A stretch of 64,000 nt of DNA, from NCBI GenBank assembly GCA_945957605.1, contig CAMFLR010000001.1, forward strand, positions 620,001 to 684,000. The letters run 5' to 3'. Positions 1-64,000 of this stretch are shown here, in pieces. The translations under genes were made by a program, and so were the position numbers. The number at the start of each line of letters is the position of its first letter. The first letter of the stretch is position 1. This DNA comes from an uncultured Isosphaeraceae bacterium (GTDB lineage: Bacteria; Planctomycetota; Planctomycetia; Isosphaerales; Isosphaeraceae). Under the pieces are notes generated by a model. It was not told where the DNA came from. It saw nothing but the letters and a program-made list of their open reading frames with translations, and did no database searches.

Positions 1-555
1 ACGGATTCCGACGGAGAAATCTACATTGTTGGCTATGATCGTGGTTTGATCTATCAGATCGACGCGATGAGTGCCGACCTCACTCCTGCCGCTCCCCCGC
101 GCGAAATCGTTCCAACCTCACGGCAAGACGCGGTTCTCTGGAAGCGAACTGAATCACGCCCGCCCACCGAATGGAATCGCGAGAATTTCGACGACAGCGG
201 CTGGAACGAATCTCCCGGCGGATTCGGAACTCGCGGAACTCCAGGCGCGAATGTTCGAACGGAGTGGCGTAGCCGCGACATCTGGCTGCGGCGCAATATC
301 ACGCTTCCCGACGTCGATCTGAAATCGCTGGCGCTGCTCGTCCATCACGACGAAGACGCCGAAATCTACATCAACGGCGTGCTCGCTGCGCGACTGCCGC
401 GGTTTGTCTCCGACTACGAGGAAGTTCCCATTTCCGACGAAGCGCGTGCAGCACTCCGCCCTGGCAAGAACGTGCTCGCCGTGCATTGTCGCCAAACGGG
501 CGGCGGGCAGTATATTGACGTGGGAATCATTCAACATCAAACGACGCGTAAATAA
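1..555 (+). CDS. C-terminal fragment of a sugar-dehydrogenase-like protein with a beta-sandwich domain (5' end outside window)
   Basis: The reading frame is open from the first base, so only the last 184 codons are visible. The first residues (DSDGEIYIVGYDRGLIYQID) resemble the last blade of a soluble PQQ-type glucose/sorbosone dehydrogenase beta-propeller. About residues 45-180 resemble a galactose-binding-like beta-sandwich: a FDDSGW segment, a G-rich turn, then WLRRNITL, a HHDEDAEIYING turn and a closing NVLAVHC strand. Such modules usually bind carbohydrate or act as accessory domains. The protein is probably secreted, but the N terminus is missing. The fold of the C-terminal half is reasonably clear. 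The enzymatic identity rests on one propeller strand and is an inference. Confidence 0.6.
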   Translation, partial: TDSDGEIYIVGYDRGLIYQIDAMSADLTPAAPPREIVPTSRQDAVLWKRTESRPPTEWNRENFDDSGWNESPGGFGTRGTPGANVRTEWRSRDIWLRRNITLPDVDLKSLALLVHHDEDAEIYINGVLAARLPRFVSDYEEVPISDEARAALRPGKNVLAVHCRQTGGGQYIDVGIIQHQTTRK

Positions 556-610
556 GATCAAGTCGCATGATGGAGCCGGGGGTGGAAGCCGAAATCGGAT
601 AACCGGGTGC

Positions 611-632
611 CACTGGTGGTATGCCACCAGTG
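611..632. repeat. short perfect palindrome, possible dispersed repeat or terminator
   Basis: Arms CACTGGTGG (611-619) and CCACCAGTG (624-632) flank a 4-nt loop, TATG. It sits 55 bp after the stop of the first gene. No T-run follows, so it is not a classical intrinsic terminator. No second copy was noticed in this window. The form resembles short intergenic REP-like palindromes, which is an inference. Confidence 0.5.
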
Positions 633-818
633 TGCCCTAAGTGACGTCCAAGGCATTGGTTGGGTACCAACCAGTTGCACCCAGAAAAGGCTGATCCAAG
701 GCGCGATATCGCTCACCACCCTAGATTCCAGGTCGAGCCAAAATCAATTGTGGTTCCAGACGCGATGCAAATTTGACAGAAGTTTTCGATCGGGACGTTT
801 GCACTGCGCGCGTTGAAA

Positions 819-861
819 CGGGCTGGCAGCGACCGCACTTGTTGCGATCGCTGCCAGCCCG
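819..861 (-). terminator. hairpin downstream of the S41 protease gene
   Basis: Perfect 14-bp arms (819-832 and 848-861, CGGGCTGGCAGCGA and its complement) enclose a 15-nt loop. The hairpin lies about 50 bp past the stop codon of the leftward S41 gene. Read leftward it is followed by TTTC only, so termination would be by a strong GC stem with a weak U tract. Confidence 0.5.
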
Positions 862-910
862 ATTGTCTACGAGAATCTAGAGACGTCGAAGGGTCGAACC
901 TCACGTCCAA

Positions 911-2593
911 TTATCGCGACGTCAAAGCCTTCTTCCCGCTCAACTCGGTGATCGCTCGCGAAAGCACGCGGTCGTCTTTGGGATTTCCGATCTCAAACGT
1001 CGGAAGGGCGTCGTTACCATCACGCGGCTTGGCGACTTCTTGCATCAAGATCTTCGGCTCGACGCCCTGTTCGCTGTAAGCACGGCCGGTCGGCGAGTAG
1101 AACTGGGCCGTCGTCAGCTTCAGTCCGGCGGGAACGGTACGAAGCTCGAAAATGCTTTGCACCGATCCCTTGCCGTAGCTTTTGTGGTCGCCAATGATCG
1201 TCGCACGGTCGAGGTCTTTGAGCGCACCCGCGAGAATCTCGCTGGCGGAAGCGCTGTCGCGATCTATCAGCACCACGAGCGGCATCGTATAAACCAGGTC
1301 GGGCCGGGCGCGGTAGATCTGCGTCTGGCCGGGGGCACGCCCCTTGGTGGAGACGATCACACCGTGGTCGACGAAACGATCGGCGATGTCGACCGCCACA
1401 TTCAGCAGGCCGCCCGGGTTGCCTCGCAAATCGAGGACGAGCGTACGCAGACCCTGGCGCTGAAGCTTGGCGATCGCCTTGTCGAGTTCGTCGGTCGAGG
1501 TCTTCTGGAAGCCGGTGAGCTGGATGTAGCCGACACCGGCGGAAGGGTCGACGATCTTCGCTTGAGCGACACTCGCAACCTCGACGTGTCGACGCGAGAG
1601 CCGAAGCGATTTTGTGCCGCCAGCGGCGTATTGCACGGTGATGTCGACGGTCGAACCTTCAGCACCTTGAAGCATGCCGGCAGCCTCGTCGAGCCCCATC
1701 CCCTTCACCGACTTCGGCCCGACTGCGACGATCTTGTCGCCAATTTTCAGGCCAGCTTCGAATGCAGGTCCGTCCTTGATCACACCGACAAGCCGTAGGC
1801 CAAGCTCGTCTTGCTTCAGCTCGACGCCCAGGCCGACGAAGTTGCCGTCGATCATCGAGAACATGTCGTCGAGCTTGTCGGGCGTGAGGTAGCTCGAATA
1901 GGGATCGAGCACGTCGCACGCAGCGTAGGTGAATTCGAGAATCACCGGCGCGGGAGTGATGCCGAGTCCCTGTCGTGCCAGTTCGCAGGCCGAGAGAATC
2001 TCGGAACGCGCGGCATTCCGGCTGGGAATCTCGATCATTTCCCGGCGCTCGCGGAGCGCCTGACGGAGCCAGGTTATGCGAGTGGCGTCGCTCGTGATGG
2101 CGTTGGTTTTGAGGTAGTTGGGGTCTCGGAGAGCGACTTCCATGTTGTCGTAGCCGCGGCGAATCATCGGCTCGAGCGCGGCCTTGTCGACATAATGCGA
2201 CTCGATGCGATCGACGAGCTCATCGTACAGCTCGAGAGCTTTATCGCGTGAGAGCTTGAGGAGGATCTCACGGAACGAGCGGTCGGAATAACGGCGGACG
2301 AGCTTGTAGTGCGTCTCGCAGAGCCGCAGACGGTGTGAGAATTCGGTGCGGCTCGGCCAGAGTTCGATCGCGTCTTCGTAAAGACGGATGGCCGAGGCCC
2401 AATTTCGCTTCCGTTCGAATTCAAGCCCGCGCTGCAGCGACTGGGCGGGATCGCCCGGAATCGCCTTCGCTTCCGCAGCGGTGGCGGGTGCCGTTCCCTC
2501 GGGCTCTGCCGCTCTGGTCACGGAGAGGGTTAAGCCGGCGAAAATCGCCAGGGCCAAACACCCCTTACGGACAAGTTCCTCGAGGCTCATCAC
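911..2593 (-). CDS. S41 family C-terminal processing peptidase with PDZ domain
   Basis: A 560-residue exported serine protease of the CtpA type. It has a hydrophobic signal segment (about residues 10-28) and a helical, TPR-like N-terminal part (about 50-110) before the S41 cap region. A PDZ domain lies at about 245-330 (GNFVGLGVEL, then GLKIGDKIVAVG). The S41 core carries the Ser/Lys dyad: Ser449 in SASASE and Lys475 in YGKGSVQ. These enzymes cleave periplasmic proteins near their C termini after PDZ recognition. The first codon is GTG at 2593, followed at once by ATG at 2590, and either may be used. The gene is monocistronic and is followed by a GC-rich hairpin. Family assignment is firm; the substrate is unknown. 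Confidence 0.93.
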   Translation of the reverse strand: MMSLEELVRKGCLALAIFAGLTLSVTRAAEPEGTAPATAAEAKAIPGDPAQSLQRGLEFERKRNWASAIRLYEDAIELWPSRTEFSHRLRLCETHYKLVRRYSDRSFREILLKLSRDKALELYDELVDRIESHYVDKAALEPMIRRGYDNMEVALRDPNYLKTNAITSDATRITWLRQALRERREMIEIPSRNAARSEILSACELARQGLGITPAPVILEFTYAACDVLDPYSSYLTPDKLDDMFSMIDGNFVGLGVELKQDELGLRLVGVIKDGPAFEAGLKIGDKIVAVGPKSVKGMGLDEAAGMLQGAEGSTVDITVQYAAGGTKSLRLSRRHVEVASVAQAKIVDPSAGVGYIQLTGFQKTSTDELDKAIAKLQRQGLRTLVLDLRGNPGGLLNVAVDIADRFVDHGVIVSTKGRAPGQTQIYRARPDLVYTMPLVVLIDRDSASASEILAGALKDLDRATIIGDHKSYGKGSVQSIFELRTVPAGLKLTTAQFYSPTGRAYSEQGVEPKILMQEVAKPRDGNDALPTFEIGNPKDDRVLSRAITELSGKKALTSR

Positions 2594-3060
2594 GAAACGG
2601 TCCCCTCGCGCTGCGGAGGGCGCAACGGGCGAGACCGCGGAATCGTGCGGGAGGGTGATGAGCCGAGCTTAATGGGGGTTGTCAGTGACCCATGCCGTTT
2701 TCAAGGCGGCAACGACTGACGTGTCCCGCTCGGAGTTTCAAACCTACCCAGGGCGACCGTGATTCGTCCGTGCACCGCTCCATGGTTGCTTATTCTCAGA
2801 TGTGTGTCAAAGTCGGCGGGCACGGCCGATCGCGACGGAAAAGAGCGTCGCTCAAAACGGCCGGTCCGTGAGGCACCGAGCACTCCTGACTCACCTGCCT
2901 CGGCTGAAATATACCACACGTTGGCAAGGGGATGTGTTGAACTTTTGCGACGAGAGTTTATGTCAAAACTACAAGCTTTGATGAAATCAACACCTTCGCG
3001 AGATCGGAATGAGCCGAGGCATCATTCGCGACCTCGCCGAAGGTCGGCATCTCTTAAACT
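2594..3060. other. gene-free stretch
   Basis: This 467-bp gap separates the CRTAC1-like gene's 3' end from the S41 protease 5' end. It must carry the S41 promoter, but no convincing -35/-10 pair was picked out. A short 5-bp stem (3036-3048) lies just after the CRTAC1 stop. Open frames here have no recognisable protein features. Confidence 0.5.
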
Positions 3061-4842
3061 TTACTTCTTTTTGGCCGGTTCGGCCGTTGCTTCGTCGATT
3101 TTGTAGGTTTGACCGGGCTTTGCGTCCTTGATCGTCGAAATTTTTCCCGAAGGCCAGACGATTTCGACGCCGTCGATGCGACTCGCCCCGCCCAGGCCGA
3201 ACGTGAGCGGCAATTCCGACGACGAGAGATACCCCTTCGCCGGGAACAATTGCCGCTGCTGGATCAGGTCTCCAGCTTTCACCGCTACCTTCGCGCCGAT
3301 GCCCACCCGGTTCGATTCCTTGCCGTTGAGCACGATGCGAATCCAGTTGCTCTTCGACCCGCCATCGTTGCGGAAGAGACGCGCTGGACCGCCGTTTGCA
3401 GTCATCACAACGTCAAGGTCACCGTCACCGTCAATGTCGGCATAAGCGCTCCCACGGCCAACGATTGGCGTGAACAGGTCGGGGCCAGCGATTTCAGACG
3501 AGACGAGCGTGAACATGCCTCGTCCTTTCTGACCGCTGTTCCAGAAAAGCTGCGCTGCCTGCTCGTACGTCATCGACGCCTGAACCTTGGCGATGTCGTT
3601 CTCGAGGTGGCCGTTCGTCGAAAGCAGGTCGAGCCGGCCGTCGTTGTCGTAGTCAAAGAAGAAAAGGCCGAACTTGAGCGGCGGCTGCGTCGGGGCGCCG
3701 AGGCCGAAGATGTTCGCCTGGTCGGAGAAGAGCAATCGCGTGGGATCTTCGGTCACGTAGAGCGCGGTCATTTCATTGGCGAAGTTGCCAATCGCCAGAC
3801 CGAGCGTGTTGTCGTTCTTGAAGTAGGCCCAGTCGATACCCATGGCACCTCGGGCGTTGCCCAGCGAATCCATCGCCACGCCCGACGTCAGGCCGACCTC
3901 CTCGAACTTGCCATTGCCGAGGTTGTGAAACAGGAAATTCGGCACGGTATCGTTGGCGATCGCAATGTCGACCAAGCCGTCGCCATCAATATCAAAGGGC
4001 GCGATGCCGAGCCCCTTCCCCTTCGGCGATTTCAACTCAGGCGAGCGCACCTGAATGCCGGCCGACTCGCTGATATCGACAAACTTTCCCTTGTCGTTAC
4101 GCAAGAGCGTGCTGAGCGTGCCGTTGAAGGCTGTCGGCGGACCATAAGCCCGCCCCTTGCCCGAAAGCTGGAAGTTCTGCGACTTGTCCTTGTCGACCGA
4201 CCAATCCACATAGCGGCAAATAAAGAGGTCGAGGTCGCCGTCGTTCTCGATATCGACGAACGCCGCGCTCGTTTGCCAGCCGTCGCCGCCTTTGGCATTT
4301 GCCTCGGTGGTGACGTTCTTGAACTTTCCGCCCCCTTCATTGTGGTAAAGGACGCCGCCTTCACCAAGTGTCGTGATAAAGAGGTCGAGGTTGCCGTCGT
4401 TGTCATAATCGCCGACGGCCACGCCCTGTCCGAAGTGGGTCATCGCCAGGCCAGCGGCCGCGGTGACGTCGGTGAACTTGCCCTTGCCATCGTTTTGATA
4501 AAGACGGTTGCCGACGGTTCCCTTCGCCTGTCGGCCAGGCCAGGCCGCCGAGTTGACGAGGAACAGGTCGGCGTCGCCATCGTTGTCGTAGTCGAAAAAT
4601 GCGACGCCCGACCCCATTGTTTCGGGCAGCAGTTTTTCGCCCTCAGCCGCATTGGTGTGAACGAAGTCGATACCTGCCGCCTTCGTGATCTCAACGAACT
4701 TCACGTCGGGCGGTTTGACGTTCGTGGCGGGCTTAATCGCCACGGGTGCCTGTGGCTTGGCGATGACTGTCTCGGGCTTTCGTTCCGTGCAGCCGGTCAG
4801 GAGCACTAGACCAAGCGCGGGGAAGAATTTGCGGAATCTCAT
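3061..4842 (-). CDS. CRTAC1-like FG-GAP/VCBS repeat lipoprotein with ASPIC/UnbV C-terminal domain
   Basis: A 593-residue protein with a lipoprotein signal: the LLTGC lipobox places the acylated Cys at residue 18. At least six calcium-binding-type FG-GAP repeats follow, each with a D-x-D/N-x-D-G core (DYDNDGDAD, DYDNDGNLD, DIENDGDLD, DIDGDGLVD, DYDNDGRLD, DIDGDGDLD). Together they suggest an integrin-like beta-propeller. The ASPIC/UnbV domain spans about residues 505-580 (NRVGIGAKV to VEIVWPSG). The protein should sit outside the cytoplasmic membrane. Its start codon overlaps the stop of the multiheme cytochrome gene by one base (TAATG), so the two are probably translationally coupled. The function of such cytochrome/CRTAC1 pairs is not established; the protein could be a scaffold or binding partner. 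Domain calls are firm, the role is open. Confidence 0.9.
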   Translation of the reverse strand: MRFRKFFPALGLVLLTGCTERKPETVIAKPQAPVAIKPATNVKPPDVKFVEITKAAGIDFVHTNAAEGEKLLPETMGSGVAFFDYDNDGDADLFLVNSAAWPGRQAKGTVGNRLYQNDGKGKFTDVTAAAGLAMTHFGQGVAVGDYDNDGNLDLFITTLGEGGVLYHNEGGGKFKNVTTEANAKGGDGWQTSAAFVDIENDGDLDLFICRYVDWSVDKDKSQNFQLSGKGRAYGPPTAFNGTLSTLLRNDKGKFVDISESAGIQVRSPELKSPKGKGLGIAPFDIDGDGLVDIAIANDTVPNFLFHNLGNGKFEEVGLTSGVAMDSLGNARGAMGIDWAYFKNDNTLGLAIGNFANEMTALYVTEDPTRLLFSDQANIFGLGAPTQPPLKFGLFFFDYDNDGRLDLLSTNGHLENDIAKVQASMTYEQAAQLFWNSGQKGRGMFTLVSSEIAGPDLFTPIVGRGSAYADIDGDGDLDVVMTANGGPARLFRNDGGSKSNWIRIVLNGKESNRVGIGAKVAVKAGDLIQQRQLFPAKGYLSSSELPLTFGLGGASRIDGVEIVWPSGKISTIKDAKPGQTYKIDEATAEPAKKK

Positions 4843-7800
4843 TATTCTTCTTCCTCCCGCGCAGCGACGGGTTCGGAGAGGGTTGAATCCTTCGTCACAT
4901 CAATTCCAGGAGCGTCTTTGCGATGCATCGGGTGAATCACCACCGATCGCGCATTTTGGTCGGCCGCGGGGTTGTCCTTCACGGCAATACCGATCGCCCG
5001 CCCTTCGGCGAGTTCGTCGGGCTTGTACATGGCGTGAAGCGCCTTGTGGGTGATCGCCAACGTGCGGGCGAGGCTCGCCTGCGTTGCGACGTCACCCTCA
5101 CCACCAAAGATCTTGTTGAGCTGATCCGCCGTCACAAGTAGCGGTGTCAGCCTGGAACCAAACGCGGGACGGTCCGCCTTCAGGAAGCTATCGATCTTGC
5201 TCGAAAGCTCGGTCGCGAGCGTCTTGCGATCGCCCGACTTTGCGTTCGGGTCGCCGATCTTGCGAGCGAGGTCTTCAATTCCCTCAGGCGTAACCGCGAC
5301 TGCGACCGGCTTGTCGCCCGTGGGGGCTTCGTCGGCCAATTCGGCATACGCAAGGCCGAGTCCGTAGTGCGCCGTCACATTCTCGCTATCGATCGATAGC
5401 GTGTGCCGGAACACGGCGGCCGTCTTGTTCAGAAGCGCGATACGCTCCGTCGATTTCGGCGCTTCCTGCCGCGATCGCGAGTAGACAACGTTTCCAAGCG
5501 CGTTGTTCACCTCGTAGTCGAAGCTGAGGTCGATACCGCGATCGGGAATCCGGGTCGAGAGTACCGATTCGTACTTCGTGATCGCCTCATCAAGGAAGCC
5601 GTTACGCTCGTCGATCTGTGCCGAGAGCCAGGCGATTACCCAGGGCGCGGCGGGCTGAGCGTGCTTGCTCGCTTTTTCCAGTGCGGCCAATGCATCTGGG
5701 ATGCGGCCTTCTCGAATGTAAACGCGGCCAAGGTTGGTATAACCATCGGCCTTGCCCAGCTCGGCGACTTTCTGGAAAACCGGCTCCGCCTGCTTGAGTT
5801 CACCCTTCTGGCCCCCCTTCTCCGCTCCTTCGAGGAACAGGCCAATGCCGTAATCATTCCAGCGCTGCCAAACTTCCTTGATCGGCGAGTCGGGGTTTTC
5901 GACCTTCTTACCGCCGACGATCGGCAACGTCACGCTGTCTTTCGCCATCACCACAACCGGCAATTCAGGACCTTTCCCCTTGCCGAAGATGTAGTCCATG
6001 TACGTGCGGTCGAACTTGCGATAGTTCACGCGCGCTTCGAGCGTGATTGGCTCGGTCGACTTGCCCGGCGTGTCGAGTGCGAAGTGCACAACTTGCCCCG
6101 CACCCGGCGGCACCTGCTTGTTGTAGAGCGGGACAAAAATGTCCTGCGGATTGCGGCGATCGATTCGTTTTCCGTTGCGGTCGAGCATATACACATTGAT
6201 GAAGTGTGAATAAGGATCGACCGTGCCGTTCTTGTCGATTCCTCCCGATCGGCCGACGATCTTGTCCCCTTGCTTGGCGATCAACTCGACCCAGATTTCA
6301 TTCGAGTCGACCGTCCCCTGACTGAACGGGTGGCCCAGGCCAAGCGTTCGGACCACGACTTCGACGAGATAGGGCTTGCCGGCCGAAAGCGTGGGAACTT
6401 CGGGACGAATCGGACCCAGGAGTTTGCCTTCGACCACACCTTCGTCGCGCAGGGCGAAGATGTCGACGCGGACTTTCTGATCGGCCAGGAACTTGGCATG
6501 CTTCTCGGCGATATCGGGCCGGTTACGCATCGTTGCCAGGCCCGTGTTCGCACTGACAAAGAGGTGGTCGTGAATTTCCTTGCCGCCCTGGCCATCGAAA
6601 TCCTTCGCGCCGAAATCGTTCGACGCGATGAAGTTCATGTGGCAGTTCACGCATTGCCCCTTCGCGGTGGGCGGATAGTAAAAACTCCGCGCACCGTGGC
6701 CTGAAACGCCTGAAAGTAGGAACGTGTCGTAGTGATTCTGGCCGCGGAGGAAATCCTTGTAATGGTTCAGCGCGTAAGGCAGGCTCACCTTGTGGCAGGT
6801 CGAGCAGAACTGCGAATCCTTGATCAGCGGCTTCAAAAAAGTCCGCTTGTGCATCTCAGGCTTGGCCTTAACCAGGCGGTCGCTGACCCACCGAAGCGCG
6901 GGGTTGCCGCTGAAGGCAAAGGGATAATGCTCTGGCTCTTCGATCGTGTAATCTGCGTTACCGCGTGAGCTGTTCACATTCGTGATCGCGTGGCAAGCCG
7001 TGCAGGTGATCCCTGCCTGGCTTGTGGGATTGTTCACGTCATCATAATTCGGGTCGTCGAACTCACCCGAAAAGAACGGCACTGGGTCGTGACATCCCGC
7101 ACACCAGCGTGCGCCCTGTGTGTTGCCGTCACGCTCCATCGAGACTTTGCGAGTCTCGCGCACGCTCGTCAGATACGCCTTGTTGTTGAACGAGCTGAAA
7201 TGGTGGGAGCTGTGGAACCAGCCGTCGTAGGCATCTTTATGGCATTTCAGGCAGTAGTCATCGGCCATCAAAACCGACGCGGGAATGAAGTTGCCGTTCG
7301 AAGTCACAGCCTCGGAGGGGAAGAAGTATTTTGATCCCTCACGCGGTCCCTTCACGCCGAACTTGAGCGGCTGCTGCGCGTGCAGCATGCCCATGATCAC
7401 GACGAAGCCCGCGACAACCACACCACCACGTCGCGCCCATTTCCAGCGAATCATAGGCCCGGCGAGGCGGTGTTTGATGTAGAGCGCCACCGCGCCCAGC
7501 GGCAGCAAAACATGCAGCCAGTAGCTTACGCGGCGAACCGAGGCGTTCAGGTTGACGGCGTCTGAGAGACGCAGCGACATTTCAAGCCCGGTGATGAGGA
7601 TACCGAGCCCAACGCCGAGCAAAATCAGGCCGTAGCGCACCGCGCTCTTGTTCGGCCGTTTGCGTGAAGTGATGAAGTGAGCGAATCCGAATCCAAGAAA
7701 CGGCAGGATGATAAGAAGTCCGAGAGCGAGGTGAAGCATCACCATCGCCAGATAGAACGGAGTTTGCTGCAAGATGCCGGTGTACCAGGTGACGGCCGTC

Positions 7801-7946
7801 ACGCTGGCAAGATAGACGCCGTTTGCGCTCAACAGGGCGAAGCCGATGAGGCAAACCCAGAGCCAGGGCCGCAAGCCTGGGCCCACGGCGGGCGTATAAA
7901 CCCGCCCGCGGCGATCTTTCATCGCCGGAGTGGTTGGAGATGCCAT
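4842..7946 (-). CDS. membrane-anchored pentaheme c-type cytochrome with C-terminal TPR repeats
   Basis: The ATG at 7946 is chosen because AGGAAGAG stands just upstream and longer versions would run into the preceding gene. The product is 1034 residues. About five hydrophobic segments fill residues 15-200, resembling a cytochrome b-like membrane domain. Five CxxCH heme c motifs follow: CLKCH (about 232), CAGCH (281), CTACH (314), CSTCH (379) and CVNCH (431). The segment around 480-700 looks beta-rich, and about 740-960 is TPR-like (TNLGRVYIREGRIPDALAAL). It probably moves electrons between the quinone pool and a periplasmic or surface partner, but donor and acceptor cannot be read from sequence. 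It is coupled to the downstream CRTAC1-like lipoprotein. The combination of membrane domain, heme domain and TPR is unusual among biochemically known cytochromes. Confidence 0.88.
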   Translation of the reverse strand: MASPTTPAMKDRRGRVYTPAVGPGLRPWLWVCLIGFALLSANGVYLASVTAVTWYTGILQQTPFYLAMVMLHLALGLLIILPFLGFGFAHFITSRKRPNKSAVRYGLILLGVGLGILITGLEMSLRLSDAVNLNASVRRVSYWLHVLLPLGAVALYIKHRLAGPMIRWKWARRGGVVVAGFVVIMGMLHAQQPLKFGVKGPREGSKYFFPSEAVTSNGNFIPASVLMADDYCLKCHKDAYDGWFHSSHHFSSFNNKAYLTSVRETRKVSMERDGNTQGARWCAGCHDPVPFFSGEFDDPNYDDVNNPTSQAGITCTACHAITNVNSSRGNADYTIEEPEHYPFAFSGNPALRWVSDRLVKAKPEMHKRTFLKPLIKDSQFCSTCHKVSLPYALNHYKDFLRGQNHYDTFLLSGVSGHGARSFYYPPTAKGQCVNCHMNFIASNDFGAKDFDGQGGKEIHDHLFVSANTGLATMRNRPDIAEKHAKFLADQKVRVDIFALRDEGVVEGKLLGPIRPEVPTLSAGKPYLVEVVVRTLGLGHPFSQGTVDSNEIWVELIAKQGDKIVGRSGGIDKNGTVDPYSHFINVYMLDRNGKRIDRRNPQDIFVPLYNKQVPPGAGQVVHFALDTPGKSTEPITLEARVNYRKFDRTYMDYIFGKGKGPELPVVVMAKDSVTLPIVGGKKVENPDSPIKEVWQRWNDYGIGLFLEGAEKGGQKGELKQAEPVFQKVAELGKADGYTNLGRVYIREGRIPDALAALEKASKHAQPAAPWVIAWLSAQIDERNGFLDEAITKYESVLSTRIPDRGIDLSFDYEVNNALGNVVYSRSRQEAPKSTERIALLNKTAAVFRHTLSIDSENVTAHYGLGLAYAELADEAPTGDKPVAVAVTPEGIEDLARKIGDPNAKSGDRKTLATELSSKIDSFLKADRPAFGSRLTPLLVTADQLNKIFGGEGDVATQASLARTLAITHKALHAMYKPDELAEGRAIGIAVKDNPAADQNARSVVIHPMHRKDAPGIDVTKDSTLSEPVAAREEEE

Positions 7947-8001
7947 GAAACTCTTCCTCTGGGACGAAAAACGGAAAATCGAAATATGAATGCAGGATCG
8001 C

Positions 8002-8616
8002 TCAGTAAGAGCGCGAGGCCGACGCCGGCGCATCGAGCGCGATCGACGTCAGAACTTTGTGAACGACGGGAGCGAGCTGGGGCTCGGCCGATTCCGGAAA
8101 ATTGCAGACGACGGCCAGGGTTTGTGCCGGCATGAAAAACGTCACTGTGACCTGACGGGTCGGCACAATCGGCTTGTTCTCGCGCGAAGTCGGCTGCCCC
8201 ATGCCGGTGGCGGCAAGCGAGCTACCGTCGCCGGCACCTAGCACATCGACTCGCGCAGCCGTACTTCCCGAGATGATCTGCGACGACCCCTTCGCCTGAG
8301 TGATTCCCGGCAGGCCCGTGAGCCTGGTTACTGATTCCTGTGCGTACCAGTCAGAGTCAGGCTTTGGGATGGGAAGCGCGGTGTAGACGATGAGCCGGCT
8401 ATCCGACGGCCCCGCCCACGCTGCGACGATGTCACCTGGCGCCATGACTTTGTCACGCGAAAGCGTAGTCCAATCGCTGCCAGGTTCGATCTTGATGCCC
8501 GCCTTTTCAAGCGGCGTGGTCGGACCGCAACCCGACGTTGCGACCGCCATCCAAACGAGTCCAAGACCTACGAACCGGCGGCCATCCCCCAGCGCCTGGG
8601 GCAAATGCAAACGCAT
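8002..8616 (-). CDS. hypothetical lipoprotein upstream of the multiheme cytochrome
   Basis: A 204-residue protein with a lipoprotein signal peptide: a hydrophobic run, then VATSGC with Cys30 as the likely lipidated residue. The mature part has short beta-strand-like stretches (RLIVYTALPIP, RQVTVTFFMP, TLAVVCNFPE) and ends with a helix (LAPVVHKVLTSI). No family is recognised. It lies 55 bp upstream of the cytochrome start in the same direction, so it is probably in the same operon. A role as an accessory factor of the redox unit is inferred from position only. Confidence 0.75.
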   Translation of the reverse strand: MRLHLPQALGDGRRFVGLGLVWMAVATSGCGPTTPLEKAGIKIEPGSDWTTLSRDKVMAPGDIVAAWAGPSDSRLIVYTALPIPKPDSDWYAQESVTRLTGLPGITQAKGSSQIISGSTAARVDVLGAGDGSSLAATGMGQPTSRENKPIVPTRQVTVTFFMPAQTLAVVCNFPESAEPQLAPVVHKVLTSIALDAPASASRSY

Positions 8617-8711
8617 ATCCAGAAAACTCCCGCTAAAACAAATCGGCGACGCGGAACCTCCGCGCAGTTCGAGCGCGGCGCGGAGCGACAGGTTTACCGT
8701 GGCGGGATTGT

Positions 8712-9116
8712 TTAGCGCGGGGGACGGTCGAGCCGAGATGCGAATTCGCGATACGTCACCGCAGGTTCGGGTGCGAGCAATCGCGCGGCAATTGAGTTTG
8801 CTGGCGGTGTAAGTTGCGCCAGTACCGCAGAAGCGGAAGGGAAAACGGAAATCGCGGCCGTCGGTGCCGGCGTTTCGTCCTGGCAGTGACGCGGTACGGC
8901 GACCGGGACGCTCGGTTCTTGATGCATTTGATCAATCAAGGCGAGCGGTGCGAAATCGGCGTTGAGCGCGTTGAGCATGCGGCCGAGGGTCGGCGGCGGG
9001 TCGGCAACGTGGCAACCGGCGCGGGCGACCTGCGCATCGCCGACCAGACCGGCAAGCACCAGGAGTGCGGCCAGAACCGGCGAGGGGACGCAGATCGTGC
9101 GGCGAATGCCCGTCAC
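8712..9116 (-). CDS. small predicted secreted protein, unknown function
   Basis: A 134-residue frame from a GTG start with a convincing export signal: a basic N terminus (TGIRR), a hydrophobic core (LAALLVLAGLVG) and a signal peptidase-like VARAG site. The mature part is Pro/Ala-rich with two cysteines (GCHV, RHCQD) and no recognised domain. It is the first gene of the leftward group ending with the CRTAC1-like lipoprotein, 95 bp before the next gene. The signal peptide is the main reason to believe the gene. GTG start and weak ribosome binding site keep confidence moderate. Confidence 0.55.
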   Translation of the reverse strand: MTGIRRTICVPSPVLAALLVLAGLVGDAQVARAGCHVADPPPTLGRMLNALNADFAPLALIDQMHQEPSVPVAVPRHCQDETPAPTAAISVFPSASAVLAQLTPPANSIAARLLAPEPAVTYREFASRLDRPPR

Positions 9117-9270
9117 GAGGCTTCAACGCTCCGGATTGACGAACTTCGTGCGAAGAAGAGAGTGCACCGACCCTGATATTAGACGGCCCCGCGTCGGCGA
9201 TTGTCAACGCGTTTCGCCAATTCGCTTTGTGAGGAATGAGTGATTCGCGCGTTTCGCGGTCCGGCTGGGG

Positions 9271-9300
9271 TTGGGTTCGCGCGGCGCACTCGTTTACAAT
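9271..9300 (+). promoter_or_regulatory. candidate sigma70-type promoter for the ABC-2 permease gene
   Basis: TTGGGT (9271-9276), 18-bp spacer, TACAAT (9295-9300). The -10 box matches consensus at five of six positions. It would give a leader of roughly 140 nt before the TTG start. Confidence 0.4.
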
Positions 9301-9435
9301 GGGTGGGTTACGTCTTTGAAAGACCGTCGGATAACGAGCGCGAATCCATCATAACATCCAGCGCACCGTGGCACTCCGACGTTCGCGGCCAGGTTCCAAG
9401 ACGATCTGGCCTCATCCTCAATTGATCGTCATCGC

Positions 9436-9440
9436 GGAGG
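9436..9440 (+). promoter_or_regulatory. ribosome binding site fixing a TTG start
   Basis: GGAGG lies 6 nt before the TTG at 9447. An in-frame TGA at 9423-9425 excludes an earlier start, so the TTG is the likely initiation codon. Confidence 0.7.
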
Positions 9441-9446
9441 TTTCCG

Positions 9447-11369
9447 TTGTTCGCCGGACCGATCATCGCCCGTGAAGTGCTTACCGCTCCCCGCCCCTTG
9501 CGGTTTTATATCGCTCGCGCGTCTTACGTCGGCTTGCTGTTCATCCTGATGTGGACCGCCTGGCAGTCGCTCATCGGCTGGCGAGTCGTCACGGAAGTCG
9601 GCCTGATGGCGTTCTTCGGCAACATCCTCTTCCGCGTTTTCGTGATCGTCCAATTGACGCTCATGCTCTTCTTCGCGCCGCTGGCCGCAGCAACGGCCGT
9701 CGCGCATGAAAAAGATCGCCGCACGTTTGTCTTGTTGTTGATGACCGACCTGCGCGACGTCGAGATCATCCTCGGCAAGCTCGCGGCCAGCCTTTTGCAG
9801 ATCGTGACTCTGCTTCTCACGTCTGCACCCGTTTTCTTCCTCTGCTTGCTTCTCGGCGGATTCTCGGCGAATCAAGTCTTCGACATTCTCGGTATCACCG
9901 CCGCGGCGGGCATTGCGGGCGGCTCGTTGGGATTGCTCGTCGCCCTGGGCCGCGATCGCACGTTCCAGTCGCTCGCGCTCACGGTGCTCGTGCTCGTGCT
10001 CAGCCTGATCGCCGTTGAAGCAGTCGGCTATGTTTTGCCCTCCGCTGCGATTTTCGGCGTGCCCATCGCGCAGGCGCTGAATCCGTTTCGCGCGGTGATT
10101 GCCGTTACCGATCCCGCGACCGCTACTCTCGACGCAGTGATTCGTCCCAGCTTCGTCTTCATCGGCGCTGCGCTTTCCGTCGCGTTCATCTTGGTGACGA
10201 CTGGCGTCGTGATGCTTCGCAAGTGGAATCCCGGCAAGGCCGAGCCCCGCGAACAGCGCGAGGGTGAAGAGGTTGAAGTCGTTGAGCAGATTATTGAGGT
10301 CGAAGCGATTCCCGAACCCGCGCTGGCATCCTCTGTGGTGACCGGCGGTTGGTCGGGCACAGGCGGTTCGCCTGGTGCCGGTCAAGAGTTCGGGGGCACG
10401 CTGCCTGAAGGTCCCGTTGAGTCGGCTGGTGAAGTCGGCGCGACGACTGGTCTGCACGTCCCGCGCCGTACGCACAGACGAATCACGAGCGGTCCCAAGA
10501 AGTATCGTAAGCCCTGGGAAACGCCGATCATCTGGCGCGAAGTGATGACGCGTGCTTATGGCACGAAGCCGCTCATGATCAAGCTGGCGTACATCATCGC
10601 GTTCGTCGTCGGCATGGCCTGGTATCACTCCTCGCCCGAAGCGCTTAGCGACTCGTGGCGCCCCGGTCGCGTGCTTGTGCCCTTGGCGATTCTGAGCTTG
10701 CTGCTCGTGAATGCGCAGGGCGTTACGGCGCTTACGAGCGAAAGAGATACTGGTGCACTCGACCTGCTACTCGTCACCGAGTTGAGCCCCAAGGAGTTCA
10801 TCTACGGCAAGCTTTACGGCGTTCTCTACAACACGAAAGAGATGGTTGCGCTCCCACTGCTGGCCACGGTCTGGCTCACAATCTATGGGGCAATACCGTT
10901 AGAAGCCGCGGTATTCATGTCGATCGATTTTCTTCTGTTCGTGCACTTCGCAGCGATGCTCGGGTTGCACGCGGCAATTACTTACACGAATAGTCGCACC
11001 GCTGTGGCGAATAGCTTGGGGACGATCTTTTTCTTGATGGTCGGCATCTTGATTTGCGCGATGCTCATCGTGATGTCTGACCGCGAGTTCGGTCGCCAGT
11101 TGCTTAGCTTCTTGATCTTCATTGGTGCGGGTAGCGTCGCGCTTTTTGCTTCGCTTGGCGCACGAAATCCCTCGCGCGCGATCGCGCTGGTTGCACTTTT
11201 GACTCCGTTCTGGAGCTTCTATTGCATCATCAGCTTGATCAACCGAGACGTCACCGCTGCGTTCCTTTGCAGCTCGGGCGTTTACGGGTTCGCACTGCTG
11301 GCGATGCTTGTCCCTGCGGTCAGCGATTTCGATATCGCCTTGGGCCGTACGAGCGCGATTCAAGGATAA
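9447..11369 (+). CDS. two-lobed ABC-2 type transporter permease
   Basis: A 640-residue membrane protein with two similar halves. Residues 1-260 hold an amphipathic start (FAGPIIAREVLTAPR) and about six membrane segments. About residues 262-350 form a charged, then Gly-rich, cytoplasmic linker. Residues 360-640 repeat the pattern (PIIWREVMTRAYGT, then six segments). Both halves carry the ERDTGAL/EKDRRTF-like motif seen in ABC-2 and gliding-type permeases just after a membrane segment. Such proteins form the channel of an ABC exporter together with a separate ATPase. No ATP-binding cassette gene is in the window, so the partner must be encoded elsewhere. TTG start supported by GGAGG. An intrinsic terminator overlaps the stop. 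Substrate unknown. Confidence 0.82.
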   Translation: MFAGPIIAREVLTAPRPLRFYIARASYVGLLFILMWTAWQSLIGWRVVTEVGLMAFFGNILFRVFVIVQLTLMLFFAPLAAATAVAHEKDRRTFVLLLMTDLRDVEIILGKLAASLLQIVTLLLTSAPVFFLCLLLGGFSANQVFDILGITAAAGIAGGSLGLLVALGRDRTFQSLALTVLVLVLSLIAVEAVGYVLPSAAIFGVPIAQALNPFRAVIAVTDPATATLDAVIRPSFVFIGAALSVAFILVTTGVVMLRKWNPGKAEPREQREGEEVEVVEQIIEVEAIPEPALASSVVTGGWSGTGGSPGAGQEFGGTLPEGPVESAGEVGATTGLHVPRRTHRRITSGPKKYRKPWETPIIWREVMTRAYGTKPLMIKLAYIIAFVVGMAWYHSSPEALSDSWRPGRVLVPLAILSLLLVNAQGVTALTSERDTGALDLLLVTELSPKEFIYGKLYGVLYNTKEMVALPLLATVWLTIYGAIPLEAAVFMSIDFLLFVHFAAMLGLHAAITYTNSRTAVANSLGTIFFLMVGILICAMLIVMSDREFGRQLLSFLIFIGAGSVALFASLGARNPSRAIALVALLTPFWSFYCIISLINRDVTAAFLCSSGVYGFALLAMLVPAVSDFDIALGRTSAIQG

Positions 11370-11393
11370 AACCTGGCAGTCAGCCGGTTTTTT
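11368..11393 (+). terminator. intrinsic terminator of the permease gene
   Basis: A hairpin with arms AAAACC-t-GGC (11368-11377) and GCCGGTTTT (11383-11391), one bulged T and a 5-nt loop, runs straight into a T tract. It overlaps the stop codon. Confidence 0.75.
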
Positions 11394-11394
11394 C

Positions 11395-11423
11395 TTGCAT
11401 GTGGATAAAGTGAAGATTATACA
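11395..11423 (+). promoter_or_regulatory. candidate promoter for the DUF1559 gene
   Basis: TTGCAT (11395-11400), 17-bp spacer, TATACA (11418-11423), just after the preceding terminator. Each box matches four of six consensus positions. It implies a leader of about 215 nt, in which no further element was recognised. Confidence 0.4.
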
Positions 11424-11646
11424 CAGGTGTCTTCAAATCGAGACGCTTTCGTCGTCTCACGGACTTGCGTCCCTCTCGTTCACTCTTGTGTGTTCGGGCC
11501 ACCCTCATTCATCCCTCGGGAAGTCGTTTACGGTCACGGTGTTTCCACCCGCAACCGCCCTCTCTCCTAAACGGTTGAACCACCGTCGCAGTCTCTCCAA
11601 ACGTTGCTGAATCCCCGTTCTTCGGCAGTTTTCAAGGAGCTGGCTT

Positions 11647-12663
11647 ATGCGTCGTCGCGCGTTCACGCTCATCGAACTTCTCGTGGTTATCGCGATTATC
11701 GCGGTACTCATCGCTCTCTTGCTCCCTGCAGTACAGGCAGCCCGAGAGGCAGCCCGACGCTCTCAATGCGTCAACAATCTTAAACAAATGGGCCTGGCGC
11801 TTCATAACTACCTGAGCACTAATCAATCCTTCCCTCCCGCCAAGCTTTATTCAGCCGGAACTCTGAGCGCTCCCTATTACAACAATGCCGCGCTCGGGAT
11901 CGGCCAGGTATTGAACACCACCGGTCACGTTATGATTCTGGGTTTCATGGAACAAACCCAGATGTACAACGCCTACAACTTCAGCCTTCCCGGTAGCCCG
12001 GCGACGAACTCGGGCGTAAACACGAGCGTTGTGGGCGGCACGACGTCTTATCTCGCGAATACGACTGTCACGCAGGCAACGATCGGCATTTTCGTGTGTC
12101 CCTCCGATGTTCCGGTACCCGCCTATACCAATGCCGGTTCGGCTCCCTATCCCGGTAACAGCGCGGCCCGCACGAATTACCTGTTCTGCGCGGCTCAGTA
12201 TTATGAGACCTACAACGGCACCTATTTCCAGTTGAACTCGCCGTCCGACGTCGCGGTTTTCTCGGGTACCGACACCTCGACTCGTATCGAGTCGATCAAG
12301 GACGGCACGAGCAACACGACTCTGATGGGTGAGTCGAAGCAGATGAAGACTGCGACCGCTTACGGCGGTTACTGGGGCCAGGGCCTGTGGACGTCGTCGC
12401 ACGGCATGGCCTATCCGCAGTACTGGTCAACTTCGTACGTTTCGTGGCTGCCGAACGCCCCCGCGAACGTTCCTTTGCAGGTGACGTCGAACCCGAACCT
12501 GCTCGGTTATGCATGGACGATGAGCAGCTTCCACTCCGGCGGGCTCAACATGCTCTTTGCCGACGGTACCGTGCGCTTCATCAAGACAGCGATCAGCCCA
12601 AACACCTGGACCGCCATCCAGACGTACAAGCAGGGCGAAGTGATCAGCTCTGACGCGTTCTGA
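11647..12663 (+). CDS. DUF1559 domain prepilin-like protein (H-X9-DG family)
   Basis: A 338-residue protein with a class III signal: [20 protein letters not shown], with the prepilin peptidase site before Phe6 and Glu at mature position +5. The hydrophobic helix leads into [20 protein letters not shown], the hallmark start of the planctomycete DUF1559 family. The C-terminal part carries the H-X9-DG signature ([12 protein letters not shown]). Members occur in many copies per planctomycete genome and resemble pseudopilins of type II secretion or type IV pili; their substrates are unknown. AAGGAG (11634-11639) sits 7 nt before the ATG. A small lipoprotein with a transthyretin-like fold follows 80 bp later, the usual partner arrangement in this phylum. 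Family certain, function open. Confidence 0.95.
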
Positions 12664-12675
12664 TGATCCCCTTTG

Positions 12676-12701
12676 GTCCGCGCTGAGCGATCGGCGCGGA
12701 C
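12676..12701 (+). terminator. hairpin between the DUF1559 gene and its partner lipoprotein
   Basis: Arms GTCCGCGC (12676-12683) and GCGCGGAC (12694-12701) with a 10-nt loop lie 12 bp after the DUF1559 stop. No T-run follows. It may act as a partial terminator or protect the upstream transcript's 3' end, lowering expression of the second gene. Confidence 0.4.
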
Positions 12702-12743
12702 AGTGCGTTCAGAAACAGAACCCCCGCGGGAGGTCTGCTGAAG

Positions 12744-13259
12744 ATGAAAGTTCGTGGTCTGATCGCTGCGCTCGGGCTGTTTGCATTTGCTGGCTGCGGA
12801 GATGCCGGGCCAAAGCTGGTTCCCGTTTCGGGTACCATCACGCTCAACGGCAAACCGCTCGAAGGGGCCGAAATTGCCTTCATGCCCGATGCGTCGAACA
12901 AAGCCGGTCTCGCAGCGACCGATTTGTCCGGTCCGCAGGGGAATTTCAAGGTATCGACGCTCAATCGCTCGGGAGCGGTACCTGGCAAGTACAAGGTGAA
13001 GATCACCAAGACGCCCGGCGCGGCCAAGCCCGACGCGGCCGCGTCCGATATTCACAAGGAAGACCCGTTCATGGCACAACTCGGCGCCGAGTCGGCGCGC
13101 GACGCGGCCAAGGGCGCTACGGTTCGCAAGAAGGAAGCGGTTCAGGAAAAGGTCGATCAGTCGTTCGATCGCGAAGTGACCGACGCAGGCGGCACGATGG
13201 ACTTCGACGTCAAATCAACGACGAAGGCCGAAGCCGCGACGACTGCTGCCCCAAAGTGA
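12744..13259 (+). CDS. carboxypeptidase-regulatory-like lipoprotein
   Basis: A 171-residue lipoprotein with lipobox AFAGC (Cys18). Residues 25-95 form a transthyretin/carboxypeptidase regulatory-like beta-sandwich (PVSGTITLNGKPLEGAEIAF, then GNFKVSTL and VPGKYKVKITK). The remaining part is Ala/Lys-rich and low-complexity, with a final strand-like GTMDFDVKS. Such lipoproteins commonly follow DUF1559 genes in planctomycetes and may be co-exported or bind the pilin-like product, which is inference from recurring neighbourhood. The ATG at 12744 follows a GGGAGG-type ribosome binding site. An intrinsic terminator follows the stop. Confidence 0.85.
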   Translation: MKVRGLIAALGLFAFAGCGDAGPKLVPVSGTITLNGKPLEGAEIAFMPDASNKAGLAATDLSGPQGNFKVSTLNRSGAVPGKYKVKITKTPGAAKPDAAASDIHKEDPFMAQLGAESARDAAKGATVRKKEAVQEKVDQSFDREVTDAGGTMDFDVKSTTKAEAATTAAPK

Positions 13260-13296
13260 CGTAGCTCGTGGCGTCTTCGAGGCGCTCCTACGTTTT
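13260..13296 (+). terminator. probable intrinsic terminator after the lipoprotein gene
   Basis: Outer arms CGTAG/CTACG (13260-13264, 13288-13292) enclose an inner stem GCGTCT/AGGCGC (13271-13276, 13280-13285). TTTT (13293-13296) follows directly. It begins one base after the stop codon. Confidence 0.55.
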
Positions 13297-13446
13297 CACC
13301 TGTCGAACTTGAGCGGCACCGCCCGGTTGACAACGACCGAGCGGTGTCGCACGCTTTTGGGCACGATCATTCGTGCGCGCGTGAATTGCGCCAGCGCACG
13401 TCTGCCTGCCTCTGCACTGACTCGCCCACCCGCTCGGAATCCCACC

Positions 13447-16440
13447 ATGCCGTTTCATCTCCCGCTACCGCGTCGCCCTATCGTTCGCCGGTTCGGAATG
13501 GTCGCCTGCTTGGCGCTTGCTGCGTTCCGGTTGATCCATGCGCAGGACGATGATCTCGCAAAGGAATTGCCACGAATTCCGGCGAAATCTCCACAAGAGG
13601 CGCTCGCGTCGTTCAAGTTGCACAAGGGATTCTCACTCGGCGCCGCGGCTGTAGAACCGCTCATCACCGACCCTGTGAGTTTGGCGTACGACGCCGACGG
13701 GCGAGCGTACGTTGTCGAGATGCGCGGATATCCTTATCCCGAAAAGCAGCCGAGCGGGAATGTGTCGCTTCTGACGGATAAAGATGGCGACGGCGTTTTC
13801 GATACAAGCACGATATTCGTCAACGACCTCTCGTGGCCGACCGGAGTGGTACCGTACGACGGCGGTGTTTTCATCACCGTTGCGCCCGACATCATTTATG
13901 CGAAGGACACGAACGGCGACGGCAAGGCCGACATCAAACGCGTGGTTTTCACCGGTTTCGGCACGCAAAACGTGCAAGGATTGCTCAACGGTTTGCTCTG
14001 GGGAACCGACGGTTGGATTTACGGCTCGAGCGGCAGCAACGGCGGTGATATCAAAAATCTCACGCGTGCCGAAGCCCCTGTCGTTTCCGTACGAGGCCGC
14101 GACTTCCGCTTCAAGCCCGATTGCTCGGCATTCGAAGCGATCTCCGGCGGCGGCCAGTTCGGTCACAGTGTCGACGACTGGGGCCATCGCTTTGTCTGCA
14201 ACAATAGTAATCATATGCGGCAGATTGTCTTGCCTTCGCGCGAACTCGAGCGCAACCCGTTCTATCTCGCCGGCTCGGTGATTCACGACATCGCGGTCGA
14301 AGGCGGTGCTTCGCCAGTCTTCCGGATCAGTAGCGCAGAGCCCTGGCGCATCGTTCGTACTCGCCAGCGCGCCGCCGATCCGGCGATGGTCAAACGCCTT
14401 CCCCCGACCGAACTGTTCGCGATCGGCTTTTTCACATCCGCGACGGGCGTGACGATTTACCGTGGCAGCGCATATCCCGGCGAATATCAGGGTAACGCCT
14501 TCATCGGCGACGTCGGCGGCAACCTGGTTCATCGCAAGATCGTGAGCAAGGACGGACCGATTTACAAAGCAACTCGCGCCGATGAAAAGGTCGAGTTCCT
14601 CGCATCGCCCGATAACTGGTTCCGGCCGGTAAACTTCGCGAACACGCCGTACGGCACCTTGATGATTCTCGATATGTATCGCGAAACCATCGAGCATCCC
14701 GCTTCGATTCCCGAGCCGATCAAGAAACACCTCGACCTGACGAGCGGCAAGGATCGCGGCCGGCTTTACGAGTTGATCAACGACGGCTTCAAGCGCCGTG
14801 CACAGCCGAAACTTAGCAGTGCGACTACGGCCGAGTTGGTTGCAGCACTCGCCGATCGCGACGGCTGGTGGCGCGATACTGCACAGCGGTTGTTGATTGA
14901 ACGCAAGGATTCGGCCGCGGTGCCGTTGCTCATTGAACTCGCGGGCAAGCGTCCCTCTGCTCTCGCCAGAGCTCACGCACTCTGGACGCTCGACGTCTTT
15001 GGCAAGCTCCCGGCGGAACAACTGATTCAAGCGCTCAAGGACGACGACGCGAACGTGCGCGAGGCCGCGGTGCGACTTGCCGCAGGTCGCCAGGACGTTG
15101 CCGCCGAAGTTTATGGGCTCGCAAAAGACGCCGACGCGATGGTTCGCTTCCAAGCGGCATTCACGCTCGGATCTTTCGCCGATTCTCAGGCGGTCGACGC
15201 GCTCGCCGAAATCGCGGCGCGAAGCGGAGGCAACCACTGGACTCGTGCCGCAGTCTTGAGCTCGGTAAAAGGCCGGGCCGAACAGGTGCTCGCGTCCCTA
15301 CTCAAGCGGCTCGACAAGTCGAGCGACACGAAGGTGGCCGAAACCAGCGCGTGGGTGAGCGAACTCGCATACCTGATCGGTGCCGAGAATCAGCCAGGAA
15401 AAGTCGTAGAAGTGTTGACTGATTTACTTCCGCCGCAAACTGCTGATCCTCGGCTGGCTCGCGCTGCACTCGTGGGGATCGGCAACGGACTCAAACGATC
15501 GGGTAAAACGCTCGCACAGGTTGTCCCCGACCGCGCGATTCTCACGCGATACTTCGACGCGGCCCGAACAGCGGCGCAAGGTCGCGGCAGTGTGGCGAGT
15601 CGGATCGACGCGATTCAAATTCTCGGACTCGCCCCTGCCGATGCCGCCGTCGACGTGCTTGCGGGCTTGCTCGACGCACGCGAGCCTTCGAACGTTCAAC
15701 TTGCTGCATTGCAGACGCTTGGCACGTTTAACGATCCCAAGGTCGGCCCCAAGATTGTGGCCCAATGGAAGAGCCTGAGCCCGACCGTCAGACGCGAGGC
15801 GGTGGAAGTGATGCTGGCTCGGGCTGATCGCGTGCTGCTGCTGCTCGACGCGATCGGCAAGAAGGAAATTCCCGCCAACGACCTCGATCCCGCCCGTCAA
15901 ACCACGCTTCGGAACGACCGCCGCCCCGCCGTTCGTGACAAGGCGAAAGCCGTCCTTGCCGAGCTGGCGAAGAGCGATCGTACGCAGGTTATTTTGGCCC
16001 TCAAGCCCGCTCTTACCCTCGAAGGTAAGCGCGACCATGGCCGCACAGTCTTCAAGGCAACTTGCGCGACCTGTCACAAGGCTGAGGACATGGGTGTTGA
16101 GGTTGGCCCGAATCTCGCGACGGTGACGAATCGCTCGCCCGAAGATCTGCTCGTTCACATTCTCGACCCCAATCGCGAAGTGCCGGCGAACTACGTCAAC
16201 TATTCGGTCGCAACGACTGACGGCCGCGTTGTGACAGGCCTTATTGCGTCGGAAACCGGGAATGCGATCGTTCTCAAACGAGCGGAAGGTGCGACCGACA
16301 CGGTGATCCGGGACCAAATCGAGCAGATCGCGGCAAGCGGACAGTCGCTCATGCCCGAAGGACTCGAAAAGGGGTTGAACGCCCAGGATTTCGCCGACCT
16401 GATCGCGTTTCTCAAGTCGCTTCAACCGAAGCAGCCGTGA
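13447..16440 (+). CDS. PVC-type membrane-bound dehydrogenase: beta-propeller, HEAT repeats and cytochrome c domain
   Basis: Starting at ATG 13447 the product is 997 residues and opens with a signal peptide (RRFGMVACLALAAFRLIHAQ). The upstream in-frame TTG at 13309 would add a segment without such features. About residues 40-480 form the PVC N-terminal propeller (FTGFGTQNVQGLLNGLLWGTDG, DNWFRPVNFANTPYG), related to sugar dehydrogenases. About 500-840 are HEAT-like helical repeats (AHALWTLDVFGKLP, ANVREAAVRLAAG). The C-terminal 130 residues are a cytochrome c domain with CATCH and a downstream Met (MPEGLEKG). The protein likely oxidises a carbohydrate or related substrate outside the cytoplasm and passes electrons to its own heme. 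This three-part architecture is strongly expanded in Planctomycetes and Verrucomicrobia. Substrate unknown. Confidence 0.92.
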   Translation: MPFHLPLPRRPIVRRFGMVACLALAAFRLIHAQDDDLAKELPRIPAKSPQEALASFKLHKGFSLGAAAVEPLITDPVSLAYDADGRAYVVEMRGYPYPEKQPSGNVSLLTDKDGDGVFDTSTIFVNDLSWPTGVVPYDGGVFITVAPDIIYAKDTNGDGKADIKRVVFTGFGTQNVQGLLNGLLWGTDGWIYGSSGSNGGDIKNLTRAEAPVVSVRGRDFRFKPDCSAFEAISGGGQFGHSVDDWGHRFVCNNSNHMRQIVLPSRELERNPFYLAGSVIHDIAVEGGASPVFRISSAEPWRIVRTRQRAADPAMVKRLPPTELFAIGFFTSATGVTIYRGSAYPGEYQGNAFIGDVGGNLVHRKIVSKDGPIYKATRADEKVEFLASPDNWFRPVNFANTPYGTLMILDMYRETIEHPASIPEPIKKHLDLTSGKDRGRLYELINDGFKRRAQPKLSSATTAELVAALADRDGWWRDTAQRLLIERKDSAAVPLLIELAGKRPSALARAHALWTLDVFGKLPAEQLIQALKDDDANVREAAVRLAAGRQDVAAEVYGLAKDADAMVRFQAAFTLGSFADSQAVDALAEIAARSGGNHWTRAAVLSSVKGRAEQVLASLLKRLDKSSDTKVAETSAWVSELAYLIGAENQPGKVVEVLTDLLPPQTADPRLARAALVGIGNGLKRSGKTLAQVVPDRAILTRYFDAARTAAQGRGSVASRIDAIQILGLAPADAAVDVLAGLLDAREPSNVQLAALQTLGTFNDPKVGPKIVAQWKSLSPTVRREAVEVMLARADRVLLLLDAIGKKEIPANDLDPARQTTLRNDRRPAVRDKAKAVLAELAKSDRTQVILALKPALTLEGKRDHGRTVFKATCATCHKAEDMGVEVGPNLATVTNRSPEDLLVHILDPNREVPANYVNYSVATTDGRVVTGLIASETGNAIVLKRAEGATDTVIRDQIEQIAASGQSLMPEGLEKGLNAQDFADLIAFLKSLQPKQP

Positions 16441-16472
16441 TCGAGTCGAAGTCACAAATTGAGGAAACGAAC

Positions 16473-16510
16473 TCGCCCGCGGCCTCCTCCATTGGGAAGG
16501 CCGCGGGCGA
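16473..16510. terminator. bidirectional terminator between convergent genes
   Basis: Perfect 12-bp arms TCGCCCGCGGCC (16473-16484) and GGCCGCGGGCGA (16499-16510) with a 14-nt loop. Rightward it is followed by TTCTGTTT. It lies between the PVC-type dehydrogenase and the prc-like gene, whose 3' ends converge, and probably serves both. Confidence 0.7.
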
Positions 16511-16537
16511 TTCTGTTTCCGCGTCAGCTTAGCTCGA

Positions 16538-18610
16538 TCAGGGCTTGGCTTCTTCCGCCCGAACCGGGTTGGAAGCCAGCACCTTCGAGCCAATCGTCAG
16601 ATAGTCGGTAACGATGTTGACGATCTCATCGTTGATGTAGTTCGACTCCCACGCAGGGTGGTTGTCGTACTTGCGACGCTTCTTCTTTTCCTTGGCCGCT
16701 TCGTTCAACTCTTCTTCTTCAACGCCAAGCTCTGCACGATACTTCGTCTCGTTGAGCGAAACCACGTGCTTCGCCTTGCGGTCGAGCGCCTTCTTGATCG
16801 AGGCTTCGAGCTTGCGGAACTTGTCACTCTCCTTGCGGCGAGCTTCCGAGCGAGCGTCGAGCCGGTTGATCAGGTCCCCCGAAACGCGGTTGAACTGGTC
16901 GTGAGCGACGGCATCAACCTTGTCGAACTTGAGCGAGTTATCAAGCTTGCCTTCGAGCTCGTCAGAGAGCTGATCCTCGAACGAAGGAATCTTGATGTCA
17001 GGCGAAACGCCCTGCACCTGAGTGCTCTCGCCGTTCGCACGGTAGAACTGCTGGATCGTGATCTTGAGCGCCCCCATGTCGGGCAGGTTACGCAGGCCAC
17101 GGGTGTCGTTGATCTTCTCGATCGTCTGCACCGTTCCCTTACCGAACGTGTGCGAGCCGCCGATGATGATTCCGCGCCCATAATCCTTGATCACGCCGGC
17201 GAAGATTTCCGAAGCACTGGCAGAACGGTGGTCGATCAGCACGGCGAGGGGGCCGGTCCAGGCCGCTCCGTCGTCGCCATCGTCGTACACCTGCACGCCG
17301 CGAGCGTCCTTCACCTGCACGACCGGTCCCTTGTCGATGAACAGGCCGGAGAGCGAGATCGCTTCGGAGAGCAAACCTCCGCCGTTTTCACGCAGGTCGA
17401 TCATCACCGCGTTGACGTTCTGCTTCTTGAACCCTTCGAGCAGGTTCCGGCAATCCTTCGTCACGCTCACTGCGTTGTCGTCGCCGCGGCCAAGGGCCTG
17501 TGCGTCGCCATAAAAGGTCGGGACGCGAATCACGCCGAGCTTGATTTCCTTGCCGTCGGCCTTGGTCGTTAGCACCTGGCCGCGAGCATGCTCGTCAGCC
17601 AGTTCGATCTTGGCGCGGGTGATTTCGTAGGTCTTCTTCTCGGTCGTGCCCTTCGGCTGAATGATCAGACGAACCTTGGTCCCTTCCTGGCCGCGAATCT
17701 GCTTCACGACGTCGGAGAGCCGCTTCTCGACGAAGCTAATTTCTTCGCCCTTGTCGTCTTTGATCCCGAGGATCTTGTCCTCTTCCTGAATGCGGCCATC
17801 CTTGTCGGCCGGTCCATTCGGGACGAGTTCCTTGATCGTCGGGAAGCCGTCGACCGACTCCAGAAGCGCACCGATGCCGGTGAGCTGAAGGTGGAGCTGC
17901 GTGTTGACGAGGTCGTCATACGACGTCTTGCTCAGATAGCTCGAGTGCGGGTCGAACGTGCGGGTCAGGCTGCTCAGGTAGAGCTCGAGCAGGTCGGAAT
18001 TCGTCACCTGGTGCGCGTAACGGTTGAGATCCTTCTGGCGGCTCTTGATCTTCTTGACCGACTCCTCGGCCGGCTCCTTGGCAACCTTCTCCACCAGGAG
18101 CTGGAGCTTCAGACGCTTGCGGAGGCGTTCGTTCGCCTGAGCTTCGTCGGTCGGCCAGTCGAGCTTATCGGGATCGTCGGTGATCGCCTCGTCGGCGGTA
18201 AAGTCCATCGGCTTGTCGAGGTACTCGACAGCCTTGGCGTACCGCTCGTCGGATCGCTTGAGGAAGCGCTCGTAAACCTTTTGGGCAAAAGCGATATCGC
18301 CTTCGCGGACCTTGTTGTCGAGCGTCTTGGCTTCGGCCATGAACTCGTCGATGTCGGCCTTCAGGAAGTAGTATTTGGGCGGGTCGAGGTCTTTGAGGAA
18401 GGTTTTGCACCACTTCACGGCGGTTTCATCGCCGATGGTAGGCTTCGCCATATGCTGGTTTTCCACCAGCTTAACGACCACCTGGGCCGTCAACTGGTCC
18501 AGCTTATCGGCATTGAGAGCCGGAGCTTGGGCACCGACAATCGTCGTGACCAGTGCAGCGAGTCCCAGGACGAACAACGACCGTAAAGCATATCGGGGCA
18601 TGAGATACAT
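16538..18610 (-). CDS. prc: carboxy-terminal (tail-specific) protease, Prc/Tsp family
   Basis: A 690-residue periplasmic serine protease close in size to E. coli Prc (682). A signal peptide (SLFVLGLAALVTTIVGAQA) is followed by the helical N-terminal domain typical of Prc, with LDPPKYYFLKADIDEF. A PDZ domain covers about residues 235-330 (GIGALLESVDG, GPADKDGRIQEEDKILGI). The protease core has Ser465 in SASASE and Lys491 in FGKGTVQ. The C-terminal extension (KLDNSLKFDKVDAVAHD onward) matches the Prc-specific helical domain. It is distinct from the CtpA-type S41 protease at the window's left end, which lacks that extension. Start is ATG 18610, with a second ATG three codons later. Confidence 0.92.
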   Translation of the reverse strand: MYLMPRYALRSLFVLGLAALVTTIVGAQAPALNADKLDQLTAQVVVKLVENQHMAKPTIGDETAVKWCKTFLKDLDPPKYYFLKADIDEFMAEAKTLDNKVREGDIAFAQKVYERFLKRSDERYAKAVEYLDKPMDFTADEAITDDPDKLDWPTDEAQANERLRKRLKLQLLVEKVAKEPAEESVKKIKSRQKDLNRYAHQVTNSDLLELYLSSLTRTFDPHSSYLSKTSYDDLVNTQLHLQLTGIGALLESVDGFPTIKELVPNGPADKDGRIQEEDKILGIKDDKGEEISFVEKRLSDVVKQIRGQEGTKVRLIIQPKGTTEKKTYEITRAKIELADEHARGQVLTTKADGKEIKLGVIRVPTFYGDAQALGRGDDNAVSVTKDCRNLLEGFKKQNVNAVMIDLRENGGGLLSEAISLSGLFIDKGPVVQVKDARGVQVYDDGDDGAAWTGPLAVLIDHRSASASEIFAGVIKDYGRGIIIGGSHTFGKGTVQTIEKINDTRGLRNLPDMGALKITIQQFYRANGESTQVQGVSPDIKIPSFEDQLSDELEGKLDNSLKFDKVDAVAHDQFNRVSGDLINRLDARSEARRKESDKFRKLEASIKKALDRKAKHVVSLNETKYRAELGVEEEELNEAAKEKKKRRKYDNHPAWESNYINDEIVNIVTDYLTIGSKVLASNPVRAEEAKP

Positions 18611-18660
18611 CCGTGGGTTGTCTGTTGACCTACGACGGAAAAGCGCCCTTCCACCCAGTA

Positions 18661-18689
18661 ACTATAGTCAACTTCGAGCAAGTCAACAA
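18661..18689 (-). promoter_or_regulatory. candidate promoter for the prc-like gene
   Basis: On the minus strand TTGTTG (18689-18684), 17-bp spacer, TATAGT (18666-18661). The -10 box matches five of six positions, the -35 three. It lies about 50 bp before the start. Two AGTCAAC direct repeats (18666-18672, 18681-18687) overlap it. Confidence 0.4.
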
Positions 18690-18827
18690 GGTCGCCACGA
18701 ATTTCCTCGGCGCGACTCAGTGTCAAGATGCAAGGGCTCTCTTCATCAACTCTTCGAATCTTCTACGCCCGTACTCCAGCAAAGTTCGTCAATCCGGCAG
18801 ATTCGTCAAAATCGTATACGTAGCGGA

Positions 18828-19997
18828 CTACAAAACTTGCACCTTGAGCGGTGCAAGCATCGCCTGCGGACTCGTTGCCGCGCCGACCTGAACCGGCATT
18901 GGTACGAAGTGGAGCCAGAATCGGAATTCCTTGGGCCTGGAGACCGGAGTAAAGAACCTGCGATCGAGCCGAAGCGTTCCGTCGGCGTGTGCTTCGATTT
19001 GGTCGCCATTGTCTTTACCAAATTCGGCCACTGCGACTGCCGTGCATCGCTGCCGATCCATCACGTGCGCCCAACCCTCTGCGCGACTCTTTTCGTCGGG
19101 AACGGAGACGGCGAATGATTTCAACGCATCGGGCGTTCCGAGTTCGACCTTCCACGACCTGCTTGGGCCCTGCTGAAGCGTCATCACTTCCTTGCCTTTA
19201 ATTTGCCCATAAACAGTGTCGTTCGCGCCCAGATCGACCAGGGTCGGCGTTCCGTCGACATCGAGGGGAACGCTCACGCGGATCCGATTCACATGGTTCA
19301 GTGGATCATTGAGCGAAACGGTTGCCTCGACCCAGCTTTTGGTGCTTGGGAAATGCAAACGCACCCGAGCGGCGACACCCGATTTGTTTTTCGCTTCGCT
19401 CTCGAATTGCAACGCACACGCAAGCGGACCCTGATAAACGATCGAGCCCGTGAACTTGCCGACATCAATTGCTCGGGAAATCTTGTCGAAAAGCTCTATG
19501 CCTGGAAGATCGACCCCGGACCTTATGTATTGCTTTGATGAATTGCCCACCTGGCTGAGGAGCCGGTTCAGATTTGTCGGAATCTCGTAATAAAGCGTTC
19601 CACCCGACTTCACGCGAAACACGTTGTCGCGCTGCTCGACGCTCATGCTGCCCTTGCTCTCGGCCGCGGCTTCCAGCGCAACAACGGCGTACTCCTCTGA
19701 CTCGAGCGGCCCGACGCTGCTCGCGAAATCGATGACGGTTTGCGTGCCTTCCTTGCGGAACTGAGCTCGCACCGGCTTCTGGTCTCGCAAGAGACCGAGG
19801 GGGCGGTCGGCAAACCCTTCGGGCAAGTTTTGAAGAACGACGTGCACGGGATATCCGAAGCGCCGAAGCCCCGCTGTTTCTGTGATTCGGAGCTTTATCT
19901 GTTCGGCCGGTGGCGCCGCTGCGCCAGCGGCGAGCGGCAGCGCGAGAACGGTGATTCCGTGGCGGAGTGCTTCGCGGCGGTTGATGGGGGATGGCAT
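18828..19997 (-). CDS. putative Tat-exported protein of unknown function
   Basis: A 389-residue protein with a twin-arginine-like leader (NRREALRHGITVLALPLAAGAAA). The mature part is beta-rich throughout, with strands such as YPVHVVLQNLP, EYAVVALEAAA, TLYYEIP and WLHFVPMPV. The opening (RITETAGLRRFGYPVHV) loosely resembles the RIFT-barrel region of exo-rhamnogalacturonan lyase-like (PcRGLX/YetA) proteins, but that family is not certain. No catalytic motif is recognised. It is leftward and separated from the prc-like gene by about 220 bp, so probably independently transcribed. Confidence 0.7.
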   Translation of the reverse strand: MPSPINRREALRHGITVLALPLAAGAAAPPAEQIKLRITETAGLRRFGYPVHVVLQNLPEGFADRPLGLLRDQKPVRAQFRKEGTQTVIDFASSVGPLESEEYAVVALEAAAESKGSMSVEQRDNVFRVKSGGTLYYEIPTNLNRLLSQVGNSSKQYIRSGVDLPGIELFDKISRAIDVGKFTGSIVYQGPLACALQFESEAKNKSGVAARVRLHFPSTKSWVEATVSLNDPLNHVNRIRVSVPLDVDGTPTLVDLGANDTVYGQIKGKEVMTLQQGPSRSWKVELGTPDALKSFAVSVPDEKSRAEGWAHVMDRQRCTAVAVAEFGKDNGDQIEAHADGTLRLDRRFFTPVSRPKEFRFWLHFVPMPVQVGAATSPQAMLAPLKVQVL

Positions 19998-20182
19998 GGA
20001 GCTTCACTCGGGCGGGCGGGATTGGGATAGCTCGCCGAACAGAATCGTTCGCGCGCCGGCTTGCGTCAAGCGACCGGTCCCAAAAGATCGCAGCCGCCAA
20101 TTTGTGTAGCGAATTCTGGAAAGGCTCAAGTCCGCGAGGTTCGCCGGACGATGATGTCGATACGCTTGATTGATCGACCACC

Positions 20183-20770
20183 ATGATTGACACCGGAGCG
20201 ACCCGCACGATGGACCAACATCTCGGGGCGACCTATTCGTTAAGCATTTTAATCGTTGTCGCCTTCGCCATCGTCTTTTACCGAGCCGATCCGCCTCCGC
20301 GAAAAACGGACGACGCAGCGCCAACGGTGACTCGCGCGAACGAGCCGCCCAAGCGCGCAGTGACAGCGCCTCCGAGCGTCCCGACCAGCCCGCCCGAACC
20401 GTTGCCGATCTTCGCCAAACAGGTCGAGGTTGCTGCGAAGGCGCCAGTTGTGCCTCAGGTTACATTGCGCGAACCCGTCGCCATCGAACGGCCGCAGGCC
20501 GCCCTGCGACCTGCGTCACCGCCGGCGGTTGTTGGGTCGAAGCCGAACACGGAACCGCTGGTTCGTGCAGTCTCACGCGTCCAGCCCGTTCAACGCAAAT
20601 CGGCGCGAAGCGCGTTCACAACGGTCGACGATCGAGAATCACTGGACGATGTTGCTGAACGGATCTACGGGACGTCTGACGCGACCGAACGGCTCTGGAA
20701 AGCAAATCGCGACCAGTTGCCGAGCATCGAAAGTCCGCTGCGTGTCGGGATGCTCTTGCGAACGCCGTGA
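20183..20770 (+). CDS. LysM domain membrane-anchored protein
   Basis: A 195-residue protein with one N-terminal membrane segment (about residues 17-33, YSLSILIVVAFAIVFY). A long Pro/Ala/Val-rich linker follows (about 35-145). The C-terminal 50 residues look like a LysM module (TTVDDRESLDDVAERIYG, TERLWKANRDQLPS, LRVGMLLRTP), which binds peptidoglycan N-acetylglucosamine chains. It is therefore probably anchored in the inner membrane with LysM in the cell-wall space. Planctomycetes are now known to possess peptidoglycan. ATG 20183 is used; ATG 20210 is an alternative with GGAG upstream. It converges on the transglutaminase gene with an 8-bp gap. Confidence 0.8.
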   Translation: MIDTGATRTMDQHLGATYSLSILIVVAFAIVFYRADPPPRKTDDAAPTVTRANEPPKRAVTAPPSVPTSPPEPLPIFAKQVEVAAKAPVVPQVTLREPVAIERPQAALRPASPPAVVGSKPNTEPLVRAVSRVQPVQRKSARSAFTTVDDRESLDDVAERIYGTSDATERLWKANRDQLPSIESPLRVGMLLRTP

Positions 20771-20778
20771 GGTCGACC

Positions 20779-23046
20779 TTAATGTTCGTTGGGATGAATT
20801 CGCGCCTCGAGTGCATCGAGCCGACTCTCGATGTGAGCGAGGTGTGTCTCGTCGAGTTCGTCATGCCCGAAGCGAATCCGGTAATACGCCTCGACGACGA
20901 GCGAGGGCACATCGGCCACTGCCTCGTGCCCCGGCCCGGCTGCGTTGCCCACGAGCATCAGCGTTGCACGTTTGGCAAACTCGCGCGGTGTTTCCCAATC
21001 GGGACGCTCAAGGCCGAGCTCGGTCAGAAGCGTGACCAACCGCCGATAGATCAAGACGCCGATCGCCTTCGACGAACGTCCATCGAGATCGCCGGCCATG
21101 GCTCGCCGCACGCGTCTGACGATGAACATCACAAGACGAATCAGGATGATGATGCCGATGATATTCAGGCTGATCGACACGAATCCGCGCCACGTCATGA
21201 ACGACGAGACGCTGGGGAAGTGGAACATCCAGCCGTGGATCGAAAGCAGCCCGGCCCAGATCATCTGAAACCCGCGTCTTGCTTCGCGGTACAGGTACAT
21301 GATGGGGTCGTACAGAAACTTCTGTTGGCGCTCGGCGTTGAAACCAACAATGTAAAATACCCAGACATAACGCACGAAGTCGGTGAACTGACGGGTGCCA
21401 AAATTCATGCCGCCAACCCGTGCAACGGATTCGTCGCGCGCAAGGCCGGGTGTCGGGTCGAGCGTAACCCAGGCTGGCGTGCGGATGATGAAGCGGTCGG
21501 ACGGGGGAGTCGGTTCGAGCACTTCCACCCACGAGTGGGCGTGCTTTTGCCGGACCGTGACGACGCCCGCCAGGTCGTTCCAATCGCCGCCTTTGAAGCC
21601 GTTCACGAGTCGAGCCGGAATGTCGATCGACCGCAGTAATAGCGTCAACGCGCTCGCGAAATACTCGCAGTGGCCCTGTTTGCGATTGACCAGAAAATCG
21701 ACGACGGGGTCGAGTTTATCGTCGACGACATCCATCATCAGTGAATAGTGGAATTCACCGCTGTCGCGCAATTGATGCTCGATTTGTCGAGCAACTTCGA
21801 CAGGGTTCGTGCGATCCATTGTACCGACGAACTTCTCGGCAATCGGTCGCAGCGCGAGCTTCAATTCGGGGTCGAGCGTGAGCAAGTCTTCGAGCATTCG
21901 GTCGCGAGGATATCGCTCGGCTGGCTGAATTGTATCGTCGCGGTTCTTGCCTGAGGTCACGACGTATTCAAACGAAACAGGCCGGGTGTCGCCGCGGTAA
22001 AGCGATCCGTCGATTTCGTTGAACTCGGGTGTGAACCGTCGCACGGGCGACTCTGCGCGATAGATCGGCCGTAACCCGAAGAGGACAGGGTTATCGGTCG
22101 GTTCGAGCTTGATCAATTGCTTGATGTACTGCGTCGCGTCGGGCCTGCCGGGGATGTCGTTCGTGAAGGCGATCGGCCGGATTTGCTGCTTTCGCCATCG
22201 CCCACGATCGTACTTCGCCATGCTTAGCCCGCGCCAGAGCGGCTCGCCTTCGATCGACGCCGACTTGCCGTCTTGGTCGGTCAATTCGATCGTCATTACC
22301 ACGCTATCGTTTTCGAGAATCTCACCGAGCTGGCCGAGCTGAACCTCGTCGTCAAATCCGGTGAGATGCTTTCCCAGCACATCGCCGCGAATTTCGCGAC
22401 CGGCCTGTCCGCGCCTGGGCATACCGAGAAACATCAGGCCGCCGAAGATGATCGTGATGACGACCAGTTTCAACGTCGACAGCAAGAACGACGATGTAAT
22501 CAATCCCGGATAGGGCGCCGCCTGATCGAGTGCCGGCGTGACCGTTGTACCCGCGGCCGGAAGTCCGCGTTTGGCTTCTCGACGAAGCGTAAACAGGCCG
22601 AGAACCCAGAGTGCACTCAGGGCCCAGAGCATCAGCAAGGCACCAACCACATCGCTCTGGCTGATGACCGTGCCGATGATCACCTGAAGCAGGCTGGTGA
22701 TCGTCAAGAACCATTCATCGCGCGTCGACTTATCGCGCAGGATCTTGATCATCTGCAAATAGACGAACCAGTGCGCCAGCGCCAGCAGAAGCAAGTTCTC
22801 GTCGTACTGATATTCGGCATAAACGAGCATGGGCGAAATAATGCCCAACAAGTTCATCGTGAAGTTGTTCAGGCCGAGCTTGGGGTACTTGTCGACCGTG
22901 AAAAACGCGAACACGCTCACACCTGCGACTGCGAACGGATAGAGCATTGCGATGCGGCTCAATTCCGACGCGTCGACGCTTAGTGTCAACGTCGCGAGGA
23001 AGAGCATCACGTAGAAGCTGACGCGATAGATGGCGTGGAAGTTCAT
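20779..23046 (-). CDS. TgpA-like transglutaminase-domain membrane protein (DUF3488)
   Basis: A 755-residue protein with about six N-terminal membrane segments (residues 5-215), a large extracytoplasmic part with a transglutaminase-like core, and a final membrane segment (about 625-645, SLNIIGIIILIRLVMFIV) with a cytosolic DUF4129-like tail. The catalytic triad is visible: Cys in GHCEYFASAL, His in AHSWVE and Asp in TLDPTPG. TgpA of Pseudomonas is an essential periplasmic protein of this type; the physiological substrate is not known. The gene overlaps the DUF58 gene by four bases and is the last of the MoxR/DUF58/TgpA operon, a widespread bacterial set. Confidence 0.93.
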   Translation of the reverse strand: MNFHAIYRVSFYVMLFLATLTLSVDASELSRIAMLYPFAVAGVSVFAFFTVDKYPKLGLNNFTMNLLGIISPMLVYAEYQYDENLLLLALAHWFVYLQMIKILRDKSTRDEWFLTITSLLQVIIGTVISQSDVVGALLMLWALSALWVLGLFTLRREAKRGLPAAGTTVTPALDQAAPYPGLITSSFLLSTLKLVVITIIFGGLMFLGMPRRGQAGREIRGDVLGKHLTGFDDEVQLGQLGEILENDSVVMTIELTDQDGKSASIEGEPLWRGLSMAKYDRGRWRKQQIRPIAFTNDIPGRPDATQYIKQLIKLEPTDNPVLFGLRPIYRAESPVRRFTPEFNEIDGSLYRGDTRPVSFEYVVTSGKNRDDTIQPAERYPRDRMLEDLLTLDPELKLALRPIAEKFVGTMDRTNPVEVARQIEHQLRDSGEFHYSLMMDVVDDKLDPVVDFLVNRKQGHCEYFASALTLLLRSIDIPARLVNGFKGGDWNDLAGVVTVRQKHAHSWVEVLEPTPPSDRFIIRTPAWVTLDPTPGLARDESVARVGGMNFGTRQFTDFVRYVWVFYIVGFNAERQQKFLYDPIMYLYREARRGFQMIWAGLLSIHGWMFHFPSVSSFMTWRGFVSISLNIIGIIILIRLVMFIVRRVRRAMAGDLDGRSSKAIGVLIYRRLVTLLTELGLERPDWETPREFAKRATLMLVGNAAGPGHEAVADVPSLVVEAYYRIRFGHDELDETHLAHIESRLDALEARIHPNEH

Positions 23047-24407
23047 GAGCCACGCTCCGATCCGTTGAGCGCACCGGCAGGTCCAATCACGCTCGGTGAG
23101 TCGTCGTTACGCACGAACTGCACCGGCTCCGAGGAGCCGAATTGAATCATCCCTTCGAGATCACCACGCGAGACGTCCAGCATCGTCACACGAGCAAACA
23201 TCCCGCGCACCGAGCTTTCAGAGAGCCGAAGCGATTTCTCCGACTCCTCGTAAAGATTGATCGGCCTCGTCGAGATGACGACAAAAAGCGCTTCTCGCAA
23301 GGTCGCAGGCGGCAGGATGTCGAGCAGCGGTGCAAGGCCGCCTTCGTGCGACGGCTTCATCATCGCAAGTTGCGAAAGCAACTCGTGCAACAGCTTCACC
23401 GACGCGGGCCCCTGCCGCATTCCCGGAACCGCGCCCGTCCAACCGAGCAACAATCTGCGTCCCGGTCGGCGGCAAGTTTCGTGGCAAAGCGTCGCGGCGA
23501 AGCGGATTGCCTCTTCCACCGCCTCGCGCTGTTTGGCATCAACCTGTGTGCGCCTGAGCCAGGGGTCGATCAGAACGGCGAGGTCTTGCTCGTGCTGTTG
23601 CTCGAACTCCTTGACCATCGGCTGACCCAGCCGTGCCGAAGTTCGCCAGTGAATCCACCGCGGCGAATCGCCGGGGCGATAGTCACGCAGACCGTGATAT
23701 TCATCTTGCTGCACTGAACGATCGTGCCGTTGACCGCGCCTTGTCTGGCTTGCTTCACGTTCGTGCAAATGCCAGCGCCGTGTCAGTTGGCCGACGCGAG
23801 GATAGACGATGAGCGAGTCTTCGACCGGCAAGGTGACGTGCCGCTCGATGAGTCCGAACGGCGCGCGAGTCGCAAGGTCGAGTGGTTGAAACGTGTAGCG
23901 TCCTCGGGCTGGGCTCGTTCCTTCCCAACGAATCTCCACCTGGCTGCGGCCGGGAACTTGCGGGAAGAACACGCCTGAATGAAGCTGACGCGTGCCGGGT
24001 AAACTGCGATCGACTGCCGTCATCACATCGTCGGCTATGAGCGCGAGTGCGGCGGTCCAGCGGCGGTCGTTACGCAGGGTGTAATCGATTTTGAGCGGTT
24101 CACCCGAAAATACATAAGCGGGAGTGCGCCGAGAGACGGAGAGGCGGCTGAGCATCCCCGCACTGACAAAAATAGAAGCAATAACCGGTCCGGCCGCCAA
24201 ACCAGCCACCAGCAAGATGAGATTCACCTGCTGATACAGGCCGATCGTGAGCATGACCGACCAGATGATGAGGTAGTAAACCCCCTCGCTCGTCCACCTG
24301 AGCCTCTGGTTGGGCCAAAGGCTGGAAACAATACGGCGCGAGAGCCAGTTCGACCCGCGCCTGGAGTCGCCCGTTCGCGTGGAGTATTCCGTGGACATGC
24401 GGGGCAA
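23043..24407 (-). CDS. DUF58 domain-containing membrane protein
   Basis: A 454-residue protein with two adjacent N-terminal membrane segments (YLIIWSVMLTIGLYQQVN, LLVAGLAAGPVIASIFV) and the DUF58 signature at about residues 230-265 (EYHGLRDYRPGDSPRWIHW, then a KEFEQ segment and AVLID). DUF58 often shows a von Willebrand A-like fold and works with MoxR AAA ATPases, which may act as chaperones. It lies between the moxR and transglutaminase genes, 67 bp from the first and overlapping the second by four bases (ATGA). Confidence 0.92.
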   Translation of the reverse strand: MPRMSTEYSTRTGDSRRGSNWLSRRIVSSLWPNQRLRWTSEGVYYLIIWSVMLTIGLYQQVNLILLVAGLAAGPVIASIFVSAGMLSRLSVSRRTPAYVFSGEPLKIDYTLRNDRRWTAALALIADDVMTAVDRSLPGTRQLHSGVFFPQVPGRSQVEIRWEGTSPARGRYTFQPLDLATRAPFGLIERHVTLPVEDSLIVYPRVGQLTRRWHLHEREASQTRRGQRHDRSVQQDEYHGLRDYRPGDSPRWIHWRTSARLGQPMVKEFEQQHEQDLAVLIDPWLRRTQVDAKQREAVEEAIRFAATLCHETCRRPGRRLLLGWTGAVPGMRQGPASVKLLHELLSQLAMMKPSHEGGLAPLLDILPPATLREALFVVISTRPINLYEESEKSLRLSESSVRGMFARVTMLDVSRGDLEGMIQFGSSEPVQFVRNDDSPSVIGPAGALNGSERGS

Positions 24408-24474
24408 GCTCGGTTGAGTGATCGCGGGAGATGCCAGTCGAGCGAGGGGCGTTGTTGACGAAGGCGCGATGCGA

Positions 24475-25452
24475 TCAGGTCGGTACGCGCATCTTGCCCA
24501 GCAGCGTGTCGATGATTTTCTCCGCAGCGCCGAATTCGCCGGCCTGCAGGAACGACTTACCGACGACGCGATGCGCCAGAACAGGCTTCGCGAGATGCTT
24601 CACATCGTCGGGAGTGACGTAATTACGCCGCGAAACGAGCGCCAAACTCTGCGCCGCACGATAAAGCGTGAGCGCACCACGCGTGCTGACACCGACGTGC
24701 AACTCATTGGTCTCGCGAGTCGCGTGCACGATGTCGAGCAAGTAATCGGCGATCGGTTCTTCGACATGCACCCTGCGCACCGCAGCCTGAAGCGCGAGCA
24801 CGTCTTCAGATGTGAGCACTGATTGCAGTGACTCAACCGGCTCGCCGGTTCGGTGGCTCGTGAGCACGCGTTTTTCTTCCGAACGCTCGGGATAGCCCAT
24901 CGAAATGCGCATCATGAAGCGGTCGAGCTGGCTTTCGGGCAGGACGTATGTGCCTTCGAACTCGTGCGGGTTTTGCGTCGCCAGCACGATGAACGGCTTC
25001 TCGAGCGGGAACGTTTTGCCTTCGACCGACACCTGGCCGTCGCTCATTGCTTCGAGCAATGCCGACTGCGTGCGTGGGGTGGTTCGGTTGATTTCGTCGG
25101 CCAGAATCACGTTGGCGAAGATCGGTCCAGGTTTGAAGATAAATTCACCTGAACCGGCGTTATAAATACTCGATCCGAGAATGTCGGATGGGAGAAGGTC
25201 TGGTGTGAATTGAATGCGGCGGAACGAACAGTCGATGCTGGCAGCGAGCGCGCGGGCGAGGAGAGTTTTACCGACGCCGGGAACGTCTTCAATCAGAACG
25301 TGCCCTTCAGCCAGAAGCGCGACAATTGCGAGTTCGATCGCCCTGGGCTTGCCCAGAACGACAGAGGCCACGTTCTCGATGAGGCGACTGAGCTTTGTAG
25401 CGACCTCTTCCGGAGAAAGGGCGGTGATTTCGGCTGCCAAGGGTGCAGTCAT
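24475..25452 (-). CDS. MoxR family AAA ATPase
   Basis: A 325-residue AAA+ ATPase. Walker A is GVGKT at residues 59-63, Walker B lies in VILADEINRTTPRTQ, and the arginine-rich sensor region and C-terminal lid follow (STRGALTLYRAAQSLAL). The ATG at 25452 is preferred over a longer version reaching 25557: GAAGGA precedes it and a well-formed promoter at 25510-25538 would lie inside the longer one. The length fits the family (about 320-330). MoxR proteins are thought to act as chaperones for assembling complexes; its partners are encoded by the next two genes. Confidence 0.95.
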   Translation of the reverse strand: MTAPLAAEITALSPEEVATKLSRLIENVASVVLGKPRAIELAIVALLAEGHVLIEDVPGVGKTLLARALAASIDCSFRRIQFTPDLLPSDILGSSIYNAGSGEFIFKPGPIFANVILADEINRTTPRTQSALLEAMSDGQVSVEGKTFPLEKPFIVLATQNPHEFEGTYVLPESQLDRFMMRISMGYPERSEEKRVLTSHRTGEPVESLQSVLTSEDVLALQAAVRRVHVEEPIADYLLDIVHATRETNELHVGVSTRGALTLYRAAQSLALVSRRNYVTPDDVKHLAKPVLAHRVVGKSFLQAGEFGAAEKIIDTLLGKMRVPT

Positions 25453-25509
25453 GCATCGTCCTTCGATAGGCGGATCCGTTCGCTTCGGAGCGAACGCTGT
25501 CAGACGAAT

Positions 25510-25538
25510 AGTATAGGCGACAACGATCCCCCTGCCAA
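25510..25538 (-). promoter_or_regulatory. sigma70-type promoter of the moxR/DUF58/tgpA-like operon
   Basis: On the minus strand TTGGCA (25538-25533), 17-bp spacer, TATACT (25515-25510). Both boxes match five of six consensus positions with ideal spacing. The predicted start of transcription is near 25503, about 50 nt before the moxR ATG at 25452. Confidence 0.7.
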
Positions 25539-25668
25539 CCAACCGCCCACGCGCCACAGCCGCGTTTTTCGTAAGTCGAAGTGTTGAGTTTTTGTTTTAT
25601 CGGCGGTCGAGATTTGTTAAGGTCCACAAGGGTTTACGGCCAACGTCCGCGCCGATGCTGCGAGAATT

Positions 25669-26814
25669 ATGATGGCGAATTCACTTTCACCGGTCGTGTT
25701 GATTGCCGACCGAATCGCCAATCCCGACCAGATCGGCTCGGTTCGTGCGTTTGCCGAGCGGCTCAAACCGAAGGGAATTGAAGCACGCGTGATTTGCTCC
25801 TACTGGGGCGAATCCAGCCGCGACGGGCTTTCAGTCCTCGAAATTCCCGGTATTTGCGACCGCTGGCGGCTAGCGTGGAACCTTCGCGGCCTGCGCTACG
25901 ACGAGTCGATCGCGCCGCCGCTCATGCTCCACGTTTTGCAATCGCGCATGGCACCTGTGGGATTGGAACTCGCCGAGCGCTGGGGGGTGCCGTACTTACA
26001 AGGTGTCGAGGAATTTCAAGCGCCGGGAACGCGAATGCGCCTGAGTCGCAAGTGGTGCCGCGGAATTGTTGCGACAAGCACTGGCCTCCGCGACGATCTC
26101 GTCCGTGGATTCGGCATTCCATCCGAAGTGGTGCACGTCGTGCATCGCGGAATCGCGCGAGCGGAATCCGTTTTCGAGCGGCGACTGAACGACCCAAGCC
26201 GCGTCAAGTTGATCGGCGCAGCCGGCGCGATGACCCACGGCGCAGGCTTTTCGACCTATCTCAACGCGGCACGACGCGTACTCGACGCCGGTATCGACGC
26301 CGAGTTCATCCTCGTCGGCCAGGGAGAAGAAGAGGCCGATCTCCGCCGCCGCGCCGATCGCCTGCGTATCTCGGACCGCGTGACATTCGCCGGGGATGCG
26401 GCCGTCGGTCTCTCGTTCTGGGATATTCTCGACGTCTATTGCCAGCCTTCGCTCGTGCCGACAGTCGGCCGCCATCTTGCGCGAGCACTCGCGCACGGCC
26501 TGCCAGCAGTCGCTTCCGATGTCGAAGGTCTGCGCTCGCTCGTCGTCCACAATGGCACCGGCCTGCGAGTTCCCCCCGGCGATACGAACGCTCTGGCCCG
26601 CGCGATTCTCGATGTGCTCGCCGATCGCGCGCTGGCCGTTCGCCTTGGCCAGCGCGGACGTGACGTCGTATCGCACGAATACGACCTCGATCGCGAAGTC
26701 GAGTCGCTAGCGTCGCTCTATCACGAAATCATCAAAACCGAGGCTGACGACGCCGCACTCGCAACGACCATTCCCTTCGGCACGCTCAAACAGGAAGCGG
26801 CGAAGCCTCGATGA
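25669..26814 (+). CDS. glycosyltransferase family 4 protein
   Basis: A 381-residue GT-B fold glycosyltransferase. The C-terminal Rossmann half is clear: AEFILVGQGEEEADLRRRA, RVTFAGD, a position resembling the E-x7-E motif (PSLVPTVGRHLARALAHGLP) and SDVEGLRSLV. In the E-x7-E position the first Glu is replaced, which some GT4 enzymes tolerate. The N-terminal acceptor half is diverged. It is the only gene of the polysaccharide locus on the plus strand, and its last 29 bases overlap the 3' end of the leftward GT2 gene. Nucleotide-sugar donor and acceptor are unknown. Confidence 0.85.
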   Translation: MMANSLSPVVLIADRIANPDQIGSVRAFAERLKPKGIEARVICSYWGESSRDGLSVLEIPGICDRWRLAWNLRGLRYDESIAPPLMLHVLQSRMAPVGLELAERWGVPYLQGVEEFQAPGTRMRLSRKWCRGIVATSTGLRDDLVRGFGIPSEVVHVVHRGIARAESVFERRLNDPSRVKLIGAAGAMTHGAGFSTYLNAARRVLDAGIDAEFILVGQGEEEADLRRRADRLRISDRVTFAGDAAVGLSFWDILDVYCQPSLVPTVGRHLARALAHGLPAVASDVEGLRSLVVHNGTGLRVPPGDTNALARAILDVLADRALAVRLGQRGRDVVSHEYDLDREVESLASLYHEIIKTEADDAALATTIPFGTLKQEAAKPR

Positions 26815-27700
26815 CTGCCGGTGGAGTTGGCGCTGAATCGCGTTCCTTCAGTCGTTTCTCGTAGAGGTTCGCCTCGGCGAGGAAGTCGTAAAACGCGAGC
26901 AAAGCGCAGAAATAGAGCCCCGGCCGGCCGTCCAGGAAGCCGAGCCGCACGAAGTAGGCATAGATGAAGCGAACAAGTGGACGAAACGGCAATCGCAAAT
27001 AGATTTTCTTGAGCATCCGTTTGAAACGCTTGCCCGGACCGATTGTCGTGGGAATCGGTTCGCGCAAGAACCGCTCGAACTGCTCGGCCTCCCAGACCGC
27101 ATAGCGATTGTGCTTCTCGACCCACACGCGGACCGACGGATACGCAAAGTGATCGAGTTCGTGCTCGAGCCGAAGCACGCGGCCGTTTAGTTCGACATGC
27201 TCGTGCGCTTCGTTGTCACCCGTCGCAGCGCCGGCCGCGACAGGCATGCGCTCGTAACGCCCCAATTTGTGTTTGAAGAGCCGTAGGTTCCACGCTTCCG
27301 AGTAACCGCAGTGCTTGATTCTGCGGCCCAGGAAGAAGTATTTCATGTTCAAATAAAAGCCGTCGGCCTCGTCCGCCTTTGTGCGCTCGATGATCTCTTC
27401 GGCGAGTTCCGGTACGACAACTTCATCGGCATCGACAATCAGTACCCATTCGTTGCGGAACGGCACGTTGTCGAGCGCCCAGTTCTTCTTTTTCGGGAAC
27501 GTGCCGTTGAAGTGAAATTGCACGACGGTCCGGCCATGCTCGGCCACGACTCGTGCAGTTTCGTCGCTGCTCTGGCTATCGACGACGAACACCTCATCGG
27601 CCCAGTCGAGCGCGGGCAGGCAGCGACGCAGGTTTTCGGCTTCGTTCTTGACCGGAACGATCACGCTGATCGGGGCCCGTTGTGGTTTGGTCGACATCAT
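26786..27700 (-). CDS. glycosyltransferase family 2 protein
   Basis: A 304-residue GT-A fold enzyme: SVIVPVKNEAENLRRCLPAL at the N terminus, VDSQSSDET, KKKNWALDNVPF and the metal-binding DADE (VLIVDADEVV). It resembles the WaaE/KdtX subgroup that adds sugars to lipopolysaccharide core or related glycans (RIKHCGYSEAWNLRLFKH). The C-terminal segment has a membrane-associated helix (FRPLVRFIYAYFVRLGF). It is the last gene of the leftward polysaccharide operon and overlaps its upstream neighbour by four bases. Confidence 0.9.
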   Translation of the reverse strand: MMSTKPQRAPISVIVPVKNEAENLRRCLPALDWADEVFVVDSQSSDETARVVAEHGRTVVQFHFNGTFPKKKNWALDNVPFRNEWVLIVDADEVVVPELAEEIIERTKADEADGFYLNMKYFFLGRRIKHCGYSEAWNLRLFKHKLGRYERMPVAAGAATGDNEAHEHVELNGRVLRLEHELDHFAYPSVRVWVEKHNRYAVWEAEQFERFLREPIPTTIGPGKRFKRMLKKIYLRLPFRPLVRFIYAYFVRLGFLDGRPGLYFCALLAFYDFLAEANLYEKRLKERDSAPTPPAVIEASPLPV

Positions 27701-28902
27701 CGCAAGCCTCCGGCCATCTCGATCGGTTCGGGCACCGGGCCGCCGCCCGAAACCCAGCGGTACACTTCGGCAAGCCGCTCAGCCTGGCGTTCCCAGGTGT
27801 ATTGCGACTCGACGAGCAGCCTCCCCCGCTCCGCCATCTCACTGCGCTCACGCGGCGATTGTTCGAGCAGCGTGTTCATGCCATCGAGCACGCCCTGCTC
27901 CGTCGCATCGACGACGATCCCGCCCTCCGCGCGAGCGAGTTCGGGGAAGTGGCAGGAATGTGTGACGACCACCGGCAGCCGCGCGGCGAGACCTTCAAGG
28001 ATCGCCATGCTGAATCCTTCTGAATAGCTCGGCAGGATAAACGCATCGGCCGCTCCCCAGACCTGCCGCGAACGCTCGCCGCCGACATGGCCGAGATACG
28101 TGTAACGGTCGGTCAGACCGTGGCTTGCCATCGCGGCCTGAAACGGCGCAAGTGCGCCATCTTCATTGCCGGCGATGAGAATGTGCAGCTCAGGCCGGCT
28201 CGCGGCGATTGTTTTCATCGCGTTCGCGAGCAGGTCGAGCCCCTTCTTGACGTGAATCCGTCCGTAGAACAGCACAACGAACTTGCCGTTCAACTCGGGA
28301 TATTCTTGCGCCAGTATGCTACAGTCGGGCAGGTCGTCGAACGGTTCGAGGTTCACGCCGTTTGGAACGAGGCAAATCGGCGTCCTCGGCGCGAGTGCGC
28401 GAAGGTGCTCGATTTCCGGACGAGCCAAGGCATGTAAACAGGCGGCGTGACGGAGATTTTTTCCTTCGATCAACGCCGTATAAACCTTCTTCTTGAGCGC
28501 CTTGTGCTTGAGCGCCCAGGGCTCGGCCATTCCGTGAGCCGCGATCACGTACGGTACGCGGAACCGACGCGCTTCGCGCGAACCGCGGCGAGTGTGTCCT
28601 TGCCAAAGGCCGTGCATATGCACGACGTCGGCTTCGCGCACGGCGGGCTCGATTGTCGTTTCTGGCCCTTTGAGCGTGACGCCCGGTGGGACGATTGTCC
28701 CTTTGAGCGATGACGGTGTCGGCGTGACGATGGTGATGTCGTGTCCATTTTTCGCGAGCGCTCCCGTCATACCGAGAATGCTCGGAACCATGCCGCCGTC
28801 GCGCTTGGGATCGAGGCCGTTGCACAGGTGCAGCCAGCCTGACGATGTCGGAATCGTGCGAGGCGGGACGGGGCGAGCCGTCGGTTGCTGAAGTTGCGTC
28901 AC
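27697..28902 (-). CDS. glycosyltransferase family 4 protein
   Basis: A 401-residue GT4 enzyme with a clear N-terminal half (GGMVPSILGMTGALAKNGHDI, VVHMHGLWQG, YVIAAHGM) and C-terminal half (FVVLFYGRIHVKKGLDLL, LHILIAGNEDG, YTYLGHVGGERSRQ). The E-x7-E motif is present in PSYSEGFSMAILEGLA. Such enzymes are retaining transferases that build exopolysaccharide repeat units. Four-base overlaps with both flanking genes imply tight coupling in the operon. Confidence 0.92.
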   Translation of the reverse strand: MTQLQQPTARPVPPRTIPTSSGWLHLCNGLDPKRDGGMVPSILGMTGALAKNGHDITIVTPTPSSLKGTIVPPGVTLKGPETTIEPAVREADVVHMHGLWQGHTRRGSREARRFRVPYVIAAHGMAEPWALKHKALKKKVYTALIEGKNLRHAACLHALARPEIEHLRALAPRTPICLVPNGVNLEPFDDLPDCSILAQEYPELNGKFVVLFYGRIHVKKGLDLLANAMKTIAASRPELHILIAGNEDGALAPFQAAMASHGLTDRYTYLGHVGGERSRQVWGAADAFILPSYSEGFSMAILEGLAARLPVVVTHSCHFPELARAEGGIVVDATEQGVLDGMNTLLEQSPRERSEMAERGRLLVESQYTWERQAERLAEVYRWVSGGGPVPEPIEMAGGLR

Positions 28903-30107
28903 GACGCCGGCTCCATGATTTTTCGGTCAGTCATCGATCGTCCAACGCGTCTGGCTTCTCGGTCGGAGGCGAGTTCGATTGCCGTTAACATTCCGTGGGC
29001 GAAACGATCCGGCCCCCATTGTGAGACCACCTCAAACGCACGCCCGCCCATCGCCTGACGTTCCACTTCGGGAATTTCGGCGAGCCATTGCATTGATTCC
29101 GCGATTTCCTCGATACTTCGCGGATCGAACCGAAGTCCCGCCGTGCCCTTTGGCTCGGGTACAAGTGTTTCAACGCATCCCGCGCGATCGGAAATCAAGA
29201 GCGGCAAGCCGCACGCAGCCGCTTCGTTTGCGACGAGCCCCCATGGTTCCATCAAGCTCGGGTGCACGAAGCCCGCCGCGTGAGCGAACCAGGTCGGCAA
29301 CGCATCGGCCTGCAAGAATCCCGGCAGATGCACGTTGGCTTCGAGTCCATTTGCGCGAATAACGGCTTCGATTTCGCCACGCGTTTCGCCATCGCCACAC
29401 AGTACGAGATCCCAGGGCGGGGCTTGCGTTGTATCTCTATAGCGTGCGTACGCCTGCACCAGCGCGACGAAATTCTTCTCGGGAACGAATCGCGAAACCG
29501 CAATGAAGTACGGTTTGCGAGGTAATTCGTTCCGCGAGTTGGCGTCGATTCGAGCCGCGTTCGCGCGAGAGGTGAAGTGTGCGTTGTCGACTGCGTTGTA
29601 GCCGAAGGCGATGCGGTCAGATGGAATGCCGAGCTTCGCGAGATAATTTGCGTGTCGCTGGCCACCGACGAAACCGCTGGAGAACTTTCTTACGCGACGC
29701 GATTTGATTGCCTCTTTCCACCAGACGCGCGGATGGTCGATTTCCTGACTCTCGGAGAGGAGAATCGTCGGCCGAGCGTTGCGACGCCCCCAATTAAGCA
29801 TCGCCATCGACTCAGGTCGTGCGTAGCCGACGATCGCCAGCGCATCGGGACGATCAATCTCCAGCCGATCGTGCATTGCACGTCGGCACGCTGCGCCGGG
29901 GATTGACTCCATCGCGCGGTCGCTGAAGAGCGTGATCCACTCGAACGGCTCGCTGCCGACCTGTCTGCGCCAGGGGTATCGGTCTTCGCTGCCTGCCGTC
30001 TCGTAGGCGACCAACTCGTCGCCACGTTCCTTGAGCGCGATCGCCAGCGCACGAAGACGCGCCAGATGATAGGGCCCGAAGTTGGTGAACGAAATAGCCA
30101 GCTTCAT
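28899..30107 (-). CDS. glycosyltransferase family 4 protein
   Basis: A 402-residue GT4 enzyme starting MKLAISFTNFGPYHLARL. The ATG at 30107 is chosen over an in-frame TTG at 30158, because the typical first beta-strand begins there. Motifs: PYFIAVSRFVPEKNFVALV, DLVLCGDGETRGEIE, VHLPGFLQADALP and a E-x7-E-like HPSLMEPWGLVANEAAA. It overlaps the next gene by four bases and probably adds one sugar of the repeat unit. Confidence 0.9.
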   Translation of the reverse strand: MKLAISFTNFGPYHLARLRALAIALKERGDELVAYETAGSEDRYPWRRQVGSEPFEWITLFSDRAMESIPGAACRRAMHDRLEIDRPDALAIVGYARPESMAMLNWGRRNARPTILLSESQEIDHPRVWWKEAIKSRRVRKFSSGFVGGQRHANYLAKLGIPSDRIAFGYNAVDNAHFTSRANAARIDANSRNELPRKPYFIAVSRFVPEKNFVALVQAYARYRDTTQAPPWDLVLCGDGETRGEIEAVIRANGLEANVHLPGFLQADALPTWFAHAAGFVHPSLMEPWGLVANEAAACGLPLLISDRAGCVETLVPEPKGTAGLRFDPRSIEEIAESMQWLAEIPEVERQAMGGRAFEVVSQWGPDRFAHGMLTAIELASDREARRVGRSMTDRKIMEPAS

Positions 30108-30185
30108 CGGCGTTGCAACCTCGAGAGAACGCAGGCGAGAGGGACGCGCTTCAGCCAAGCAATCGGAATTCCGGCTGGTTGCACG

Positions 30186-31619
30186 TCAAAGCGCGGGATG
30201 CGTCAACTGCCCATCGCTCCACTCGCCGGGTGGCGGGTAATAGCTCGATGGGTCGCCGTAGTAAGAAGTGCTAAAAGCTGGCGTGGCTGGGCGACTCAGT
30301 TTGTTGAAGATCCAGAGGCTGCCCATCAAGGGAAGGATCGTGAAGCCATAAATGTAGTAGAACCACACAAACGGGTCGTCGTTCACCGTCATAAGCCAGG
30401 CGTTGTAAAACGTCATGGCCCACCAGGCCTGTGCCCATGGTGATGTGCGATAACGCAGGAAGTATTCATACGTCCCACGTAAAAGCAGCGCCAACGCGGC
30501 CAGCACGATGGTCGTGGCAGTTGCGCCGCCATTCAAGTGAAGCGCGCCGAGAATGCCGATGGCGGGCCCGGTGAATGTCTTGTCGCGCTTGAATTCGGAG
30601 CCGGCAATCCAGGCGTTCACCCACTCTTCGCGACCATAGTACGGCTTGTCGGGCCAGACGATTCGTGGAATAAACGTCGAAAAAATGCGCAGGTACGACG
30701 AGCCGTAGTCGAAGCTCGACTTCATCGGCACCGTGTCGAGCATGAGCAAATAGCCGCCCCATTCCTCGGTTTCGCGGCTCATGAATCGCTTGTCGTTTGG
30801 CTTCGCGACCTCGCGTTCGACGACGTTCACATTGACGAGAATATCGGCCGGGTTGAAGTCAGTCAGGTAGACAAGGAAGCCCGCGGGCGAGCGTTCGTAT
30901 TTCGGGTTGTTGCGCCAGCCGATCGCGAGCGTGAGCACGATTGCACCCGCCAGGGCGACCCCTCCCAGTATCGGCAGCGAAGGGCGCTTTCCGCGCGAGC
31001 AATACCAGGCGCAGGTCGTCGTCAGCACGCCGAACAGCGAGTGCGATCGTTTCCCGTTGAACATCCAGATCATGACATACATCATGCCGACCGCCAGGCC
31101 GATATACGCCAACATCGGTTTCGGCCGACTGACTTCGCGCCCTGTCACAATCAGCAGGATCGCAGCAGAGAGCATCATCATCGGGAACTGCATGAGCAGG
31201 AACATTTCCTGACTCATCTCCATCCCCTCTTTCGAGGAGTCGTGCTGGAGCATGAAAGCCCCCATGAGACCCCAGGCGACGAGAATTGGAGAGATCCACG
31301 TGATGAGCCCGGGCGACCAGTTTGCAGGAGCGCTCGGCCCCTTTCCAGCGAGAAAACGGCCTAGAGGCAAGCTGTAAACGAAAATGAACCAGCAGACCGC
31401 CCAGAGCGATCGAGTGTTGGCTTCCGTTACGACTTCAACTCCACGAACACGAAGGCCGTAGTCGTTATAGGAAATCGCCTGAACCACGTAGACCTGGAAG
31501 TATCCCAGGAGGAACATCCAGACGGGCGCGAACGGATCAAATCGCTTCCGAGCGAGTTGCAGCACGAAATAGCCGGCAATTACGCCCGCCGTCAAAAAAA
31601 CGTAAAAACGCTCATCCAT
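30186..31619 (-). CDS. Wzy-like oligosaccharide repeat-unit polymerase
   Basis: A 477-residue polytopic membrane protein with roughly ten to twelve hydrophobic segments. The large loop after the central segments (about residues 255-345) holds RIFSTFIPRIVWPDKPYYG, a pattern found in O-antigen polymerase-like proteins. Wzy enzymes join lipid-linked repeat units at the outer face of the inner membrane. The Pro/Tyr-rich C-terminal tail (SYYGDPSSYYPPPGEW) is probably cytosolic. The position between an acyltransferase and a glycosyltransferase gene supports the call. Sequence conservation in this class is low, so polymerase is inferred from topology and context. Confidence 0.75.
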   Translation of the reverse strand: MDERFYVFLTAGVIAGYFVLQLARKRFDPFAPVWMFLLGYFQVYVVQAISYNDYGLRVRGVEVVTEANTRSLWAVCWFIFVYSLPLGRFLAGKGPSAPANWSPGLITWISPILVAWGLMGAFMLQHDSSKEGMEMSQEMFLLMQFPMMMLSAAILLIVTGREVSRPKPMLAYIGLAVGMMYVMIWMFNGKRSHSLFGVLTTTCAWYCSRGKRPSLPILGGVALAGAIVLTLAIGWRNNPKYERSPAGFLVYLTDFNPADILVNVNVVEREVAKPNDKRFMSRETEEWGGYLLMLDTVPMKSSFDYGSSYLRIFSTFIPRIVWPDKPYYGREEWVNAWIAGSEFKRDKTFTGPAIGILGALHLNGGATATTIVLAALALLLRGTYEYFLRYRTSPWAQAWWAMTFYNAWLMTVNDDPFVWFYYIYGFTILPLMGSLWIFNKLSRPATPAFSTSYYGDPSSYYPPPGEWSDGQLTHPAL

Positions 31620-31642
31620 GATGACGTCTCGCTCGCGAGAGT

Positions 31643-32719
31643 TTATGCGGGCGTCGGCAGTGCAGTGATGCCATCGGGATTGGCGGCATCAAGCGTGCGC
31701 GGCTTCACGTGATAGTCGAAGCGGCTCTTGAGACTCAAGATTGGCCGTTCGATGTATACCCAGGAAAGGGTGGCAACGCCAAATGTCAACGATAGCTTGA
31801 GTGCGTCTGCAGCGACTCGTGAGGCGGGACCGTAATAATCTACAAAGTAAAAGATGATGTGGTGATAAAGATAAATCCCGTAGCTCACCTGTCCGAGCCA
31901 AATGAGCGCGGGGAGTCTAAGCACCGCGGTCGCTCGGCCGCCCGCGCCGAGGACGACGAAGCCGATGAGCGAGAAATAAGCGAGATTCATGGCGAGCATT
32001 TTGAAGCTTTGCGACCACGACTCATTCATGCCGAAAATGTGCAGCGTCCCTGCAACGCGAGCCACGACTGCGAGCCCGAGCGTCGCGGCTAAGACTTGCC
32101 ACGGGCGAATGCGTTTGCGTCCCATGCTTTCTTCGGCTGCGGTAAATAAGGCCGCGAGCAATCCGCCGAGTGCAAGGCCATCGGCACGGGTCATCAATAT
32201 CCAGGGCGTAAATCCGATACCGCGCGTTACGATGGCTAAGACAATGAAACCAGACGCGAGCGGTACAAGAGCTTTTCGCCCGCCAAGGTAAAGCGCCAAC
32301 GGCCAGATGAGGTAGAACTGCTCTTCGATCGCGAGCGTCCAGGTGTGCCGAAACGCCACGGAGAACTCGATCGTCGGCGCGAAAATGTAATCGGGCAAGT
32401 GTTGCGTGTACGTGAGCGCGAAGGGAACACCACGAGGGTCGATTGGAGAAGAGAAGAGCATGCAGAGCAGCAGCGTTGCGACAAGAGCCAGATAATAAAT
32501 CGGCCAGATCCGCAGCGACCGTCTGGCGTAGAACTTCCAGAGGAACCCAGATTCGGTGCGCTGGGCGAGAATGATCGTCGTGATCAAATAGCCCGACATC
32601 ACGAAGAACAGGTCGACCGCGGTGCCGAGCACTGGAACTCTGATGAACCAGAGATGAAACACAACAATGACCAGCGCCGCGATGCCCCGAAGCGCGTCAA
32701 GCTCAACGATCCGTTTCAT
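31643..32719 (-). CDS. acyltransferase family 3 (OafA/YrhL-like) membrane protein
   Basis: A 358-residue protein with about ten membrane segments. The N terminus is diagnostic: RIVELDALRGIAALVIVVFH with the conserved His at residue 22, then DLFFVMSGYLI and ARRSLRIWPIYYLAL. These enzymes acetylate or otherwise acylate sugars on the outer membrane side, so this one probably decorates the repeat unit. Its start overlaps the stop of the upstream glycosyltransferase gene (ATGA). Confidence 0.93.
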   Translation of the reverse strand: MKRIVELDALRGIAALVIVVFHLWFIRVPVLGTAVDLFFVMSGYLITTIILAQRTESGFLWKFYARRSLRIWPIYYLALVATLLLCMLFSSPIDPRGVPFALTYTQHLPDYIFAPTIEFSVAFRHTWTLAIEEQFYLIWPLALYLGGRKALVPLASGFIVLAIVTRGIGFTPWILMTRADGLALGGLLAALFTAAEESMGRKRIRPWQVLAATLGLAVVARVAGTLHIFGMNESWSQSFKMLAMNLAYFSLIGFVVLGAGGRATAVLRLPALIWLGQVSYGIYLYHHIIFYFVDYYGPASRVAADALKLSLTFGVATLSWVYIERPILSLKSRFDYHVKPRTLDAANPDGITALPTPA

Positions 32720-34056
32720 ACTGATGGCTCATCTTGGCGACGGTACCAGAGCTTCGCGACCTGTTCGCGAACGCTTGAGTGGTAACGGGGCCAATCGAAC
32801 GCCTCTGCACGTGCTCTTGCCGCTGCCGCCATTCGTGCTCGCAAGCCGGGATCAGACCCGAGCTGGATCATCCGATCGGCGAGAATTTCGACGTCGCGAC
32901 TGGGGACAAGAAACCCCTCGATGCCATCACGCGCAACGGTTCCCGACGCCTCGGTGGCGACGCTCGGTAAACCGCAAGCCATGGCTTCATAAGTCACGAC
33001 GGCCGACCCCTCAAACAGCGACGGAAACACGAAAACGTCGGCGGCCGCCATGAGCGCAGGCATCTCGGCATGCCCCACGCGGCCAAGGTGTTCGATTCCC
33101 TCTCTCTTCAAGTCGTGAGCGAGCGGTCCCAGGCGACTCGGCAATCCACCCAGCAATTGAAGCCGCCAACCCGGCCGGCGCACTTTTTCCCACGCCTGAA
33201 GGAGATATTTGATCCCCTTGCGCTGGGTGATTCCGCCGGCGAACAGGAATTTGCAATCGTCGCCGTGAACCTTGTTTTCCAGCGGGCGGAACCGCTTGCA
33301 ATCGGCCGCATATGGCACGACGGCGATTCGGTCTTCAGCGATTCCATAGGCGATCAATCGTGCTCGGATGTGCTCTGAAGGCACAAGCACAAGGTCCGCG
33401 AGCGCGATGTCTTGAAGCCGTCGTTGGTGCAGCCAGTCGAGCGCAATGCGATCGAGCTGTCCATCGCCCAGGTAGAGCGGGAAGTAGTCGGGCGACTCGA
33501 CCTGCTCGCGTTCGAGGATTTCGCATTCCTCGAGAACCTCACCATGTACCATGCTGAGCATGGTCGGAATGCCCAGCCGCTTGCAGACGGGAAGCGCGTA
33601 CCGCGAGCCGACGTCGCTGAACAGGAAAACGACGTCGGGCTTCGATTTCTTGATCTGCGACGCCACGATGTGGTCGAATCGCTCGGTGCGCCATGCGGCG
33701 ATTTTGCGCCGAAGGCTCGCGCTTTGTGTCCGATTTTCCGCCGCCAGCGCGAGGTCGAAGCTGGGCACGCTCTTCACGCGATTGGCCGGAATCCGGCGGT
33801 CGTTTCGCCTGAGAAGCTGACGGCGAATCTGGTGGAACTTGCACGGAGCATATCGCCGCGCAATTTCGCTCAGTGTGCCGTGACCGCCGTAGTAGAAGGC
33901 AGTGACGAACTTGCCGAGCATGTCGACTTCGGCCAGGCCGGCGACTGCTTCATAGGCAGGTGGGCGCGCATCGGGGCACGCAACCAGAACTGATTGCGGG
34001 CCGTTAAGCCGATGCGCCGGGGTGCGGGCGGTCCGCGTGAGCAATGTGGGCGTCAC
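32716..34056 (-). CDS. glycosyltransferase family 4 protein
   Basis: A 446-residue GT4 enzyme from GTG 34056, which has AAGGGA upstream. A TTG at 34089 in frame lacks a ribosome binding site. The C-terminal half is typical: CKFLFAGGITQRKGIKYLLQ, WRLQLLGGLPSRLG, IEHLGRVGHAEMPALM and the E-x7-E motif in PSLFEGSAVVTYEAMA. The N-terminal half is longer than in the other GT4 genes of the locus and includes HGEVLEECEILEREQ. Donor sugar unknown. GDP-mannose-derived sugars are plausible given the neighbouring gmd gene, but unproven. Confidence 0.9.
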   Translation of the reverse strand: MTPTLLTRTARTPAHRLNGPQSVLVACPDARPPAYEAVAGLAEVDMLGKFVTAFYYGGHGTLSEIARRYAPCKFHQIRRQLLRRNDRRIPANRVKSVPSFDLALAAENRTQSASLRRKIAAWRTERFDHIVASQIKKSKPDVVFLFSDVGSRYALPVCKRLGIPTMLSMVHGEVLEECEILEREQVESPDYFPLYLGDGQLDRIALDWLHQRRLQDIALADLVLVPSEHIRARLIAYGIAEDRIAVVPYAADCKRFRPLENKVHGDDCKFLFAGGITQRKGIKYLLQAWEKVRRPGWRLQLLGGLPSRLGPLAHDLKREGIEHLGRVGHAEMPALMAAADVFVFPSLFEGSAVVTYEAMACGLPSVATEASGTVARDGIEGFLVPSRDVEILADRMIQLGSDPGLRARMAAAARARAEAFDWPRYHSSVREQVAKLWYRRQDEPSV

Positions 34057-34125
34057 GTGATCAATCCCTTGATCGAATCGAGATGCCAATCCGTGGTGTC
34101 GTGAGCTTGCTTGCGTGCTTTTGCT

Positions 34126-35136
34126 TCAAGAGCGGTAGCCGAGCGCGAATTTCTCACGCTTGGCGAGCTCGAGGTCGTGTTCGAGCATCATCTTCACCAG
34201 GCCGCGGAAGCTAACTTCCGGCTCCCAGCCGAGCACTTTTTTCGCCTTCGTGGGATCGCCGAGCAAGACGTCGACTTCCGACGGACGCGTGTACTTGGGA
34301 TCGAAGACGACATAGTCGCGATAGTCGAGCCCCAGCTCTGTGAAGCAAATCTCCAGGAACTCGCTCACCGCGTGTGTTTCGCCGGTCGCGACGACGAAAT
34401 CGTCGGGCTTGTCTTGCTGAAGCATGAGCCACATGGCGCGAACGTAGTCGCCGGCGAAGCCCCAGTCGCGCTTGGCGTCGAGGTTGCCCATCACGAGCTT
34501 CTTTTGCAGCCCTTCTTTGATTCGAGCGGCACCGAGCGTGATCTTGCGGGTAACGAACGCTTCACCGCGGCGCGGGCTTTCGTGATTGAACAGAATGCCC
34601 GAGCACGCGAAGAGGTTGTAGGCTTCGCGGTAGTTGATCGTCTGCCAGTGGCCATAAAGCTTGGCGCAGGCATACGGGCTGCGTGGGTGGAAGGGCGTAT
34701 CGAGCCCTTGCGGAGGCGCGGCCGAGCCGTACATCTCCGAGCTGGACGCCTGGTAGAACCGCACGGGTTGGGTGCGGTTCAGGTGCCGCGCGGCTTCGAG
34801 AATACGCAGGGTTCCGAGGCCGACGACGTCCGCCGTGTAGAGCGGCTGGTCGAATGAAACGCGGACGTGGCTCTGAGCGCCGAGATTGTAGATCTCAGTT
34901 GGCTGAATTTGCTCCATCACCATCGCGAGGCTCGACGCATCGGCGAGGTCGGCGTAGTGGAGGTGGAAGCGACTCGCCTTGTCGGAATCCTGGAAGATGT
35001 GGTCGATTCGCTGGCGATTGAGAGAGCTCGAGCGCCGGACCAGGCCGTGAACCTCGTAGTCGGGCTTGGACAGCAGGAATTCGGCCAGGTACGACCCGTC
35101 CTGCCCCGTGATGCCTGTGATCAACGCACGCTTCAT
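34126..35136 (-). CDS. gmd: GDP-mannose 4,6-dehydratase
   Basis: A 336-residue short-chain dehydrogenase/reductase that converts GDP-D-mannose to GDP-4-keto-6-deoxymannose, the entry to GDP-fucose, GDP-rhamnose and related sugars. The NAD(P)-binding motif is [10 protein letters not shown] (7-16). The catalytic set is Ser/Glu in SSSEMYG (131-137) and the Tyr155-x3-Lys159 pair in [24 protein letters not shown] is typical of Gmd. The protein is somewhat shorter than E. coli Gmd (373). The downstream reductase or epimerase is not in the window. It provides a precursor for the locus's polysaccharide. Confidence 0.95.
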
Positions 35137-35227
35137 CAGACACTCCCTTGATCGACTTCAAGCAATTCCGACCGGTCGAACGGCTTCCTGCGCGATTCGA
35201 CCGAAACGAGAAACCTGGCTGACGGAA

Positions 35228-35902
35228 CTAGGGGACGTAGTACGCAACACGATCGGTCGGAAGCAATGGCTCGAGCGCTGTTTGAAGCGCGGAGGCGAAA
35301 TCCTTCAGAGACTCGCCATTGGGATCTTGCTGGCCTGGGCAAAAGACTTCAACCGTAAGGCCCGATCCGCGTGTCGTGCGGCCGTGGCTGCTCCGGTTGG
35401 TGATGGGGAGGGTGCGAACCCACTTTTCAATATCCCCTTCACCGAAGATGTAATACCAAAACCCAATGCCCTGAACCAGTTCTCCTTGATTGTAGACAAG
35501 CCTGGTCATGTTTACCGGCGAGCCTTCCTGGGGCTTGAACTCGACGACCTTCGTCGCCGCCTCGTCGAGTTCCCATCCCGCGCCCGGCAAGCAAACCGCC
35601 GGCGAGTGACGCATGTTCAGGCCAGTATTGGAGTAATTGATCCAGAGCGAAAGCCGGCGCCCGGGAAAGTTTGAGTCTTCGTAAACCCGGTTGATCCAGT
35701 CGTCGGCCTGGGTGCGTTCGAGGATATCGGCGTCCATCTCGACGTCGCGCCCCACCCAACGCCCAAGCTGCAAGGGCACTGACGAAAGCTTGCGACGGAG
35801 ATCGGGGCGATCGCACTGGTTATAGCGTTCGAGGCCCGCCTGGGCCGCAACGCCGCCACACAATAGACCCACACACAGAACGACGCGTTTTATCGGTTTC
35901 AT
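35228..35902 (-). CDS. exosortase-associated EpsI family protein
   Basis: A 224-residue protein from ATG 35902 with a signal-like N terminus (MKPIKRVVLCVGLLCGGVAA). The EpsI core is recognisable: VPLQLGRWVGRDVEMDADIL, then SLWINYSNTGLNMRHSPAVC with the conserved His-Ser-Pro and Cys, LPGAGWELDE, and RLVYNQGELVQGIGFWYY. EpsI proteins accompany exosortases in exopolysaccharide loci. Starting at 35902 leaves a 7-bp gap to the exosortase gene, whereas a longer TTG version would overlap it heavily. Function beyond the association is not established. Confidence 0.9.
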   Translation of the reverse strand: MKPIKRVVLCVGLLCGGVAAQAGLERYNQCDRPDLRRKLSSVPLQLGRWVGRDVEMDADILERTQADDWINRVYEDSNFPGRRLSLWINYSNTGLNMRHSPAVCLPGAGWELDEAATKVVEFKPQEGSPVNMTRLVYNQGELVQGIGFWYYIFGEGDIEKWVRTLPITNRSSHGRTTRGSGLTVEVFCPGQQDPNGESLKDFASALQTALEPLLPTDRVAYYVP

Positions 35903-35909
35903 CGCGTGA

Positions 35910-36878
35910 TCAGGCTCCGGACGCGGCGGTCGTAGGGGCTGCAGAATCGTCGCCCGGCATGTCGGTGGAAACTCCCGCAAGGCGGTCGAGCACCCAGCAA
36001 CCTGCGTAGAGCATGCAAAGGCCGAAGCCCATCATCAGCAACCCTTCGGCGGTGTGAAATGCTCCCGAAGCGTATTTCGGATCGAAGTAGTGCGAGACGA
36101 CACCGGTAAGGGTGACGCGCACGATATTCGCCGTCATCGCGATCGGAATCGCCGACAGCACAAGCACCACGCGATACCAGACCGGCCGTTTCACCAGATA
36201 GGCCCAGGCGGTTGTGAGTGCGAGAAATCCCGTGAGTTGCCGCATTCCGCTGCACGCTTCCGCGACGAACAGCCGGTTATCGCCGGGCAGCGTGATCATG
36301 TTGCCTTCGCAAAGCGCGGGGATGCCGATGACGTTCAACAACACGCTTGCAAACTGGCTGACCATCAGTTGCAGCGGCGAGGCGATTTTGGCGTAAAGCG
36401 CGACGGGCAGCGGGATCATGAATGCGAGAAACGCGATCGCAAAGCCAAATCGCCAGAGAGCGGCACGGCCGAGGAGAATCGACACCACGCCCGCGAGGCC
36501 GAGCAGCAGCGAGAGATCGCCGACAAAGCCGACAGGCACAACGACCGTCGCCAGCCGGCCCAAGATCGCTGCAACGACGAGCGGGATGCCCAGTCCAACG
36601 CCAGGAGCGTGGGCGATCGGTCCGCGTTTGTAGGCTTCGTTCGCGAAATACAGGCTGATGAGCGGCACTAGGAAGCCGTGGCTGTAATTCTCGTCGATCG
36701 ACCAGATGTAGACAAAATGGGCGATGTTAGCCCAGAACATCAGAACCAGAAGCGCGACCGCGACGGCGGCGCCAACGAGCAAAACGCGCGACTCCGGCTC
36801 GTTGAACCGGTGCAGCCGCACTCGGCCGGTCTCGGCGCCGGGGAGTCGGGGCGTGGTTACGAGCGGAGTGCTCGACAT
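35910..36878 (-). CDS. exosortase (EpsH/archaeosortase family transpeptidase)
   Basis: A 322-residue integral membrane protein with about eight membrane segments. The three catalytic residues of the family are in place: Cys209 in EACSGMRQ, Arg254 in ANIVRVTLTG and His275 in GAFHTAEG. Exosortases cleave C-terminal sorting signals (PEP-CTERM and relatives) on exported proteins, probably joining them to a glycan or lipid. An EpsI gene follows 7 bp later. No protein with a PEP-CTERM-like tail is encoded in this window, so its substrates lie elsewhere. The subtype was not assigned. Confidence 0.95.
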   Translation of the reverse strand: MSSTPLVTTPRLPGAETGRVRLHRFNEPESRVLLVGAAVAVALLVLMFWANIAHFVYIWSIDENYSHGFLVPLISLYFANEAYKRGPIAHAPGVGLGIPLVVAAILGRLATVVVPVGFVGDLSLLLGLAGVVSILLGRAALWRFGFAIAFLAFMIPLPVALYAKIASPLQLMVSQFASVLLNVIGIPALCEGNMITLPGDNRLFVAEACSGMRQLTGFLALTTAWAYLVKRPVWYRVVLVLSAIPIAMTANIVRVTLTGVVSHYFDPKYASGAFHTAEGLLMMGFGLCMLYAGCWVLDRLAGVSTDMPGDDSAAPTTAASGA

Positions 36879-36947
36879 CGCGTGGTCCTTGTTCGTTTAA
36901 CGTGATTTCCGTTCATGATTCGCGCCGGGATTGACTGCCGCAAACAC

Positions 36948-39485
36948 TCAGCGCAATCCTGCAAATTTTTGGACGTCGATCGCCTTTTTTGTCACGTCTT
37001 CCGTCGGGTCGAGTCCCTTGGCCGCTTCGAGCAACTCGGCGCGTTCCTTGGTATCGCCAAGTTGCGCGACGATCTCAGCCAGGCCGAATCGCCAGCGCCG
37101 CTTGGTTGCGTCGTCGCTGACGAGCTCGATCGCCTTGCGATACTGCTCGGCGGCTTCGACCTTCTTTTCCTTGAAGGCGAGCGCCTCGGCCTGAGCGGCG
37201 AGATTCTCGGCGTAAAGGTTCCTGACTCGCGGGAGCGAAACGTCGTCGGCAAGCACGAGGTTGTAAACCGCGTCGACATCGGCGCCCCCCTTCTCTCGGA
37301 GCACGCGAGCGACCGCCAAACGAGCGACCGGACGGGTCGGAATCGCCTGCTTCCAGTCGTCAAACGACCATTCGCCGGCGTCTGCCATGTCGCGGGCGAC
37401 GGCCTGAACGAGCGACTCGTGCGGCAAGCAGTAGCGGCGAACGCGGGGATCTTCGTCGAATTTGGGAGCGTCTAACTGTTCGAGATCGGCGTCGCTCGCA
37501 AGATCCATCGCCGCGCGGTACGCGTTGATGGCCGCGGTCTTCTTACCGGCCAGCTTCAACGAACGCGCGGTCAGCGTGAGCGAGACCACGTCGCGGCTCA
37601 AGCCGAGCGTGCGAGGGAGGCGAACGACCGGGTCGCTCGACGTTGCGGCGTCGGTCGCCAGTGCGAATCGGGCCTCGCGCTGGAGCGGAGAGACACTCGT
37701 CGCGGTCTTGAGAAGTTCGGTAACCTCCGCGGCACGTTCGGGACCATCTGGCGATCGAGCGATCGCCATGCCCCATTCCGACATATGCAGCGGAGTAGTT
37801 TTCCACCAGGTCGTTTCGGGCCGTACGGTCGGGTCGAGAAGCGGGACGACGCGTCCATCTTCGGGGCGAAGTGCGGCTCGTGCGGCCATCGCGGTGTCGC
37901 CGCCGTCTTTCGTCCAGAAGAAACTGAGCGCTGCGCCTACGCCAACGAGTGCGACGCAAACGACGGCAACCGGCGGTGCGGCCAGCCACGATGGCATAAC
38001 CCAAGCCTCGGGCGCGAGCGCTACCGTGGGCTGCGGAACGTGACGCCTCGGTTTTTTCTTGCGGCCGATTTGAGCATCGCCCGATTCGCTGGGAGCGGCA
38101 ACGCGAGCGCCCTGGGCAGCGAAAATCGAGGCTGCGCTGGGATACTCGTCGCGAGTGCCCGCTTCTTTCAAAGGAGCGGGTGCAACAGTCTGGCGCGGTG
38201 GCGCAGGTGCGTGCGATTGTGGTGGCGCAGGAGCGTGTGTTTGAGGCGGCGCGGGGGCGACTCGCTCGGGTGTTGGCTCGACAATCGGCGCGTGCGGCGG
38301 GAGCGTGACTTCGTGCCAGACGTCGCTCGACGTCGACGCCACGTTCGCGACGAAGTGTGCCGGTTGCTCCCAGATCGGGTCGGAGCGTTCGCCTTCCCGC
38401 AGGATCGACTTCTCGATCGGCAGGATGATTTCATGCTCGCGAACCTCGACGACCGTCTCGGGCTCGTCCTCGACCGTCTCTTCGACTTCGACCTCGGGCT
38501 CGACAACCACTGCTTCGACGACGATTTCCACTTCAATCGCGTGCGGAGGTTCGGGCTCAACCTCGGGCAAGATCACGATTGCAACGGATTCTTGTACCGG
38601 CTCGAGTTCGACTTCCGGCTCAGCAATAATCATCGGCAGCGCGATGATCGGCTCGGGCGCAGGCGGCTCGGGGGCGATTACGAGCTGCGGAACCTCGGCA
38701 GGCGCAGGCGGTTCGAGGCTGATTTGCGGCTGTGATTGCCGGGTCGTCTGGAGAATCCGCGCGATCGGCGTTTCGCTGACTCGAAGCGATGTCGATTGAC
38801 GGGGCGGTTCGGGTGCGGGCGGCGGTGGCGTCGGAGGAGCCGACCGAGGCCGGGGCGGGGCCTTCTTCAGCGGTTCATGCGGCGCGGGGCGACTCGAGGG
38901 CGCGGTCGAGTTCGTACGAGCACGGAGCCCTTCACCCGCTGCTTTCCAGCGTGCTTCCCACTTCTTTTCATCCTGACGGACTTGCAAGAAGCGTTCGCGC
39001 TGTTCGAGCCGGGCCTGCCAGCGCTTCAGCCGCTCGACATCGAGGTCGTTCGAGTCGGTTACCAGCGGGGCGATCTTGGGGGGTGGAGTCGTTTGACGTG
39101 TCTGTTGTGTGTCGCGGGGATCAACCGAGCGCGAGATGCCGAACCCGTTGTTGACTTCATACAGCGACTGATATGTCCCAAACTCGGAGGGACGCATCAC
39201 AAGTGAGAAACCGCCCACCTGGAGCGTGCTGCCGTAGGGCCACGGGCGAAGGTGATCGACAGGCTCACCTTGAAGCAGCAAATGACCCGACGGTCCGACG
39301 GGCTGCACCTGCCATTCGCCGCCGCGGCGTCTGAGAATGCACTGAACTTCGGCCAGAGCCGGCTCGGGGAGGCAGATTTCGCAGTGCGGTCCACGTCCGA
39401 CACGGACCGCCGTTCCTGGCAGCGCGACCACCCGCGTGGGGTCGGATTCGCGTTCCTGGATGTGGAGATACGTGAGGTCGGGCAT
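36948..39485 (-). CDS. FHA-like domain protein with long Pro/Glu-rich linker, membrane segment and TPR-like C terminus
   Basis: An 845-residue protein from ATG 39485 (GGAGGAG 11 nt upstream; a second ATG at 39539 has no usable spacing). Residues 4-95 look like a forkhead-associated domain (AVRVGRGPHCEICLPEP, STLQVGGFSLVM). The Ser and His normally binding phosphothreonine are replaced (LAEVQC where S-x-x-H is expected), so binding may be altered. About 140-210 is a charged helix. About 210-500 is a Pro/Glu/Val-rich linker with APAPPQ-type repeats. One membrane segment follows (PPVAVVCVALVGVGAALSFFW, about 535-555), then an extracytoplasmic TPR-like region (KTAAINAYRAAMDLASD). It sits between the O-antigen ligase and exosortase genes. 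Role unknown; an organiser or sensor of the machinery is one inference. Confidence 0.8.
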   Translation of the reverse strand: MPDLTYLHIQERESDPTRVVALPGTAVRVGRGPHCEICLPEPALAEVQCILRRRGGEWQVQPVGPSGHLLLQGEPVDHLRPWPYGSTLQVGGFSLVMRPSEFGTYQSLYEVNNGFGISRSVDPRDTQQTRQTTPPPKIAPLVTDSNDLDVERLKRWQARLEQRERFLQVRQDEKKWEARWKAAGEGLRARTNSTAPSSRPAPHEPLKKAPPRPRSAPPTPPPPAPEPPRQSTSLRVSETPIARILQTTRQSQPQISLEPPAPAEVPQLVIAPEPPAPEPIIALPMIIAEPEVELEPVQESVAIVILPEVEPEPPHAIEVEIVVEAVVVEPEVEVEETVEDEPETVVEVREHEIILPIEKSILREGERSDPIWEQPAHFVANVASTSSDVWHEVTLPPHAPIVEPTPERVAPAPPQTHAPAPPQSHAPAPPRQTVAPAPLKEAGTRDEYPSAASIFAAQGARVAAPSESGDAQIGRKKKPRRHVPQPTVALAPEAWVMPSWLAAPPVAVVCVALVGVGAALSFFWTKDGGDTAMAARAALRPEDGRVVPLLDPTVRPETTWWKTTPLHMSEWGMAIARSPDGPERAAEVTELLKTATSVSPLQREARFALATDAATSSDPVVRLPRTLGLSRDVVSLTLTARSLKLAGKKTAAINAYRAAMDLASDADLEQLDAPKFDEDPRVRRYCLPHESLVQAVARDMADAGEWSFDDWKQAIPTRPVARLAVARVLREKGGADVDAVYNLVLADDVSLPRVRNLYAENLAAQAEALAFKEKKVEAAEQYRKAIELVSDDATKRRWRFGLAEIVAQLGDTKERAELLEAAKGLDPTEDVTKKAIDVQKFAGLR

Positions 39486-39541
39486 CGCCTGGTTGTCTCC
39501 TCCGTGAGGCAATCTCTTGGTCCTGTCTGCCGCGGGCATCC

Positions 39542-41104
39542 TTAGCCGCGCTCAACAAACAGGTCGGTTCCACCGCAAAGCCAGCGATTCGTCGTACCCG
39601 CAACCGCGCTTGCCGCGAGAGCAACCGCGACGAGTTCAACGGTCCAGTGCACTGTTGAAACGAACGCGAAGCAAAGTATCGTGCCGATCAGTCCGAACGC
39701 CAGGGCTCGGTCCGCCGATCCCACCCGGCCAAACGCCGATGGCAATCGCGTAAGCGCCCAGAGCGTTCCCAACCCCAGCAACGCTACCCCCACAACGCCC
39801 GACTCGGTGAGCCACTGGAGCAAGCTGCTCATGGCTGTTGTCGAGGCGGCGTCGCGCGTTTTGTAATAGGGCTGGATCGACGAAAAACTGCCGAGGCCGG
39901 TGCCGATGATCGGGAAATCCTTCACGATCGCCACCGAATCCGACCATACCGCCCGCGCCCGGGCGAAGTCAACCCTTGGCAACGTCTTGGTTTGAGGCAG
40001 AAGGTCGTTCCAACTCTCGCCCAGGAAGACGCCGCCAGTCAGTGCGCCCATACAAAGCGCGACGAAAAGGAAGCCCTTCCACCGTAATCCCGTGCCGAAA
40101 AGGCTGGGCAAACCGATCAGTGCGATCGTCGCGCCAAAGCCGATGCCAAGTAGTGGTCCGGCGAAGATTCCCACGAGAAAAACGCTGAGAATCGATAATA
40201 TGTAGATCAAAACGAGCAAGCTGCTGTGCCCGGATTGATCGAGTCGATTCCACAACCCTTCGCGGCTTCCTCGCGGTGCCATGATCTGGAGCGCGACCGT
40301 GACGGTAAGCGGCAAACCGAGGGCAGCGAGTGCGAGAAACGCATCTGCACCGCCGAGCATCGTACCGAATTGGCGTGTGCGATCGGGCCGGGTGACGGCC
40401 CAGAACTTCCCCTGCCCCTTGGCGCCCGGGATTTGTCGCAAGGCGGTTTCGCCGGGTGCGGCGGCGGCATCGGCCAGGCTCGGCGACCACTTGGGGCCCT
40501 GGCCTGGATCGATAAAGCCGTACATCCCGTCGACCTGCCCGATAAGCTGAACGACGAGAATCGCGCCGTTGAGCAGGAACGCCGTGACGATGCTTCCCCA
40601 AACGAGATAAAGCCGGTCGAGCCGGTCGGTGTAGTGCGAAACAACCCAGAAAACCGCCAGGCATCCTAACGCTCCCGCAATCCATCGCAATGTTGCGACG
40701 CGATCGAGCGTAAGTGGCGTGCGAATCGGCATAGGATCGGGTAGCGTCGCCTCGGGATCATCGGCCTTCACCGCCGATCCTAGTACGCCTCGTGTATGAA
40801 CTTCGCGAGCCTGTGGCGAAACGAGCGTGGCGATTGACGCAGGCACAGGTGCCAACTGGAAGACGGCCAGGCCAATCGCCGACAGTCCCAGAAAGGCAAG
40901 CGGACTCTTGTGCATGCGCCACTTGCCCGACGTCGCGGCGCGAAGAATCCACGCGATGACAATGAGCGCGACGAGCCCAGAAATGAGCAGCGGAGCCCAC
41001 CACGCAGCACCGCCAAACGCCAGACACGTGCCGAAAAGCAAAGTTGGAACCAGGACCGCCAGACTTAGGTCGAGCAGCTTGTGAAAGCGCACCAAAGTGC
41101 TCAT
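39542..41104 (-). CDS. O-antigen ligase/polymerase family membrane protein (Wzy_C)
   Basis: A 520-residue polytopic protein with about ten to twelve membrane segments. The Wzy_C/WaaL region lies in the second half: WNDLLPQTKTLPRVDFARARAVWSDSV, then DFPIIGTGLGSFSSIQPYYK with the GxGxGxF-like turn, and SSLLQWLTESGVVGVALLGLG with the characteristic ESG. Such proteins join glycan chains to a lipid or protein acceptor, or polymerise them. The operon also has a separate Wzy-like protein, so this one may be the ligase; the split of labour is inference. Confidence 0.88.
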   Translation of the reverse strand: MSTLVRFHKLLDLSLAVLVPTLLFGTCLAFGGAAWWAPLLISGLVALIVIAWILRAATSGKWRMHKSPLAFLGLSAIGLAVFQLAPVPASIATLVSPQAREVHTRGVLGSAVKADDPEATLPDPMPIRTPLTLDRVATLRWIAGALGCLAVFWVVSHYTDRLDRLYLVWGSIVTAFLLNGAILVVQLIGQVDGMYGFIDPGQGPKWSPSLADAAAAPGETALRQIPGAKGQGKFWAVTRPDRTRQFGTMLGGADAFLALAALGLPLTVTVALQIMAPRGSREGLWNRLDQSGHSSLLVLIYILSILSVFLVGIFAGPLLGIGFGATIALIGLPSLFGTGLRWKGFLFVALCMGALTGGVFLGESWNDLLPQTKTLPRVDFARARAVWSDSVAIVKDFPIIGTGLGSFSSIQPYYKTRDAASTTAMSSLLQWLTESGVVGVALLGLGTLWALTRLPSAFGRVGSADRALAFGLIGTILCFAFVSTVHWTVELVAVALAASAVAGTTNRWLCGGTDLFVERG

Positions 41105-41169
41105 TTCTTCAGATGCTCCGTCCGTCTTAAAGATTGCATAATCCTGGGTTCCTGTTGCGATTTTCGTGA

Positions 41170-43407
41170 TTATGTGGTTTGCGCTTCGAGAGCCCGCGCT
41201 TCCGAGGGCGTTAGCTCAACCTGAACCGGCGTCGGGCCGTAGCTCGACCAGTTATCGAGATCGTCGCAGAGTCCGTTAAAGACGATACCCGCGAGCTTTA
41301 CTTGCGACTGTTCGAGCATCGCCTTCGCCCGACGGAGCGGCCGCAGTTCCATCATGCCACTGCGCACAACAAGTAGCGACGTATCGACGATACGCCCGAG
41401 CATCCGGCAATCGGCGAGACCGAGAACGGCGGGGCCGTCGAGAATCACGCGGTCATAGTGATGCTGTGAGAGCGAGAGCAGCAACTGCTTGAGTTCGAGG
41501 CTGCCGAGGATTTCGATCGGCACGTCCCGCGTGTCGCCCGTGGGGATGAAGTCGAGATTCGGCAGGTCGCTCGCAACCACCACGCGCTGCCAGGGAAGCT
41601 CGCCGCGAAGGACGTCGACGAGTCCAAGATGGCCGTCGCTATGCGGGAAGACATTCGCAAGGCTGGGGCGTCTGAGGTCGACATCGACGAGCAAAGTCCG
41701 CTCGCCGGCGCGGGCACAGGTTGCCGCGAGGTTGAGTGCGGTTGTGCTCTTGCCTTCGCCCGCCTTCGCACTGGTGACGAGCACCGTGACGATCGGCCCG
41801 TGCGAGCCAGCGACACCGAGCAAGCTTGCCCTGATGTTGCGATAGGCATCGGCTTCAATAGAGTCGGGAACTCCCGGTGTCCAGAGGTGGCCGCCGCGAT
41901 GAAGACGCGAAGTGCGCTTCATTCGAGGAACCACACCCAGCAGCGGGAGATGGAGGCCGCCGGTGAGGTGTTCGGGAACTTTTACCGACTTGTCGAGATG
42001 TTCGGTGAAGAGGGCGAGGCCAGAGCCGAGCATGAAGCCGAAGACGATGAAGCCGGCGATGTAGAGCCCGCGTTTGGGACGCTCGGGCATGATCGGCTCG
42101 AGGGGTGGCACAGTGATTTTGACTGGCTCGTCCTTGGTCTTGGAGATCGCTTCAAAGTTGGCGAGCGCCTGCATCGTGTCGGCCAGAATGCGCTGCTTGT
42201 TTTCGCGCTGGGAGATGAGGTCAAGAAACCGGTCGTATTCCGGCATCGACTTCTGCATCTGGTCGAGCAACTGCTTCGACTCATTTTCGAGCGTGCTAAT
42301 CTCTTCGCGAGCCGCAGCGAGAATCACTTCGCCATCGTCGGTCTGTTGCACTTCGGCTGGTTGGAGCGACTGAAGGCGGGCGATCTTGGCCTTGTAGTCA
42401 TTGATCTCGTTACGAAGCACCTGCAGGTACATATCATCGCCGCTTCGGCTATTGCCCTTGGCGTGCTTGTAGCGTTTCAGGCGGTAATCGAGTTCTTCGT
42501 TGTAAGCCGCGATCCTGCTTCTGATGTTTTCGCCTCGTGTATCCACCGGGGCGGGACGCATCGAGTCGAGATGCACCTGGCGCTGGAGATCCTTGTAGCG
42601 CGACCGTTCCATCGCAAGTGTCTGGTTGAGCAGAGCCAGTTTCTCTTTGGGGAGACTGGTGCCGCCAGGGGCGATCGCGGTCGAAGTTTGAGCGATCTTG
42701 TAAATCTCAGTGTGAAGCTTGCCGAGATCGTCGTTGAGTTGGCTAATCGTCTTGTGAGCGTGCAGCTTCGAGTTCTGGATCAGGTCCTGACTATCGTTCT
42801 GGGCCTTCTTCCGGAACTCGTTGAGCCAGACGTCGAGCGTACGCGTGATTTTGCCGGGATCTGCACCTTCGAGCCAGACCGAGAAATAGTGCGTACCTGG
42901 CACGTTGCGAGTGAAGAGGTTCTTCGCAAGCTCGGTACTCTGGTCGTCGAGCGGATTGATCGGCTGACCGCCGTTCACTGTTGGGTCACGCAAGACGAAG
43001 TCGATGAGTGCTTTCGACCGCATCATCGCGAGCTTGTCGGGAACGTATCGTTCGATTTCTTCGGCCGAGGGTTTGGTGATTTCCGAACCCTTGGCGATGA
43101 TGTGTCCAAGAATCCCGTCGTACTCGGGATATTGAATCGTGATCTCAGCTTGCGTTCGGTAAACGGCTGGCATGCGCAGCACGAGTGCAGCGCCGGCGAC
43201 CGAAACCAGCACGCCGATCGTTAGCACGAGCCAGGACTTGCGCTTGAGAGCGCGAAGGTAATCGCTCGGCGTTTTGACTGGGGCGTCTTGCGCCGGTGAA
43301 TGCGCGACATGTTGCGGAGGGCCGAACCCGAAGCCGAACCCGGGTGCGTGCTGCTGGGCGGGCATTGCGGGCCTGTGGGCACCCGCGTAGGGTTGAATTC
43401 CATCCAT
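41170..43407 (-). CDS. Wzc-type polysaccharide co-polymerase with BY-kinase domain
   Basis: A 745-residue inner-membrane protein controlling glycan chain length. The cytosolic N-terminal tail is Pro/Gly/His-rich. TM1 is at about residues 59-78, the periplasmic part (80-445) has coiled-coil helices (residues about 200-400), and TM2 is at about 446-466. The C-terminal BY-kinase domain has Walker A TSAKAGEGKST (about 543-553), Walker A' LLVDVDLRRPSL and Walker B RVILDGPAV. The usual C-terminal tyrosine cluster is missing; only one Tyr is seen (SSYGP). Autophosphorylation may therefore work differently. It follows the initiating transferase gene and precedes the O-antigen ligase-like gene. Confidence 0.93.
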   Translation of the reverse strand: MDGIQPYAGAHRPAMPAQQHAPGFGFGFGPPQHVAHSPAQDAPVKTPSDYLRALKRKSWLVLTIGVLVSVAGAALVLRMPAVYRTQAEITIQYPEYDGILGHIIAKGSEITKPSAEEIERYVPDKLAMMRSKALIDFVLRDPTVNGGQPINPLDDQSTELAKNLFTRNVPGTHYFSVWLEGADPGKITRTLDVWLNEFRKKAQNDSQDLIQNSKLHAHKTISQLNDDLGKLHTEIYKIAQTSTAIAPGGTSLPKEKLALLNQTLAMERSRYKDLQRQVHLDSMRPAPVDTRGENIRSRIAAYNEELDYRLKRYKHAKGNSRSGDDMYLQVLRNEINDYKAKIARLQSLQPAEVQQTDDGEVILAAAREEISTLENESKQLLDQMQKSMPEYDRFLDLISQRENKQRILADTMQALANFEAISKTKDEPVKITVPPLEPIMPERPKRGLYIAGFIVFGFMLGSGLALFTEHLDKSVKVPEHLTGGLHLPLLGVVPRMKRTSRLHRGGHLWTPGVPDSIEADAYRNIRASLLGVAGSHGPIVTVLVTSAKAGEGKSTTALNLAATCARAGERTLLVDVDLRRPSLANVFPHSDGHLGLVDVLRGELPWQRVVVASDLPNLDFIPTGDTRDVPIEILGSLELKQLLLSLSQHHYDRVILDGPAVLGLADCRMLGRIVDTSLLVVRSGMMELRPLRRAKAMLEQSQVKLAGIVFNGLCDDLDNWSSYGPTPVQVELTPSEARALEAQTT

Positions 43408-43488
43408 GGAATGCGCGTCTCCTGCGTATGGCTGCTTGGCCTGGTGCGATTCGATGGTCGGCGCTTCCGACCCCGCGCTCTCGGTGAA

Positions 43489-45219
43489 CTACTTGTCGCC
43501 GAGAGAGTGCTGAGGCGCCACAGGAGGCCCCCAGCCAATCGCGCCACGAAGCCATCCCAGACCACTCCGGCCTGGTGTCGGTACCGGTTCAAGCGAAATG
43601 TTTTCGATCAATTCCGAGCCCGGGTGATCGGCCGACTCGTCCTGCTGTTCGGCCGCCAGGGTATCGTGATGGACCGCAAGGCTGCTGGAATCCGCAGTCG
43701 CCGGCATCATCAGACGCTCGAGCCGCTCTGCCGTCGCCAACGAAAGGCGTTGCATGAATCGGAAGGCGATGTCGGCGGCAAGGCTAGACTCAATCGGCTG
43801 ATGCAGCGAGACCGTCAGAATCTGGTCCTGCCCGCTCGATAGTCGGAATGTGGCCATCGGACCCGTCATCCCAAGCCCATTCATGCTCTCAGGCTCGGGC
43901 AATTCGCTCTCGCGCTCGAAGACGATGCGGCCATCGCGGTTACATGCGAGCTTCAAGCGGTCGCAGCCGAGTTCGCGGGTCGTCGCCTCGACAATCGTCC
44001 AGATGCAATCGGGCGACTCGCAGAGTTCGATGCGCTGGATCGCTTCCCAAGTGATTTTGGCCGCAAACCGCTCCTGCTTGCCACGGACGATTCGGGCGAC
44101 AAAGTCGGACCGAAGCATCGCGAGCTCGTTTCGGCGGCTGGTCAGAATCAGCAAGAAGGCGAGACATCCCGAAATCCCGAGCACCAGGGCCAGGAACTCG
44201 TTCTGAAGCGCCACACCGAGCAAAACCGCACCGCAAAGGAAGCCCGAGAAGCAATAGAGCAGAATCGCAGCTTGCCGCGGATTTAGCCCCAGGCCGATCA
44301 GCAGGTGATGAACGTGCCGGCGGTCGGCCGAGCTCAGCGGTAGATGCCGCACCCAGCGTCGGAAGATCGCCATCGCCGTGTCGGAGATTGGCAAGCCCAT
44401 TGCCAGGATCGGGAACAGGATCGACACCGCGGAAGGTGCCTTGAACGATCCCTGAACACCAATCACTCCGATCAGTAGACCAATCAGCAAACTGCCGCTA
44501 TCACCCAAAAAGATGCAGGCGGGATGCCAGTTGTAAAGCAGGAATCCAGCAAGACTTCCGGCGAGCGATGCAGCGATGAGTGCGACGCCGAGATTGCCGT
44601 GGTGAATCGCCACCAGCATCAGCGTTCCGCTAACGAGCAGACCAACTCCCGACGCAAGGCCGTCCATGCCGTCGATGAGGTTCCAGATGTTCATGCACGC
44701 CAGGAACCAGAACATCGTGGCGAACAGGCCAAGCACGGCGATCGATTGCTCGAAGCCGAAGATCGAGAATGTAATGGTGGGATAGTCGAGGCGGATCGGG
44801 ATTCCGAGAACCACGACGTTGCCGATTCGCACGCCGCCCAGGTAGAGCACCACGACAGCAGCGGCCTGGCCGAGCAGTTTCACTCGTGGGCCGATGCCTC
44901 GGAGGTCGTCGACTGCACCGATGGCCAGCACGATGAGCCCGGCGATTCCGAGCGGAATCAGTGTGGCGATCCAGTCGGCGAACTTGTCCCACTCGCGGAG
45001 ATAGCCTCCGAAGGCGACAAGGACGAGTCCGAGGACAAGGCCGAACGCGAGTCCGAGGCCGCCCATGCGGGGCGTGGCCCCTTTATGGATGCGCCGGAAC
45101 TGGTCGGGACGGTCGATCGCGCCGAACCAGACAGCGAGTCGGGTGACCGCTGGGGTGGCCAGTACGCAGCCCATGAAGGCCACGGCGAACGTCAATAGAT
45201 AGATGTTTGTTGTCATCAT
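43489..45219 (-). CDS. WecA/MraY-type undecaprenyl-phosphate sugar-1-phosphate transferase with C-terminal extension
   Basis: A 576-residue protein. Residues 1-360 hold about ten or eleven membrane segments and the family motifs: an Asp pair in AVDDLRG, NIWNLIDGMDGLA and the cytosolic RRHVHHLLIGLGL. This part transfers a sugar-1-phosphate to undecaprenyl phosphate and so starts each repeat unit. WecA-type enzymes are usually about 350-380 residues. Here about 200 extra soluble residues follow (FAAKITWEAIQRIEL to RLSLATAERLERLM) with a loose GAF-like strand/helix order. The gene is the first of the thirteen-gene leftward polysaccharide operon. Confidence 0.93.
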   Translation of the reverse strand: MMTTNIYLLTFAVAFMGCVLATPAVTRLAVWFGAIDRPDQFRRIHKGATPRMGGLGLAFGLVLGLVLVAFGGYLREWDKFADWIATLIPLGIAGLIVLAIGAVDDLRGIGPRVKLLGQAAAVVVLYLGGVRIGNVVVLGIPIRLDYPTITFSIFGFEQSIAVLGLFATMFWFLACMNIWNLIDGMDGLASGVGLLVSGTLMLVAIHHGNLGVALIAASLAGSLAGFLLYNWHPACIFLGDSGSLLIGLLIGVIGVQGSFKAPSAVSILFPILAMGLPISDTAMAIFRRWVRHLPLSSADRRHVHHLLIGLGLNPRQAAILLYCFSGFLCGAVLLGVALQNEFLALVLGISGCLAFLLILTSRRNELAMLRSDFVARIVRGKQERFAAKITWEAIQRIELCESPDCIWTIVEATTRELGCDRLKLACNRDGRIVFERESELPEPESMNGLGMTGPMATFRLSSGQDQILTVSLHQPIESSLAADIAFRFMQRLSLATAERLERLMMPATADSSSLAVHHDTLAAEQQDESADHPGSELIENISLEPVPTPGRSGLGWLRGAIGWGPPVAPQHSLGDK

Positions 45220-46348
45220 GGATCGAGCAATCCTCAGCGGCTCAGGCCCGACGTTGGGCGAGGCGAGAGTCGGTGATTAGATCAGCTTACGATCGGTCGA
45301 AGCTGGGGTGACTGCAGGTGCTGTACGTGATGCGTGACACGAGTCGTGCAGGACGCGCCGAGAGAGAATTCCGGGGGAGGATCGCGACGATGTTGCTTTT
45401 CGGCAACATGATCGACTCAGGAAGACTCGGCAGGATTCGCCCTGTTTCAAGGCCTGCGCCGCGCGACGTTGCGTATTCTTGAGATCGTGAGAGGCTTCAG
45501 GCGTAAGAGGAGCGAATCGTGAAGATTCGTTCACATGGCTTTGAGCCACGGGTAGTATGCAGGCAAGCGACAAATCGGTCAAGCTTGAAACTCCCCGTTC
45601 AGCGACGGCCGTTCGTGCGAGCCGTCTGGTAGGACGGCCCCGCATGTGTCGATCGAATCCGCCGGCATCGCGCGAAGTGAAGGAACTTGCAGATCCTGTT
45701 CGCACGTTGCGTAAAGCCACCCTGCCCTCCTACCCTTCATTTTAGGCAACGTTCGCCAATCGGACGCCCCGCCCGGCGCGGCGTTCACAATTCGCATCAT
45801 CAAGGAGTCGCAACCCGACCGTCTGCGGCGTCAGGCGTCCGGCGATATTTGGCCGAACTGTCGAGGAAACACATCCTCATGACCTTGATTCCGGCACTAC
45901 GCAAGAGCTGTGCCATGTGGCTCAACGCTATGGCGGGCATTGTTGCCCGTTCTCCATCGCAACCGCGAGAAAATGGCGAATTTCCTGCGGAATCTGCCAG
46001 AAGTTGCAGTTGTTCGGTTTTGTTGTGTGATGAGTGTTGTAATGCCCAATGATTCGTGTGGTTTTTACCGGGATTTGTGCACGAAGTTCAAAACGCCTTC
46101 ATGCAACTGTAACTCGTGACCGGCCAGTGCAGACGCGAAAATCAACGTTCAAGCGACACCTGTCCAGCCTGGTCGAATACTGCCAGGTCAATTCACCGGC
46201 TATTATGCGGTGCTCGCTGGTTTGCGCGGCAAGCCTGGCGTAATTGGCGGGCATCGGCGGGGTTGAGAACGCGTCGAAATCTGGTTATCTTGGCGGCTCA
46301 TTCGCGGCAGAGGGATTTGTCAACGATCATCGAGACGGAGACTCGACC
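45220..46348. other. large gene-free divergent region between the polysaccharide operon and the FAH-family gene
   Basis: About 1.1 kb with no convincing coding frame; the frames present are short and lack signal peptides, domains or good ribosome binding sites. It must hold the leftward promoter of the polysaccharide operon, which was not located. A 7-bp-stem hairpin (ATGTTGC/GCAACAT, 45390-45409) lies in the presumed leader about 170 bp before the first gene. A rightward promoter candidate lies at 46263-46291. Confidence 0.5.
46263..46291 (+). promoter_or_regulatory. candidate sigma70-type promoter for the FAH-family gene
   Basis: TTGAGA (46263-46268), 17-bp spacer, TATCTT (46286-46291). 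The -35 matches five of six positions and the -10 four. The predicted leader is about 50 nt. Confidence 0.5.
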
Positions 46349-47314
46349 ATGCGATTGTGCCGGTTCAGCCTCGACGAATTGATTCTCACCGGCATCTATC
46401 GCGACGATCACGTCATTCCCATCGACCAGGCCTGCGACGCCTGTTGCGAGGCCCTTGGCGTCGATCTCGTACTCTCCTCGACCGACAATCTCCTCGACCT
46501 GCTGCCGCCCGATGGCGAGTCGGCTCACGCCTGCCGCACACTTGCAGACTGGGTCGACGGGCTGACCGACGACAGCGCACTCGCCGAATTCGCGATTCCG
46601 ATCGACGACGTTCAACTGCTCGTGCCGATCGCTCAACCCAACAAACTGCTGCTTCTCGCCGGCAACTACGCGGCGCACGTTGTCGAGCGTGGTGGAACTG
46701 TCGCCGAACGAGACGAGACGTTTCCCTACGTCTTCATGAAGCCGCCATCGACGACGCTCACGAATCCCTTCGACCCCGTCGTGATTCCCAAAGTTTCACC
46801 CAATCATGTCGATTGGGAGTGCGAACTGGGCGTGATCATCGGCCGGGCGTGCCGGGACGTCGAGCCAGCCGATGCGCTGAGCTACGTGGCCGGCTACACG
46901 ATTGTGAATGACGTGACCGACCGCAAATTCACACCCAATCCCGGTCGTAAGACCCGCGAGCGCGACAAGTTTTTCGACTGGCTGCACGGCAAATGGCACG
47001 ACACGTTCTGCCCGATGGGTCCGTGCGTGATTTCCAGCGAGGCCGTGACCGACCCGCAAGCCTTCAAGCTTCAGCTCACGGTGAATGGTGAAGTGAAGCA
47101 AGACGGCTCGACCGCACAGATGGTCTTTTCGGTCGCCGAAATCGTGTCCTTCCTTTCGAAGTTTGTCACGCTCGAGCCGGGAGACATTATTTCGACTGGC
47201 ACCCCTTCTGGTGTGGGCTCAGCCTCTGGCACATATCTCAAACCTGGCGACGTAGTGGTGGCGTCGATCGATGGCATCGGTCGCCTTGAAAACCCCTTCG
47301 TCGCCGAGGAGTGA
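46349..47314 (+). CDS. fumarylacetoacetate hydrolase family protein
   Basis: A 321-residue enzyme from ATG 46349, with GGAG 8 nt upstream; longer in-frame versions lack a ribosome binding site and would overlap the promoter candidate. The family core is clear: LLAGNYAAH, FMKPPSTTLTNPFDPVVIP, the metal ligands in DWECELGVIIG (Glu-x-Glu) and VNDVTDR, and the final GTPSGVGS. Members hydrolyse or decarboxylate acylpyruvates and related diketo acids or act as hydratases in aromatic breakdown. The exact substrate cannot be deduced, and no catabolic genes are adjacent. Transcribed alone. Confidence 0.92.
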   Translation: MRLCRFSLDELILTGIYRDDHVIPIDQACDACCEALGVDLVLSSTDNLLDLLPPDGESAHACRTLADWVDGLTDDSALAEFAIPIDDVQLLVPIAQPNKLLLLAGNYAAHVVERGGTVAERDETFPYVFMKPPSTTLTNPFDPVVIPKVSPNHVDWECELGVIIGRACRDVEPADALSYVAGYTIVNDVTDRKFTPNPGRKTRERDKFFDWLHGKWHDTFCPMGPCVISSEAVTDPQAFKLQLTVNGEVKQDGSTAQMVFSVAEIVSFLSKFVTLEPGDIISTGTPSGVGSASGTYLKPGDVVVASIDGIGRLENPFVAEE

Positions 47315-47412
47315 GAGAGATATCTACGGCATTAATTATTTAGACTGAATTATATTAGATTAGAACGAGTCATATTATTATGTATTTGCGGGAGAAGTCC
47401 GTTTAACGGATA
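47315..47412. other. AT-rich spacer between convergent genes
   Basis: This 98-bp stretch is strikingly AT-rich (e.g. TAATTATTTAGACTGAATTA) compared with the GC-rich surroundings. It ends in a small inverted repeat TCCG/CGGA (47398-47410) just past the stop of the leftward gene. It may act as a terminator region, but no strong stem is present. Confidence 0.5.
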
Positions 47413-47790
47413 TTAACCGAGCAGGTCGACCATACGCTTGACCTTGTCGGCGCCGAGCTGGTCGACGAGTTCCTTCACATTCTCAAGGGCTGTCAGCACG
47501 TCGGAGTCGCCGCCTGTCGACTTCTTCGCAGCAGGCGCAGCGGGCTTGGCGGGGCTGGCAGCTTTCGGCTTCGGCCGCGCACCTTCAGCAAGTTTGTCGG
47601 CCGACTTGATCGAGGTGAAATAGCCGGGCGACACTTCGATGCCGAAAGTGTTCTTGATGTACTCAACGCCCTGAAGCGGGACGGTGACGCCATCCGAAAT
47701 CGCCTTGCGCACGGCCTCGACCTTGTTCATCGATGGCTGGTCGGATGTCGGGGCGTCGGTCTTCGACTTGTCTGCGGACTTCTTGGCCAT
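47413..47790 (-). CDS. small conserved-looking hypothetical protein, Lys/Ala-rich
   Basis: A 125-residue protein from ATG 47790. A basic start (AKKSADKSK) is followed by a compact helical segment (NKVEAVRKAISDGVTVPLQ, EYIKNTFGIEVSPGYFTSIK), an Ala/Pro/Lys-rich linker and a final helix pair (VLTALENVKELVDQLG, DKVKRMVDLL). No signal peptide is present, so it is likely cytosolic, and its charge would suit nucleic-acid binding, though this is only a guess. No family is recognised with certainty. Confidence 0.7.
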   Translation of the reverse strand: MAKKSADKSKTDAPTSDQPSMNKVEAVRKAISDGVTVPLQGVEYIKNTFGIEVSPGYFTSIKSADKLAEGARPKPKAASPAKPAAPAAKKSTGGDSDVLTALENVKELVDQLGADKVKRMVDLLG

Positions 47791-47887
47791 GGTTTGATGG
47801 TCTCTGTAAAAGGTTGCGGGGTCGGAAGTAAACGGGCATTGTAGCGTGCCGAGGCGAGTTGGGCGAGACACTTGGTTGCGTCTTTCA

Positions 47888-47916
47888 TTAATTCAGGCGG
47901 CAACTTAGTGTATACT
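47888..47916 (+). promoter_or_regulatory. candidate promoter for pyc-birA
   Basis: TTAATT (47888-47893), 17-bp spacer, TATACT (47911-47916). The -10 matches five of six positions; the -35 is weak. It implies a leader of about 130 nt with a short CCGAG/CTCGG stem near 47980-48000. Confidence 0.4.
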
Positions 47917-48050
47917 CTTCCGTTCTCCACCCTCTGGGCGCGTATATTCGTTCCTTGCGAGCGTGATATATCTACCGCCCGAGTGCATATGAGCTCGGTG
48001 GATCCGCCCACGCCTGCCGCGACCACGACTACGTTCGAGGTAGAGGTTTC

Positions 48051-51000
48051 ATGCCCCAGATTCAGAAGCTGCTCGTCGCCAACCGTGGCGAGATCGCGAT
48101 TCGTGTCTTCCGATCGGCCCATGAGCTGGGAATTCGCACGGTCGCCATCTACTCGCACGAAGACCGGTTCGCTGTCCACCGGCTCAAGGCCGACGAAGCG
48201 TATCAGGTTGGCAAACCGGGCGAACCGATTCGCAGCTACCTTGATATCAATGCGATCGTCACGCTGGCGAAGCAAAAAGGCGTCGACGCGATCCATCCGG
48301 GCTACGGCTTCCTCTCCGAGAACGCGGCTTTTGCTCGTGCCTGTGCAGAAGCAGGCATCGTTTTCGTCGGCCCCCGCCCCGAACTGCTCGAACTGCTGGG
48401 CGATAAAGTCGCCGCGCGAAAGATGGCACGCGCAGCGAACGTGCCCGTGCTCTCCGGCAGCGACAATCCCTGCATGCCCGGCCCCGAGGCTCATGCTCTC
48501 GCCGAGTCGCTCGGTTATCCGGTGATCGTCAAGGCATCGATGGGCGGCGGTGGTCGCGGGATGCGTGTCGTCGAATCGGCCGAAAAGCTCGACGACGCCA
48601 TCGATCAGGCCAGGCGCGAGGCCGGCACCGCATTCGGTGTGCCCGATGTCTTCCTGGAGAAATTCGTCCAGCGTGCCCGGCACCTTGAAGTCCAGTTGCT
48701 CGGCGACCACCACGGCAATCTCGTCCATCTGTTCGAACGCGATTGCTCGATTCAACGCCGGCACCAGAAGGTGATCGAAATCGCCCCCGCGCCGAATCTG
48801 GTCCCCGGCGTTCGCCAGGCGCTCTGCGACGCCGCGGTGCGGATCGGCCGGCACGTTGGATATGACAATGCGGGAACGGTCGAGTTTCTACTCGACACTT
48901 TGACGAATCAATTCTACTTCATCGAAGTGAACCCGCGCATTCAGGTTGAGCACACGGTGACCGAAATGGTCACCGGCGTCGACCTGATCAAGAGCCAGAT
49001 TCTTGTTGCCCAGGATGTCGATCTGAGCAACGAAGAAATCAACCTGCCCAGCCAGGGAGCCGTCGCGACGCAAGGCTTCGCGTTCCAGTGCCGCATCACT
49101 TCGGAAGATCCTGAGAACAAGTTCACGCCAGACTACGGCCGAATTACGCACTACCGCTCGGCCGGCGGTTTGGGAATTCGTCTCGACGGCGGACCGGGAA
49201 TCACCGGTGGCATCATCACGCCGTTTTATGATTCGCTGCTGGTGAAAGTGTCTGCGAGCGGACGGCGGTTCGTCGACGCGGTGCGTCGTATGGAACGCGC
49301 ACTCATGGAGTTCCGCGTTCGCGGCGTAAAAACGAACATTCCCTTCCTTGTCAATGTGATCAATCATCCCGACTTCGTCGCCGGCAAGTGCACCACGCGC
49401 TTTCTCGACGAGTCGCCAGAACTCTTCCACTTCGCCCGCACTCAAGACCGCGCAAGCCGGCTTCTCACCTATTGCGCTGAAGTGCGTGTCAACGGTTTCC
49501 CAGGCGTTACGCGCCCCGACACCGCGCACGGCCTCACCGAACCCGCGCCTCCCACGTTCGACCCGGCCACGCCAGTGGTCGACGGCACCCGGCAGTTGCT
49601 GCAGAAGCTCGGTGCCGAAGGATTCTCGAAGTGGATCCGCGAGCAAAAGCGTCTGCTCCTCACCGACACCACCTTCCGTGACGCCCACCAGTCGCTTTTC
49701 GCGACGCGCTTTCGTACCCGAGACTTGCTCCGCGCCGGCGATGCCTACGCTCGCCTGGTGCCAAATTTGTTCTCGATCGAAATGTGGGGCGGGGCGACGT
49801 TTGACACGTCGATGCGGTTCCTCAAGGAGAATCCCTGGGATCGCCTCGCGCAGCTTCGCGAACGCGTTCCCAATATCCTTTTCCAGATGCTGCTCCGCGG
49901 CTCGAACGCCGTCGGCTACACGAGCTATCCCGACAATGTCGTGAAGGCGTTCGTGAAGGAGTCGGCTCAGGCGGGCATCGACCTGTTCCGCGTGTTCGAC
50001 TCGCTGAACTGGGTGCCCAACATGGAAGTTGCGCTCGAAGCGGTGCGCGACTCGGGCATGCTTTGCGAAGCGGCGATCTGCTACACCGGCGACATCCTGA
50101 ATCCGGCTCGGCCCAAGTACAATTTGAAGTACTACGTCGACATGGCGAAGGATCTCGAGAAGCGCGGTGCGAACCTGATTGCCATCAAAGATATGGCGGG
50201 CCTCTGCAAGCCGTATGCGGCCAAGAAGCTCGTGGAAGAGTTGCGGCAGCATGTGGGAATTCCGATCCATTTCCACACGCACGACGTGGGCGGTGCACAG
50301 GCGGCGAGTGTGCTCGAAGGAGCGGCCGTTGATCTCGATATCGCCGACGGCGCGATCTCTTCGATGTCGGGCCTGACAAGCCAGCCCAGCCTGAACGCGA
50401 TCGTCGAAAGCCTGCGATTCACTCCTCGTGAAACCGGCCTCGACCCCGCCGCGCTCATCGAACTGAGCCGCTACTGGGAAGAAGTGCGAACGATGTACGC
50501 CCCGTTCGAGAGCGGCCTGAAGGCTCCTTCCGCCGAGGTTTATGCCTACGAAATGCCCGGCGGGCAGTACACGAACCTGTTCCAGCAAGCCAAGGCCCTT
50601 GGACTCGCGAGCCGATGGGGCGAGGTTTGCAAGGCATATGCCGATGTGAACCTGCTCTTTGGTGACATCGTCAAGGTGACGCCATCGTCGAAGGTTGTCG
50701 GCGACATGGCGCTTTTCCTCGTCGCCAACAATCTCACTCCGGAAGATACCGTCGATCCTTCACGCGAGCTGGCATTCCCGGATAGTGTTGTCGAACTCTT
50801 CGAAGGCCGGCTCGGTCAGCCGCCGGGAGGATTCCCGGCCGCGCTTCAAGAACGCGTGCTCAAGGGGCGGCCGGCGATCACGGAGCGTCCCGGCAAGAAT
50901 CTGCCGCCGACCGATCTCGACGCCGCCACCACCAAGGCGAAGACATACCTGGGGCGCGAAGCAACCCCACTCGATGGCCTGAGCATCACCCTTTATCCGC

Positions 51001-51500
51001 GCGTCTTCCCCGAATACGCAACCCACGAGACGACCTACTCAGACACGTCGATTCTTCCCACGCCGATGTTCTTCTACGGCCCCGAACCGGCGGTGGAAAA
51101 CCTCGTCGAAATCGAGCCTGGCAAGACGCTGATCGTCAAGCTTTTGGCCGTGGGCGAACCGCACGAAGATGGGAAACGGACGGTCTTCTTCGAACTCAAC
51201 GGTCAGCCGCGTGAAGTTGAGGTGGTCGATCGCTCGCTCGCCTCGGCCGTGATCGAAACTCCCAAGGCCGATCCCAACGACCCGAATCAGATCGCCGCTC
51301 CTCTGCCGGGGCTGGTCGTCGGAGTCGGCGTGAACGTTGGCGACCCTGTCCGCAAGGGGCAGAAGTTGCTTTCGATCGAAGCGATGAAGATGGAAACGAC
51401 GCTTTACGCCGAACGTCCCGGTCGCGTGGCCGAGGTGAATATCGCGGTCGGGCGGCAAGTGAAAACGGGCGACTTGCTTATCCGCATGAGTGCGGACTGA
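48051..51500 (+). CDS. pyc: pyruvate carboxylase
   Basis: A 1149-residue single-chain pyruvate carboxylase (family usually about 1150) making oxaloacetate from pyruvate, bicarbonate and ATP. The biotin carboxylase domain covers residues 1-450 (KLLVANRGEIAIRVFRSA, KASMGGGGRGMRVV, EVNPRIQVEHTVTE). The carboxyltransferase domain covers about 535-830 (DTTFRDAHQSLFATR, VFDSLNWVPNME, HFHTHDVGG with metal-binding His). The biotin carrier domain is C-terminal, with biotinylated Lys1113 in EAMKMET. It replenishes the citric acid cycle or feeds gluconeogenesis. The biotin ligase gene starts 9 bp after its stop. Confidence 0.98.
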   Translation: MPQIQKLLVANRGEIAIRVFRSAHELGIRTVAIYSHEDRFAVHRLKADEAYQVGKPGEPIRSYLDINAIVTLAKQKGVDAIHPGYGFLSENAAFARACAEAGIVFVGPRPELLELLGDKVAARKMARAANVPVLSGSDNPCMPGPEAHALAESLGYPVIVKASMGGGGRGMRVVESAEKLDDAIDQARREAGTAFGVPDVFLEKFVQRARHLEVQLLGDHHGNLVHLFERDCSIQRRHQKVIEIAPAPNLVPGVRQALCDAAVRIGRHVGYDNAGTVEFLLDTLTNQFYFIEVNPRIQVEHTVTEMVTGVDLIKSQILVAQDVDLSNEEINLPSQGAVATQGFAFQCRITSEDPENKFTPDYGRITHYRSAGGLGIRLDGGPGITGGIITPFYDSLLVKVSASGRRFVDAVRRMERALMEFRVRGVKTNIPFLVNVINHPDFVAGKCTTRFLDESPELFHFARTQDRASRLLTYCAEVRVNGFPGVTRPDTAHGLTEPAPPTFDPATPVVDGTRQLLQKLGAEGFSKWIREQKRLLLTDTTFRDAHQSLFATRFRTRDLLRAGDAYARLVPNLFSIEMWGGATFDTSMRFLKENPWDRLAQLRERVPNILFQMLLRGSNAVGYTSYPDNVVKAFVKESAQAGIDLFRVFDSLNWVPNMEVALEAVRDSGMLCEAAICYTGDILNPARPKYNLKYYVDMAKDLEKRGANLIAIKDMAGLCKPYAAKKLVEELRQHVGIPIHFHTHDVGGAQAASVLEGAAVDLDIADGAISSMSGLTSQPSLNAIVESLRFTPRETGLDPAALIELSRYWEEVRTMYAPFESGLKAPSAEVYAYEMPGGQYTNLFQQAKALGLASRWGEVCKAYADVNLLFGDIVKVTPSSKVVGDMALFLVANNLTPEDTVDPSRELAFPDSVVELFEGRLGQPPGGFPAALQERVLKGRPAITERPGKNLPPTDLDAATTKAKTYLGREATPLDGLSITLYPRVFPEYATHETTYSDTSILPTPMFFYGPEPAVENLVEIEPGKTLIVKLLAVGEPHEDGKRTVFFELNGQPREVEVVDRSLASAVIETPKADPNDPNQIAAPLPGLVVGVGVNVGDPVRKGQKLLSIEAMKMETTLYAERPGRVAEVNIAVGRQVKTGDLLIRMSAD

Positions 51501-51509
51501 CGTAAGCAC

Positions 51510-52262
51510 GTGATTACGCCCCATCGCCCCACAACCTGGCCGATTTTCCTTCACCAGTCGCTCGACTCGACCAGCAACGAGACGCGGCGATTGGTGGAGA
51601 GCTGTCAGGAACACCCGCCGTTTGTCGTCGTCGCCCGAACTCAAACGGCCGGCCGTGGGCGTGGTACAAACTCGTGGTGGTCGGACGACGAGAGCTTGTT
51701 GTTCACGCTTGCTTTCGAGGCCGAATCGCTAGGCATTAGCCCTCATCAAGAGCCACGGTTAGCGCTTATCGCAGCGCTGGCCGTGATCGACGCCCTCCCC
51801 GATCTGACTCTCGCGATTCGATGGCCGAACGATGTTGTCGCCGGTCGCAAGAAGCTCTGTGGGATTCTGCCGGAAAAGATCGATCGGCCTGGTCAGGCAT
51901 CGATCATTGCGCTCGGCATCGGCATTAACGTAAACACGCGTCTTGATGATGCACCCGCGGAAATCCGCGATCATGCCACATCAATTGCCGCATTTGGCAA
52001 AGCGACGACATGCGAAGCAATGCTTGATGCCTTTCTCGCGGCATTTTGCGAACAACTAAACTTGCTCGCATGCGAAAGCGGCGATCAGGCGGCGCGTTGG
52101 AATATGCTCAACGCACTGAGCGGCGACTTCATTCGAATTCGGCAGGGCGACGCGATTATTTCTGGTACCGTCGAGGCGATCGAGCCCGATGGGTCTCTTC
52201 GCGTCGCTACCTCAAATGGGCCGATGACATTGCATGGTGGGCAATTGATTCACGATCGATAG
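51510..52262 (+). CDS. birA: biotin--[biotin carboxyl carrier protein] ligase
   Basis: A 250-residue enzyme that activates biotin with ATP and attaches it to carrier lysines. The ligase signatures are present: SLDSTSNE, QTAGRGRGTNSW (adenylate loop), RWPNDVVAGRKKLCGIL with the catalytic Lys region, and ALGIGINVN. It lacks the N-terminal DNA-binding domain of E. coli BirA, so it is a monofunctional class I ligase rather than a repressor. It starts at GTG 51510, 9 bp after pyc; the pair suggests Pyc is its principal client. Confidence 0.93.
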   Translation: MITPHRPTTWPIFLHQSLDSTSNETRRLVESCQEHPPFVVVARTQTAGRGRGTNSWWSDDESLLFTLAFEAESLGISPHQEPRLALIAALAVIDALPDLTLAIRWPNDVVAGRKKLCGILPEKIDRPGQASIIALGIGINVNTRLDDAPAEIRDHATSIAAFGKATTCEAMLDAFLAAFCEQLNLLACESGDQAARWNMLNALSGDFIRIRQGDAIISGTVEAIEPDGSLRVATSNGPMTLHGGQLIHDR

Positions 52263-52293
52263 CTCGTGCAAGTGCCGGATGTGTGCAGCTCTT

Positions 52294-52770
52294 TTACTCA
52301 CGATACATGTCCGACCCCGCCAATTTGTCCATAAAAAGAATACATAATTCTCCAAGCCTTTTCCTCGCGGGCCAGCGTCGGAGATTTGTGAGGCATTCCC
52401 AAAGAGTCAGCTCCTTGATGAAAAAATAGAGCGAACGCATGGTGACTTCATTGCCGCTTCGTTCCGGGTTTCCGAATGCGTGGTCGATCACCTCATCATC
52501 AAAAACGCGATTTCGAAACGTAAGCTCGTCTGAATACCAAAACAATCGGGAGCTGAGCATGTCGAGAATTCTTGGATCGTCGGTCAAAGGTTCGATTCGA
52601 TAAGTCACCCAGAACATTTCGGCCCACATTGGATCCATCAACACAGCTAGGCGGGCGCCGTGGTATTCAAGATACCAGCCGTGCTTGCGTCCATAATCTG
52701 ATTCAATGATTTGCAGCCGACGTTCGAGGTTGGAGTTTTTCACGTCGCTGCTCTGACATACCAGTCTCAC
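52294..52770 (-). CDS. hypothetical protein, possibly cytosolic
   Basis: A 158-residue frame from a GTG at 52770 (another GTG at 52743 is possible). It is rich in Trp, Tyr and Met, with mixed helix and strand stretches (RLQIIESDYGRKHGWYLEYHG, MFWVTYRIEPL, TMRSLYFFIKELTLWECL). No signal peptide, membrane segment or known motif is visible. Base composition is more AT-rich than in adjacent genes. Residue composition looks protein-like, not like a shadow frame. Its 3' end converges on birA with a 31-bp gap. Confidence 0.6.
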   Translation of the reverse strand: MRLVCQSSDVKNSNLERRLQIIESDYGRKHGWYLEYHGARLAVLMDPMWAEMFWVTYRIEPLTDDPRILDMLSSRLFWYSDELTFRNRVFDDEVIDHAFGNPERSGNEVTMRSLYFFIKELTLWECLTNLRRWPARKRLGELCILFMDKLAGSDMYRE

Positions 52771-52834
52771 ATCAAGAATTGTTACGCCACTTCAAATTGG
52801 ACTTCGCAAACAGATCAACTCGCTGAGCTGCGTG

Positions 52835-52874
52835 AAAACAAAAAAACGCGGGCTGCATCGAGCAGCCCGCGTTT
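52835..52874 (-). terminator. strong intrinsic terminator of the tgt-yajC-secDF operon
   Basis: Perfect 13-bp arms (52844-52856, 52862-52874; AAACGCGGGCTGC and its complement) with a 5-nt loop. Read leftward the stem runs into a T-rich tract (TTTTTTTGTTTT). Confidence 0.92.
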
Positions 52875-52907
52875 CGAGTTTCAAAAGTCTGAGATAAACC
52901 TCTCGAC

Positions 52908-55900
52908 TTACTTCGACGTCACCAACGACTTTGCAGGCTTCTTGGCCGTCGCCGATTCATCGGTCCCGCCGATCCAGTCGATGAGGATCGGGCTGGCGAT
53001 GTAGACCGTGCTGTACGTACCGCTCAGGAAGCCGACGGTCAGGGCGAATGCGAAGCCGTGCAGACCTTCGCCGCCGAAGATGTAGAGAATCACGACGACG
53101 AGCCACGCGGTCAGCGAGGTCAAGATCGTACGACTGAGCGTCTGGTTCACCGCGTCGTTGATCATCTTCGGGGTTAAGACAGGCGTCTTTCCCTTGATTT
53201 CGCGGATACGGTCGAAGATGACGATCGTGTCGTTGACCGAGAAGCCGATGAGCGTGAGGAACGCCGTGATCATCGGCAAGTCGATCTTGAGCTGTTCGAT
53301 GAGCAAGATTTCTCGCAGGCCCGGAATCATCGCCAGCCAGTAGGTGACGGCTACCGCACCAAGCGTGACGAGCACGTCGTGGATGACCGCGATGATCGCC
53401 GCGAGTCCGTAGCTCAGCGACTTGAACCGGAACCAGAGGTAGCCGGCGATGATCAACCAGCTCGCGACCGTGGCGATGATCGCCAGGATTCGCGTTTCGC
53501 CGGCGACTGTCGTACCGATCGATTCCGACTGCTCGAACAACAAGCTCGTGTCGCTCTTCACTGCCGTCGACAGCGAGCCGAGCAGCTTCTGCACGGCGGC
53601 GTCGTCGAGGTCGGTGCGAAGGGCCAGCGACTTGACTTCTGCGTTCGCGGGCGACGATGGCGTGGCCGTCGGGTCGACAATCTCAAACCGCGTTTCGGCA
53701 TTGGCGACACCCGAGTCGGCCACCACCTTGCGGAAGAGGGTCACGATCTTGGTGGAGGTCACCGGACGCGTGAAGGTCAGCGGATAAGCACGGCCGCCGG
53801 CGAAGCGATCGGTCGAACCAGCCGCAGGCGGCGTTGCACCGGGCTTTGAGGCATCGGCGGCCACGGGGATCGCGGTCGCGGCGCCAGCGGTCATGTCGAC
53901 AGCCGCAAGCGCGGGGCCGAACGCTTCGAGGATGCGTGGCTTGACGATGCCGTCGCGGTCCTTCTCGGTCGTACGGATGTTGTAACGGGCTCCAGAAGCA
54001 CCGCCTGCCGAGCTGGCGACGTTGAGGCTTTCCACGGTGACGTCAGGCAACTTGGCCCCGTCGGATGCCTTCTGACGGACGAACGACGCACGCTGCGATT
54101 CGCTCAGTCCCTTGACGCTGTTGTCCTGGTCGTTGAGGCGAATCGTTACGAGCGTACCGCCCGTGAAGTCGATGTTGTACATACCGACGCCACGGAGGAA
54201 GAACGCACCAAGGCCGAGCAAGATGACGATCACCGAGGCGGTCATGCACATCTTGCGGGGACCGATGAAGTCGATGTTCGTCTTGTCGAACATCTTCATC
54301 ATCGTCAGCTTGCGGAGGAAGCCGCGGTCGTAGCAGTAGTCGAAGATCACGCGCGACACATAGACCGCGGTGAACAGGTTCCACACCATGCCGATGATCA
54401 GCGTGAGGGCGAAACCCTTCACTTCGTCGGTGCCGACGAAGTAGAGCACGAGGCCGGAGAGGAAGATCGTGATGTGTGAGTCGAAAATCGTCAGCCACGC
54501 ACGATCGAAACCCTTACGTATCTGTTGACCCATACTCTGCCCGTGTTCGGCTTCTTCACGAATGCGCTCGAACACAAGCACGTTGGCGTCGACCGCCATA
54601 CCGATCGTCAGTGCAAGGCCCGCAAGGCCAGGCAGGGTGAAGCTCGCCTGAAGCGCGGCCATCGATCCGAGCAACAAGATCATGTTGAGCACGAGCGCGA
54701 TGACCGCGACGAGACCGGCGAACCGGTAGTAGACCAACATGAAGATCGGCACGACGAACATCGAGATCGTGATCGCCAAAACGCCCTTCGCGATCGTGTC
54801 GTCTCCGAGCGTTGGGCCGATGTTTTCTTCCTGAAGCGGCTCAGGGTTGAGCGTGGCAGGCAGCTTACCTGCGTTCAGGATTGCGACGAGGTGATTGACC
54901 GCAGTGCCAGAGTTGTCGCTCCGGCCGAACTCGATGATACCCTGGTCGCGAATCTGGCTGTTGATCGACGGCGCCGACTGAACCTGGCCGTCGAGCAAAA
55001 TGGCGAGGCGGTATTTGAACGAGTCACCTTCGGGAAGGTGATCGCCGGTGAGCTGGCCGAAAAGGCGAGCACCGCGGCGATTGAAGGTGAAACCGACGGC
55101 CGGCTGAAGCCGTTCGTCCTGCGTCGGATAGACGCGGCTCAGAAATGCACCCGTGACGACCTTTTCAGGGCGATCGGCGAGGCAGAGGATCGAGCGAACG
55201 ATGCGTCCTGGCGAAATCTCGTCTTCGCGGATGATTTCGTCTTCGGGACGAAGTGAGCCAGGCGGCGGTGCGATGATTCCGCTGGGGTTATCGTCGATGC
55301 GGTATGAGGTGATCGAGGCGAGCGCGATCGGCTTCGTAAAGACCAGCGTGCGGGCGGTGTTCGACTTCACTTTGGCGGTTTCGGTCTGTTCGGTGCCGCT
55401 CGAGGTCTTGCCGGTTAGAGTCACCACGGCCGAGTTCGACACGTAAGCGTTGCGTTCCCAGCGCTGGCTGGGATCTTCAAGCTTCGTGCGGTCATCGGAA
55501 ATGATCGGGTTCTTGCCGCTCACCGACTCGCTCAGCTTCGCCCACATGTACTTGTTGGCGCGAATCTTTTTGAGGCCGTCTTTGCCCGTCGCGCGATCGA
55601 TTTCAGCAGCGTCGTGCTTGCGGCTGGCGAGGATGCGGAATTCCAGCGAACCGACGTCGGTCATCCGTGTCTTGACTTCCTCGACTTCCTCGGCGGAAGC
55701 CTTGGGCAAGATGATCTCGATGCGGTCGGCACCGAGCTTGCGGATGGGGATGTCGAGCACGCCTTCCGGATTGATTCGGCGCTTCAGCGAGGTGATGAGG
55801 TCATCGATGGTCGACCGGTCTGAGAGGCTGTCTTTCTTCACCTCGTAGACGAGAATCGTTCCACCGGAAAGGTCGATACCGGTCTTGAGCTTCGTCTCGG

Positions 55901-55973
55901 GCGGCCAGAAAGCCAAAAAGCCCAGAAGGGTCGTCGCGGCGATCAGGAGAAATTTCGCGCCATACTTTTTCAT
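52908..55973 (-). CDS. secDF: SecDF fusion, protein translocase accessory subunit
   Basis: A 1021-residue fusion of SecD and SecF, which use the proton gradient to pull proteins through SecYEG. ATG 55973 is chosen for the AAGGA 6-7 nt upstream and the immediate first membrane segment (FLLIAATTLLGFLAFW). The SecD part (to about residue 550) has DLSGGTILVYEV and GMAVDANVLVFERIREE. The SecF part has IDFTGGTLVTIRL and GFSVNDTIVIFDRIREI. The SecF periplasmic region between its first two membrane segments is about 200 residues, roughly twice the usual size, with a Pro/Ala/Gly-rich insert (KPGATPPAAGSTDRFAGG). Fused SecDF occurs in several phyla. It is the last gene of the operon. Confidence 0.96.
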   Translation of the reverse strand: MKKYGAKFLLIAATTLLGFLAFWPPETKLKTGIDLSGGTILVYEVKKDSLSDRSTIDDLITSLKRRINPEGVLDIPIRKLGADRIEIILPKASAEEVEEVKTRMTDVGSLEFRILASRKHDAAEIDRATGKDGLKKIRANKYMWAKLSESVSGKNPIISDDRTKLEDPSQRWERNAYVSNSAVVTLTGKTSSGTEQTETAKVKSNTARTLVFTKPIALASITSYRIDDNPSGIIAPPPGSLRPEDEIIREDEISPGRIVRSILCLADRPEKVVTGAFLSRVYPTQDERLQPAVGFTFNRRGARLFGQLTGDHLPEGDSFKYRLAILLDGQVQSAPSINSQIRDQGIIEFGRSDNSGTAVNHLVAILNAGKLPATLNPEPLQEENIGPTLGDDTIAKGVLAITISMFVVPIFMLVYYRFAGLVAVIALVLNMILLLGSMAALQASFTLPGLAGLALTIGMAVDANVLVFERIREEAEHGQSMGQQIRKGFDRAWLTIFDSHITIFLSGLVLYFVGTDEVKGFALTLIIGMVWNLFTAVYVSRVIFDYCYDRGFLRKLTMMKMFDKTNIDFIGPRKMCMTASVIVILLGLGAFFLRGVGMYNIDFTGGTLVTIRLNDQDNSVKGLSESQRASFVRQKASDGAKLPDVTVESLNVASSAGGASGARYNIRTTEKDRDGIVKPRILEAFGPALAAVDMTAGAATAIPVAADASKPGATPPAAGSTDRFAGGRAYPLTFTRPVTSTKIVTLFRKVVADSGVANAETRFEIVDPTATPSSPANAEVKSLALRTDLDDAAVQKLLGSLSTAVKSDTSLLFEQSESIGTTVAGETRILAIIATVASWLIIAGYLWFRFKSLSYGLAAIIAVIHDVLVTLGAVAVTYWLAMIPGLREILLIEQLKIDLPMITAFLTLIGFSVNDTIVIFDRIREIKGKTPVLTPKMINDAVNQTLSRTILTSLTAWLVVVILYIFGGEGLHGFAFALTVGFLSGTYSTVYIASPILIDWIGGTDESATAKKPAKSLVTSK

Positions 55974-56196
55974 GATCAATCCTTGCGGCCCCGCGGTCGC
56001 GTGTGCCCTGGGCACGCCCCGACGAACTCTCCAGGGCCGACCCGAACTCAGCTCGTTGTAAATACTTTCGAGGAGCCAACCGGCGGCTCCTCCACCTCAA
56101 TATCGCTGGCAGCCGAAAGGGCGATTTTCGACCCTGCTCACCCGTTGCTGCGCTTGTTTCATCGAAATCTAACGTTGCGTGCGGACGAAACCGTGC

Positions 56197-56772
56197 TCAA
56201 TCCTTCTTGTCCGCCGCGGCGACGACTCGCAAGATGCTCGCCTTGGAGAAGTCAACCTTCACGCCCGGCTCGTTGCCGAGGCGAAGCGTAACGACATCCC
56301 CTTCGCCATCAACCGAAACGACCGTGCCGTAGATCCCACCCGTGGTGATGACCTTATCGTTCTTGGACATTCGGTTGAGCATCTCCTTGCGCTTCTTTTC
56401 CTGCTGCTGTTGTGGACGAAGCAGAAGGAAATAGCCGAGCAGAATCATCGGCAACAGCGGAAGCAGTTGCGCGAGCGGGCTCGACTGTGTCTGAGCAGCC
56501 GCGGGAGCGGCGGGACCAGTACCTGCGGCGTTGGTCGGCGGATTTGCGGCCGATGACCGCCCCTCGGGCTTGGCAAGCGTTCCCTGCTGTCCAGGAGCCA
56601 TGCCTGGCGCCGGTGCGGCACCCGCGGCAGGAGCAGGAGCGGGAGTGGATGCAGGAGCAGCAGCGGCTGGTGCTGAAGGAGCGGCCGCGGCGGGTTTGGT
56701 CGTTGATGGCGCCGGTGCGCTTCCCGCAGCAGGAGTTTGCGCAAGAACGAGCGAAACAATGAGGCCGAGCAT
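56197..56772 (-). CDS. yajC: preprotein translocase subunit YajC with long Ala/Pro-rich N terminus
   Basis: A 191-residue YajC. The conserved part is C-terminal: membrane helix at about 99-119 (PLAQLLPLLPMILLGYFLLL), then RPQQQQEKKRKEML and NDKVITTGGIYGTVVSV. YajC is normally about 85-115 residues with the helix near the N terminus. Here it is preceded by a hydrophobic signal-like segment (LGLIVSLVLAQ) and about 85 Ala/Pro-rich residues. YajC associates with SecDF, encoded next. GGAAG lies 6 nt before the ATG. Confidence 0.92.
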   Translation of the reverse strand: MLGLIVSLVLAQTPAAGSAPAPSTTKPAAAAPSAPAAAAPASTPAPAPAAGAAPAPGMAPGQQGTLAKPEGRSSAANPPTNAAGTGPAAPAAAQTQSSPLAQLLPLLPMILLGYFLLLRPQQQQEKKRKEMLNRMSKNDKVITTGGIYGTVVSVDGEGDVVTLRLGNEPGVKVDFSKASILRVVAAADKKD

Positions 56773-56872
56773 TGAGCACTTCCGGGTACGGGACGGGAAT
56801 GAGACGACAAAACGACAGGACTGGGACGTCGTCCCGCCCTATCGCACTGCGTCGATTTGAGCACTTTAACCG

Positions 56873-57988
56873 TTAAGGACCTAAGGCTTCAAGCGTCTCT
56901 GCCCGGAATGGGACAAACCGACCATCCAGGATCGCTTCTCGAATCTGCCGGGTCAGTCGGTGGAGGTAGGCCAGGTTGTGAATCGACGCCAGAATCGGCC
57001 CGAGCATTTCGTTCGCAATGAAGAGGTGGCGGATGTAACCTCGGCTGAACGAACGGCAGGCCAAGCAGTCGCACCCTTCCTCAATCGGACGGGTGTCGGT
57101 CTTATGAATGGCGTTGCGCATCCGGACCTGCCCTTTCGCCGTTAAGCAAGTGGCATTGCGGCCGTTGCGCGTGGGTAAGACGCAATCAAAGACGTCGATT
57201 CCGGTTGCGACGGCGTCGATAATGTCTTGCGGTCGGCCGACGCCCATCAGATACCGCGGCTTGTTCGCCGGCAGAAGCGGGGTCGTCACCTCGAGGGCTT
57301 TGCGGACGTCCTCTCGCGACTCGCCGACCGAGACGCCGCCGATCGCATAGCCGTCGAAGTCCATCGCGACGAGGGCTTCGGCACATTCGGCGCGAAGATC
57401 TTCGTGGCTTGCGCCCTGAACGATGCCGAACAGCGACTGATCGGCCCTGGTATGTGCATCCTTGCAGCGCTGAGCCCAACGGATCGTCCGTGCCACTGCC
57501 GAGGCGATCGCCGGCTTCTCCGCGGGGAGCGCAGGGCACTCGTCCAGGCACATGATCACATCGGCGCCGAGCGTTTCCTGGATTGTGACCGCGGATTCAG
57601 GCGTGAGCTCGAGCAGCCGGCCGTCAATGTGCGACCGGAACTTCACGCCATGCTCGGTAAGCTTCGACGTTCCCGCCAGGCTGAACGCCTGAAAGCCGCC
57701 GGAATCGGTCAGTATCGGGCCGTCCCAGTTCATGAACCGATGCAGGCCGCCGAGTGTCTGTACGACTTCGGCTGTGGGACGGAGCGCGAGGTGGTAGGTA
57801 TTCGCCAGGATCATGCGCGCGCCGGCGTCGTGCACCATCGAGGGAGTTAGGCCCTTGATGGTGCCCTGAGTGCCGACAGGCATGAACGCCGGAGTTTCGA
57901 GCGAGCCGTGCGGAGTATGTAACCGCCCGACCCGCGCAGGAGAACCCGCGTCGACGGCGAGCGGTTCGAACCAGACCGGGCGCGTCAC
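56873..57988 (-). CDS. tgt: queuine tRNA-ribosyltransferase (tRNA-guanine transglycosylase)
   Basis: A 371-residue TIM-barrel enzyme that exchanges guanine 34 in GUN-anticodon tRNAs for the queuosine precursor preQ1. Signatures: catalytic region DSGGFQAFSL (Asp95), CLDECPALPAEK, VDIFDCVLPTRNGRNATCLT-type loop (seen as DVFDCVLPTRNGRNAT), and the zinc site Cys306-x-Cys308-x2-Cys311 with His337. It starts at GTG 57988, overlapping the stop of the TPR/alpha-CTD gene (GTGA). The order tgt-yajC-secD-secF is conserved in many bacteria. queC and queD homologues lie 4-5 kb to the right. Confidence 0.97.
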   Translation of the reverse strand: MTRPVWFEPLAVDAGSPARVGRLHTPHGSLETPAFMPVGTQGTIKGLTPSMVHDAGARMILANTYHLALRPTAEVVQTLGGLHRFMNWDGPILTDSGGFQAFSLAGTSKLTEHGVKFRSHIDGRLLELTPESAVTIQETLGADVIMCLDECPALPAEKPAIASAVARTIRWAQRCKDAHTRADQSLFGIVQGASHEDLRAECAEALVAMDFDGYAIGGVSVGESREDVRKALEVTTPLLPANKPRYLMGVGRPQDIIDAVATGIDVFDCVLPTRNGRNATCLTAKGQVRMRNAIHKTDTRPIEEGCDCLACRSFSRGYIRHLFIANEMLGPILASIHNLAYLHRLTRQIREAILDGRFVPFRAETLEALGP

Positions 57989-59334
57989 TCGTTCTTGAGC
58001 TTCAGGTTAAGCGCCGTCAGCTTCTCGCGCACTTCGTTCAGCGACGTCACGCCGAAGTTCTTGCACTCGAGCATTTCATCGCCGGTGTGGCTAACCAACT
58101 CGCCAACGGTGTTGATGCCGAGCTTGCTGAGGCACTTGCGGGCACGAACCGAGAGGTTCAGGTCGTTGATCGACTTCGCCAGCAATGCCTTGTCTTCGGG
58201 CGAGAGGTCTTCGATCGGGTCGTGGTAGGCCATCGCCCCGCCGCCCGCCGAAGTGCCGTGCAGGCCGGCTTCGAGCGCCATTCCGAGGCGAAGATTCTTC
58301 GACGTCATCATCTCCTTGATTTCGGAGAGCGATGTTTCGCCGAAGTTCTTCGACGCAAGAAGTGCAGCTTCGGTGATACGGGTGAGGTCGCCCAGCGTGC
58401 GGATGTTCATCTTCCGCAGACAGTTGCGCGAACGGACCGACAACTCGAAGTCGGTGACCGGGATTTCCATCTGGCGGCGGATGATGTCGTTCTGCTTTTC
58501 GAGCGACTCATCGATATACATGCCGCGGCTGGCCAGGCAGTCCTTGAAGAACAGCGTGGCGCGGGGGTGCGACTTGTCGAAGTTCAGCACCTGGCGATAG
58601 CAATTCTCAGCGTCGCGGAACTGGTTGCGATCCTCGTATAAGATGCCCAGGTTGTTCCACGCCGCGAGCGGAACGGGCGGCAGCTTTGTGCAGCGGACGT
58701 AGTATTCAACCGCGGCGTCATCGTTACCGAGCAGGTCGCTGATATAAGCAAGCTCGAACAATGCACCGGTGTGCGACTTGTCGATGTTGACCGCTTTTTC
58801 GAGCTCCGCGGCGGCGGAAACCATCTCGCGTTCCGAGGCGAGCAAGCTACCGCGCTGGTAGTGGAACTCGGCGAGGCTTGTCGCGCTGTCTTCGAGCTTA
58901 TCGAGGATCGCCTTCGCTTCTTCGAGCTTGCCCGAACGGCGGAGTGCACCAGCGCGATGCAGGTCGCTGTTCTTCGCGTCGTAGCCGGCTGCGGATGCAG
59001 CGGCGAAGGCAGAAGCTGCGTCATTCCAGCGCTGAAGGTTCTCGAACGCCAGGCCGCGATGATAGTGCGCCAGGCCAATATCGCCCGACTTCAGGAGGTA
59101 TTCGAGACTCGCCTTGAAGTGACCAAGCAGCACCTCGCCGACGCCGATTCGCAGCATCGACTCGGGGTTCGGGTTGCTCTTGGTGCGGTCGCGCATCGCG
59201 GCGACGGCTTCACGCAAGGTGGTATAACGCGAGGGGTCTCGTCCCAGAACCTCGCGAAGGTCGGCAACGGCCGAGGCGTCAAACGGTGTGCGATCCAAAA
59301 GCGCGCGAACGTCGGTCGTCATCAACTCGGCCAT
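57985..59334 (-). CDS. TPR protein with two tandem RNA polymerase alpha C-terminal domains
   Basis: A 449-residue protein. Residues 55-265 are TPR repeats (HYHRGLAFENLQRWNDAASA, AWNNLGILYEDRNQFRDAEN). Two alpha-CTD (HhH-type) modules follow: residues 292-355 (FELSVRSRNCLRKMNIRTLG) and 385-447 (LNLSVRARKCLSKLGINTVG). In the first, positions equivalent to E. coli Arg265, Asn268, Cys269, Gly296 and Ser299 are kept (Arg301, Asn304, Cys305, Gly332, Ser335). In the second Asn268 is replaced by Lys400. These residues contact UP-element DNA and activators in RpoA. There is no RpoA assembly domain, so it cannot replace RpoA. It heads the tgt-yajC-secDF operon and overlaps tgt by four bases. A transcription-linked role is inferred, not shown. 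Confidence 0.92.
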   Translation of the reverse strand: MAELMTTDVRALLDRTPFDASAVADLREVLGRDPSRYTTLREAVAAMRDRTKSNPNPESMLRIGVGEVLLGHFKASLEYLLKSGDIGLAHYHRGLAFENLQRWNDAASAFAAASAAGYDAKNSDLHRAGALRRSGKLEEAKAILDKLEDSATSLAEFHYQRGSLLASEREMVSAAAELEKAVNIDKSHTGALFELAYISDLLGNDDAAVEYYVRCTKLPPVPLAAWNNLGILYEDRNQFRDAENCYRQVLNFDKSHPRATLFFKDCLASRGMYIDESLEKQNDIIRRQMEIPVTDFELSVRSRNCLRKMNIRTLGDLTRITEAALLASKNFGETSLSEIKEMMTSKNLRLGMALEAGLHGTSAGGGAMAYHDPIEDLSPEDKALLAKSINDLNLSVRARKCLSKLGINTVGELVSHTGDEMLECKNFGVTSLNEVREKLTALNLKLKNE

Positions 59335-59464
59335 CCAACACTCTCCTCGACACTCCGTGGCCCAGCGTGCGTGCCATCGCGCCGGCCCCGGGTCTTGCGT
59401 TTTCCCAAGCTCGCGCCATTATCCAATGCCGATCCGGCCGAGGGCCGACCGTGGCGAAACAACC

Positions 59465-59492
59465 ACTATAACCTGTGGCCCATAAATTGCAA
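59465..59492 (-). promoter_or_regulatory. candidate promoter of the alpha-CTD/tgt/yajC/secDF operon
   Basis: On the minus strand TTGCAA (59492-59487), 16-bp spacer, TATAGT (59470-59465). The -10 matches five of six positions, the -35 four. It gives a leader of about 125 nt before the ATG at 59334. Confidence 0.5.
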
Positions 59493-59555
59493 CTCCTCTC
59501 GAAATCGGTCCTTCGGTCGTCCTGGTTGCTTCGCCAAACGCTCAACTCAACAGCC

Positions 59556-61070
59556 TCAAACCCCTGCAGAAACCACGGTTCCCGCACGTTTTGGCTCATG
59601 CGAGTCCGTTTGAGCTTCCAGCCTGCGGCGAAATCGCAAGTGCCGCCTTCGCGTCGATTCGACGATCGGCCGCCACACCGGCCCTGTCAACCGATGTTGA
59701 ATCAGCAGATGCCAGAACCAGTTGGACCGCTTGTAAAGGTACGACATCGCCAGGTATGGCACGACCGCTCGCCAGTCGGCCGGGCGACGACGCCAGATCG
59801 ACGTATGCGAAAACAATCGCTCATAACACCAGGAATAGCCGGCTTCTAACTCCTCTGGCGTCATGTTCTTGGGTTGAAAAACCGCATGCGCCGTGTCGTA
59901 GAGATTCCAGTTCTTGTGCAGCATCCGCCCACCGGCTTCCATCGACCGGAACAGCGGCGTTCCGGGATATGGCGTTAGGATGTGAAACGTGGCGCATTCG
60001 AGGCGTGCTTCTTCGATCCAGTTCACGGTTCGCGCGAAAACGTCGGGCTGATCGTGATCGAACCCGAGGACGAAGCTACCGTTCACCTGAATCCCGTTGT
60101 CGTGAAGGATTCCGACCCGCGACTTGTACTCGGCGGGACTTGGCGTTTTCTTGCCGGCGTCGTCGAGGTTCGCGCCGGAAAGCGACTCGAATCCGATGAA
60201 TACACCGGTGCAGCCCGCGAGCGCCATTTCGCGGACGAGCGACGGATCGTCGGTGACATCGATCGTGACCGCCGCACTCCAGATCACTCCAAGCGGCCGG
60301 ATCGCTTGGCAGAGGCTTCGCAAGTAATCCGGCCGTGAGCCAAGATTGTTGTCGGTAAACACCGCATACGGCTGGCGATCGGCCCGAAATTCTTCGACGA
60401 CCTGCTCGACGTCGCGCATCTGATAAGGCATCGCCAACCCGTCGGTCGCGAGGTAGCAGAATCCGCAGCGGTTATGGCACCCCCTCGTGGCGATGAGGCT
60501 GGTGGTGGTCAAAAAACTCCGACGTGGCAGCAGATCACGTCTCGGCGCCGGGTCATTTCTGTAGGGAACGCGATAACTGCCGCGATATGTTGGTTGCAAC
60601 TCGCCGCGGTCGATATCGCGAAGAATTCGCGGCCATATCTGTGCCCCTTCTCCAATCGCCAGAGCATCAGCATGAGGCGCTGCCTCTTCGGGACACGAAA
60701 GAACGTGAAGTCCACCCAGAATCACTTTTGCTCCCCTCGCCCGGTACCAGGCCGCCAACTCGTAAGCGCGCTGGGCAAACGTGAGATGCACGGTGATTCC
60801 CACCACCTGTGGAAATGGCTCGCAAGGTGGCGTCCCCTGGAGCAAGTTTTCATCCCAGTAACGCACATCCCAGTCCTCGGGAGTCGCGCCTGCGATGCTA
60901 GTTAGCGCTAGCGACGGCGTGAGCACGTGCTTGCCGAAACTTGCGTGCGGGTCCTTGGGATAGAACGGGTTGATCAAAAGTGCGGTTTTGGGGCGAGCGG
61001 CGGGAGTGACTCGCGCCAGATCCAGAACCGGTGCTTCACGCAGCGCGCGGGGAATCCACGGGGAGCTCAT
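59556..61070 (-). CDS. B12-binding domain radical SAM protein
   Basis: A 504-residue enzyme with a cobalamin-binding-like domain (about 28-150; TALLINPFYPK, VVGITVHLTFAQRAYELAAW, KVILGGLHVLSCPEE) and a radical SAM barrel (about 190-420). The 4Fe-4S cluster motif is C-x3-C-x2-C: Cys198, Cys202, Cys205 in RGCHNRCGFC. Later motifs GVFIGFESLSG and VNGSFVLGFDHDQPDVF are typical of the class. The C-terminal 90 residues are basic and helical. Related enzymes include hopanoid and lipid methylases or mutases, but the substrate cannot be assigned. It lies between tgt and queC yet is too long and differently built to be QueE. Gene is leftward and alone. Confidence 0.9.
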   Translation of the reverse strand: MSSPWIPRALREAPVLDLARVTPAARPKTALLINPFYPKDPHASFGKHVLTPSLALTSIAGATPEDWDVRYWDENLLQGTPPCEPFPQVVGITVHLTFAQRAYELAAWYRARGAKVILGGLHVLSCPEEAAPHADALAIGEGAQIWPRILRDIDRGELQPTYRGSYRVPYRNDPAPRRDLLPRRSFLTTTSLIATRGCHNRCGFCYLATDGLAMPYQMRDVEQVVEEFRADRQPYAVFTDNNLGSRPDYLRSLCQAIRPLGVIWSAAVTIDVTDDPSLVREMALAGCTGVFIGFESLSGANLDDAGKKTPSPAEYKSRVGILHDNGIQVNGSFVLGFDHDQPDVFARTVNWIEEARLECATFHILTPYPGTPLFRSMEAGGRMLHKNWNLYDTAHAVFQPKNMTPEELEAGYSWCYERLFSHTSIWRRRPADWRAVVPYLAMSYLYKRSNWFWHLLIQHRLTGPVWRPIVESTRRRHLRFRRRLEAQTDSHEPKRAGTVVSAGV

Positions 61071-61345
61071 GTCGAGTCCTTTTCGCGTTGGGCCTGTTTT
61101 TTCGAACCCTCAGCCGATGCGACATTCCACTTTGAGATGCAAAGCGAAGTGTTCACGATGAGCTTTGTGTTGCAAAGCGGAAATGTCAAGCAGAATCTAT
61201 ATCACGGATCGAACGACATGATTTGCGGAAGATCACGCCATACTCTGCGGAGCGAATGACACCCAACCTTGAAGGCGGTAGCGGAGCCGACTACGATAAG
61301 TGTCGGGGCAAGCGTTTGGGTGACGCGATGCACTCGAAACGGGCC

Positions 61346-61351
61346 AGGAGG
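61346..61351 (+). promoter_or_regulatory. ribosome binding site fixing a GTG start for queC
   Basis: AGGAGG lies 6 nt before GTG 61358. Earlier in-frame ATG codons (61256, 61328) have poorer or badly spaced sites, and starting at 61358 places the PP-loop at residue 14, as in other QueC proteins. Confidence 0.75.
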
Positions 61352-61357
61352 TTGAGC

Positions 61358-62086
61358 GTGGCCGATCGATATCTGGGAGACGACGCGGCCGTGATGGTTG
61401 GGGGCGGTGTTGATAGCGCTGTGCTTGCCGTTGATATGCTCAAACGCTATCGTCAGGTTCACCCGATTTACGTCCGATGCGGCCTGCGGTGGGAAGAGCA
61501 CGAGCTAGCTGCGCTCGAGAAATACCTTAATGCCGCCGCCCGTCCCGGCCTGATGCCCTTGTGCGTTCTCTCGGAGCCGATTGCCGACGTGTACGGCGAT
61601 CACTGGAGCACGACCGGTTCGACCGTTCCCGGTGGCGAAACGCCCGATAGCGCGGTCTATTTGCCTGGTCGGAACCTATTACTCGTCGGCAAGGCGGCGA
61701 TCTGGTGCCGGCTTCGTGAGATTCCCGAGCTGGCGCTTGGCAGCCTGGCATCGAATCCGTTTCCCGACAGCACCCCCGAGTTCTATCGCGTCTTCGAGAT
61801 GGCGCTCGAACGGGCGCTTGCCTCAAAGATCCGGCTGTCGCGGCCCTACGAGACCTTGCACAAGGCTGACGTGATTCGCCGCGGGTCTGACTTGCCGCTT
61901 TGGCTTACCTTCTCATGTCTGAAGCCGGTCGATGGCGTGCATTGCGGCCGTTGCAACAAATGCGCGGAACGGCATCGCGGCTTCGTCGAGGCTGAGTTCG
62001 AAGATCGCACCCATTACGCTACAAAACCTGAAGTTTGTCCTACCAGCAAGGTGAGCGGGAGACATCGCGTTCCATGTATCGAGTGA
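61358..62086 (+). CDS. queC: QueC-like 7-cyano-7-deazaguanine synthase
   Basis: A 242-residue ATP-dependent enzyme of the PP-loop superfamily making preQ0 from 7-carboxy-7-deazaguanine and ammonia. Family marks: the PP-loop (AVMVGGGVDSAV), YLPGRNLLL, FPDSTPEF, and a four-Cys zinc site in FSCLKPVDGVHCGRCNKCAE. The PP-loop usually reads SGGxDS; here the first Ser is Gly (GGGVDS), which is odd for an ATP pyrophosphatase. Overall similarity to QueC is otherwise clear but moderate. The last 13 bases overlap queD. With tgt in the nearby operon, this supports a queuosine pathway; queE and folE homologues were not seen. Confidence 0.82.
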   Translation: MADRYLGDDAAVMVGGGVDSAVLAVDMLKRYRQVHPIYVRCGLRWEEHELAALEKYLNAAARPGLMPLCVLSEPIADVYGDHWSTTGSTVPGGETPDSAVYLPGRNLLLVGKAAIWCRLREIPELALGSLASNPFPDSTPEFYRVFEMALERALASKIRLSRPYETLHKADVIRRGSDLPLWLTFSCLKPVDGVHCGRCNKCAERHRGFVEAEFEDRTHYATKPEVCPTSKVSGRHRVPCIE

Positions 62087-62484
62087 CTCGGGAAATCTCG
62101 TTCTGTTATGGCCATCGTTTGATCAATTACGACGGAAAGTGCCGGCATCTACATGGCCACAACGGTCGCGCGGTGATCACGCTCGAAGCCAAGGCGCTCG
62201 ACGCGAAGGGGATGCTCGTCGATTTCGGCGAGATCAAGCAGAAAGTGCAGAAGTGGATCGACGAAACACTCGACCACAACATGCTGCTCTGCAAGGACGA
62301 CCCAATCTTGCCGATCCTGCAAGCACAGGGCGAGCGGGTCTTCGTGATGGACTACAACCCAACCGCCGAAAACATCGCCCGGCTGATCTTCGACCACGCT
62401 CGCGAGGCAAATTTGCCGATCGTCGAGGTGCTGCTCTGGGAAACCGAGAACTGCTACGCCAGTTATCTTGGTGAAGACGTCTGA
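62074..62484 (+). CDS. queD: 6-carboxytetrahydropterin synthase (QueD/PTPS family)
   Basis: A 136-residue enzyme converting 7,8-dihydroneopterin triphosphate to 6-carboxytetrahydropterin in queuosine synthesis. The zinc-binding His are visible in CYGHRL and CRHLHGHNGR, the catalytic region in LVDFGEIK and LDHNMLL, and the substrate-binding Glu in PTAENIARLI and WETENCYA. ATG 62074 is chosen to give the family's usual start (YRVTREISFCYGH). The conserved catalytic Cys is in KCRHLHGH. It overlaps queC by 13 bases and is followed by a terminator. Confidence 0.93.
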   Translation: MYRVTREISFCYGHRLINYDGKCRHLHGHNGRAVITLEAKALDAKGMLVDFGEIKQKVQKWIDETLDHNMLLCKDDPILPILQAQGERVFVMDYNPTAENIARLIFDHAREANLPIVEVLLWETENCYASYLGEDV

Positions 62485-62493
62485 CCAGAAAAC

Positions 62494-62530
62494 AAACGAG
62501 ACGCCGCGGAGCTTGCCGGGCGTCTCGTTT
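62494..62530. terminator. bidirectional terminator between queD and the DUF4190-like gene
   Basis: Perfect 12-bp arms AAACGAGACGCC (62494-62505) and GGCGTCTCGTTT (62519-62530) with a 13-nt loop. Leftward the stem is followed by TTTGTTTT-type sequence; rightward by CGATCATTTC. It can serve both converging genes. Confidence 0.8.
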
Positions 62531-62553
62531 CGATCATTTCGTCGGCGAATCGC

Positions 62554-63315
62554 TTACTTCTTTTCAACGACCGGGAAATCGACGCTCGTCACGAACCACT
62601 CGTATTCATTGTTCTTGGGAAGACCCGTGATGAAGACGCGGGCGTATTGCGTTGCCTCGGGGAAATCCTTGGTTACTGGGCCAGTGACTGCGAAGCGCTG
62701 AATCGCCTTTACCTGCAAGCCGTCGGAGGCGTGGTTCGTTACGCCCTCGTAGTCGATTTTGAGTTGATCCTTCGCCGTCTTGACGCGCTCAAAGAGATGC
62801 GTGAGACCGACGTGGATCATCTCGAACTCGCGCTGGGCGCGAACTCCTTCCATCATCTCGCTCGCGACTTTCTGGGCGGTTTTTCCTTTGCGCTGGTCGG
62901 GCGTCGCCTGGTAATACGCGAGTTCGTCAAACGATCCTGACTTGATCGCTTTGACGTACTGTTCGCCGAATTTATCGGCAGCACGCGTGATCATCCAGCC
63001 CTGCATCAACGTGATGGTCCACGCGCACAGGACGAACATCAGCGACACGGCGATTCCCGCATTCGCCAGCTTGTCGCCGGTGTATAGCTCGGGAAATGCC
63101 CGAATCTTGCGGTGAGCAAGGACACCGAACAGAATGCCCGCCACGCCAAAGAGCGAGAATCCAAGTTCGGTGAACGTCAGGACCGACACGATTCCGAACA
63201 CGAGCGACAAAACGGCCAGCGGGGTCAATGCGCGATACGCTGGGATCTCATTGTCAATGAGTCCAGAGTCGTCATGCGCGACCGGTTTGGCTCCGGACTG
63301 CGAGTCAATGGCCAC
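62554..63315 (-). CDS. DUF4190-like membrane protein
   Basis: A 253-residue protein with two or three membrane segments at about residues 28-110 (LAVLSLVFGIVSVLTF, GFSLFGVAGILFGVLAHRKI, GIAVSLMFVLCAWTITLM). The pair with the ILFGVLAHRKIR turn is the DUF4190 pattern. About residues 115-250 form a soluble domain of unknown fold (GEQYVKAIKSGSFDELAYYQ, TQYARVFITGLPKNNEYEWF). Probably inner-membrane with the C-terminal part outside. Function unknown. Transcribed alone toward the terminator shared with queD. Confidence 0.78.
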   Translation of the reverse strand: MAIDSQSGAKPVAHDDSGLIDNEIPAYRALTPLAVLSLVFGIVSVLTFTELGFSLFGVAGILFGVLAHRKIRAFPELYTGDKLANAGIAVSLMFVLCAWTITLMQGWMITRAADKFGEQYVKAIKSGSFDELAYYQATPDQRKGKTAQKVASEMMEGVRAQREFEMIHVGLTHLFERVKTAKDQLKIDYEGVTNHASDGLQVKAIQRFAVTGPVTKDFPEATQYARVFITGLPKNNEYEWFVTSVDFPVVEKK

Positions 63316-63507
63316 GAAAAAACTCCTGATGCTGCAACGACAGGCGCCTTCGCGAGCGATCGCCGCGATACGAACGAAATGAATAAGAATAATCCGATCT
63401 TGCGAGACGCCGGATGATCCTCCAGACGTTGAGGCTAACCCCCCGCGCGGGGGGACGTCAAGCGTTACGAGCGCCTACTCTGACATCTGACAACCGGCAA
63501 CTCACAA

Positions 63508-64000
63508 CTAACGCGCCAGCGCCAGTAGTGACCCTGTCGACGTCATCGTCGATAGCCCCATGCCAACCCAGAACAGCCCAAGAATCCAGCCAGTGACGTT
63601 CGTCCACGACCAGTCGCGCCCGCCTGCCCTCCACCGCCAGCCCGCCAGGGCGACGGCGAGAATCGTCAAACCCATCGCCTGATAGCTCAACGGCGTCGTC
63701 CAGGCGATGCTCCGCCACTCGCCACGCAAAATCGCGGCGATGTCGAACACCCAGATCATCAGGCCGCCCGCCAGCCAGACCAGCTCGCCAAGGCCGCCCT
63801 CGCCCCGCTCCTTGCGGCTCAACAGCAGAACAGGCCCAATCACCGCGAGGCAGCCCGCAACCGTGAACAGATTCGCAAGCAGTTGCGTGGGAGGCCACGA
63901 CATCTGCCGGCGCGAAACCAGCGTCCAGACTCCCAGCCCGATCGCGCCGACCAGGAGCGAACCCGTCACGATTGGCGACGACCCGCCCGAGGGCGCGGCT
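63508..64000 (-). CDS. hypothetical membrane protein, 5' part possibly beyond window
   Basis: At least four or five membrane segments are visible (SLLVGAIGLGVWTLV, LLANLFTVAGCLAVIGPVLLL, LVWLAGGLMIWVFDIAAIL, AMGLTILAVALAGW, VTGWILGLFWVGMGL). A GTG at 63969 could start a 153-residue protein, but the frame stays open to the window edge (APSGGSSPI upstream), so the start cannot be fixed. No family is recognised. A short C-terminal tail (SLLALAR) ends it. Confidence 0.65.
   Translation of the reverse strand, partial: AAPSGGSSPIVTGSLLVGAIGLGVWTLVSRRQMSWPPTQLLANLFTVAGCLAVIGPVLLLSRKERGEGGLGELVWLAGGLMIWVFDIAAILRGEWRSIAWTTPLSYQAMGLTILAVALAGWRWRAGGRDWSWTNVTGWILGLFWVGMGLSTMTSTGSLLALAR

Follow-up and report, generated by a model that had tools for sequence, protein, structure and literature searches.

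Which of the genes around a multiheme cytochrome in an uncultured Isosphaeraceae bacterium belong together, and what might they do? The locus lies in a stretch of 64,000 nucleotides of contig CAMFLR010000001.1 (the window). An earlier note, made from the sequence alone, described four exported gene products as a complete extracytoplasmic electron-transfer or heme-based sensing module without a described function. Our literature search agrees with the last point, as it gave no paper describing the pair of this cytochrome with a CRTAC1-like protein.

Organization of the locus

The four minus-strand genes span 9116-3061 in the ORF list and encode a small secreted protein (SEC), a lipoprotein (LIPO), the cytochrome and the CRTAC1-like lipoprotein (Table 1). 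All four were recovered as noted, together with the five CxxCH motifs, the five membrane helices and the TPR end of the cytochrome. We set the cytochrome start at 7946; a longer ORF of 1063 aa consists of extra upstream codons overlapping LIPO. The coupling of the cytochrome to the FG-GAP/ASPIC lipoprotein is seen in the sequence as TAATG, in which the last A of the cytochrome stop doubles as the A of the CRTAC1 ATG. The export and lipidation signals that had been claimed are also present, as assigned by eye. SEC has an A-R-A/GC-type cleavage site giving a mature N-terminus GCH, one more Cys and the C-terminus RLDRPPR. LIPO carries a Cys after a hydrophobic stretch (ATSGC), and the CRTAC1-like protein has the lipobox LTGC. 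Pfam matches in the unit are Cytochrome_C554, TPR, FG-GAP_3 and UnbV_ASPIC, and neither SEC nor LIPO matched Pfam or NCBIfam.

Table 1 Coordinates of the unit, its domains and its flanking genes in the window
Feature	Position	Strand	Details
SEC, small secreted protein	8712..9116	-	134 aa; ORF, GTG start
LIPO, lipoprotein	8002..8616	-	204 aa, ~180 mature residues; ORF
Cytochrome	4842..7946	-	1034 aa; predicted membrane di-heme b, penta-heme c, Ig-like domain, TPR solenoid
Cytochrome membrane domain	7377..7871	-	residues 26-190, five helices
Invariant His codons	7731-7733, 7677-7679, 7512-7514, 7470-7472	-	H72, H90, H145, H159
Five CxxCH heme sites	7239-7253, 7089-7103, 6990-7004, 6792-6806, 6639-6653	-	span 6639..7253
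Cytochrome Ig-like domain	5925..6473	-	residues 492-674, with invariant H539
Cytochrome TPR solenoid	4926..5873	-	about residues 692-1007
CRTAC1-like lipoprotein	3061..4842	-	593 aa; FG-GAP repeats, UnbV_ASPIC
S41 C-terminal processing peptidase	911..2593	-	next gene downstream of CRTAC1, 468 bp gap
ABC permease gene	9447-11369		upstream of SEC, divergent

Homologs of the S41 peptidase and the ABC permease border the unit in several other Isosphaeraceae loci, so the neighbourhood exceeds the four genes. The S41 peptidase is probably not part of the four-gene unit itself. Scans for promoters (1 promoter-like site against 1.6 expected) and terminators (5 terminator-like sites against 8.1 expected) were uninformative. 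The closest named cytochrome locus among the best 80 of 578 confirmed stretches belongs to an Isosphaeraceae MAG with 78% identity.

At 13309-16440 the window also encodes a large protein with a C-terminal CxxCH (CATCHK), by appearance of a planctomycete heme-binding kind. Judged in the same way, it would be a second exported cytochrome-like protein near the unit.

The membrane domain is a predicted di-heme cytochrome b

The membrane helices of the cytochrome cover residues 26-56, 63-94, 100-127, 135-161 and 168-190. Exactly four of their His are conserved without exception in the 59 close relatives, two of them in helix 2 (H72 and H90) and two in helix 4 (H145 and H159). All four are retained with the same spacing in 20 of 20 divergent homologs at 25-33% identity, which were taken from the weaker rows of the phylum search, and hence in 79 of 79 homologs overall. 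The spacings are HX17H for H72/H90 and HX13H for H145/H159. Since helices 2 and 4 are parallel, H72 and H145 are expected on the periplasmic side and H90 and H159 on the cytoplasmic side. A di-heme cytochrome b has such a layout, with His pairs on two helices, one pair per membrane side. The positively charged loops 94-100 and 160-168 place the heme domain in the periplasm, as judged from the sequence.

An AF2 model of the membrane domain alone, built from 43 sequences, reached a pLDDT of 85.4. In a second look with VIA, the list was headed by cytochrome b6 (2e74; Z 11.3, 4.0 A, 143 aligned), hydrogenase cytochrome b (6g94; Z 11.3, 3.7 A, 127 aligned) and bc1 cytochrome b. It also holds a formate dehydrogenase subunit (1kqf_C; Z 9.9, 3.9 A, 145 aligned), NADPH oxidase and designed two-heme bundles. 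A Z of about 11 for a membrane helical bundle is below the value of about 13 that the tool requires and is not decisive. Foldseek gave nothing significant for this model, all E-values being above 0.8. The window cytochrome matched neither Pfam cytochrome b (PF00033) nor b561 (PF01292) above the cut-off. In the membrane domains of 43 relatives Pfam returned weak and scattered family names, with a best E of 0.056 for PF01292, in 5 of the 43. No quinone site was identified in the cytochrome. Considered jointly with the types of fold matched, these four conserved His make it likely that the membrane domain holds two b-hemes.

The periplasmic part resembles penta-heme cytochrome c552

The cytochrome has exactly five CxxCH motifs, at residues 232, 282, 315, 381 and 432, whose order and near-spacing are kept in 59 full-length type-A relatives. 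Strictly five motifs are present in 56 of these 59, and the other three have four CxxCH and one site with longer Cys spacing. An AF2 model of the whole cytochrome from 24 sequences reached a pLDDT of 83.8 and a pTM of 0.79. The best match to the whole model in the second look was the penta-heme cytochrome c552 of Thermochromatium tepidum (5ze8; Z 15.5, 3.5 A, 333 aligned). The match covers model residues 222-674 and thereby takes in both the heme domain and the Ig-like domain. The remaining rows were nearly all TPR proteins, matched on about residues 690-980. Foldseek likewise returned mainly TPR proteins, and c552 was not among its first 50 rows. At the sequence level, a heme-domain profile of 14 sequences matched the MccSep chains (E 0.003) and c552 (E 0.0065) in the PDB, the match to c552 being weak and in register with the first three c552 hemes. 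NrfA and NapC chains were not in the fold lists, an absence that excludes nothing.

Over the 79 sequences, 13 His are fully conserved, namely the four in the membrane, the five of the CxxCH motifs and H248, H366, H461 and H539. With five c-hemes and four further universal His, at least one distal ligand is not a universal His. One c-heme may thus be open, Met-ligated or ligated in a lineage-specific way, which leaves room for a catalytic or ligand-binding role. The cytochrome could then be a membrane-bound reductase or oxidase that uses such a heme, with an open or non-His distal side, to reduce a small periplasmic N, S or O substrate via the b-hemes. Having only four universal His for the five distal positions fits this reading, and penta-heme enzymes with one open heme exist, for example NrfA. 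However, the remaining position could be filled by Met, by Lys or by a His confined to one lineage, such as H405 (58 of 59 type-A sequences) or H340 (55 of 59), and no catalytic motif was recognised in the cytochrome. For c552, the closest relative with a solved structure, PMC11976967 gives no clear function. We regard a reductase or oxidase as unlikely.

A CRTAC1-like protein is the usual neighbor

The CRTAC1-like protein matched FG-GAP_3 (123.2 bits) and UnbV_ASPIC (73.3 bits) above the Pfam cut-off and human CRTAC1 (9etn) with an E of 6e-21. Its gene was counted as adjacent when it lay within 3 kb of the cytochrome with E below 1e-10. By this count it lay immediately downstream, on the same strand, at 56 of 58 type-A loci with enough sequence (59 examined), at 67 of 74 such named loci (80 examined) and at 14 of 19 such divergent loci (20 examined). 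The loci not counted, one type-A, six named and one divergent, were too short. The type-A and named sets share organisms, and the shared ancestry of the sequences means that these counts stand for few independent events. The named loci are the best 80 of 578 confirmed stretches, and their titles, unverified where they are those of MAGs, name 52 planctomycetes, 26 Verrucomicrobiota and one Thermoanaerobaculia, with one unlabelled. In the Isosphaeraceae a possible CRTAC1 start codon lies at -5 to +13 of the cytochrome stop in 27 of 29 loci. The strict lipobox pattern is present in 20 of 29 CRTAC1 proteins of the family, with L070 and L071 identified by an atypical stretch. In the bacterium's own genome (8.8 Mb), CRTAC1-like sequences with E below 1e-70 occur at seven places and such a cytochrome at one, so the adjacency of the two is not due to chance.

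The divergent loci without CRTAC1 (L157-L160 and L162) all belong to one family, f61, which keeps the b-c fusion and a TPR-length tail; CRTAC1 is downstream in none of the five informative loci of this cytochrome type (L157-L162). Three architectures of the cytochrome were found, namely the TPR type of the window, a divergent type of TPR length in which CRTAC1 may be present or absent, and a shorter type (L171-L176) of ~700 aa without TPR, with CX4CH as the first heme site and CRTAC1 adjacent. All four membrane His are present in the short cytochromes too. A search at E 1e-20 found the cytochrome in 39 of 45 Isosphaeraceae genomes and, divergent types included, in 83 of 294 genomes of the phylum. 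Clustering of ORFs in 80 loci gave as frequent neighbours only the cytochrome, CRTAC1 and a small upstream protein. The conserved unit is the pair of cytochrome and CRTAC1, which is widespread in Planctomycetota and also in Verrucomicrobiota.

The sensing role raised in the earlier note would make the unit a heme-based redox or ligand sensor or regulator, in which heme electrons alter binding by the TPR domain or CRTAC1 and do not serve metabolism. In its favor are the TPR solenoid, the beta-propeller partner and a possibly open heme. Against it, none of the four proteins has an output domain (kinase, cyclase, sigma or other) in Pfam. A transmembrane di-heme b domain with five c-hemes would be costly for sensing, and the cytochrome is a near-universal single-copy protein of the family. 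We consider a sensor improbable.

SEC and LIPO are mostly limited to Isosphaeraceae

Single-sequence searches underrated the two small genes (LIPO in 11 of 40 genomes, SEC in 5 of 40), and profiles run on the loci raised both. With profiles, 27 of 30 Isosphaeraceae loci showed SEC upstream of the cytochrome and 17 of 30 showed LIPO there; among 29 loci from other groups, SEC had this position in 5 and LIPO in none. The four-gene block thus holds for many Isosphaeraceae but not elsewhere. Outside the family the small upstream genes do not stay with the cytochrome, whereas its pairing with CRTAC1 is kept. Both genes are under purifying selection (dN/dS 0.22-0.79 in 14 pairs; below 1 in all nine SEC pairs). 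This selection and the constant order and near-spacing of the heme sites show that the unit is not a chance assembly.

LIPO relatives lie downstream of CRTAC1 in three non-Isosphaeraceae loci (L090:6386-7093, L098:6607-7317 and L107:5123-5776), which suggests that LIPO is a mobile third member. LIPO looks weakly DcrB-like, as sub-threshold similarity to DcrB was seen in 5 of 10 proteins scanned; the window LIPO itself gave no match to Pfam DcrB.

SEC proteins diverge strongly. They keep the signal peptide, the mature N-terminal Cys, a second Cys motif and the C-terminal [LI][DE]RPPR, the codons of which vary synonymously; across the family the C-termini are [LI][DE]RPPR or FHPPR (window 8712-9116; L156:960-1520; L207-L226). 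A gene for a SEC-like protein precedes the cytochrome in 13 further planctomycete loci (cluster 2). SEC-type proteins occur in 36 of 45 family genomes, at one to six places each. Of 20 regions with extra copies retrieved, 16 were counted (L210, L214, L217 and L219 were left out), and in 12 of the 16 the copy lies 108-452 bases upstream of a prepilin-type motif, in genes we take to be DUF1559-like. With most copies elsewhere and near prepilin genes, we dropped SEC as a dedicated partner of the cytochrome. LIPO and SEC are mostly lineage-limited accessories, chiefly of Isosphaeraceae.

The adjoining small secreted Cys proteins with a fixed C-terminal motif would suit an assembly or secretion factor, in which the hemes power a disulfide-based or metal-dependent maturation of surface proteins while TPR and CRTAC1 act as chaperones. 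This is the least probable reading, however, as SEC-type proteins sit mostly away from the cytochrome, beside prepilins, and also occur in G334 and G338, two genomes that yielded no cytochrome.

Comparison with known systems

The quinol oxidases CbcL, MtrH and MtoC, with CbcL from Geobacter, are proposed to link the quinone pool with the periplasm (PMC6295460). They share with the window cytochrome a di-heme b membrane part, predicted in our case, fused to a multiheme c part. CbcL has nine N-terminal c-hemes followed by six HydC/FdnI-like helices (PMC6295460), whereas the window cytochrome is reversed, with five helices first and then five c-hemes of another fold; the Ig-like and TPR domains and the CRTAC1 partner belong to the window cytochrome. 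Geobacter CbcL is the nearest working analog, and the window cytochrome is not a CbcL since domain order, helix number and c-domain all differ. The NapC/NirT/CymA quinol dehydrogenases differ in having a single N-terminal membrane helix and not five.

For the c-domain, c552 has been grouped with ExtKL, Gsu2801 and cable-bacteria proteins as the penta-heme PHC family, and structural links of this family to an archaeal cytochrome nanowire are described in the same work (PMC11976967). The window domain has the five c-hemes of c552 in the same order and the c552 fold with the Ig-like domain after them. While c552 is a soluble chain of 435 residues without a membrane domain, the window domain is fused to the predicted di-heme b anchor and a TPR solenoid. 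MccSep (9wt8/9wt9), a multiheme cytochrome c selenoprotein, is the best PDB sequence match, on the first heme region only, and has 450 residues against 1034 aa. Human CRTAC1 shares FG-GAP repeats and UnbV_ASPIC with the window protein, which differs in being a lipoprotein of a bacterium, its gene coupled in operon-like fashion to that of a cytochrome. In the same superphylum, verrucomicrobial clusters encode multiheme c proteins, octaheme periplasmic cytochromes proposed to transfer electrons; their neighbor is a porin gene (PMC5615132), whereas the frequent neighbors of the window type are CRTAC1 and a small secreted protein. Judged by such analogy, a predicted five-helix b domain joined to a PHC-type c domain, Ig-like and TPR domains and paired with CRTAC1 is a design different from that of CbcL.

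Proposed function of the cytochrome and CRTAC1 pair

We think it probable that the cytochrome spans the membrane as a seven-heme electron conduit that links the periplasm with the quinone pool. If loaded with heme as predicted, it would hold one b-heme between H72 and H145 on the periplasmic side and the other between H90 and H159 on the cytoplasmic side. Electrons would move between the quinone pool and the b-hemes and could pass in either direction between the b-hemes and the five c-hemes of the c552/PHC-type domain. Docking or positioning of a partner, in the periplasm or the outer membrane, may fall to the TPR solenoid and to the CRTAC1 propeller, which is co-translated, tethered to the membrane and presumably in contact with the cytochrome. 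An electron-transfer module, as the earlier note proposed, is thus well supported, the helices being a predicted di-heme cytochrome b, and only its extent as a complete set of four genes was drawn too wide.

The genome of the bacterium also encodes three oxidases, two cytochromes b that pass the Pfam cut-off and, next to an oxidase, a protein of the NrfD type. With these present, we dropped the cytochrome as the only complex III substitute of the organism. It would be an extra quinol branch.

Tentatively, and with more doubt than for the conduit itself, the pair may form an undescribed respiratory branch in Planctomycetota and Verrucomicrobiota, in which a seven-heme b-c protein with an obligate CRTAC1-type pairing connects the quinone pool to a periplasmic or outer-membrane partner. 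Such a branch would give bacterial relatives of human CRTAC1 a first function, and the pairing is a concrete handle on the role of these proteins. If the conduit reading holds, nearly all Isosphaeraceae, and commonly also other Planctomycetota and Verrucomicrobiota, would carry a gene for a transmembrane redox conduit of new domain design, in groups whose electron-transfer chains are poorly mapped.
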